From NCBI GenBank assembly GCA_949290385.1, contig CASERY010000083.1, positions 1 through 37,001 of the forward strand: 37,001 bases of DNA, written 5' to 3'. Shown in pieces: positions 1-37,001 of the stretch (position 1 is its first letter; the number at the start of each line of letters is the position of its first letter). The translations under genes and the position numbers were made by a program. This DNA comes from an uncultured bacterium (GTDB lineage: Bacteria > Verrucomicrobiota > Lentisphaeria > Victivallales > UBA1829). A model generated the notes under the pieces. The model was not told the origin of the DNA, did not search any database, and worked only from the letters and a program-made list of their open reading frames with translations.

Positions 1-10
1 CTTCTTTCAT
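1..10 (-). CDS. Start of a gene running off the left edge
   Basis: Only the first three codons (Met-Lys-Glu) lie in the window, so the product cannot be named. Reading on the minus strand, an AAAGGAG ribosome binding site sits 8 bases before ATG, which is why I list it. It would be the next gene after the ABC permease in the same direction, with a gap of about 220 bases. An ATPase or other transporter subunit is possible but is only a guess from position. Confidence 0.35.
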
Positions 11-232
11 TGCAGAAACTCCTTTCAGCCTTTCATCTTTCAGCTGATTGTTTCCTTTTTGTTGGATTGGATCTTTATTCTTGTATCATTTTTTATTTCA
101 ACACAGCATACAGCTTCTTTATCAAGCCGGTTTTCTGCAGAACAAATGCTTTCCCCCTTTTCTTCCCCAAAGATTTGAATCTTTGGCATTCTGCAGGAAA
201 ACAAATCCCTCCGCTTCTCTATTCCGAACATC

Positions 233-1183
233 TCACATTTTCAGTCTAGGATCCAGTGCATCCCGCAGGGCATCGCCCAGAAGGTTCAAAGCCAGCACCA
301 GAATGAACATAAATCCCGTTGCGGCTCCCACTTCCCACCAGATACCGCGCCACAGCTGTCCCTGTCCGCTGGAAATCATTACCCCCCAGCTCGGCTCAAA
401 CTGAACGCCCATCCCAAGATAACTTACAATGACTTCCGTCATAATCGCAAATGCAAAACGCATGGTAAAGTAAATGATAACCAAATGCATTAAATTGGGA
501 AGAATATGACGCATCATAATTCTGAAATTGCTGACGCCTAAAGATTTTGCGGCCGTCACATACTGCATTTCCCGAAGACGCATAGTTTCTGCACGCACCA
601 CTTTGCACAAAGCGACCCAACCAGTGAGCCCAATGCCCAGATAGACCGCCATCATGCCTGGCTCCGTGTTCAACGCCGAAGCCATGGATTGAAATACCGC
701 ATCCAGTGGAGCAAACAAAAAGCCTTTTGATACCAGAAGAGAAAAAGCCAGAATAAAAAGCAATGTTGGCATGGATGCAAACGTACTGTAAACCCATACG
801 GCAATATCATCCATAATGCCCCCATAATATCCGGCAGCCAACCCGAGTCCGACCCCGACGACTGCAGAAATAAGCGATGCCACAAGCCCTACTTTTACCG
901 CAGTGCGCGTCGCAAAAAATGCCCGGCACAGGACATCTCTTCCCAGATAGTCCGTTCCCAGCCAGTGCTCCCGTGAGGGCGGCATATTCCGAATTTCCGG
1001 ATGTTCTCTATTGTATATCGGCTCAATTCGATGCATATTGCAGTAAATACTGTAGGCTTCTCCATACACCGCAATTCCAAGGAAAAGCATGCAGACCATC
1101 AGAGAAGACAAGGCAAAACGCTGCTGCAGAAGTCTCCGGAAAAAAGCACCAACCGGAGAAACCGCTGATTCTGGAGTTTTCAT
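233..1183 (-). CDS. ABC transporter permease, DppC/OppC family
   Basis: Inner-membrane permease subunit of a peptide/nickel-type ABC importer, 316 aa. The start at 1183 (MKTPESAVSP) has a GAGAGAG ribosome binding site; the frame is open further upstream but that part is not protein-like. One membrane helix lies near the N-terminus, followed by a soluble stretch with HWLGTDYLGRDVLCR, the typical DppC signature (GTDxxGRDxxSR). The transmembrane domain follows, with the EAA loop VTAAKSLGVSN...HILPN that docks on the ATPase, and the usual DALRDALDPR tail. It ends in TGA. Its usual partner DppB is not upstream; mnmG is. It therefore looks separated from a normal dpp/opp operon, unless the other subunits lie left of the window. 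Confidence 0.9.
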   Translation of the reverse strand: MKTPESAVSPVGAFFRRLLQQRFALSSLMVCMLFLGIAVYGEAYSIYCNMHRIEPIYNREHPEIRNMPPSREHWLGTDYLGRDVLCRAFFATRTAVKVGLVASLISAVVGVGLGLAAGYYGGIMDDIAVWVYSTFASMPTLLFILAFSLLVSKGFLFAPLDAVFQSMASALNTEPGMMAVYLGIGLTGWVALCKVVRAETMRLREMQYVTAAKSLGVSNFRIMMRHILPNLMHLVIIYFTMRFAFAIMTEVIVSYLGMGVQFEPSWGVMISSGQGQLWRGIWWEVGAATGFMFILVLALNLLGDALRDALDPRLKM

Positions 1184-1304
1184 AGACGCATTCTCTCTCT
1201 CATTTGATCTGTTCAACTGTGTAAGCCTGATATCTCCCGTCCGCCTGTCAGAAGAAAAATACACGGCACGGTATTCCCCTGTCGGAGGGCCCGGAAGGCT
1301 GTAC

Positions 1305-3260
<1,956 letters not shown>

Positions 3261-3704
3261 TTTTACACTCCGTGCAACATACTTTCAACAACAGGTTTCC
3301 TGTAATATATATCTCCGCAATGATTTTGTACACTTGCAAGTCTGGAAAAAACAGATTTTTCCTTCCGGAACAGTCCTCTTCCATTCTTCAAAATATCCGG
3401 ACTTCTGCAACGGAGGGAATCCTGTTCAAATACGGTCCATCCTGCAGGGGAACACTTCTTTTTCCCCTTCCCTTTCAGAAAGAAATTTAGGAGCACTGCC
3501 GTCTGAAAAGAACAACGTGGAAACAACATGCAAACGGCTTTGTTCCATTCCTATGGGACAAAGCCTCCCTGCAAAACCTGAATCAGAAGATTTTCGAACT
3601 TTCACTTCATTTTTTCGCTCTTCAATCCATCTTTTCCAGGCTCTGCAATTCCCTGGAGAACGTTTCCCGAATTCTCGATGAGGGATACAGCGGAAATACT
3701 TACC
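3261..3704. other. Spacer between mnmG and the alpha-galactosidase gene
   Basis: About 440 bases with no convincing gene on either strand. It should hold the mnmG promoter and the 3' end of the GH36 transcript. The clearest structure is a hairpin at 3536-3565. A short palindrome ACAGG-AAA-CCTGT lies near 3290-3303, just upstream of mnmG; its role is unknown. Confidence 0.6.
3536..3565 (-). terminator. Hairpin, possible terminator after GH36
   Basis: Arms GGCTTTGTTCC (3536-3546) and GGGACAAAGCC (3555-3565) pair over 11 positions with one wobble and an 8-base loop. It lies about 140 bases past the GH36 stop. On the minus strand the downstream T content is modest, so it may be a weak intrinsic terminator or a transcript-end stabiliser. 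Confidence 0.4.
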
Positions 3705-5924
3705 TTACTCTTCTATGGCAGTCAGTATGCAGAACAAACCGCTTCCATCCCGGTTCTACAGATCCTGCAGGACAAAACCAGCATTCATCAAGGTATCCCC
3801 GTAAAGCCTGTATTCCCTGTTTTTGTCCAGAACCTGAATTCTGTAGCGAAGTTTCGGATCCAATCCCTGAAGTCTCACACGGAGAGCCGGCATATGAACA
3901 TTCATGCGTCTGAGTACTGCTATAAGTGCAGCCTTTCTGCGGTCTTTTGAAACAAGCCCCCAGGCACACAGTCTCTCCTCTCCATTGAAAACATCACTAA
4001 GACGGTAGAAAGTTCCCTCTGTCACCAGATCATGATACTGATGATGTTGCTCCACCTGAGAACGGACAAAATCGCGTTCTTCCTCATTCAGTTTTGTCAA
4101 ATCCAGCTCGTAGCCTCCTGTTCCGCAGAATGCCACATAGCCCCGGGTCTCAAACGGAGTAGTCCTGCCAGTTATATGATTCGGACACACAGAGACATGC
4201 GCCCCCATGGAACTGCATGGGTAGAACAGGGAAGTTCCTCCCTGAATTGCAAGACGTTCAATGGCATCCGTGTCATCACTGCACCATATCTGGGGACAGT
4301 AATAAAGAATGCCCGCATCAAAACGCCCTCCCCCTCCGGAACAGCCTTCAATCAGCAGATTCGGGAATTCCCTGAGAAGCATTTCATGAAGCCGATAGAC
4401 CCCCAGCACATATCGGTGTGCAGTCTCCCCCTGCTGGTCTGCCGGAAGTGCAGGAGAATAGACTTCTGTCAGATTCCTGTTCATATCCCATTTCACATAT
4501 TCAATATTTGCAGAGTGCAGGATACTGGAGATCATGCGGAACACCTCTTCCACGACTTCCTCACGGGACATATCCAGCACCATCTGATTTCTGCCAAGGG
4601 TGCGGCGGCGGCCAGGAATCTGAATAGCCCAGTCCGGATGCGCCCGGAACAATTCACTTTCCTCTGAAACCATTTCAGGTTCAAACCACAATCCGAATTT
4701 CAATCCTGCCTGATTGATTTTCCGTACCAGATCCGGCAGATCCCCCAGTTTCTCACGGTTCACAAACCAGTCCCCGAGGCTGGTTCTGTCATTATTGCGC
4801 TTTCCAAACCAGCCGTCATCCAGGACAAGCATTTCGATGCCGAGTTCCTAGGCAGTTTCTGCAATGGAAAGAATCTTTTTATCGTCAAAATCAAAATAGG
4901 TGGCTTCCCAGTTGTTGATCAGAATCGGACGCTTTTTCAAAGCCCAGGTCTGCCGGATTAAATGATTCCGCAGAAAATCATGAAAGTTTCTGCTCATGCC
5001 GGAAAAACCTGTCCCGCTGCATGTCATGAAAACTTCCGGAGTCTGAAAGGAATCCCCGGCTTTCAGCTTCCACTCAAAAAAGTCTGGATGAATCCCCAGC
5101 AGCACGCGCGTATTTCCATACTGATCCACTTCCGCCATGCACTCATGGTTTCCGCTGTATGCCAGCATAAAACCATAAACAAGTCCCTGCTTTTCACCCG
5201 CATCCGGTTCCGCAAGCGCAAGCGCAGGACTGTTGCAATGGCCGGAGCTGCCCCGGACACTGCGAATTCCCTGCAGTCCCTTCCTCAATCTGCACCGTTC
5301 CGGAGAACGTTCCCGTGCCCAGGACCCGTTCAGTGTAATTAAGTCAAAGTTGTGTCCTTCCAAGTCCAGCTGCGCACTCATCGCCCGTTCCAGGTACAGA
5401 GTCTCCTGCGTGCGATTCAAAACCTTTACAGAACGCACAATCACATCGTGCTCCGGAAACACAGAATAAACCACAGTATAATAAAAATCCATTGCCGGAT
5501 CCTTCAAAGTAAGTTCCAGCGCTTCAATTTCTTCTTCATCATGTCCGGCAAAACTGGAAGGAAGCCCCGGCAGGACTTTCTTTCCCTGGACTATTTGATG
5601 GGAATGATAATAAACATCCGCTGCAACGGCTCCGCACGGAGTTTTCACCTGAACGGATCCTGATCTGAAATCTCCAGTATTGAATCCGGAAAATTCCTGC
5701 ATAATCCAGTCTGGAGAATAAGGCAGGTCTGAATCTGCCGGCATGGGAGAAATCGAGGCCGGCTGGAAGAGTGCCAGCTGAGAAAGAATTTCATCCGTAT
5801 CGGAGATGGACTTTCCATAATAAAGATGGTAAACCCGATGATTAGAAGCGGCTATAAAAATATAGTCTGTATTCCTGGTGGAAAGTTTGAACAGGCCTTT
5901 TTCCGGATAAAAATGAATCGCCAT
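3705..5924 (-). CDS. GH36 alpha-galactosidase, with two in-frame TAG codons
   Basis: Hydrolyses terminal alpha-1,6-galactose from raffinose-type sugars. It has no signal peptide, so it is cytoplasmic. Read with TAG as sense it has 739 aa, the usual GH36 length. TAG is codon 359 (4848-4850, context IAETA-TAG-ELGIE) and codon 723 (3756-3758, context LQDL-TAG-NRDGSG). The first falls just before the conserved LVLDDGWFGKR. The nucleophile is Asp480 in YVKWDMNR and the acid/base Asp550 in CSDDTDA, spaced 70 residues apart as in characterised bacterial GH36 enzymes. The part after the second TAG (SGLFCILTAIEE) matches the usual GDFQSRLF-like tail. The true stop is TAA at 3705-3707. Under the standard code the gene would split into 358- and 358-aa pieces, the first lacking all catalytic residues. 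No sugar transporter is adjacent. Confidence 0.95.
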
Positions 5925-5995
5925 ACTCTACAGTTCTTTCTTTGTAAGTCAATATGCAGTCCAATGAATGCGCTGAAACGCCCGAAAATCATTAG

Positions 5996-6028
5996 AGTAT
6001 AGTATGGCTCAGTTTCAACAAAAATCAA
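5996..6028 (-). promoter_or_regulatory. Possible promoter of the alpha-galactosidase gene
   Basis: On the minus strand TTGATT (6023-6028) is followed after 18 bases by TACTAT (5999-6004), with TATACT overlapping it (5996-6001). This lies about 75 bases before the GH36 ATG. It is a consensus match only. Confidence 0.4.
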
Positions 6029-6074
6029 CTAGGAATAAAAAGAATATTCCAAGAAGAAAGGGAAGAGGAAAAAG

Positions 6075-6104
6075 AGTGTGTCATATAGAGCATTATGACA
6101 CACT
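6075..6104. promoter_or_regulatory. Perfect 11-bp inverted repeat, candidate activator site
   Basis: AGTGTGTCATA (6075-6085) and TATGACACACT (6094-6104) are exact reverse complements around an 8-base centre. It lies about 120-150 bases upstream of the sigma-54 promoter at 6223, the distance typical of enhancer sites bound by NtrC-type activators. A related shorter palindrome, GACA-ATA-TGTC, follows at about 6123-6133. TTATTTTTT follows the first repeat, so an intrinsic terminator is the alternative. No plus-strand gene lies upstream to terminate, which favours the activator-site reading. Confidence 0.55.
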
Positions 6105-6222
6105 TATTTTTTAACAATAATGCGACAATATGTCTCATTTTTTTTATTTTATCCCCCCTCTCTACGTCAAGAATTCTTCTTCAAATCCTTTATAAAAACA
6201 TTTTCAGGCTGTCTTTAAAAAG

Positions 6223-6240
6223 TTGGCACGGTCCTTGCTA
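6223..6240 (+). promoter_or_regulatory. Sigma-54 promoter of the hsp20 genes
   Basis: TTGGCACGGTCCTTGCTA matches the RpoN consensus TGGCAC-N5-TTGCA/T at every key base: GG at 6225-6226 (-24) and GC at 6237-6238 (-12), 10 bases apart. Transcription would start near 6250, giving a leader of about 75 bases before the first hsp20 ATG. Such promoters need an ATP-driven activator, so hsp20 induction here is probably activator-dependent rather than HrcA- or sigma-32-controlled. Confidence 0.88.
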
Positions 6241-6324
6241 TTAAGAGAGGCAGAATGACAAAACAAATTAATCGGATGGACCTCAGAAATTCATCCGGAA
6301 CATGTTTGATACAGGAGGTATAAT

Positions 6325-6780
6325 ATGAACCCGATCATGAACAACAGAAATTATCTTGCTCACCATAACTTGAGTGACTTGGACCGTCTTTTCCATGCGG
6401 TCTTCAGCGACTTCAATACCTTTGAGCCTGAAATGATGTCCTCTTCCGAATTCGGCGGACCCTCCATTGAGTTTTCCATGACAGACGATGCGGTTATTGC
6501 AACACTGCCGATGCCAGGCTGCCACCCGGCAAATATGGAAATTGAAGTTGTCGGAGACTGGCTGACTGTCAGAGTCAAACGCGAACGCGCAGCTCTTGAA
6601 AAGGAAGATGCACGTTTCCTCCGCAGAGAGCGTTCCTGTGATGATTTTGAAGAAACCATCCATGTGCCCGCAAAAGTAAGAGGACAGGAAACCACCGCAA
6701 AATATACAGATGGTGTACTGACCATTACAATGCCGAAGGAAGTCAAGAAACCAGGCAAACACATCGTTACTGTTGAATAA
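6325..6780 (+). CDS. Hsp20-family small heat-shock protein, first copy
   Basis: ATP-independent chaperone that binds unfolding proteins and holds them for refolding by DnaK/ClpB; cytoplasmic oligomer. It has 151 aa. The alpha-crystallin domain spans roughly residues 48-140, with the conserved GVLTITMPK strand near 131-139. The N-terminal arm (DLDRLFHAVFSDF) is typical of bacterial Hsp20. The start follows a strong AGGAGGT site. It ends in TAA. It is the first gene after the sigma-54 promoter and is followed by a second, divergent hsp20 copy about 160 bases on, probably in the same transcript. Confidence 0.95.
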   Translation: MNPIMNNRNYLAHHNLSDLDRLFHAVFSDFNTFEPEMMSSSEFGGPSIEFSMTDDAVIATLPMPGCHPANMEIEVVGDWLTVRVKRERAALEKEDARFLRRERSCDDFEETIHVPAKVRGQETTAKYTDGVLTITMPKEVKKPGKHIVTVE

Positions 6781-6943
6781 GGATCGTTTACTGCCCCGTT
6801 TTTTACAAGGATGTTCTGACGGGAAATGCCATTCGTCCAGTTTCCTTTAACGGATTTCGTCTGGCTTTCCCTGGAACCAAAAGTAACAATTAACTTGAAA
6901 CCCCAATCCAAAGATGAATTCTTTCTTCTCAGGAGGTGTTACC

Positions 6944-7336
6944 ATGAATAACAATGAAGTAAATGTTCAGAATACTCAAGCTGAAAATACCGCATGTCAA
7001 AATCCCGCTCAGGAATGTGAACAGAAACATCCGGGCTTCGTCCAGATGATGCCCCTGGTGGATATTCTTGAATGTGCCGATAACGTGACCATGTGGTTTG
7101 AAATTCCGGGCGCAAACAGTTCTACTGTCAAAATTGAGGTCAAGGAGAAGATCATGTCCATTGAAGCAGAAAGCTCACTCCGCCGCAACGGAAAGACTAT
7201 TGTCTTCAAACGTGAGTTCCAGCTTTCAGACCGCATTGATGTAGAACATATTACAGCAAAAACCAAAGACGGTGTTCTGACTTTGACTCTGCCGAAATCT
7301 GAAAGTGCCAAAGTCCATCGTATTCAGGTTTCCTGA
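6944..7336 (+). CDS. Hsp20-family small heat-shock protein, second copy
   Basis: Second small heat-shock chaperone, 130 aa. I start it at 6944, directly behind AGGAGGTGTT, rather than at the upstream ATG (6914), which would place the ribosome binding site inside the gene. The N-terminal 30 residues are polar and rich in Asn, Gln and Glu. The alpha-crystallin domain begins near residue 36 (MPLVDILECADNVTMWFEIPG) and ends with GVLTLTLPKSE. It differs a good deal from the first copy, so the two may form hetero-oligomers or serve different clients, as proposed for IbpA/IbpB pairs; that is inference. It ends in TGA. A large hairpin at 7468-7512 probably ends the transcript. Confidence 0.94.
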   Translation: MNNNEVNVQNTQAENTACQNPAQECEQKHPGFVQMMPLVDILECADNVTMWFEIPGANSSTVKIEVKEKIMSIEAESSLRRNGKTIVFKREFQLSDRIDVEHITAKTKDGVLTLTLPKSESAKVHRIQVS

Positions 7337-7467
7337 TTGCCGTCCCATAAAAACAACAAGACGCAGCCGGTTTTCTGGAAAATTCTGCATCCGTTCACCC
7401 TTCTGATTTCTTTATGGAATCAGTCCATACGGATACAGCAACGAAGACAGGGTTAAGTGTCCTGGGT

Positions 7468-7512
7468 CCCATGGAAATACCTTTACCACCAGGGTATTCC
7501 ATGGGATTTTTC
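7468..7512 (+). terminator. Terminator-like hairpin after the hsp20 genes
   Basis: CCCATGGAAATACC (7468-7481) pairs with GGGTATTCCATGGG (7492-7505) with one bulged base, and is followed by ATTTTTC. It lies about 130 bases past the second hsp20 stop and is the best candidate for the 3' end of that transcript. Confidence 0.55.
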
Positions 7513-8074
7513 ATGGGGTCGGAAAGGACTTCCGCCACCGGTCAATGCATTTGAAAAAACATCTGTTTCAAAAAAGGGATTGAAAGGCCTCCCCCATGGA
7601 CAACAAGGGGAGAATGATTGCTGTACACAACAGCGATGATGAAGATGAAACGGAAACATCTGTACAAAGGATCCAAAAATAATCCGGGTACATCTAAAAT
7701 GAATTGCTGAAATTATCTTGAAAGTAAATGCTTCCAAGATTGATCCCATTTATTCTGTCTATTTTGTTCATTCCATCTATTCTGCCTGGATTTTCGGTCT
7801 TGAATGATTGATTTCAGGCAGCATTTTGTAAAACTTATTCCTGCAGGCCAGAGCCTGCGGATTCTGCATCCTTGAATCAATGGTTTAACTCAGATGGAAT
7901 TTTCCTTTCTCTGCTTCAGCAATAGGTAGAAAACAGTAGCAATACGATTTTTCCCTATCCATCTGTTCCTGCAAAATTCAAACAAAATCTTTGGAAACAG
8001 GTTGTATTATGACGGCAAAACGCCGACCTGTTCTGGTTCTGCAGTCAAACACGTATGTCTCTTTTCTGATTGAT

Positions 8075-8188
8075 TTCCCTGTCTGAAAAAACAATTTCAT
8101 TTCAAAAAACACGATGAATAGATAGATTCCGGAGTCTTCTTCCGAATTTTCCGTCTGATAAAAAACAAATTCATTTCAAAAAAATATG
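8075..8188. repeat. Imperfect direct repeat, period about 72 bp
   Basis: Two copies of a 35-40-base A-rich unit containing GTCTGA and TTCATTTCAAAAAA, at about 8075-8112 and 8147-8186. They differ at several positions and by small indels. The low base complexity makes some similarity expected by chance. Confidence 0.5.
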
Positions 8189-8245
8189 CAACGCCTAACG
8201 TGCAATCATTCCAGGAAAGAACAAGTTTCCCGATATGATGTCCCA

Positions 8246-9607
8246 TCAGGCCTCAATAACCTGTTCTCCATAAAGTGTCATGGATGTACTTCGAATGATG
8301 CGCACCTGGATAAAATCTCCCGGCTTTAACGCTGTTTTCGGTTCAAACACAGCCAATTTAAAACCATCCGTTCTTCCAGACCAGCGATTCGGATTGCGCT
8401 TGCTCGGCCCGTCCAGCAGAATTTCAAAAGTTTTGCCTACCAGCGATTCATTTCGGACTGCAAGACGGTCCTCCAAATCCTTCAGCAGAATCTGGTTTCT
8501 GCGTTCTTTCTCCTCCTGGGGAACATCATCCTCCATACGGGCAGAAACGGTGCCTTTTCTCGGAGAGTATTTAAAAATATAAGAATTATCAAAACCGACT
8601 TCATTCATCAGATCCCGTGTCATTTGAAAGTCTTCCTCCGTCTCAGTAGGAAAACCCACAATGACATCAGTGGAAAAGGTAATGTCCGGAATCAGAGATT
8701 TCAGATTCCCTACAATATCCCTGTATTTTTCAGCCGTATAAGGTCTGTTCATCAGCTTCAAAATACGGTCGGATCCCGATTGAAGCGGCAGATGCACATT
8801 CTTGCAAACCTTCGGAAGCTCCGCAATTGCATGAATCAGTCTGCGGTTGAAAAAAGCCGGATGCGGTGATGTGAAACGAATCCTCCGGATGCCTTCAATC
8901 TCCTGAAGGCGGGCAAGCAGATCCGCAAACGGAGAACAATCCTCCGGCGGAGGCGGCACAGAGCCATCCAGTCCATAAGCAGCCACATTCTGTCCCAGAA
9001 GCATCACTTCACAGACCCCTCTTTCAGCAAGGCTCCTCACTTCATCCACAATTCCCTGCGGATCCCGACTGCGTTCCGGTCCGCGCACATAAGGCACAAT
9101 GCAGTAACTGCAGTACCGGTTGCATCCCCGCATAATTGAGACAAATGCGGAAAAGTGCCTGCCGCTCTCATCAAGACGATGCACATCAATTCCCGGTGTA
9201 TCCGGACCAGAACGCTCATCCCGATCAATCTTCCGCTCCCCTTCCAGGATAGCTCTGATAACCTCCGGAAGCTGGTGAATCTGGTCAGTTCCAATGGCAA
9301 AGTCCAAGTGTGGAATTGTTTGCAGCAGCTCCTCGCCCCTGCTCTGAGCCATGCATCCCATAATACCGAAAATCATGTGAGGACGCTTTTCTTTCAAAGA
9401 TTTGATAATCCAGAGCTTTCCAATGGCTTTCCGTTCAGCCTGATCCCGCACACTGCAGGTGTTTAGTATTACGATATCAGCATCTTCTTCGGAATCGACT
9501 GCATGGTAGCCATTTTCCTCCAGGATAGCTGCGGCAGAATCTGAATCCCGTTCATTCATCTGGCAGCCATAGGTTTTAATATAAAAATTCAGCATGAGAT
9601 TCAGCAT
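8246..9607 (-). CDS. miaB: tRNA-2-methylthio-N6-dimethylallyladenosine synthase MiaB
   Basis: Radical SAM methylthiotransferase that adds the methylthio group to i6A37 of tRNAs reading UNN codons. It has 453 aa, the usual length. The N-terminal UPF0004 domain has the auxiliary-cluster cysteines C15, C51 and C85 (TYGCQMNERDS, NTCSVR, GCMAQ). The radical SAM cluster is C162, C166 and C169 in GCNRYCSYCIVPYVRG. A TRAM domain lies at the C-terminus, ending near TLYGEQVIE. The start is ATG at 9607; an ATG four codons later is equally possible because the sequence repeats (MLNLMLNF). It ends in TGA, 49 bases downstream of proB. A tRNA that reads UAG would itself be a UNN-decoding tRNA, hence a possible substrate. 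Confidence 0.96.
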   Translation of the reverse strand: MLNLMLNFYIKTYGCQMNERDSDSAAAILEENGYHAVDSEEDADIVILNTCSVRDQAERKAIGKLWIIKSLKEKRPHMIFGIMGCMAQSRGEELLQTIPHLDFAIGTDQIHQLPEVIRAILEGERKIDRDERSGPDTPGIDVHRLDESGRHFSAFVSIMRGCNRYCSYCIVPYVRGPERSRDPQGIVDEVRSLAERGVCEVMLLGQNVAAYGLDGSVPPPPEDCSPFADLLARLQEIEGIRRIRFTSPHPAFFNRRLIHAIAELPKVCKNVHLPLQSGSDRILKLMNRPYTAEKYRDIVGNLKSLIPDITFSTDVIVGFPTETEEDFQMTRDLMNEVGFDNSYIFKYSPRKGTVSARMEDDVPQEEKERRNQILLKDLEDRLAVRNESLVGKTFEILLDGPSKRNPNRWSGRTDGFKLAVFEPKTALKPGDFIQVRIIRSTSMTLYGEQVIEA

Positions 9608-9656
9608 CCTTCTTGATTAACCAGCGATATTATTCTGAAAACTGTCCATCTGAGAA

Positions 9657-10826
9657 TCAGGCCTGTTTCCGGCATGGAAGAATCACCATATTGTTGCGGT
9701 GAATCACTTCCTCCTCCGCATCTGCGTGAAGAATATCACTGATATCCGAGGTTTGACGCCCGGCCAGCATGCGACAGTCTTCTGCAGAAAAATTAATCTG
9801 CCCCTTGGCAATCACCTGACCTGTACCAGAACAAATTTCCACCACATCTCCCCGATGGAAAACGCCGTCAATTGCAATCAGTCCGGATGGTAGAAGACTG
9901 CATCCAGTTTTCATCAGCGCCTTCACAGCACCTTCATCCACAATCAGTTTTCCGCAAGGCTTGGAAAAAGTTGCAATCCAGCGTTTCTTAGCTTCCATTT
10001 TATGGGATACTCCGTCCTGTCCTGCAGACTCCGGCACAAAGAGGGTTCCCACATCCTCGCCCCGGAATATCCGGCTCAGGACTCCGGCATCCTTTCCGCA
10101 GGCAACCCAGAGGCATTCCCCTGCGATATTCAGATTTTCCGCTGCGCGGAGCTTGGATTTCATGCCGCCGACAGACATACTGCTGTCATCCGTTCCGGCA
10201 GCCATGGCCAACAGTTCCGGAGTAATTCCCCGGACCACAGAAATACGCTCACCCAGTGAGCCATCCGGATTCGGCCGTAGAAGTCCGTCCACCGTAGTCA
10301 GAATAATGGTAAGATCAGAGCGCGTCATAGATCCCAGGAGAGAAGCCAGAATATCGTTGTCTCCGAACTTCAGTTCATCCACTGAAACCGGGTCATTCTC
10401 ATTAACAATAGGCATTACATCCTGAGCCAGAAGTGCTTCCAGACAGTTTTCAGCATTCAGATGCCGTTCTCTTGAACGAAGATCATCCGCTGTGAGCAGA
10501 AGCTGGGCCACACGGAATCCGTGTTTCAGGCATTCCTCCTCGTACATGGACATGAGCTTCACCTGCCCCATGGCGGCAAGAGCCTGCACCTCGGAAAGAT
10601 GTTTTGGACGCTTTTTCATACCCAGGCTTTTCATTGCTGTGCCGACGGCACCTGAAGACACAAAAATCACCTGTCTGCCAGAATCCCGTATCTTTTTGAT
10701 TTGAGTCACAAGTTCCGGAATCGCCTTGGGATCTGTCAGCAATCTTGTCCCAGCCTTGACAACGACTCTTTTACATGAATCAATGACTTTTCTACGAATA
10801 TCTGTACGGTCTGACTCCATAGCCAT
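9657..10826 (-). CDS. proB: Glutamate 5-kinase
   Basis: First step of proline synthesis: phosphorylates glutamate to glutamyl-5-phosphate. It has 389 aa from the ATG at 10826, which has GGGAG 10 bases upstream. The long open frame before it lacks a binding site. The amino-acid kinase domain shows VVVKAGTRLL, VSSGAVGTAMKSLG, PIVNENDPVSV and KFGDNDILASLLG. The C-terminal PUA domain begins near GKLIVDEGAVKALM and contains LPSGLIAIDGVFHRGDVVEI. It ends in TGA. Its usual partner proA is not in the window. It lies in a same-strand run nadD-rsfS-unknown-proB-miaB. Confidence 0.96.
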   Translation of the reverse strand: MAMESDRTDIRRKVIDSCKRVVVKAGTRLLTDPKAIPELVTQIKKIRDSGRQVIFVSSGAVGTAMKSLGMKKRPKHLSEVQALAAMGQVKLMSMYEEECLKHGFRVAQLLLTADDLRSRERHLNAENCLEALLAQDVMPIVNENDPVSVDELKFGDNDILASLLGSMTRSDLTIILTTVDGLLRPNPDGSLGERISVVRGITPELLAMAAGTDDSSMSVGGMKSKLRAAENLNIAGECLWVACGKDAGVLSRIFRGEDVGTLFVPESAGQDGVSHKMEAKKRWIATFSKPCGKLIVDEGAVKALMKTGCSLLPSGLIAIDGVFHRGDVVEICSGTGQVIAKGQINFSAEDCRMLAGRQTSDISDILHADAEEEVIHRNNMVILPCRKQA

Positions 10827-10937
10827 GATGAACCATCTCCCAGAGTTAAGCGTAATGAAATTTGCATAATATAGCATAGTTTCATCCGCTGTCGAATCAG
10901 CAGGAAGAACTTTTAAGGACAAAAGTCATTTATCCAT

Positions 10938-11621
10938 TCAGGATTTTCCATGATCCGGATTTCGCCTGTCCGGGAAAAGCGGTGGTTTGGAACGGGCTTT
11001 CTTCAGAAGATCCAGCAGCTGTTCACGAATCAAGTGAGTCTGCTCTGCCATGGCCTGAAGATGTCCTGCGGTCTCGGGAAGAACAATGCGAATCTTTGCA
11101 TATTCCTCCAGAAGACGGCTGCTGTCCGCAATCAGACGCTTGCACAGGGCAGTTCGGAGCTGAGTGCGGTCTTCAGGCTCGATGTCAATCATATCCGACG
11201 TCCGGACCATCATTTTCCCAAGAAGCGTTAAAATATTCAGATAAGGCTGATTGTTTTCCTCCAGACGGTTTTCCGCAAAAAGGATGCACGCGGCTCTTGC
11301 CAGCTGTCCGGCAAGAATATATACTTCCGCACCTTCTCTTTGATTCCAGTCTTCAGCGAATGCCTGCTCCGCAGCAGCATCTTCGGCTGCGGAGTCATTT
11401 TCTCCTGAACCCGTCATGGATTGAAGCGACGGCCACACTCCGCCGAAAGGGACCAGTTCCGGATGGCGCTGCAGCTGTTTTAGAATTACGGCATCCTCAT
11501 TGGGCAGATCAATAAACTTAGGCAGCTCCCTCAGATAGGCAGCTACCCGTTCATCATCTTTACGAAGCTCTTTCTCCCAGTCGAATTCCGACCAGCGCTC
11601 TTTATTGTATGATGCAGACAT
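10938..11621 (-). CDS. Unknown 227-aa protein between rsfS and proB
   Basis: I do not recognise this family. The start at 11621 (MSASYNKERWSEF) has AGGGA 5 bases upstream; the frame is open about 90 codons further, but that part lacks a binding site. The N-terminus is acidic and aromatic (FDWEKELRKDDERVAAYL, ELPKFIDLP). A low-complexity Ala/Glu/Ser/Asp linker follows at about residues 70-88. A mostly helical C-terminal half ends in the basic tail KKARSKPPLFPDRRNP. It has no signal peptide or membrane segment, so it is probably cytoplasmic. It ends in TGA. The gaps to proB and rsfS are about 110 and 215 bases, so co-transcription is uncertain. Confidence 0.75.
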   Translation of the reverse strand: MSASYNKERWSEFDWEKELRKDDERVAAYLRELPKFIDLPNEDAVILKQLQRHPELVPFGGVWPSLQSMTGSGENDSAAEDAAAEQAFAEDWNQREGAEVYILAGQLARAACILFAENRLEENNQPYLNILTLLGKMMVRTSDMIDIEPEDRTQLRTALCKRLIADSSRLLEEYAKIRIVLPETAGHLQAMAEQTHLIREQLLDLLKKARSKPPLFPDRRNPDHGKS

Positions 11622-11835
11622 AAAATCCCTGATGAATAAAATCTTGAGTCTCTTTGAATTTTGAAAAGCCGCTTCTTTTCGGAGGAACCGAAAGCCCCAT
11701 GAAGACAACAACCTTCTTTCTAAAGCCATATTTTTTGAGCGCTTCATCCTTCCGGGGAAAAGGTCTTTCTCTCTTATTTGCCCCCTTCTTTTATTAACTT
11801 TTCTGATGCAGTAGTTCTTTCCCCTCTTAGCAATA

Positions 11836-12324
11836 TTATTCTCCTGGGAACGCCGTCTTCCGGCCGGCTTTTGCTTCTGCATCCAGCTTGGCAATCACAT
11901 CGGTTTTAGGGGCATCGCCCCAGAGTTCTTCCAGTTGATAACGAGCCCGGGCATCTTCAGTCAGGACATGAACCATAACTGTACCGAAATCCACAATCAT
12001 CCAGTGGCTCTGCGGAGTACCGTCGCAAACCAGAGGACGGATCCCCAGACGGTTTCTACATTCTCTCTGGATGTGTTCAGCAATTGCTCCAATATGAGGT
12101 TCGGAAAGGCCCGTGCAGATAATGTACTGGTCTGCCAGAGCCGTATCCATGCCTGTCATATCCAGACGCACGATATTTTCCGCTTTTCTAGCGTATGCCA
12201 CCTTTTCACAGAGTTCCGCCACTTCCATTGCAGTGACTTTCTTTCCTTCTGCCGAAGCAGACGATGCGGCAAGATTCTGTTCTTTCTGATAATCCATGGT
12301 TTTGTTTTTCTCCATATCGTTCAT
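11836..12324 (-). CDS. rsfS: Ribosomal silencing factor RsfS (Iojap)
   Basis: Binds ribosomal protein L14 and blocks subunit joining when nutrients are scarce. It has 162 aa. The conserved domain is the C-terminal two thirds, with YIICTGLSEPHIGAIAEHIQ, SHWMIVDFGTVMVHVLTE and RARYQLEELWGDA. The first 40 residues are polar and variable. The ATG at 12324 lies two bases after the true nadD stop (TGA, 12327-12329), so translation is probably coupled; nadD-rsfS is a common bacterial gene pair. This tight spacing appears only if nadD reads through its TAG. It ends in TAA. Confidence 0.94.
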   Translation of the reverse strand: MNDMEKNKTMDYQKEQNLAASSASAEGKKVTAMEVAELCEKVAYARKAENIVRLDMTGMDTALADQYIICTGLSEPHIGAIAEHIQRECRNRLGIRPLVCDGTPQSHWMIVDFGTVMVHVLTEDARARYQLEELWGDAPKTDVIAKLDAEAKAGRKTAFPGE

Positions 12325-12326
12325 TT

Positions 12327-12947
12327 TCAATTATTCTTCTGATAAAGCCCCAGACGGTCAATCAAGGCCAGTACGCCAGGATGCAGACTTTCTTTCAGGA
12401 ACTGTCTGTCTCCGGAGGCCACGGCTGCCCGTATCTAGGTTGAAGAAACCGGCGAATCCGGCAGGCCGTGCATTACACCGGACAGGAGTTTGTCTGTCTC
12501 CTGCTCTGTCCAATGAAGCAGAAGTTCCTCTCTGCTGATCTTCTCGGATGTGCGCGGATAGACAAGAAGGGAATAATTATCAGCCAGCTCCCGGGCACGG
12601 TACCACGTATGCAGCTGGCGCAGACTGTCAGACCCGATCAGAAGGAACAGTTCATCCTCCGGATAAATCTCTGAAAGTTCATTCAAAGTATCTATGGTAT
12701 AAGATTTACCCGGCCGGAAGCGTTCCAAATCCGAAACAATAAAGGAAGGATTGCCCTCTGTTGCTGTTTCCAGCATTTTCTTCCGCACCTCATACGGAGT
12801 AATCCGCTGTTTCGTCTTATGAGGCGGACAGGGAGCCGGAATAAACAGAACCCAATCAGCTCTTCCGCTGTCAAGAACGCTTTGGGCAATCTGCAGATGA
12901 ACTGCATGGACCGGATCAAATGTTCCACCGAAAAGCGCAATTTTCAT
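12327..12947 (-). CDS. nadD: Nicotinate-nucleotide adenylyltransferase, with one in-frame TAG
   Basis: Joins nicotinate mononucleotide and ATP to form deamido-NAD. It has 206 aa when TAG is read as sense. The N-terminus FGGTFDPVHAVHLQIAQ is the nucleotidyltransferase signature. PAPCPPHK and LLIGSDSLRQLHTW follow. TAG is codon 171 (12435-12437), inside the conserved SSTxIR motif that grips ATP: VSST-TAG-IRAAVASG. After it comes a normal NadD tail ending LIDRLGLYQKNN, then TGA. Stopping at TAG would remove the end of this motif and the last 36 residues. The start is ATG with AAGGAA upstream. Confidence 0.95.
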
Positions 12948-12958
12948 TCAGAATTTCC

Positions 12959-12987
12959 TTGTAATCATTCCTAATTGTGTATATTTT
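12959..12987 (+). promoter_or_regulatory. Possible promoter of the cca-recCBD direction
   Basis: TTGTAA (12959-12964), a 17-base spacer, then TATTTT (12982-12987), about 40 bases before the cca ATG. The -10 match is weak. Confidence 0.3.
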
Positions 12988-13010
12988 ACGATGTTTTTTT
13001 TAAATCTCAA
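12983..13010 (-). promoter_or_regulatory. Possible nadD promoter
   Basis: On the minus strand TTGAGA (13005-13010), 16 bases, then TAAAAT (12983-12988), placed about 35 bases before the nadD ATG. It overlaps the possible plus-strand promoter, so the divergent units may compete for polymerase. Confidence 0.4.
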
Positions 13011-13030
13011 GTTATTTTGGAGGCTTTCCC

Positions 13031-14470
13031 ATGATTTTTTCGGTGACAGTACCTCCGGCTCTGAAACAGACCGCACGGTGGCAGGCTGCATTGGAAATCA
13101 TTCAGACACTCCGCCAATGCGGTTTTTCCGCTTATATTGTCGGCGGCGCAGTACGTGATGTTCTTCTGGGAAACATGCCGAAAGATTTGGATATTGCCTC
13201 ATCCGCTACACCGGAGAAAATTCTGGAAATCTTTCCCGAAGCGCTTCCGCTCGGTGCAAGTTTTGGTGTCGTTGTGATTCGGAAGCAGGGATACTCTTTT
13301 GAGACAGCAACCTTCCGGGAAGAACGTGCCTATGAAGACGGAAGACATCCGGAAGAAGTTGTATACACAGACTCTCCGGAGCCGGACGCCTGCCGCCGCG
13401 ACTTCACCATCAATGCCATGTTCCTGGATCCCGTGGAAGAATCGGTGTTGGATTATACTGGAGGACTTTCCGACTTAAAAAAAGGCATTCTCCGGACAGT
13501 GGGGGATCCCGACAGACGTTTTCATGAAGATTATCTCCGGATTCTGCGTGCCGTCCGCTTTGCTTCTCGTTTCCGGTACACACTGGATCCAGCTGCAGAA
13601 GAAGTCATCAGATCCATGCCCGGTGCACTGAAGCATATCTCCAGCGAGCGCATACGCGATGAACTTGAAAAAATGCTGCTGGACCCGCATCCGGCAGACG
13701 CCTTCAGAATGTTGGCGGACCTGGGCCTTTTAAAAACAGTTCTTCCTGAAGTAGATGTTCTGCGCGGTCTGGAACAGCCAGTCCGTTACCATCCGGAAGG
13801 CGATGTCTTCCAGCATACCATGCTAATGCTCTCTCACATGGTCTGGCCGTCCAGGGAACTTGCCTGGAGCATACTCCTGCATGACGTCGGGAAAAAAGCG
13901 ACCCAGTCTTTCGATGCAGAAGGTATTCCTCACTTCTACGGGCACGAGGCAGTCGGTGCGGATATGGCCGAAAAGATTCTCATGCGCCTGAGACTTTCCC
14001 GGCAGACGATTAAAACGGTCTCCGATGCTGTCCGAAACCACATGAAATTTGCCTCGCTGGACAAAATGAAGCCCGCTAAATGGAAGCGTATGATGGCCGG
14101 AGAACATTTTCTTATGGAACTTGAACTTCATCGGATCGACACTTTGTGTTCCAATCGGCTCTTCCACATCTATCTGCTCTCGCTGGAACGGATCAGAGAA
14201 CTGCAACGCCAGCAGCAGAAAGGTCTTCCGAAACCGCTGCTTACAGGCAGAGATCTCCTCTCCTGCGGCATCCCTTCCGGCCCTCAAATCGGCAGTCTTC
14301 TCCGGGAAGCTATGGATATGCAGCTGGAAGGCATTCTGGAAAACCGTGAAGATGCGCTTGACTTTATCCAAAAACGATCTAAGCATATGTTCAATAATAA
14401 AAATGAAAGCGCAAAATACGCTGATTCAAAACTAAGAAAGAAAGCACCACCAACTCATGAGCATGATTGA
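13031..14470 (+). CDS. cca: CCA tRNA nucleotidyltransferase with HD domain
   Basis: Class II nucleotidyltransferase that adds or repairs the 3' CCA of tRNA; a poly(A) polymerase role is the alternative within the family. It has 479 aa. The head domain has GGAVRD (38-43), the metal-binding DLD (52-54) and RRDFTINAM (122-130). The central RNA-binding region includes LRILRAVRFASRF. An HD phosphohydrolase domain follows, with LLHDVGKK (282-289) and HFYGHE (301-306). The start has a good TTGGAGG site. It ends in TGA and overlaps the next gene's ATG by 14 bases. The tRNA-Gln in this window has CCA encoded, so repair may be the main job for such tRNAs. Confidence 0.93.
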   Translation: MIFSVTVPPALKQTARWQAALEIIQTLRQCGFSAYIVGGAVRDVLLGNMPKDLDIASSATPEKILEIFPEALPLGASFGVVVIRKQGYSFETATFREERAYEDGRHPEEVVYTDSPEPDACRRDFTINAMFLDPVEESVLDYTGGLSDLKKGILRTVGDPDRRFHEDYLRILRAVRFASRFRYTLDPAAEEVIRSMPGALKHISSERIRDELEKMLLDPHPADAFRMLADLGLLKTVLPEVDVLRGLEQPVRYHPEGDVFQHTMLMLSHMVWPSRELAWSILLHDVGKKATQSFDAEGIPHFYGHEAVGADMAEKILMRLRLSRQTIKTVSDAVRNHMKFASLDKMKPAKWKRMMAGEHFLMELELHRIDTLCSNRLFHIYLLSLERIRELQRQQQKGLPKPLLTGRDLLSCGIPSGPQIGSLLREAMDMQLEGILENREDALDFIQKRSKHMFNNKNESAKYADSKLRKKAPPTHEHD

Positions 14471-15410
14471 TCAAATTATGGAACTCAACAGACCCAAAGT
14501 TCTTCAGAGGTACTGGCTGATTTCCGATCTTCAGCAGAAAGACCCCGTCATTGCAAAACGCTGCATGGATACAGCTATGGAAGATTTTCATTCTCTGGGG
14601 CTTGAGGTCAACGGTATTTGCTATTTGGGCGACGCAGTTGAAGGCGTCAACCCTCAGGCGCTGGAACAGATGACGGCCATGCAGCTCAAGCATTTCATGA
14701 CAATTCCAGCGCCCGTTTACTATGTCCCCGGCAATCATGAACTGGATACTTACCGCACCGCTCTTGCAGAAGGCAAGCCTCCCCATGTTTTTCTATATGA
14801 CAAGGTCAAAGATCTGCATCAGTGGAAAACTCAGAAAAACCAGACAGACTTCTATTTTCAGGCTGATGTCGGCGACTTCATGATGTTTTTCTTCCCGGAA
14901 CACGCATCTCTGGACGGATCCTGGTATACTTCACATGGAGGTGTTCAGCCCCAGAAGACCGGACCAGAGGCTTATCCCTACACTCAGGAAGACTTTCAGC
15001 ATGTCCGGGAACTGATGGCCTCAGCTGGAAAGCCTGTTTTCATCTTTTCCCATTACGCATTTCCCGGAGGAAACCGTCCCTCCGACCTTCTGGGGCAGCT
15101 GTTTCCCCTGCCACGGAATGTCCGTGCCCATTTCTGCGGACATGCTCACATCGGTGATGCCGCATGGGCCGGCAAAGACCTTTATAGAAAAATGTGCTGT
15201 GTGGACAATCACCCCATCATGCAATTTGACATTGCTTCGCTGGACGATATTCGTGGATCCACAGTGCGCTCCGCCTTTTTTGAGTACTACGGCCGGGGCG
15301 AATACGCGGTCTTCTTCCGAGATCACAAGGGGCAGCTCTGGGAAGACTGCTATATTGGCTCCCTTTCCCCGGAAAAAGAAGCCAGACGGGAAATGAACAG
15401 CACGAATTAA
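14457..15410 (+). CDS. Calcineurin-like metallophosphoesterase
   Basis: Two-metal phosphoesterase of unknown substrate, 317 aa. The metal-binding motifs are visible: ISDLQQ (Asp24, with Gln where many members have His), YLGDAVEG (Asp59), PGNHELD (Asn93-His94), FSHYAF and CGHAHIG. It has no signal peptide, so it is cytoplasmic. The substitution in the first motif (DxQ for DxH) is seen in some subfamilies that act on nucleotides or phosphodiesters; no substrate can be assigned. The start lies inside the 3' end of cca, suggesting coupling. It ends in TAA. A 193-base gap separates it from recC. Confidence 0.85.
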   Translation: MSMIDQIMELNRPKVLQRYWLISDLQQKDPVIAKRCMDTAMEDFHSLGLEVNGICYLGDAVEGVNPQALEQMTAMQLKHFMTIPAPVYYVPGNHELDTYRTALAEGKPPHVFLYDKVKDLHQWKTQKNQTDFYFQADVGDFMMFFFPEHASLDGSWYTSHGGVQPQKTGPEAYPYTQEDFQHVRELMASAGKPVFIFSHYAFPGGNRPSDLLGQLFPLPRNVRAHFCGHAHIGDAAWAGKDLYRKMCCVDNHPIMQFDIASLDDIRGSTVRSAFFEYYGRGEYAVFFRDHKGQLWEDCYIGSLSPEKEARREMNSTN

Positions 15411-15470
15411 TCTTGAAAAAATCATTTTTCAGGAAGATATTTATTCTGAGAAAGGAGAAGTGGAAAGCAA

Positions 15471-15531
15471 TCTGTCCTAGATTGTCTCTCTGTCGACAGA
15501 TTGTCCTGTCCACGCTCTCCTGCAGACAGGA
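15471..15531. promoter_or_regulatory. Cluster of inverted repeats upstream of recC
   Basis: Between the phosphoesterase and recC lie a perfect 12-bp palindrome TCTGTCGACAGA (15489-15500), an AATCTGTC/GACAGATT pair (15471-15478 and 15495-15502), and a hairpin TCCTGTC/GACAGGA (15504-15510 and 15525-15531). No T tract follows. It could be an operator for recCBD or an RNA structure; function unknown. Confidence 0.4.
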
Positions 15532-15603
15532 AAAAATAAAGGTAAATAAACCAGAGAATCGGGAAAAAACCGAGATTGCCTTTGTCGGAGACGCTGAACC
15601 CAT

Positions 15604-18600
15604 ATGAGCCTGACGATTTATTCACATTACAGTCTTGATTTTCTAGGAGATCTCTACTGCCGGAAAATCTATCGGGCAAACCACAGCTCTTTTCCCCGCA
15701 GGGAAACGGCAGCCGTCCAGTCCAAAGGCATGGAGGCATGGCTTAAACAGAAAATAGCTTCCTGTACGCCTATTGCAGCCAGTCTGTCTTTTCCCTTCAT
15801 CAACTCAGTGGTCAACGAAACGCTTTCTCTGGCATTTCCGGAACCTCCCCGACAACCTGATGAATCGGTATATACGCTTTTTCCATCTTCATCCGGCTTC
15901 AGGAAAGACCGAAATTTTCTTTCCCGGGAAACCCTCACCTGGAAGATTTTCGGTATTCTGCTCAAAAACGGACTGGAACAGTATCCGTCCTTTCACAGGT
16001 ACGCCTGTAATTCAGGGGGAAAACGTGAACTGAAAATCTTTCAGCTTTCGGAAAAACTTGCTTCCGTATTTGATCTTTATCAAATCTACTGCCCGGAACT
16101 TCTCCTTGCATGGACTGGACTGGATACCGGGAATTCCTCCAGTCCGGTAATGGATGCCGGCCTTCCATAGGATCTTCTTGAGCAGGAGAAAAAACTTTAT
16201 CAGACTGTAACAGCAGATCATCCAAATCGAGAGTACTTCATCTGGCGTTTTTTTCAAAACGACCTTCCGGATGCAGACACTTTCAGGAAAAAAATTCAGG
16301 CACGCTTCCCTCATCTAACATTTTTTGGATTTTCCTCGCTCCCGCGGATCTATTATCAGTTTCTCTGCAAACTTGCGGAATTCTGCGATATGGCCTTATT
16401 CCATGTCAATCCCGCCATTGCCTACTGGGGAGACCAGTACAGCCGGAAAAAACTTCTGAAGACCATGGAACACTGGAACCAATCCTCTGAAATGCCTCCG
16501 GATACAATGGATTTTCTTCATTATGGATCCCCGCTTCTTCAGTCATTCTGCCAGCAGGGAAGAGTGTTTCTTGAAGACATCCTCAGATCCTTCGATACAG
16601 ATGCTCCTGTGCTGGAATCTCCGGAAGCCCCTTTCTTCCTTGAGGATAAAGGCCCGGAGGAAAAAACAATTCTTCAGCGTCTTCAGGCAGATCTCCGTCT
16701 GGTACGACCAACTGCAGCCTTTCCAGTAGGTCCGGAGGAAGCCCGTAAGGATTGCTCTCTTGAGATTCACAGCTGTTTCAGTCCCATGCGGGAAATTGAG
16801 ATGCTTCATGACAGAATCCTTCATGCGCTTTCCAATCCGGAGATTCAGCCACGGGATATTCTTGTAACGGCACCGGATATCAACCGGTATGTTCCTTATA
16901 TTGACGCAGTATTCAGCGCTGATACGGTTCTCCGGGGACTCTACACCATCTAGGACAGAAATCTTACAGCGTCCAGTCCAGTGGTCAATACCCTGCTGAA
17001 AACCCTGGAGCTCTGCCGTGGACGCATGGATGTTCCATCCGTTTTTGAAATTCTTGAAAATGAGTTTGTCCAGAAGAAATTTGGGCTCTGGCAGCAGGAT
17101 CTGTCCAAACTCAAGCTCTGGATGGATCAGGCAATGATCCGCTGGGGCGTTGATGGAAAACATCACCAGCAGTTCACTGGAGTCTGTTTTGACGATTACT
17201 CCTGGAATTCCGGACTCCGCAGGCTGCTCCTGGGTTATGCCATGTTTGAACCGGACTCTCCAGATGGTTTTGAATCCGAAAAAATCATTCCCGCAGATTT
17301 TGCCGAGGATTCGGAAACCCTTCTTCTGGATCGATTCCTTTCTTTTATAAAAATTCTATTTCAAACCTGGCAAAGTTTGAAAGACAGCAAATCTCCTTCT
17401 GACTGGGAACAGTTTCTGCAGGATTTGCTGAACAAGCTCTTTTTTCAGACACGGGAAATTCATGAAGAACTAGTTCAGATCCGCGAAATTCTTTTCAATT
17501 TCCGTCTTCACGCGGAAGAAGAAGGCATTTCAAATCCACTGGACGCAGGAACGGTCCTGGATATGCTTTCTGAACAGTTTGAACTCACTGCATCGGAAAG
17601 TGCTTTTCTCCGGGAAAAAATCACTTTCTGCTCTCTGGTCCCCCTCCGGACAATTCCCAGAAAAGTCATTGCCGTAATGGGGCTCAATGAACAAGATTTT
17701 CCAAGACGGGATCACGAATTATTATTCAATCTTCTTTCCAGCGACCTGAAAAAGCGCTATTGTTCCAAATCCATGCAGGACCGCTATCTTTTCCTGGAAA
17801 CAATCCTTTCCGCTGAAAAGCAGCTGATTCTCTCCTATACAGGTCAGGATGTCAAATCCAGAGAAACCAAACCTCCTGCAGTGCCTCTTCAAGAACTTAT
17901 TTCATATGTTTCTGATCATTATTCCGTCCAGGTTATCCAGGAGAAACTCCAGGCTTTCAGTCCGGACTACTTCTCCGGCGAAAATCCTGCACTTTATTCC
18001 TATTCTGCTGAAAATTTCCATGCAGCCCAAATGCTGGAGCGCTCCCGCAGTCAAGCCTTTTCTTCAATGCCACCAGTATCCGGCAGGGAAACAGCACGTC
18101 TTTCCCAGGAAGTTCTTCAGATTTTGAAAAACGGAATCAAGGACCCGGAAAATATAGAAACACCCCAGGTCCTTTCGGCAAATCTTATTGAATCCATTCC
18201 GAATTCAAACGGAACTGTAGAACTTCAGGATTTCTGTCATTTTTTCCAGAATGCTTCTGCAATCTATCTGGAAACAGCCGCAGGCATTGTCTGCCCTTCC
18301 CTCAGTGCATCTGAGGAAGACGATACAGAACCCTTCGCTCCTGACCCGTTGGAATCCTACGACCTCTACCGGAAAATGACGGAATTCACTGCTGTTGGAT
18401 TCCCATTGGATATCCAGCAGAATTTCCTCGAAAAAACCTTAATTCATCTGCTGGGAGAAAACAGCTCTTCCGTTTTCTCAAAAATCTATGAAAACATCCA
18501 GTTCCTTTTCATGAATGCCCCTGAAGCCCGGCAGCTGTTTAAGAAAACAAGCAGGAAAAAAGCAGCATCTTTCTTCAGCACCACAGCCCATCGTTCCCTG

Positions 18601-19179
18601 CATGGCAATATCCCATTTCTGCTTGAAAAAGCCCCCTCCGGCTCCTCCACGGATAATACATTGACAGCTTATCTCCCCGTATATTCAGACTGGAAAGGCA
18701 AATATGCCTTCCGTCTTCTGGCACACATGAGTCTGGCTTCTGCCGGTCTGGGAATTCCATGCGCGGGAAAAGTCCTTCTCTTTAAAAAGCGAGAAATAAA
18801 GACATTTCACTCGATCTCGCCGGAGGATGCTTCCTTGTGGCTCAACCACATGCTTCTGATTTACAGTGCAGGTCATATTCTTCCTCTGCCAATATTTGAA
18901 AAAACCTCCTGGAACGCAGCCTGTCAGACAGCCTCAGGGAAACAGGACAACAACAAACTTTTAGAGATCTTTCTGGAAGAAGACTGCGCACCAGGGAAAA
19001 ACCGTGCAGATACACAGCCAATCCGTCTTCTCTATCCGGACCCGGATATCTTTAAATTGTACCCCGATCAGATGGAAGGTCTCCGTGTTCTTGCGGAACA
19101 TATTTATCTGCCGCTCCTCTCCAGAGCAGAGAAAAAGCCGCGGTCCAGAAGCTCTAAAACGGAAATACGGGAGTACTGA
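15604..19179 (+). CDS. recC: Exodeoxyribonuclease V gamma subunit RecC, with two in-frame TAG codons
   Basis: Structural and Chi-recognition subunit of RecBCD, which unwinds and trims double-strand DNA ends and loads RecA. Read with TAG as sense it has 1191 aa, close to E. coli RecC (1122). The N-terminus matches RecC: LTIYSHYSLDFLGDLYC, then VQSKGMEAWLKQKIA. TAG is codon 189 (16168-16170, DAGLP-TAG-DLLEQ), in the region where E. coli has WQAPLW, and codon 450 (16951-16953, LYTI-TAG-DRNL), where E. coli has YAISDR. LTFFGFSSLPRIYYQFL and FHVNPAIAYWGDQ after the first TAG, and GLNEQDFPRRD after the second, are RecC landmarks. It ends in TGA, directly abutting the recB ATG. With TAG as stop this would be three fragments. 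Confidence 0.94.
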
Positions 19180-22100
19180 ATGATGAATACATCCTGGACT
19201 TCCTTTGATTCCCTGCATTCAGAATTCTCCGGAACGACCCTGGTGGAAGCAGCAGCCGGCACCGGGAAAACTTATAACATCCAGAATCTGGCAGCCCGCG
19301 CTGTTATGGAAGGTTATGACTTTCCGTCTCTGCTGATTGTCACCTATACGGAAGCGGCAGCCGATGAACTCAAGAAACGCTGTTTTTCCATTTTAAAAGG
19401 GTGTTACCTCCTTCTGGACCGGCATCTTCCGGAAGATGCCCCGGTTTATGAGCAGTGCAAAGCCATTGTGGAAACCGAACACATTGAACGGAAAATTCCG
19501 ACTGAACTCCTGAAATATCGCCTTCACGGGGCACTTCTTACCTTGGACAGTGCTTCTATTTTTACCATCCACGGATTTTGCATGAGAGTTCTTTCAGACT
19601 GCGCCTTTGAGTCCGGGAATCTTTTCAGAACCCGTCTTGAAGCCAATTCCGCAGTCATTCTTTCCCGTCTGAGCGATGACTATTACCGGCATGTATTTTA
19701 CTCGGATGCCATCAGTGATACGGTCAAATCCATCCTCCGGACACTCTACGGCATCACAAACCTCACTCTGTATGAACGAATCCGGGGACCGGTTTCAGAA
19801 TCCTATACTCCTGTCCAGCCATTGCAGAACAAGACTGAAAAACAGGAACACCCGTATGGGGAAAACCTGTTTAGCCCGGAAGATACCCTTGCTCTTGAAA
19901 GTCTTATAGATGAAATCCATTCCTTTTCAAGAAATCAGACTTCTGAGGAGCTTCTCAACAAAATCCAGTTGTACGGCAAAGCCATACTCCGGGATGCAGT
20001 TCAGGATTTTCGGACAGCCATTCAGCAATGCGAAAAGCATTCCCGGTCCGGCCGCAGCCTGCTGCTGAACAGTTTTCTTGTCCTCGCAGAGAAAACCGCC
20101 GATCTTCGGAATTTTACCAAGGCCGCTTTGTCCAGTCATCCGGACCTTGAGCAGGAGTTTCTCCTGATACACCAGTACCGGCAGAAGATCCTTGAGGTTA
20201 CAGATCGTCTTTATTACCATTTTCTTTGCCGGGGAATTCATGAAGTCCGCAGTGCCTATGAAAAACTCAAGGAAGAAGAAAATTTTCTGACTTTTGACGA
20301 CCTTCTCCTGAAAGTGCGTGAAATTCTCCGGAGTTCCGGCTCCGAACGTCTTTTGACAGTCTTGAGACAGCGCTACCGCATGGCCATCATCGATGAATTT
20401 CAGGACACAGATCCATGCCAGTATGAAATCTTCCATAAGATTTTTGCCGAAGGCGGCCTGCCGGTCTTTTTAATCGGCGATCCGCGACAGGCTATCTACT
20501 CCTTCCGGGGAGCTGACATCGCCACTTATACGAAAGCCGCCCGCGATGTGGAAATGTGCAGACCACGTCAGACTCTGTCCGTCAACTATCGGAGCGCAGA
20601 TGTCATGATTCAGGCAGTCAACACGCTCTTCCGTCTCCCGCAATATGCCTGCACTCCGGATGGGGAAATCCATTCCTGGACGCCCTTCATGGATCCGTAG
20701 ATTCATTTTGAAGCAGTCAAAACCCCTTCAGACGAAGATCCTTCCCGGGCGAAACCCGGCCTCCTCCATGAAGGCAAGGAAGACTCCAGCCCCTTTCAGA
20801 TACTGTTTTCCCCCGACATGAATCAGGAACAAATTCTTCAGGCATGTGCCGCAGAAATACAAAAGATGCTGGCAACTCCTGACCTGTACCAGATTCCACA
20901 AGTCAATCCGGATCAGACTGTAAGCTGCAGGCCGGTTCAGCCGGGAGACATTGCCGTGCTTGCCTATCAGAAACGCAATGCTGCTTCAGTGCGAAAAATT
21001 CTTGCTTCCATGAACATCGCATCTGTCTTTGTCAAGGGCCGCAATATCTACGCCTCCAGTGATGCCTGGGAACTCTATCTGGTTTTAAAAGCAGTCCTGC
21101 AGCCAAATTCCAGAGAACTGGTTATGAATGCGCTTGCAACTCCTGTTTGCGGAGTCCCTATAGACCGGCTGGTCCAGGCAAACGAAGACCCGCAGTCCGG
21201 AGAGCTTTTCATCGCAGACATGATGGAAGTTTTTTTAACTTTGAATCAGCTGTGGAAAAAAAGCTTTCTCCAGATGTTTCAGGAACTCTTCCGGCATTTT
21301 CACGTACGGGAACGGTATCCGGCTCTCCCGGATGGTGAAAGAAAACTGACCAACCTTCTCCAGCTTCAGGATCTGCTCTATCAGGAAATTCTCACGGACA
21401 AATGTTCTCCGGAGACAGTCGTATCCAAACTTGCCAGACGCATTCAAAAACAGGATCAACTCCAGGGGCCACCCTTTTCACACTCTCGCCCGGCAGCAGA
21501 TGAAAACAGTGAACAAACCGAAGAACAGCTCGAAACGGACCGCAACGCTGTCCAGCTCATGACCATTCATTCCAGCAAAGGCCTTGAATTTCCCATTGTT
21601 CTGCTCCCGGATTTTTACTCAAAGACTATCCGGAAATTATTTTCAAACGCTGCCGCAGACAGGACTCCCTATAAAATTCACATGCCTGACGGTTCTGCCG
21701 CTTTTGATCTTCTCTGTCAAAAGGAAAATCTCATCCCTGCGGCTTCAGAAAGCCTTCAGGAAGACCTTCGCCTGGCTTATGTGGCTTTCACCCGGGCAAA
21801 GTATAAAACGCTGCTGTTCCGGGGGAAAAATGACACCCCCTCCTGTCTGGATTGGCTTTTCGTCATGAAGCATCTGGATCCCCTCCAGTTTCCATCTCTT
21901 GCAAATCCCGAATATGCGGCTCAATGCGTCCAGCTGCTTCTGAGCAAAGGCGGAACTTTTGAAGAAGCTTATCTGAATCATCCTTTCTGCCGGAAACTGG
22001 ATCCGGATTTTGTCCTGCAAAAACTTCCTTCTTGTGAAAAGGAACGGCCTCTCACACTGCCGGAACTGCATCTCTTCATCGACCGCAACTGGCAAATGGC

Positions 22101-23028
22101 AAGCTATACAACACTCACGCCGGCAAATTTCGGTACATCCAATGCCCCGGATTCTGAGACATTCAGTCTGGATTATGATGACGACGATGAAATCTTTGCT
22201 TCAGATGAAAATAGCAATCCGACCATCTCATCCGGATCGGACAGCATTTTCACAATTCCCGGAGGAGCCATTCTTGGAAATGCGTGGCATAAAATTCTCC
22301 AGGAACTGGACTACCAGGAAAATCCCGGAACCATTCAGGAAACCGTTGAACGGCAAATGCGTCTTTTCGGGCTTGTCAGGGATCAGGACTTAAAACTCCG
22401 GAACAACCGCTGTACTTTGACATCCGACATGCTACAAAAACTCTTTCTTCTTCCATTCCACGGTCAGAATACAGAATCTTTCAGACTCTGCGATATTCCT
22501 AAAAATCAAAGGATTCCGGAATTTGAATTCACTTTTTCCCTGAAACGCGGCTTTACCGGAAAGGACATTCAAAAAATCCTTGCCCCATGGATCCAGACTC
22601 GCTTTCATCTCTCGCCGGAATCCTGGCCGGACTGGAACCGGGAAATATCCGGTGGATTCCTCACCGGATTCATTGATCTGTTTTTCTGCTGGAACGGAAA
22701 ATTCTATCTTCTTGACTGGAAATCCAACCGTCTTGGCGGGAATGCAAAATCATTCAATGCCCAGTCCATCTGTCAGGAAATGATCCGCCACTTTTACTTC
22801 ATCCAGTATTTTCTTTATCTCACAGCAGCAGTCAAGTATCTGCGCTTTCTCAACAACGGGAAAATGTCCCGGGAGATTTATCAGGAAAAAATAGGCGGCA
22901 TTTTCTACGTATTTCTCCGTGGCGCAGTTCTGGAAGATCCGGAACGAGCTCTTTTTTTCGATCTGCCGCCCTACGAAACAGTGGAAGCCCTTGAACAGCT
23001 GTTCACACCGGAAGGACTTGACTCATGA
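19180..23028 (+). CDS. recB: Exodeoxyribonuclease V beta subunit RecB, with one in-frame TAG
   Basis: 3'-5' helicase and nuclease subunit of RecBCD. It has 1282 aa with TAG as sense. Walker A is AAAGTGKT (about 25-32); VTYTEAAADELKKR follows; Walker B is IIDEFQDTD near 405; then LIGDPRQAIYSFRGAD. TAG is codon 507 (20698-20700, FMDP-TAG-IHFEAVK), aligning with E. coli FKEIPFIPVK. Beyond it come the 2B/2A helicase motifs MTIHSSKGLEF (near 793) and AYVAFTRAK, then the nuclease domain with GNAWHKILQEL and GFIDLFF...LLDWKSN (about 1161-1182), the catalytic Asp/Lys set. Helicase and nuclease are therefore intact only if TAG is translated. It ends in TGA in an ATGA overlap with recD. Confidence 0.96.
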
Positions 23029-25118
23029 CCCCTGACGATATCCGAAAAATGACAGGAATCCATGCCTTCGGCACACTGGATCTGGCCTTTGCTGATTTTA
23101 TCCTGGAATATGTGCACAGCCAATCCGTTGAGCTGTTTCTGGCCAGTGCTCTGGTCTCCCAGGCGTTAAAACGAGGACACACCTGCTGCCGCCTGGATCT
23201 GCTGGCAGGTTCTCTGTACCCAGAAAAAGATGAAAATGATCCGGAGAATCTTCCGCAAATCCGTCTTCCGGATCTTCAGACATGGCGAAAACATCTTCTG
23301 GCTCATTCCGATGCAGTGTCTTTTCTGACAGAAAAGGATCAACACGACTTGTCTTGCTGGATGCAGCAGAGACTTTCCCTCCCGGCAGACGCCTTGGAAA
23401 CATGTTCCAGCCTTCCGGACACAGAAAGCCGTACAGGCGGCAATAGAGTCTTGTACAAACGCCTTTTAAAACCGCTGATTCTGGATAGTTCAAACCGGAT
23501 TTATATGCAGCGCTATTTTCTACATGAAAAAAGTCTTGCTGTCCAGATTCTCCAACGTTGTAAAAACTGCCGCAGCCAGTTGCAGCTGCTCCTTCCATCG
23601 GCCGGACTGCAGTCTCTCCACACGTATTTTCAACGGGCAGCCTCTGATACTGATATCGAACCGGACTGGCAGCAGTTTGCCCTCTTTCTTGCCGCATCTC
23701 AGAATTTCACCGTAATCACCGGCGGTCCGGGCACAGGAAAGACAACTGTTGCCGCAGCTCTTCTTGCGCTGGAACTGCAAAGGAATCCAGATTTGAAAAT
23801 CATGCTTGCCGCACCTACCGGAAAAGCTCAGATGCGCCTGAAAGAAGCCATTTTTTCCGAAACTGTACCGGGAAAACTTCAGATTTCCGAAACAATCCGG
23901 GAAAAACTCCGTACACTTCCCGGAGCCACCATTCACAGTCTTCTTGGATACCGCTTTGGAAGTCCTTCCTTCCAGCACAACGCTTTGGAAAAACTGGATT
24001 TGGACCTCCTTATTGTCGATGAATGCTCTATGGTCTCTCTCACTCTTATGGATAAACTACTTCAGGCTCTGCCTGCCCAAACCAGAATTGTTCTTCTGGG
24101 AGACAAAGACCAGCTGGCTTCTGTTGATGCAGGTTCTGTCATCGGAGATCTTTGTGCCGGAGGGCTTCTGAGTACAGCGGATTCAGAAATTTCTGCAGAA
24201 AAATTTTTCCAGCAGACCGGCTGGCATGTCCCCCACGCGACTCCGGAAGAATTGAAAGAATATCCTCTTGCCGGCCATATTGCAGAACTTCGACAAACTC
24301 ATCGGTTCAATCGCGAAATAGGCGGTATTGCTGTCAGGATCAAGAATTTCAGTGGATCCGAACAAGAAGCCATGGAAACTGCCGATCAGATTCTTTCCAG
24401 TTCATGTGGATCATTTTCTGCTCGGACTGTCTCCCGGCAAAAATTCAAAAATGAACTCCAAAAACTCGTCTTAAATCCGAATCCCGATCTTTTCTCTCCG
24501 CTCTCAGAGGATAATGATATGCTCAGCGGATACGCCCCTATGGCAGAACTCTGCCGCCTTGCAAAACTGGGAGGCCGTGAAAATCTTCAGCAGGCCTTCC
24601 TGTGTCTTGATGCATTTAAAATTCTCTGTGCAACAGTGAAAGGACCTTTCGGTGTTGAAGCTGTCAACCTTCTCATGCGGGAACTTCTGGGTATGAAGGC
24701 GCGTTATGCGCCGGGACTGCCGGTCATGGTCAGAGTTAATGACGCGAAACGGACTGGACTTGTCAACGGAGATACCGGCATTGTCTGGAAAAGTCTGGAT
24801 GGCCCTTCCGGCACTCTGAAAATTTATTTTCCGAATCATCCACTCCGAGGGTTCACGCCGGCAGAGCTTCCTCCTCATGAAGACGTTTTTGCCATGACAG
24901 TCCACAAATCGCAGGGTTCCGGATTTCAGAAAATTCTATTTCTTCTTCCGGAACAGGATTCTCCCGTACTGAGCCGTGAACTCCTTTACACCGGAATCAC
25001 CCGGGCAAAAAAGCGTGTAGACTTATGGACCACAAAAGCCATCCTCTCAGCAGCCCTTTTCCGACAGACAACCCGTTATTCCGGACTGACAGAACGTCTG
25101 CGCGATTCACAAATTTGA
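23025..25118 (+). CDS. recD: Exodeoxyribonuclease V alpha subunit RecD
   Basis: 5'-3' helicase subunit of RecBCD, a superfamily 1B motor. It has 697 aa, somewhat longer than E. coli RecD (608), and contains no TAG. Walker A is GGPGTGKT (233-240). Further motifs are LAAPTGKAQMRLKEA, LLIVDECSMVSL (Walker B), LLGDKDQLASVDAGSV, and near the C-terminus MTVHKSQGSGF and YTGITRAKKRV. The N-terminal domain, which contacts RecC, is present. The start overlaps the recB stop (ATGA), so the three subunits are probably made in step. It ends in TGA. Confidence 0.96.
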   Translation: MTPDDIRKMTGIHAFGTLDLAFADFILEYVHSQSVELFLASALVSQALKRGHTCCRLDLLAGSLYPEKDENDPENLPQIRLPDLQTWRKHLLAHSDAVSFLTEKDQHDLSCWMQQRLSLPADALETCSSLPDTESRTGGNRVLYKRLLKPLILDSSNRIYMQRYFLHEKSLAVQILQRCKNCRSQLQLLLPSAGLQSLHTYFQRAASDTDIEPDWQQFALFLAASQNFTVITGGPGTGKTTVAAALLALELQRNPDLKIMLAAPTGKAQMRLKEAIFSETVPGKLQISETIREKLRTLPGATIHSLLGYRFGSPSFQHNALEKLDLDLLIVDECSMVSLTLMDKLLQALPAQTRIVLLGDKDQLASVDAGSVIGDLCAGGLLSTADSEISAEKFFQQTGWHVPHATPEELKEYPLAGHIAELRQTHRFNREIGGIAVRIKNFSGSEQEAMETADQILSSSCGSFSARTVSRQKFKNELQKLVLNPNPDLFSPLSEDNDMLSGYAPMAELCRLAKLGGRENLQQAFLCLDAFKILCATVKGPFGVEAVNLLMRELLGMKARYAPGLPVMVRVNDAKRTGLVNGDTGIVWKSLDGPSGTLKIYFPNHPLRGFTPAELPPHEDVFAMTVHKSQGSGFQKILFLLPEQDSPVLSRELLYTGITRAKKRVDLWTTKAILSAALFRQTTRYSGLTERLRDSQI

Positions 25119-25372
25119 CAAAACTACGCAGCTCATGTCCGTTGATAGGATCGATGCAGCAGACTGCATGATTCAAAAAATCTGACAAGACCACAGGGGA
25201 TTTCTTCTCTTTCTCTCCCCCCCTCTTCCGGATTCCCAATAGATAAAGGAATAGAATTTCCTTGTCTGGATCCTCAGTTGTTCTCTCTGTTCTGTATATC
25301 AAGACAAAATATCGGGGAAAGAGCCCTTCATAGTGCTGAATGAATTCATATGGGTACACAGGAACAGACCTG

Positions 25373-25464
25373 AATAGACTGTTTCAATCTCCACCTCTAC
25401 TCATGGAACAGATTGAAAAGCGCGGACCGAAACAGTTCGCAGTCTTAATAGACTGTTTCGATCT
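25373..25464. repeat. 18-bp direct repeat, period 74 bp
   Basis: AATAGACTGTTTCAATCT (25373-25390) recurs as AATAGACTGTTTCGATCT (25447-25464), one mismatch. Part of it is also present inverted in between (AGATTGAAA near 25412). Confidence 0.75.
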
Positions 25465-25550
25465 TTGTCCACACCTTCTTCGGATTCCACATTTCATCAG
25501 GACATTCCCCATATGGTTGTCCCAAAAAGGGCTTTTTACCGCTCGTTTTC

Positions 25551-25652
25551 AGTTCCATATCCACATAATAGGTCCTTTGCCAAACATGTTCTGTAAAACT
25601 CTGAACCAACCTGTAGTGTGAGTTCCATATCCACATAATAGGTCCTTTGCCA
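25551..25652. repeat. Exact 32-bp direct repeat, period 70 bp
   Basis: A 32-base unit beginning AGTTCCATATCC and ending CCTTTGCCA occurs at 25551-25582 and 25621-25652 without mismatch, separated by 38 bases. Flanks on both sides differ. There is no third copy in the window. Confidence 0.92.
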
Positions 25653-25969
25653 CATTTGCAAGACCATACAAACATTCATGAGTTTCTTCTGTTCCATGCT
25701 TCATTGGAAGTCATTGGAATGGATTGTGTTCATAGTTCATATTTCATTTTCTCCTGTCTCCTTTTCCCAACCTATCTTTATGAAGGATTTACAGTGGAGA
25801 AAAAAGAAAGACTTTTCTACAGTTTTTTTATCCTTCGAATAAATAGTTCAACACTTTAATTTTCAGTACCAATCTTCATATCTGAATTGTTGGGGTTCAC
25901 GGATACTGCAGCATCAAACAGCTACCCCATGTTCCAGCTTAAAAAACATCCGTTTTTTTACTTTGTCCC

Positions 25970-25997
25970 TTTACTTTTGATAAATGAGGATTATATT
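25970..25997 (+). promoter_or_regulatory. Possible tRNA-Gln promoter
   Basis: TTTACT (25970-25975), 16 bases, TATATT (25992-25997), 13 bases before the tRNA's first base. A short leader like this is usual for tRNA genes. Confidence 0.4.
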
Positions 25998-26010
25998 GGC
26001 ATTGTCTTTT

Positions 26011-26084
26011 GACCCTGTGGTGTAATGGTAGCACAGCTGTTTTTGGTACAGCTAGTTCAAGTTCGAATCTTGGCGGGGTTACCA
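26011..26084 (+). tRNA. tRNA-Gln, anticodon TTG
   Basis: Folds into a full cloverleaf: acceptor GACCCTG/CGGGGTT, D arm GTGT/GCAC with loop AATGGTA, anticodon stem GCTGT/ACAGC with loop TTTTGGT (anticodon TTG at 26043-26045), T arm TCAAG/CTTGG with loop TTCGAAT, discriminator A and encoded CCA. It decodes CAA and, by wobble, CAG. The first acceptor pair is a weak G-U, and the discriminator is A rather than the G of E. coli tRNA-Gln. It cannot pair with UAG normally, since that needs a G36-U1 mismatch. It is not itself the expected UAG reader, although such mispairing by Gln tRNAs is known in some suppression cases. No tRNA with anticodon CTA was found in the window. Confidence 0.96.
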
Positions 26085-26414
26085 TTTTCAGTCCATCCGT
26101 TCAGGAAAGAACAGAAAATGGGATTCGTATTTCTTTTAAATCTTCCGGTTTCTGCAGAATCTAAAAAGAGATCAAGGAACGCATCTTTTATTCCTTTGTG
26201 TTCTAATTGTCCGGATGGAAAAACTCTTTTACTGTTCAAGTCTTTTTTTGCATAAAATTCTTTATACATTCTCTGCAATTTTTTAAGAATCTTGTTTTCC
26301 CTGATAATTTTTAGATGCTGTCATATTTTCCGAGGCTCTATCCCTTTTGAACTCCAGCGATAGCAAAGCAGAGTAAAAAAACGAGCAGCATAAATATTGA
26401 TTATATCTGGTCCC

Positions 26415-26512
26415 CTGAATAAAAAAATTATTTTCAATAAGTTTGAGATAGTGTCACGCATCTGCTGCAAAAGTCGACTTCTGAATAAAAAAAATCATTT
26501 CCAATAAACCGG
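26415..26512. repeat. Imperfect direct repeat, period 66 bp
   Basis: About 30 bases, CTGAATAAAAAAA then ATTTTCAATAA, at 26415-26445 recur as CTGAATAAAAAAAA then ATTTCCAATAA at 26481-26512. The AT-rich composition lowers the significance. Confidence 0.55.
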
Positions 26513-26544
26513 AAGCCATGATTGTTTGCAGTTTATTAAGATAT

Positions 26545-26580
26545 AAAAAAAGCGCCTCCTGGAAAATTTCCCGGGAGGCA
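26545..26580 (-). terminator. Intrinsic terminator of the rubrerythrin gene
   Basis: On the minus strand the stem GCCTCC/GGAGGC, extended by GGGAAA/TTTTCC, is followed by a run of seven T (26545-26551). It starts about 80 bases past the rubrerythrin stop. Confidence 0.85.
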
Positions 26581-26659
26581 CCCCTATACGATTGAAAGAC
26601 ACGGACTTTTCTGAAGGGCTCAATTTATATCAGCCCTTATGCCGCACTTTCCTTCTTAC

Positions 26660-27208
26660 TTACTTGCTGAAATAGCGTGCAAGCAATCCTTTGAAAGCCT
26701 GTCCATGACGAGCTTCATCCTTTGCCATTTCATGAACGGTATCATGGATAGCGTCATAGCCAAGTTCCTTTGCACGTTTAGCGATATCATATTTTCCGGC
26801 ACATGCGCCATTTTCAGCAGCGACACGGGCTTCCAGATTCGTCTTGGTGCACGGAGCAACAACTTCACCCAGCATTTCTGCAAACTTGGCAGCGTGTTCC
26901 GCTTCTTCATAAGCAATGCGTTTGTAGGCTTCTGCAACTTCCGGATAGCCTTCGCGGTCAGCCTGGCGGCTCATCGCAAGATACATGCCGACTTCTGTGC
27001 ATTCACCGGTAAAATGTGCCTTCAGTCCTTCCAGAACTTCAGGATCAACATTTTTACCAACACCGATTACATGTTCCGTTGCCCAGCTCATGGTTTCTTC
27101 TTTTTTCTCGATGAACTTGGATCCATCCACACCGCACTGCGGGCATTTTGCCGGCGGAGTGTCACCTTCATAAACATAACCGCAAACAGGGCATACAAAC
27201 TTCTTCAT
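26660..27208 (-). CDS. rbr: Reverse rubrerythrin (N-terminal rubredoxin domain)
   Basis: Reduces peroxide in anaerobes using electrons from NADH via rubredoxin-type carriers; cytoplasmic. It has 182 aa. The rubredoxin domain comes first, with CPVC (C6, C9) and CPQC (C22, C25), the reverse of classical rubrerythrin. The ferritin-like di-iron domain follows, with ligands in [33 protein letters not shown] and [14 protein letters not shown]. The start has a strong AGGAGG site; an upstream extension of the frame has none. It stands alone, with its own promoter and terminator. It ends in TAA. It points to an anaerobe that meets occasional oxygen. Confidence 0.96.
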
Positions 27209-27282
27209 AGATTCCTCCTGAATTTTTATTTTGTGTTGTTTGTGTTTCAATTGACTGATTATTGATTTTACCTGTTGCTATC

Positions 27283-27310
27283 AATATAGGGGGCTATTTT
27301 TATAAATCAA
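27283..27310 (-). promoter_or_regulatory. Rubrerythrin promoter
   Basis: On the minus strand TTGATT (27305-27310), 16 bases, TATATT (27283-27288). Transcription would start about 70 bases before the ATG. No clear PerR box was seen. Confidence 0.6.
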
Positions 27311-27950
27311 GCATGAAAATTAAAAAAATAGTAATTTTATTGATTTATTCTTATTTTTAACCATTCCCTTTTAATTTATCATTATCTCCTTTCTCTTTTT
27401 AGACTCCATTTTTCTTATTTATAACCATTCCTAGACTTTCTGATACTTAAAATTCGATACTAAAAAACAGGAAGAATGTGCCGAATAGGTATCCTGTCTA
27501 TTTGTAACTTATTAAAGAAGGAATTTCAAGAATGCATTTTTAAGGATCTTTTAACAAAGCAAGAATTTCTGCCTTAGCTTAATTCCCAATCTGTTACTAT
27601 TCTATAATATGCTGAATATATTCTATAAAGCTTGCCTCCCCTCCCGGGTTGTATGGCATTCTATAATATACGCAATCCATCTTTCATAATTAAAAAAAGA
27701 GTTTAGGACAGACCTGTTTTTAACCCGATAATTCTATTTCTCTTTATCTCCATAATTTACATGGATTTTCTATCGTAGAAAAAACGTCTCTCTCATGCAG
27801 CTTCAGTCCGCATCCTGCGACAATAAAATTTCCAAGTTTATACTTTAGATTTAACCGCTTGCAGTTCTTTTTTTCTCTCCCTAAGCAGTTTTTCAGTTGT
27901 TATTCCTAATCTTTAATGAGCCAGAAGTTCTACTTTTTTTCAAAAATAGA

Positions 27951-27978
27951 TTGAATTTTTAGGATTTTCATATATAGT
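27951..27978 (+). promoter_or_regulatory. marR promoter
   Basis: TTGAAT (27951-27956), 16 bases, TATAGT (27973-27978), about 70 bases before the marR GTG. The two palindromes that follow overlap the expected start of transcription. Confidence 0.55.
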
Positions 27979-27983
27979 AAGCA

Positions 27984-28018
27984 TTCTTATTATAAGAAAA
28001 CTTATTATTTGCAATAAG
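27984..28018. promoter_or_regulatory. Two tandem palindromes, likely MarR operator
   Basis: TTCTTAT-T-ATAAGAA (27984-27998) is a perfect palindrome and CTTATT-ATTTGC-AATAAG (28001-28018) follows two bases later. They lie between the promoter and the marR start, where a MarR dimer would block transcription. Autoregulation is inferred from position, as is usual for this family. Confidence 0.65.
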
Positions 28019-28047
28019 GCAGAATCTAATCTGAAAGGAAAAATCCC

Positions 28048-28485
28048 GTGGAATCCCTTCATTATCTGCTGATGAAAGCACATACCATGCTTAACAAAGA
28101 AATCGTGGAACGGGCATCCGGAGAAGGGCTCTCTCCAGGCCAACCTAAAATACTCGAATACCTGCTCGAATTTGGAGAAAGCAACCAGAAAGCCATCGCA
28201 TCCTACTGCGAAATCGAACAGGCTACAGCCGGAAGCGTACTGCTTCGAATGGAATCTGCCGGACTCATCAGAAGATTTCAAAAGGATGGCAACAGGCGTT
28301 CTCTCTATGTGGCTCTGACTCCAAAGGGACTCACTGCAGCCCGCAGAATGGAACAAATTTTTAAAGAATAGGAAATGAAAACCTGCCAGCATATATCTCC
28401 GGAAACAGTCCTTCAACTGAGACAGCTTCTGGAATGCTTTTGCAAGTCTGCTCTTCAGGAAAGGAATTCCTTTCAGGCATCATGA
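28048..28485 (+). CDS. MarR-family regulator, with one in-frame TAG
   Basis: Winged-helix transcription regulator, 145 aa with TAG as sense, the usual MarR length. The start is GTG with AAAGG upstream. The DNA-binding domain runs from about 38 to 95 (GLSPGQPKILEYL, QKAIASYCEIEQATAGSVLLRMESAGLI, wing RRFQKDGNRRSLYVALTPKG). TAG is codon 108 (28369-28371, QIFKE-TAG-EMKTC), at the start of the long C-terminal dimerisation helix. The sequence then continues CQHISPETVLQLRQLLECF, which matches the family's usual acidic-helix tail. The TGA (28483-28485) overlaps the ATG of the next gene in the classic ATGA arrangement, which only appears if TAG is read through. It probably controls itself and the membrane protein. 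Confidence 0.92.
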
Positions 28486-29141
28486 AAAAAGATCATTTTA
28501 TCAAACGCTGCATGCTCCTGTGTTTTGGACTGCTTGTCATGGCCTTTGGAGTGGCGTTCTCCATAAAGGCCGGGCTTGGGACCTCCCCGATCTCCAGTCT
28601 GCCTTATGTAGCCAGTCTTCTGACTCCGCTGACAGTAGGAACAGCAACTATTGTTATGCATTGTGCCCTGATTTTTCTCCAGATTGCGATTCTGCGCAAA
28701 AACTATAATCCCTATCAACTTCTGCAGCTGCCGGTTGCTTTTCTCTTCGGCTATCTGACGGACTTTTCCTTATGGGTTATTCAAAGTATTTCTCCCTCTT
28801 CCTATACCTCTCAATGGCTTCTGTGTGTTCTGGGCATTATTCTGGTAGGAATTGGTGTCAGCTGTGAAGTTGCAGCCAAGGTCGTTGTGCTGGCAGGAGA
28901 AGGACTGGTTCTCGCAGTATGCCAAACCTTCCCCTTAGAATTTCCATCTGTAAAAATTTCCTTTGACTGTTCGCTGGTTATGCTTGCAGCCGTTCTTTCC
29001 ATTGTCGGTCTGGAATACCTTACAGGGATACGGGAAGGAACCATTGCAGCTGCTGTACTGGTAGGAATTGTTGCAAAACACACGAACAAACTTTTTATGC
29101 AGAAATTTATAGACCATTATTTTCCTCAGACCGTTTCCTGA
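28482..29141 (+). CDS. YczE/YitT-like integral membrane protein
   Basis: Multi-pass inner-membrane protein of unknown function, 219 aa. About five or six hydrophobic helices are visible, with the family landmarks FGVAFSIKAGLGTSPISSLPY near the start and a glycine-rich loop GIGVSCEVAAKVVVLAGEGL in the second half. This resembles the YczE/DUF6198 family, often found next to MarR- or GntR-type regulators and suspected to be transporters. The start overlaps the marR stop by four bases. It ends in TGA. The substrate is unknown. Confidence 0.85.
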   Translation: MKKDHFIKRCMLLCFGLLVMAFGVAFSIKAGLGTSPISSLPYVASLLTPLTVGTATIVMHCALIFLQIAILRKNYNPYQLLQLPVAFLFGYLTDFSLWVIQSISPSSYTSQWLLCVLGIILVGIGVSCEVAAKVVVLAGEGLVLAVCQTFPLEFPSVKISFDCSLVMLAAVLSIVGLEYLTGIREGTIAAAVLVGIVAKHTNKLFMQKFIDHYFPQTVS

Positions 29142-29159
29142 CTTTCCTTCTACCCCTTC

Positions 29160-29191
29160 TTTCAACCCTGGAAAGGATTCCAGGGTTGAAA
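29160..29191. terminator. Perfect 13-bp hairpin after the YczE-like gene
   Basis: TTTCAACCCTGGA (29160-29172) and TCCAGGGTTGAAA (29179-29191) pair perfectly around a 6-base loop, 18 bases past the stop. There is no T tract on the plus side, so termination is likely but not certain; it could also act as an operator upstream of gnd. Confidence 0.55.
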
Positions 29192-29398
29192 TATGAGACA
29201 AAAAAGCTGTCTTTTTTCCCCTGTCGGACACCTGCTTGAAAGACACACAGATTTTTCCGCATTACAGACGCAGATCCGGATAAAAAATTATCCGGTCTTC
29301 TGGCAAAATTCAAAAGAACAGTTTATATTCTCTTTCATACTGTACTATCGGTCATTTCTATACAATTCAAGCCGAAACCCGGAAAGAGAGGCCGCCTT

Positions 29399-30868
29399 AT
29401 GATCCATCAGAAAGCGCAGTTCGGTATTATCGGATTAGCCGTTATGGGAGCAAATCTTGTTCTGAATCTAGTCTCGAAAGGATTTTCTGTAGCCGTTTAC
29501 AACAGGACGGCACAACGGACACTGGACTTTGCAAAAAAACAGAACAATTCACACATTCACCCATACTATTCCATTCAGGATTTTGTCCAGGCATTGGAGA
29601 GACCTCGGAAAATACTTCTGATGGTTCAGTCCGGAACAGCTGTGGATGAAATGATCCAACAGCTGGAGCCCTATCTTGACCCCGGGGACATTCTAGCCGA
29701 TGGTGGCAACAGCTTTTTTGAAGACACAGAACGCAGATGCACCCTTCTTCAGGGGAAAAACATCTTATACGCAGGCGTTGGAATTTCCGGAGGCGAAGAA
29801 GGTGCGCTCCACGGACCTTCCATGATGCCCGGCGGAAACCCGGCCTCCTGGGATTGTCTGAGGCCGTTCTTTGAAGCTGCTTCTGCAAAAGTAGCCGGGC
29901 TGCCCTGCTGTGCCTGGATCGGCCCGGGCGGAAGCGGGCATTTCGTCAAAATGCTTCATAACGGTATTGAATATGCATTTATGCAGCTTATAGCAGAGGC
30001 CTATGGACTTATGCGCGATCTGCTGAAAATGTCGCCAGATGAAATCAGCCGTGTCTTTGGAAGCTGGAATCAAAAGGAACTCAGGAGCTTTCTTGTTGAA
30101 ACCGCCTCTGAGGTTCTTGTCTGCAAAGACCCGGAGTCCGGCGATTATCTCATCAACCGCATTCTGGATAAACCTGGCCAGAAAGGCACCGGCAAATGGA
30201 CCCTTATTCAAGCACTGGAATCCGGTTCACCTGTCCCAGTCATTGCCGAAGCGGTCTTTGCCAGAATGACAGCCGCCGATAAGCCCAGGCGCATGATTCT
30301 GCATGATATTCTCCCCGGTCCAGATCCAGAAGCAGCACATGCCAGCCTCTCCTCCGGAAAAAAGGACTTCCTTGAAGATTTGGAAAAAGCACTTTATGCA
30401 TCCGTTCTATGTGTGTATGCTCAGGGCTTTCAAATGCTCAGAAACGCATCCGTGCAGCATCAATGGGAACTGAATCTCTCCGAAATTGCGCGCATCTGGC
30501 GAGGCGGCTGCATTATCCGGGCAGATATTCTGACCGATCTTCAAAACCTGTTTTCTCAGAATCCCGGACTTGACAATTTCCTTGAATCGCGGTATTTTAC
30601 CCAGGTTCTGGGGAAAGCACAGGATTCCTGGAGACGTGTGGTTTGCCGCGGAATCAGTGCGGGAATTTCCTTAAGCGCATTTTCCTCTGCGCTTGCAGCC
30701 TACGATGCCATCCGGACACAGAACCTTCCGGCGAACATGATTCAGGCTCTGCGCGATTCCTTTGGAGCGCATATGTTTGAACGCACAGATCGGCCGGAAG
30801 GATTGTTTTTTCATGGACCATGGCACAATTCTGAAGCTCAGATATCGTCCACTGTATACAATGCCTGA
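29399..30868 (+). CDS. gnd: 6-phosphogluconate dehydrogenase, decarboxylating
   Basis: Oxidative pentose phosphate step: 6-phosphogluconate to ribulose-5-phosphate plus CO2 and NADPH; cytoplasmic. It has 489 aa, a little longer than the 470 of E. coli Gnd. The N-terminal Rossmann fold has IGLAVMGANLVLNLVSKG and VYNRT. DGGNSFFEDTERR and GVGISGGEEGALHGPSMMPGG bind substrate. The catalytic Lys and Asn lie in GGSGHFVKMLHNGIEYAFMQ. The C-terminal helical domain includes KGTGKWTLIQALE. The tail ends SSTVYNA. The start follows AGAGAGG at a good distance. It ends in TGA. It probably has its own promoter in the 257-base gap after the hairpin at 29160. Confidence 0.96.
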   Translation: MIHQKAQFGIIGLAVMGANLVLNLVSKGFSVAVYNRTAQRTLDFAKKQNNSHIHPYYSIQDFVQALERPRKILLMVQSGTAVDEMIQQLEPYLDPGDILADGGNSFFEDTERRCTLLQGKNILYAGVGISGGEEGALHGPSMMPGGNPASWDCLRPFFEAASAKVAGLPCCAWIGPGGSGHFVKMLHNGIEYAFMQLIAEAYGLMRDLLKMSPDEISRVFGSWNQKELRSFLVETASEVLVCKDPESGDYLINRILDKPGQKGTGKWTLIQALESGSPVPVIAEAVFARMTAADKPRRMILHDILPGPDPEAAHASLSSGKKDFLEDLEKALYASVLCVYAQGFQMLRNASVQHQWELNLSEIARIWRGGCIIRADILTDLQNLFSQNPGLDNFLESRYFTQVLGKAQDSWRRVVCRGISAGISLSAFSSALAAYDAIRTQNLPANMIQALRDSFGAHMFERTDRPEGLFFHGPWHNSEAQISSTVYNA

Positions 30869-31063
30869 AATTGCTACAGCAGTTCTTCCTGGCAGAGACG
30901 ACAGCAGACGGGAAAAGTGAAAGACTGCGGCAAAAGAATGAACAGAACAAAAAGGAAACCGCCCCTTCAGCCCTTCAAAAGGATTTCTGCGGAGCAAACA
31001 TGGCTCTGAACCGGAGAAAAATGAAAGAAAAGCATCTTCTTAAATAAGAAGGAAAAATGAATT

Positions 31064-31927
31064 ATGAAATTTCTGTCCTGTTTTTTTGGCTATCATCCAA
31101 AAGGCATTTTTGCCGCCCTGCTCATCATGATGGCCGGTCTGTTTCTTTTCGGTTGTACCACATTGACTGAAGCGGAGCAGAAAAGACTTCTGCGCCTGGA
31201 TGAACCTGCGGAAAAATCTGATATGACAGTAGAACAGCTTCTGGCAAAAATGCACAGTGTTACAGATCCCCGCAATCACCTGTTTGATGCAAAATCATAT
31301 CTATTGCGGCAAAGTACTGTTTCTGAAACAGAATATAAGAAAGGCAAACTTTCTGAACAGTACGTAAGCACAGTCAAATTCCAGCTTCCGGATGAAATGG
31401 TTCAAACGACGGAGCGTGCAGGAACCCCGGTAAAAACGATTCTGTTTAAAGACGGAGATGCCTATATCATTGATCCTGTCAGCAAAAAGGCAAGCCGGAT
31501 TCCGGAAGGGACTGAGCTCCAGAAAATCAAGCTTTATGCAGATATAGCCAATCCGACCAAGCAGATCACAGACATTTTTGCACAGGTGGATGTGGATGTT
31601 ATCTATGAAAATCACGAACGGTATTACAGACTGATCTGCCTTGCAGAAGACCGTGCAATTCCTCCTTATGTCATTTACGTTCATTCTGGAACATTTCTGA
31701 CAGCTAAAGCAGAAACCATTGTCCAGGATTCCCAGGGTTATCAGGTTCTATACATAGCGGAATCCAAAGATTACAAATGGGTGGACGACATACTGATCCC
31801 TACTACAACCCTTCTGAAAGTCAAAAACCAGACGGATGTTTGTACAACAACAGCCTTTGATCTGAACTGCACACTTCCCGGCAAAGATTTTGAACTTCCC
31901 TCCGGATATCGGATCAGTGAAGAATAA
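31064..31927 (+). CDS. Lipoprotein, LolA/outer-membrane lipoprotein-sorting-like
   Basis: Secreted lipoprotein, 287 aa. The N-terminus has a hydrophobic stretch (residues 14-30) and a lipobox FLFG-C31, so it should be cut and lipidated at Cys31. The mature part is rich in beta-strand-like alternation (VKTILFKDGDAYIIDPVSKKASR, YRLICLAED, DDILIPTTTLLKV), which resembles the half-barrel of LolA/LolB/DUF4292-type proteins. The match is by pattern only. The start has AAGGAA upstream. It ends in TAA. The gene stands alone, with 195 bases before it. Confidence 0.75.
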   Translation: MKFLSCFFGYHPKGIFAALLIMMAGLFLFGCTTLTEAEQKRLLRLDEPAEKSDMTVEQLLAKMHSVTDPRNHLFDAKSYLLRQSTVSETEYKKGKLSEQYVSTVKFQLPDEMVQTTERAGTPVKTILFKDGDAYIIDPVSKKASRIPEGTELQKIKLYADIANPTKQITDIFAQVDVDVIYENHERYYRLICLAEDRAIPPYVIYVHSGTFLTAKAETIVQDSQGYQVLYIAESKDYKWVDDILIPTTTLLKVKNQTDVCTTTAFDLNCTLPGKDFELPSGYRISEE

Positions 31928-32576
31928 AGGATTTTTTCGAACTGTGCCTTCTTTTCTAACTTTCCAATAAATGCGGTTGGTTCAAGGGGCCGACAAAGAA
32001 TAAAAGATTCTGCAAACTTGACAATCCGGATTGCATTCTAAGCAGAGAGTACGGGTGTACGACAAAGGATAAAGGATTCTGTAAGCTCTCTTTTTCTGAA
32101 GAGGGCTTTTTTCTTTTCAGTTAGTTTTCCTGAACCTCCGGCGTCCCAAACAGTCTTCAAAAAATAGAGGGGTAATCCGGGGACATCTAAAACAGATACA
32201 AAAACAGTAAACGGATCAATCTTTTTCAGCTGCCGACACACGCTTAAATCCAATAGAAGCAAACTCTTTCTATCTGGAAGATCCCTCCCCCCGTTCGGTC
32301 TGAGCTTAGCAAACTTCAGGAAGGAAAAGAAGATCTCTCTTTCCATCTGGGGAACCCCCCGTCCGGCCTTAAATATTTCATTCCACTTTATGCGGGTCTT
32401 TTTATTCATTCTTATTCTGAAACACAAAAAGGATCCATTTTCAATCTGCAAATATCCTCCTGATATTTGCATTTTTGCAGAAAAATGCTACATTTCCGCA
32501 ATCGAAAACAATCAGGGAAAAGCGTCTTTCCGATACAGATTCCCGTTGGTCGGCAAGATTGAGTGTAATTCGGGAA
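31928..32576. other. Spacer between lipoprotein and flavoprotein genes
   Basis: About 650 bases. It holds a direct repeat at 31991-32087, a 20-base segment shared with 7679-7698, and a hairpin TGCAAATATC/GATATTTGCA (about 32447-32471) followed by a short T run. A 145-codon minus-strand frame (32038-32472) is not listed as a gene: it ends in TAG, which is not a stop elsewhere here, and would otherwise run antisense into the lipoprotein. Confidence 0.55.
31991..32087. repeat. 28-bp imperfect direct repeat, period 69 bp
   Basis: CGACAAAGAATAAAAGATTC then TGCAAACT (31991-32018) recurs as CGACAAAGGATAAAGGATTC then TGTAAGCT (32060-32087). There are four differences, all transitions. Confidence 0.75.
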
Positions 32577-33626
32577 ATGAAAGAACTTTTTATGGAAGAT
32601 ACAAAATATTTTGACGCCATGATGCAGCGCGGCAGAGAATTTCTCAATGTCCGTTATCCGATTATCTGCGGTGCCATGACCTGGGTTTCTGAACCGCATC
32701 TAGTGGCTGCTGTCTGCAATAATGGATGCTTTGCCTGTCTTGCCGGAGGGAATGCCCCCACAGAAATTCTCAAGGAACAGATCCTCGAAACAAGACGCCT
32801 TACAGACAAGCCATTTGCAGTCAATCTAATTACGATTGCCCCTGCTTATAAATCCCATCTGGAAATGCTTCGTGAAGTCAAGCCCGAATACATTGTCTTT
32901 GCCGGAAGTTTTCCCAAAGAAAAAGAAATTGAGGCGGCCAAGGAAACCGGTGCCAAAGTTCTCTGTTTTGCATCCACTATCTCTATTGCGGAACGTATGA
33001 TTCGTTTCGGCGCCGATGCATTGATCCTGGAAGGCAGCGAAGCCGGTGGTCATATCGGCCATGTCTCCGCATTAGTGCTGATGCAGCAGGTTCTCTTCAA
33101 ATTCTCCGATCAGGTTCCGGTCTTTGTTGCAGGCGGTATTGCTACAGGCAAGATGATTGCCCATGCAGCGCTTATGGGAGCGGCAGGAGTCCAGCTTGGA
33201 ACCCGCTTTGTCATGACAGATGAGTGCCGGGTTCATCCGAAATTTAAAGATGTCTTTGCCAGAGCTGATGCCCGTGATGCTGTGTCCACTCCGCAGTATG
33301 ACAGCAAACTGCCGGTTGTAGCAGTCCGCTGTCTGCGGAACAGAGGCATGAATGAATTTGGAAAACTCCAGCTGAATCTGCTTCGTCAGCTTGAAGCCGG
33401 TACGATTCATCGTGAAACAGCCCAGGCGGAAGTGGAAAAATTCTGGGTTGGAGCCCTTCGCCGCGCCGCCATTGAAGGAGATGTGGAAAATGGATCCCTT
33501 ATGGCCGGACAGTCTGTTGGAATGGTCAACAAAATCATGCCTGTCAAGGACTTGATTCACGAACTTGTAACAGATGCCGAAGCGGAACTGAAGGCCGTGA
33601 AAGAACGTCTTAACAAAATCAATTGA
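32577..33626 (+). CDS. FMN-dependent enoyl-ACP reductase II (FabK) / nitronate monooxygenase-like protein
   Basis: TIM-barrel flavoprotein, 349 aa from ATG 32577; ATG 32592 is an equally good start, and neither has a strong ribosome binding site. It has the family's early signature YPIICGAMTWVSEPHLVAAVCNN, the flavin-binding ADALILEGSEAGGHIG, and VPVFVAGGIATGKMIAHAALMGAAGVQLGTRF. The family contains FabK, which reduces enoyl-ACP in fatty acid synthesis, and nitronate monooxygenase, which oxidises nitroalkanes. I cannot separate them here; an anaerobe favours FabK. It ends in TGA. It is followed by the iron-sulfur gene group after about 70 bases. Confidence 0.85.
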   Translation: MKELFMEDTKYFDAMMQRGREFLNVRYPIICGAMTWVSEPHLVAAVCNNGCFACLAGGNAPTEILKEQILETRRLTDKPFAVNLITIAPAYKSHLEMLREVKPEYIVFAGSFPKEKEIEAAKETGAKVLCFASTISIAERMIRFGADALILEGSEAGGHIGHVSALVLMQQVLFKFSDQVPVFVAGGIATGKMIAHAALMGAAGVQLGTRFVMTDECRVHPKFKDVFARADARDAVSTPQYDSKLPVVAVRCLRNRGMNEFGKLQLNLLRQLEAGTIHRETAQAEVEKFWVGALRRAAIEGDVENGSLMAGQSVGMVNKIMPVKDLIHELVTDAEAELKAVKERLNKIN

Positions 33627-33698
33627 ACCGTAAAATAAGTTCCAGTTCTATCCTTCGGAACGGCCTGCAATCAGGAAAAATCAACGGAGTGCCTGTCC

Positions 33699-33959
33699 AT
33701 GAAAAGCGCATTTGAATTAGCCTTGGAACGCAGCGGCGGTTCTCTCAATGAACTGTCTCCTGACAAAAAAGAAAAAATTGCTGAGCTGGATTCCATCTGC
33801 AAGGCAAAAATCGCAGAGGCGGAAATTTCTGCGGATCAGAAAATACAAAAATTGGATGATCCAGCAAAAATCGAAGAAATCAAGGAAGGCCTTCGCCATG
33901 AAATCGCCTCCCTGCAGGACCGTTACGAACGGGAAAAGGATCGTGTCCGCAATGCCTGA
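33699..33959 (+). CDS. Small charged helical protein upstream of cysteine desulfurase
   Basis: An 86-aa protein, family not recognised. It is rich in Lys, Glu, Asp and Ala throughout and predicted helical or coiled coil (AKIEEIKEGLRHEIASLQDRYEREKD). It has no cysteines apart from one (C32), no signal peptide and no membrane segment. The start has a CGGAG site 9 bases upstream. Its TGA overlaps the ATG of the desulfurase gene, so the two are likely translated together. A partner or chaperone role in cluster assembly is a guess from position only. Confidence 0.8.
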   Translation: MKSAFELALERSGGSLNELSPDKKEKIAELDSICKAKIAEAEISADQKIQKLDDPAKIEEIKEGLRHEIASLQDRYEREKDRVRNA

Positions 33960-35193
33960 CAGACCTGAGGCAGACAGCAATACCGCAGAGCAGAAAAATC
34001 CACTGACATCCTCTCTCTGCGGCGACCGGGACAGAGTTATTATTCAGAATGGCATTTACCTGGATCATGCGGCGGCCATGCCGCCTGATCCGGCGGTGCT
34101 TGCCCGGATTGCAGAATTATTTCAAACAGTCTATGCCAATCAGGAGTCTCCTGGCTTTCACGGAAGCCAGGCGCTGCATATACAGAAAAAAGCGGAACAG
34201 CTTTTAAAATGTGCTCTTTCGGAAAACTGTAATTCGGAATGCATGGTTCTCTGGTGCAGTTCCGGAACAGAAGCCGTTCAGGCCTCCATGAAACTTATTC
34301 AAAAGGTCTATCCTTCCGGAGGAGTGATTTTATTCAGTGAAGGAGAGCATGCGTCTGTACGGGCGGCTCTAAAAGAAATGCCGGGTTCTTACCAGTGTCT
34401 TCCGCTGAAACTTGCATCCGAAGGCACGTTGGATCTGGATGATCTTGAACAAAAACTCAAAAAGTTCAATGTGATTGCCTGCGCCGTACATTTTGTTCAG
34501 TCTGAAACTGGAAAAATTCAAGATTTAACCGCAGTCCGCAACCTTCTGAAAAAACATTCATCCAAAACCCTGTTCTTCACGGATGCCATTCAGGGTATTG
34601 GAAAAATTCCCCTGCCCTGGGATCAGGCAAAACCGGATATTCTGACGATTTCCGGTCAAAAATTTGGACTTCCTTCCGGAGCGGCACTTGTCTGTTCCAA
34701 CACATTGCGCAAAGATCTTGTTTCACTCAGAAATACGTTTCATCTGGTTGGCCGTCTTCCAGTGCCTTTTGCCATGGCTCTTGCGGAACGCCTGGAATAC
34801 CTGCAGCGGAATCTGAATGAAAATAGAAAGAAGGCATCTGAAATAAAGAATTTTCTTCTCCAGGAACTGCAGGAGAACTTATTCGGATATTTTCAGGAGA
34901 CCATCCCGTCTTCTGATGCCAGCGACTATATTTGTCATCTGCTGCTCAAGTCTTCTTCTGTAACTTATCAGGGAGCCATTGTTGTCCGTGCGCTTTCTGC
35001 CAGAGGCATTTCCGTATCCTCCGGCAGTGCCTGTGATGCTGAAACCAAAACGCCTTCTGCAGTTCTCAGGGCAATGGGGATTCCCATCAAGGATGCTTAT
35101 TCAGCCTTGCGCATATCCCTGGGATTCCATACAACAAAGTAGGAAATTCGCCAGTTTGTATGGGAACTGAAGAAAACTCTGAGTGAATATTGA
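33952..35193 (+). CDS. Cysteine desulfurase (NifS/IscS type), with one in-frame TAG
   Basis: PLP enzyme that takes sulfur from cysteine for iron-sulfur clusters and thio-modification. It has 413 aa with TAG as sense. About 33 extra residues precede the usual start (IYLDHAAAMP). PLP contacts are SEGEHAS (His133), FFTDAIQGIGK (Asp211, Gln214) and the Schiff-base Lys237 in ISGQKFG. The active Cys361 is in SSGSACD. TAG is codon 397 (35140-35142), inside the family motif where homologs read TTxEEI: HTTK-TAG-EIRQFVW. The helix then continues to SEY and TGA at 35191. Stopping at TAG would cut the last 17 residues of the family fold. A NifU-like gene follows 64 bases later. Confidence 0.94.
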
Positions 35194-35257
35194 AAAATGA
35201 ATTTGTATTCTTTTCTGTGAGGAGTACATTATTCTCAAACAAGAAAGGATTTGAATT

Positions 35258-35476
35258 ATGAATGAAAAAATTATTGCCAAGCTGGAAGAACTCCGCGGAT
35301 GCTTACAGGCAGATGGCGGTGATCTTGAACTCGTAGAAATTGACGGAAAAACTGTAAAACTTTCACTTCGCGGTGCCTGTGGAAGCTGTCCGCATGCAAC
35401 CATGACGCTGAAGGAAGGAATTGAACGGATTCTCCGGGAAGAAATTGATCCGGAAATTGTTGTAGAAAGAGTCTGA
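35258..35476 (+). CDS. NifU-like scaffold protein (NifU C-terminal domain)
   Basis: Carries iron-sulfur clusters to target proteins. It has 72 aa, a stand-alone NifU C-terminal (Nfu) domain. The cluster-binding CxxC is in GACGSCPHATMTLKEGIE. LRGCLQADGGDLELVEI is the usual start of the domain. The start has AAGGA upstream. It ends in TGA and is followed at once by a strong terminator. With the desulfurase it makes a minimal cluster-assembly pair; no IscU, IscA or SUF gene is present in the window. Confidence 0.94.
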   Translation: MNEKIIAKLEELRGCLQADGGDLELVEIDGKTVKLSLRGACGSCPHATMTLKEGIERILREEIDPEIVVERV

Positions 35477-35508
35477 TTCAAATAATCCCTTTTCTGCAGA
35501 AAATAAAG

Positions 35509-35562
35509 AGATCCTCCAGGCGAAAAGAAAAAAAATACGCTGTGGAGGATCTTTTTTTCTTT
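35509..35562 (+). terminator. Intrinsic terminator after the NifU-like gene
   Basis: AGATCCTCCA (35509-35518) and TGGAGGATCT (35543-35552) form a perfect 10-bp stem, followed by T-rich sequence to 35562. Confidence 0.93.
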
Positions 35563-35937
35563 ATAGAATACTTGAAACTTTGATTTGTTTCCGATTCTAA
35601 AGGTCCATGGCCGTTCCTGAAAATTCTTTATGTCGACAGTATAACTTATAATATTTCTAACGTGTTCAGTTTTTAAAAAACAATCACTAAAATTTCTGAC
35701 ATGCCATCCGAACTTGATAAAGTCTTATTGCAATAAAAAATATTTTCGATTTTCTCAAAACTTCAAAAAATCATTCACCTCTTTTCCTGCTGTTTTTTAT
35801 TTCTTATACAATCTACTTGTTTTAATATAGATAACCCCTTAAATGAGCCATAGGAACGGCAAAAAATAATACCTCTATGCTGGCCATATCTTTCATAATA
35901 AAAAAGAAATGAAAGATAAAAAAATCTTGAAAAAAAC

Positions 35938-35966
35938 TTGCATTACCGTTTTAAATGCATTATACT
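35938..35966 (+). promoter_or_regulatory. Sigma-70-type promoter of the TAG-rich lipoprotein gene
   Basis: TTGCAT (35938-35943), exactly 17 bases, TATACT (35961-35966): the best housekeeping-type promoter in the window. Transcription would begin near 35973, about 250 bases before the ATG at 36222. Confidence 0.7.
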
Positions 35967-36221
35967 CCCTTTAGAAAAGGGAAACAAACAATGGGGGAGG
36001 AAAATAATCATAGCCATAAAATCCCGTATCACTGAAACTTCCTGACGGGAAAAAAATTCCAGAATTAGCGATTTCTCAAGACTTTTTCAACGACTTAAAT
36101 ACTTTGATATAAAGCAGGCTCAGGCACATTCATTCTGCAATGGGAAATCCTGCTTGATTTTATATGAAGTATTCATTATTTGATATTCAACGGATGCAAT
36201 AAAAAAGAAAGGGAAATTTAA

Positions 36222-36887
36222 ATGCAAATGATCAGATCATTTCTTTTTGGAATCGGATTATTGGCAGTTCTGTTCTGCACAGCTTGTTTTTCACCGTCCG
36301 AGAGTTCCCGCATGGATGAATCTAAAGAAATTTCACAAAGCAGGATAGATGCTTGGAATTATTATTTACAAACTCTTGAGCGAGAAGATGATTTGTAGGA
36401 TAGAACTAAAAAAATGATAACACCTCTTCTTGTGGATTTTTCTTTGTGCCCTTTCTTATCAGAATCGGATCTACAGCTGATTAAGAGTAATCGAAAAATA
36501 GAACTGATCTTATTTGCTCTTTAGATGGGATATGAGAATATGCTCATTAAGAAACCGAAAATAATTGAAGTTGATTTTGAAGAACTTTACGTTGAAATTA
36601 GTGAAGAAGAAAAAACTGCCATTGTAGCATTATTGCAAAAAATAATGCCTGATGACAAAATTTTCTTAGCTGTAAAAAAATCCCCTGCAGATAAAACAGA
36701 TGATTAGGTGAAGGAACATATTGAAGACGAATAGGTTCATTTCACGGTCGTTGCATACTCCGAAAGTTTTACGAATGACGTTACAGTCGCAGTCGAAGTC
36801 GGTCGTGTTCTCACTTCTTATCAATTTATCTACAGAAGGAATATGTATATTCTAAGAAACAGGACCATATTCTTGCCTTTTGATTGA
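36222..36887 (+). CDS. Lipoprotein of unknown function, with four in-frame TAG codons
   Basis: I do not recognise the family. Read with TAG as sense it is 221 aa. AAAGGGA lies 8 bases before the ATG. The N-terminus is a lipoprotein signal (MQMIRSFLFGIGLLAVLF) ending in a lipobox-like CTA-C22, followed by a Ser-rich linker. TAG is codons 59, 101, 162 and 171 (36396, 36522, 36705, 36732). The middle part (VDFEELYVEISEEEKTAIVA) is acidic; the end (FTVVAYSESFTNDVTVAVEVG) looks beta-stranded. TGA at 36885-36887 is followed 2 bases later by a hairpin. The codon use is more AT-rich than in neighbouring genes, which may mean transfer or weak selection. With TAG as stop, only a 58-aa stub with a signal peptide would remain. 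Confidence 0.75.
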
Positions 36888-36889
36888 TG

Positions 36890-36911
36890 CTTCCTCTAAA
36901 ATAAGAGGAAG
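36890..36911 (+). terminator. Hairpin directly after the last lipoprotein gene
   Basis: CTTCCTCT (36890-36897) and AGAGGAAG (36904-36911) pair perfectly around a 6-base loop, just past the TGA. The following T content is modest. Its position supports the TGA, not any of the four TAGs, as the end of the gene. Confidence 0.5.
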
Positions 36912-37001
36912 TTCTTGAATCAAAAATTCATTATTTCAAGATGAAAGACAGTATCTCAGATAATCCCAATCCATTTAATAGAGTAAAGATGCAGGTGTAT
37001 T

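Follow-up and report, generated by a model that had tools for sequence, protein, structure and literature searches.

An in-frame TAG in a GH36 alpha-galactosidase gene points to UAG as a sense codon, most likely for alanine, in an uncultured bacterium

What does TAG mean in a gene whose reading frame continues past that codon with its catalytic residues in place? The question is raised by a GH36 alpha-galactosidase gene in the window, by which we mean the whole stretch of 37,001 nucleotides that was analyzed. Three features of the gene are needed here.

3705..5924, minus strand: GH36 alpha-galactosidase gene, from the ATG at 5924 through two TAGs to the TAA at 3705, with GH36N, Melibiase, and GH36C in one frame.
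4848..4850, minus strand: in-frame TAG, codon 359 of the GH36 gene; the column holds A 11, S 5, and K 2 in 18 relatives' loci.
3756..3758, minus strand: second in-frame TAG, codon 723 of the GH36 gene, 17 codons before the TAA; the column is variable (P 3, T 3, and others).

The TAG at codon 359 is real in the frame that begins at the ATG, and it lies in the context ETA-TAG-ELGIE immediately upstream of LVLDDGWFG, as the first-pass annotation had described. Asp480 and Asp550, which we take to be the nucleophile and the acid/base, respectively, are both present 3' of the TAG, in KWDMNR (from residue 478) and SDDTDA (from residue 549). When the TAG is read through, Pfam assigns a GH36 N-terminal domain (residues 30 to 288), a Melibiase domain (292 to 637), and a GH36 C-terminal domain (653 to 720), and the Melibiase match (E value, 5.7e-153) spans the TAG without interruption. 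With these three domains and both Asp residues, the protein belongs to the GH36 family. A search of 61 genomes returned the gene itself, with one internal TAG, as the best match, and the next 18 matches, all from other genomes, were without an internal stop. The alignment with GH36 homologs that had been proposed as a check was carried out, and a stop never occurs in the codon 359 column. The second TAG, at 3756 to 3758, is probably also a sense codon. A raffinose-synthase family search of the same genome gave weak matches only, which have no bearing on the TAG question.

The earlier claim that this gene has been kept under selection past the TAG stands. The picture it suggests, in which a single codon of a single gene is recoded or suppressed, is too narrow, because TAG proves to be a sense codon throughout the genome. 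Nothing about the TAG is particular to GH36 or to its active site. Besides GH36, four genes of the window contain a TAG internally or near the end, and when frames are stopped only at TAA or TGA and TAG is read, split genes rejoin.

15604..19179, plus strand: recC-like gene with two internal TAGs (16168-16170 and 16951-16953) and a TGA end.
19180..23028, plus strand: recB-like helicase gene with one internal TAG (20698-20700) and a TGA end; UvrD-helicase domains flank the TAG in one frame.
12327..12947, minus strand: nadD gene with one internal TAG (12435-12437) and a TGA end.
33748..35193, plus strand: class-V aminotransferase gene with a TAG (35140-35142) 17 codons before the TGA.

Reading TAG turns the three pieces of the recC-like gene into one frame of 1193 codons, in which Exonuc_V_gamma gives a single match of 155.1 bits, compared with pieces of 90.3 and 30.1 bits otherwise. 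The read-through NadD protein scores 148.7 bits against TIGR00482, and its CTP_transf_like match lengthens and rises from 74.5 to 79.6 bits. The Aminotran_5 profile is complete (371 of 371 positions) only when TAG is read, which gains its last six positions. The recC, recB, and recD homologs adjoin one another in an operon-like run (window positions 15598 to 25118). A scan of genome contigs with RecB found 11 distant relatives at 27 to 39% identity, mainly from Deltaproteobacteria with one from Lysobacter, and none of the 11 was from the same genus.

The source assembly (G000) is a draft of 2.68 Mb in 168 contigs, with a completeness of 78.48% and a reported contamination of 2.03%. About 0.69 Mb of it, taken in stretches, was set against 1.89 Mb of relatives' sequence. 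Where frames overlapped, the best-scoring one alone was counted and the lesser-scoring ones were dropped, and at least 20 aligned columns were required on either side of a stop. By this rule, 78 internal TAGs were found in 57 frames on 33 of 58 loci (78,366 codons of conserved genes), compared with 4 internal TAAs (74,292 codons) and 8 internal TGAs (75,998 codons) in the same sample, an excess far above what chance would give, and all 78 TAG contexts were distinct. The identical procedure applied to a control relative (G002, for which 36 of 60 loci were used) gave no TAG in 66,800 codons, with 2 TAAs and 10 TGAs. The genes that need TAG to be read include mraY, secY, hisS, nadD, uvrC, truA, and prfB. 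In an earlier and smaller comparison, the density was about 1.2 TAGs per 1,000 conserved codons, with TAGs on most contigs that had enough codons. Among the larger loci, contig G000:C12 (L164) has the highest density, with 11 TAGs in 3,355 conserved codons and Q and E at several of the sites; TAG may be used differently there. A hexamer coding test scored the sequence as continuing to be coding past 13 of 26 TAGs, 3 of 65 TGAs, and 1 of 65 TAAs; because the test was noisy on a relative (G045, 31 of 221 ends), we set it aside and rely on the homology counts.

At 126 gene ends whose position is expected from relatives, TGA comes first among the stop-type codons in 63, TAA in 59, and TAG in 4, and in each of these 4 a TAA or TGA follows 8 to 15 codons further on, so that none of the 126 ends requires TAG. 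The power of this test is modest, because the matching genes of relatives end in TAG in only 8 of 126 cases.

A profile search of the source assembly, a 78% complete draft, gave no RF1-grade match, only RF2 and a small partial match. In the relatives, an RF1-grade match is present in 46 of 49 (33 of 35 and 13 of 14 in two sets), counting as positive G001, whose 415.8 bits fall just below the cutoff of 423.25. The three relatives without such a match, G016, G034, and G046, are 72%, 69%, and 78% complete, and since they are similarly incomplete, the absence of RF1 from the source draft is supportive rather than proof. The RF2 gene, prfB, itself carries an in-frame TAG at residue 39 of the translated stretch, and its read-through protein passes the prfB cutoff with 523.6 bits. 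Separately, the uvrC matches of three relatives (G017:C26:22617-24101, G039:C297:5632-7068, and G042:C132:21410-22870) each have one TAG within the matched frame. These three genomes have an RF1-grade match despite that TAG, which may be a true stop inside the match.

We regard it as nearly certain that UAG is a sense codon in the source genome, because internal TAGs are abundant, no gene end needs TAG, RF1 was not found, and the gene for RF2 itself contains a TAG. Which amino acid it encodes was approached through the residues that homologs carry at the TAG positions. At the GpsA position, 22 of 29 sequences have alanine and 7 have leucine. The UvrC column reads S 12, A 10, T 3, V 3, and R 1 (n = 29). 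As read from alignments, five solved structures hold A, C, A, T, and E at the GpsA column; at the MraY column, another comparison with five structures shows Cys in four and a gap in the fifth, and two relatives have Ala. For Nnr, a PDB search left the residue at the TAG column unclear. The MraY of the source genome (G000:C37:6058-7299, L109) matches known MraY in two stretches, 6 to 132 and from 228 on, with an extra segment between them that is not seen in solved structures.

A mixture model, in which some sites are allowed to be unconstrained, was applied to 47 sites in 37 genes, after sites of low local identity had been dropped. It places alanine first, above serine by 9.6, glutamine by 10.9, and the background by 12.4 natural-log units, and alanine comes out on top in 276 of 300 bootstraps over genes. 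Alanine remains first, by 6.5, after GH36 and GpsA are removed, and it beats the background at every local-identity filter. Without the mixture, the background composition beats alanine at the loose local-identity filters of 0.3 and 0.4, and alanine wins at 0.5 and 0.6. As a control, nine sense codons were each sampled at a similar number of sites, and for every one of them all 100 draws gave the correct assignment. Alanine is the best-homolog residue at 14 of 46 TAG sites (30%), an enrichment over the 0.046 that applies to non-alanine sites (P = 1e-8). Raw alignment counts had favored Glu or Gln at TAG and shifted toward alanine once only the best-scoring frame per place was kept; in our interpretation, the raw signal arose largely from antisense frames in which CTA (Leu) reads as TAG. 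On these comparisons of aligned residues, we consider it likely that UAG stands for alanine.

The most serious alternative accepts that UAG is sense genome-wide and holds that it means serine or glutamine, or that near-cognate tRNAs decode it ambiguously after the loss of RF1. Serine is the commonest residue in the UvrC column and the second in GH36; the alanine match is only 30% at TAG, compared with about 60% for the usual alanine codons GCA and GCG; TAG sites show a mild enrichment of each of Glu, His, Gln, and Ser; and some well-aligned sites hold H, R, N, Q, F, or E. Ambiguous or other decoding would also agree with the fact that a CUA tRNA was not found in the source assembly. Against these points, serine is absent from all 29 sequences of the GpsA column, the model ranks serine and glutamine well below alanine and keeps alanine first when GH36 and GpsA are left out, and several TAGs fall in membrane segments (MraY and RND pumps), which are poor places for Gln or Glu. 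We judge this alternative unlikely. We attribute the lower match to alanine to a young change, in which TAGs would have come to occupy chiefly positions that tolerate substitution.

The tRNA that would read UAG was sought in several ways. No CUA tRNA is among the 46 tRNA matches in the source assembly at the default cutoff; when E values up to 10 were admitted there were 47, and the additional match (13.7 bits) falls in the tmRNA reported by ARAGORN. ARAGORN lists 36 amino acid/anticodon kinds in the assembly, and CUA is absent from them. Also missing are Ile GAT, Ala TGC, three Ser kinds, and Arg CCG, about six kinds that we presume the genome to have, and because these are missing too, the lack of a CUA tRNA is in line with the completeness of the assembly. 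Only one of the four expected serine kinds (TGA) was found, which is odd beside a code change and is probably due to missing contigs. A CUA tRNA pattern had no match in 137 genomes of the order and is common in phage contigs, with at least 120 stretches; among the 80 phage loci listed, 71 CUA tRNAs were parsed, and none has the alanine determinant G3:U70. One tRNA-like stretch of the source assembly (G000:C164:78-121), which contains TTCTAAAA, was rejected as a candidate, since it folds no better than its shuffles (z = 0.87) and ARAGORN is silent on it.

The remaining explanations fare worse than serine, glutamine, or ambiguous decoding. Errors of base calling or assembly, or contigs of a recoded phage or another organism binned into the draft, could be suspected in an assembly of 168 fragments, and phages in which TAG encodes glutamine are known (PMC9523058). 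Errors or foreign contigs are nevertheless very improbable here, because the 33 TAG-bearing loci carry chromosomal housekeeping genes, TAG is the only stop-type codon affected, and the reported contamination is low; the spread of TAGs over most contigs with enough conserved codons also argues against a single contaminating phage or organism. A lone TAG in one gene would, by itself, look like a nonsense pseudogene or local, regulated read-through, which for the GH36 gene is extremely improbable given its intact catalytic part; as a general explanation it is refuted by the 57 conserved frames, essential genes among them, that contain TAG, in contrast to a near absence of internal TAA and TGA. 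Pyrrolysine is a known UAG-inserted amino acid in some bacteria and archaea, and it is equally improbable here, as the best match to PylS in the source assembly scores 20.2 bits against a cutoff of 178.15 and the TAG columns hold small residues rather than lysine-like ones.

Our reading, which we consider probable, is that UAG is sense in the source genome, with alanine as its most likely meaning, and that only UAA and UGA act as stops. RF1, which stops at UAG and UAA, would have been lost, RF2 would serve UAA and UGA, and a predicted tRNA-Ala with anticodon CUA would insert alanine at UAG. In the GH36 protein, this would place alanine at residue 359, where it is also the most frequent residue among relatives. 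Alanyl-tRNA synthetase identifies its tRNA by the G3:U70 pair of the acceptor stem, regardless of the anticodon, which would make alanine an easy target of such a change, and the CUA tRNA-Ala would be charged normally. In the one tRNA-Ala with a GGC anticodon that was looked at, G3 stands opposite U70 by reading. We predict that the gene for the CUA tRNA sits in the fifth of the genome that the draft lacks. The assay that had been proposed for the alpha-galactosidase, expression with any arbitrary UAG-suppressing tRNA, would not address the central point, namely, which amino acid the cell's own tRNA inserts.

It is likely that this is a natural bacterial code with UAG as alanine and UAA and UGA as the sole stops, which arose within a single genus whose family otherwise keeps to the standard code; the change is known from one genome of that genus. 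The low use of TAG, its placement at weakly conserved sites, and the standard code of the sister genera suggest that the change is young, and if so, its steps could be reconstructed. Variant codes show which changes evolution can make. If true, the case would combine two things that did not appear in the literature searched: UAG reassigned in the genome of a cellular bacterium, and a stop codon turned to alanine outside organelles. Standard gene calling truncates such proteins, so that the genes of such genomes are misread.

The same codon with the same meaning is established in the mitochondria of the green algal family Hydrodictyaceae, where a CUA tRNA of the alanine type is present and the mitochondrial release factor is changed (PMC6821328). 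The two cases are alike in the codon, the inferred amino acid, and the inference from residues at conserved positions. They differ in that ours concerns a bacterial genome of at least 2.68 Mb rather than an organelle, RF1 was not found in it rather than being altered, and the tRNA was not found. The bacterial code changes known before PMC8629427 all reassign UGA, according to that paper, which itself adds changes of arginine codons, and PMC13092985 adds another family in which UGA encodes Trp. Those changes (UGA to Trp, UGA to Gly, and the arginine codons) are, like ours, genome-wide, and affect other codons; in the UGA recoders RF2 is lost (PMC8629427, PMC13092985), a parallel to RF1 here, which was not found. 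Phage code 15 likewise has TAG as a sense codon, read by a CUA tRNA, but it belongs to phage genomes with standard-code hosts and specifies glutamine (PMC9523058). In Escherichia coli engineered to lack RF1, RF2 alone terminates translation and UAG is free for another meaning (PMC4434889). That strain was made in the laboratory, whereas the change in the source genome is natural, and a natural change of UAG tied to the loss of RF1 would show that bacteria can achieve on their own what recoding in the laboratory brought about in E. coli. In the openly licensed literature, searched mostly through titles and abstracts, we recognized no bacterial UAG reassignment other than those of the pyrrolysine type and the engineered ones. 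This kind of event, a stop codon becoming sense with the loss of its release factor, is known, and the codon and amino acid involved are, as far as searched, new for a bacterial genome.

Follow-up and report, generated by a model that had tools for sequence, protein, structure and literature searches.

In-frame TAG codons in nadD and many other genes of a Lentisphaeria bacterium lacking a release factor 1 gene point to UAG as a sense codon, most likely for alanine

We conclude, with near certainty, that UAG is a sense codon in an uncultured gut bacterium of the Lentisphaeria (2.7 Mb chromosome, 46% GC, assembly 78% complete) in which the gene for release factor 1 (RF1, prfA) has been deleted. 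The explanation we favor is a changed genetic code, with UAG read as sense everywhere, the RF1 gene lost, and the codon most likely translated as alanine by a tRNA-Ala with a CUA anticodon; taken as a whole, this explanation is probable, although the residue is less firmly established than the sense reading. The nearest named matches to the organism were Lentisphaeria and Victivallales MAGs, two of the three from sheep gut; all were relatives, and the organism was not among them.

Within the window (the whole 37,001-nucleotide stretch of DNA analyzed), nadD lies on the reverse strand at positions 12327–12947 and is complete if TAG is sense, comprising 206 codons and ending in TAA (12327–12329). 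Codon 171 is an in-frame TAG (12435–12437) that takes the variable position of the VSST-x-IR stretch (motif SSTxIR), and it is followed by 35 sense codons, such that the end of the gene reads ...LPDSPVSST-TAG-IRAAVASGDRQFLKESLHPGVLALIDRLGLYQKNN-TAA. The terminal TAA stands two bases ahead of the likely ATG (12324) of rsfS, which is directly downstream on the same strand (11836–12324; RsfS domain, 88.8 bits) and has no TAG inside. A sequence-only reading had described a TAG within this nucleotide-binding motif and an otherwise normal NadD tail running up to rsfS, and both descriptions hold. The read-through product is an equivalog match to TIGR00482 (148.9 bits, cut-off 112.45; 138.4 bits for the truncated form), and NadD of the nearest relatives aligns over the whole length and across the TAG site (residues 1–204, 45%–52% identity). 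At the TAG column, relatives most commonly have Glu, followed by Ala, Gln, and Ser. None of the 58 NadD matches obtained from 60 relatives contained an internal stop, and no TAG was present in nadD of other genera of the same family.

The same reading had held that read-through of this TAG is probably required, given that NadD is normally essential, a claim that would fail if a second complete nadD accompanied decay of the window copy. Our results support it. No second nadD was detected in the assembled part of the genome using a CTP_transf_like search, in which the only other matches were a CoaD-like protein (L001) and an RfaE-type-like protein (L003), as judged from sequence, and the window copy shows no decay. 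The nadD TAG is far beyond what chance would give, because no relative's NadD has an internal stop and more than 100 further in-frame TAGs occur in 423 kb of the genome. The cause is genome-wide: the nadD TAG is part of a general change, and is neither an event specific to NadD nor the work of a suppressor against a functioning RF1. NadD would be just one among many proteins requiring UAG decoding.

Other genes in the window are split in the same way, and only by TAG, with domains intact on both sides. The GH36 alpha-galactosidase gene (3708–5924, reverse strand) has an in-frame TAG at codon 359 (4848–4850), inside a Melibiase domain spanning residues 292–637, where relatives have Ala or Ser. 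On the forward strand, recC (15604–19179) is interrupted twice, at codon 189 (16168–16170; Exonuc_V_gamma spans residues 3–364) and codon 450 (16951–16953; TIGR01450 spans residues 3–836), and recB (19180–23028) once, at codon 507 (20698–20700; TIGR00609 spans residues 10–1275). Two further TAGs each lie 16 codons ahead of the next stop: one in the same GH36 alpha-galactosidase gene (3756–3758, reverse strand), the other in a NifS-type aminotransferase gene (codon 400; 35140–35142, forward strand). Both may once have been terminators and now be translated into short C-terminal extensions; the latter may instead be an internal codon.

We assessed TAG usage in a 423-kb sample consisting of the window plus 386 kb of the same genome (L095–L114), which is not the whole genome. 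With TAG treated as sense, 112 in-frame TAGs were present in 73 of the 258 predicted genes (91,333 codons), a frequency of approximately 1.2 per 1000 codons, and they occurred on all sampled contigs. Following a coding run, the frame remained open and coding-like over the next 40 codons after 26 of 45 TAGs, compared with 1 of 69 TAAs and 1 of 47 TGAs; these other stops do not interrupt genes as TAG does. The corresponding coding-score control in a relative (G008) was unclean, with many frames open and coding-like after any stop. We therefore relied on homology instead, in which no stop was found inside the NadD of relatives and only rare stops in other relatives' matches. Genes carrying TAG include rpoC, alaS, trpE, trpC, fucI, feoB, prfB, recBC, and an AcrB-type pump (with six TAGs), and the conserved domains or proteins of rpoC, alaS, trpE, fucI, feoB, the AcrB-type pump, and recBC continue intact beyond the TAG. 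Standard annotation truncates these TAG-containing genes. In trpC (L102:3134-3976, reverse strand), two TAGs are consecutive (codons 91–92), at positions where relatives have Arg and Glu. The alaS gene (L105:9595-11379, reverse strand) is of the short PRK01584 type, with TAG at codon 358, where relatives mostly have Gln; its product is the enzyme expected to aminoacylate the predicted tRNA.

The second line of evidence comes from the release factors. A prfA gene (TIGR00019) scored over the cut-off in 56 of the 61 genomes searched, including every genome that was at least 90% complete, but not in this one, where the best TIGR00019 match was prfB, below the prfA cut-off. In relatives, prfA is flanked by rpmE and an ABC transporter gene (G005 and G002) or directly ahead of the same transporter gene (G008). 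The orthologous locus was recovered here, with rpmE (L298:889-1092; 96% identical to rpmE of G005) and the ABC transporter ortholog (L298:1495-3300) separated by 403 bp in which no trace of, or similarity to, prfA was found. Because this locus is present without prfA, its absence is not an assembly gap. Release factor 2 (RF2, prfB) remains as the only canonical release factor gene left in this genome, and has the SPF motif, which limits RF2 to UAA and UGA. An in-frame TAG is also found in prfB (L034:1411-2505, reverse strand), at codon 42 of the read-through frame (MS-TAG-PDFWDD), so production of RF2 itself needs UAG decoding and, given the TAG in alaS as well, the cell depends on UAG being read. 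Since prfA is gone and TAG occurs in many conserved genes, UAG is inferred to be sense. A 192-aa PrfH/ArfB-like protein with a GGQ motif (L035:1177-1755, reverse strand) has counterparts among many relatives in the form of similar short matches; it may serve to rescue ribosomes that stall at UAG. A tmRNA is also encoded (L027:867-1224), with the tag ANEEYALAA followed by a stop.

Which amino acid is inserted is less clear. We compared TAG columns with the residues of relatives in four overlapping sets of 25, 43, 42 (using a calibrated classifier), and 52 sites, a few of which are duplicate or doubtful. Alanine was the best-fitting residue in all four, with bootstrap support of 93%, 78%, and 93% in the last three, and the log-likelihoods in the 52-site set were +5.8 for Ala, −16.0 for Ser, and −20.5 for Gln. 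In a variability-matched comparison, Ala made up 33% of relatives' residues at TAG columns, where 43% would be expected for the organism's own Ala columns, 6% for its own Gln columns, and 9% for random columns; none of 5000 random samples reached the observed share. Some TAG columns are strictly Ala (FucI, 6 of 6; L112, 5 of 5), and among PDB homologs the FucI site holds Ala, the TrpE site Ala or Asn. However, the signal for Ala per TAG site was weak (0.19, versus 1.0–3.8 for sense codons). Inferred from sequence comparison alone, alanine as the main residue at UAG is thus likely but not settled.

The predicted decoder was not found. No tRNA with a CUA anticodon was detected among 46 tRNA hits in the 78%-complete assembly. 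RF00005, run at both a strict and a permissive threshold, and a pattern combining anticodon and T-arm returned standard tRNAs only, and the weakest hit falls in the tmRNA. This absence is weak evidence, because the bin is incomplete and also lacks other obligatory tRNAs (Ala-UGC, Ile-GAU, and several for Ser). A scan of viral contigs for CUA tRNAs with an Ala-like acceptor returned six candidates. L329, the one with a possible G3:U70 pair, was dropped, as evidence of TAG recoding is absent from it and ARAGORN predicts no tRNA at this place. Recognition by alanyl-tRNA synthetase does not involve the anticodon and rests on identity elements in the acceptor stem, which makes a tRNA-Ala(CUA) the natural prediction. 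The missing tRNA and the evidence against alanine concern the decoder and the residue, not the status of UAG as sense.

That evidence leaves room for glutamine, alone or together with Lys, Glu, or Tyr, inserted in the absence of RF1 by the standard tRNA-Gln(CUG) or by further near-cognate tRNAs, with no new tRNA required. Such decoding is seen in E. coli without RF1, which reads UAG as Gln and Tyr, and also as Asp and Val (PMC6207430). The tRNA-Gln(CUG) is present in the assembly, where no CUA tRNA was found, and Pfam scores with substituted residues favor Gln over Ala by approximately 11 bits summed over approximately 20 proteins. This test, intended as independent, conflicts with the comparison of relatives; the differences are small, with Gln slightly ahead in most proteins. 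Mixture fits also contain a Gln-like (Gln/Lys-like) minority component of 36%–44%. However, if UAG meant Gln, silent changes from CAG to TAG would be expected to leave Gln as the most frequent residue at TAG columns, and it is not: relatives have Ala at 33%–35% and Gln at only 7%–13%, while the organism's own Gln columns of equal variability have 32% Gln and 6% Ala. A Tyr or Trp signal is also absent. We consider glutamine as the residue rather unlikely on balance.

Truly ambiguous decoding, in which a tRNA-Ala(CUA) competes with near-cognate tRNA-Gln or tRNA-Lys and UAG persists only at sites that tolerate the mixed product, is likewise doubtful, and we rank it just below glutamine. It would account for the two-component pattern, as a fit of 64% Ala and 36% Gln was clearly better than Ala alone for the 52 sites, a gain of 15.8 that no control codon approached (at most 2.8). 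It would also suit the variability of TAG columns, which is about twice the average (entropy 1.45 versus 0.71). Yet the same pattern would arise if UAG is Ala and the TAGs are recent, derived from CAG, AAG, and GAG at tolerant sites, and the strictly Ala columns mentioned above speak against a mixture. The simplest reading is alanine, single-base changes in those three codons having produced UAG at tolerant sites; ambiguity is not excluded.

Very little supports UAG as a stop that is locally read through, or the affected genes as pseudogenes or assembly errors: truncated NadD by itself still exceeds the family cut-off, but genes are interrupted by TAG only and not by TAA or TGA, the essential rpoC, alaS, and prfB carry it, domains are intact beyond it, and prfA is deleted at its ancestral place, such that this explanation is already contradicted. 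Pyrrolysine, although encoded by UAG in the archaea and bacteria that use it, can be set aside, given that RF1 is lost, the TAG columns are Ala-rich and not Lys-like, and no PylS scored over the cut-off in this genome or any relative searched (one weak match here, of 20 bits, is at the level that PheS-type proteins give in nearly all genomes).

The alanine reading starts from what the sequence shows, namely that the RF1 gene has been lost from its ancestral position, with rpmE on one side and the ABC transporter gene on the other, and that RF2, a reader of UAA and UGA, remains, so that the assembled genome should hold no factor able to terminate at UAG. The codon would then be decoded by a tRNA, most likely a tRNA-Ala whose anticodon changed to CUA (inferred, as the tRNA was not found), and that anticodon change alone would suffice with a synthetase indifferent to the anticodon. 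UAG occupies mainly tolerant positions, which fits a fairly recent reassignment, perhaps still imperfectly read, and its presence within prfB and alaS would have locked in the new code. This more specific account, comprising RF1 deletion and reassignment to Ala via tRNA-Ala(CUA) at an early stage, mostly at tolerant sites and perhaps with partly ambiguous reading, we hold to be reasonably likely.

The change appears to extend no further than this genus or a closely related group, because all nine other genera of the family searched retain a full-length prfA and, of the 27 genomes of the family in which RpoC was matched, a TAG inside RpoC occurred only in this genome and once in G021. No other species of the same genus was among the genomes compared. 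The G021 match (G021:C16:179-4492), from another genus, has one TAG, which may mark the end of the gene or be erroneous; G021 has prfA. As neighboring genera keep prfA, the steps of the reassignment (loss of RF1, change of tRNA, and spread of the codon) should be datable.

UAG is sense, as Gln (code 15), in crAss-like and other gut phages and in some ciliates. Users of that code are phages of standard-code hosts or eukaryotic nuclei; here, in contrast, the code is that of a bacterial chromosome, and Gln fits the TAG columns worse than Ala. Reassignment of UAG from stop to Ala is known from mitochondria of the green algae Hydrodictyaceae and Neochloris (PMC6821328), in which the UAG-reading release factor has also changed and a tRNA-Ala-like tRNA with a CUA anticodon decodes the codon, as is only predicted for the bacterium. 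The algal systems are mitochondrial with a mutated mtRF1a, whereas the bacterium has a 2.7-Mb chromosome, a deleted RF1, and a tRNA not yet seen. Among bacteria, genome-wide change of a stop to sense is shared with the UGA reassignments (Trp in Mycoplasmatales and insect symbionts, Gly in Absconditabacteria and Gracilibacteria), but those are mostly in clades of very low GC (PMC8629427), and here the codon is UAG, with RF1 loss and 46% GC. In a 2021 survey of more than 250,000 genomes, UGA is the only bacterial stop codon named as reassigned (PMC8629427), and UGA cases are what a 2026 study of inferred bacterial genetic codes describes (PMC13092985). No bacterial UAG reassignment was found in the literature searched, which left subscription papers and preprints largely outside. 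Recoded E. coli without prfA (C321.deltaA type) is likewise RF1-less, relying on RF2 only with UAG free for decoding (PMC6207430), although it was made in the laboratory by replacing UAG stops, and here the state is natural and UAG has spread back into genes. If our reading is correct, a genome of ordinary GC content and normal size can capture UAG, and this bacterium, naturally without RF1 and with UAG as sense, is a wild counterpart of recoded E. coli.
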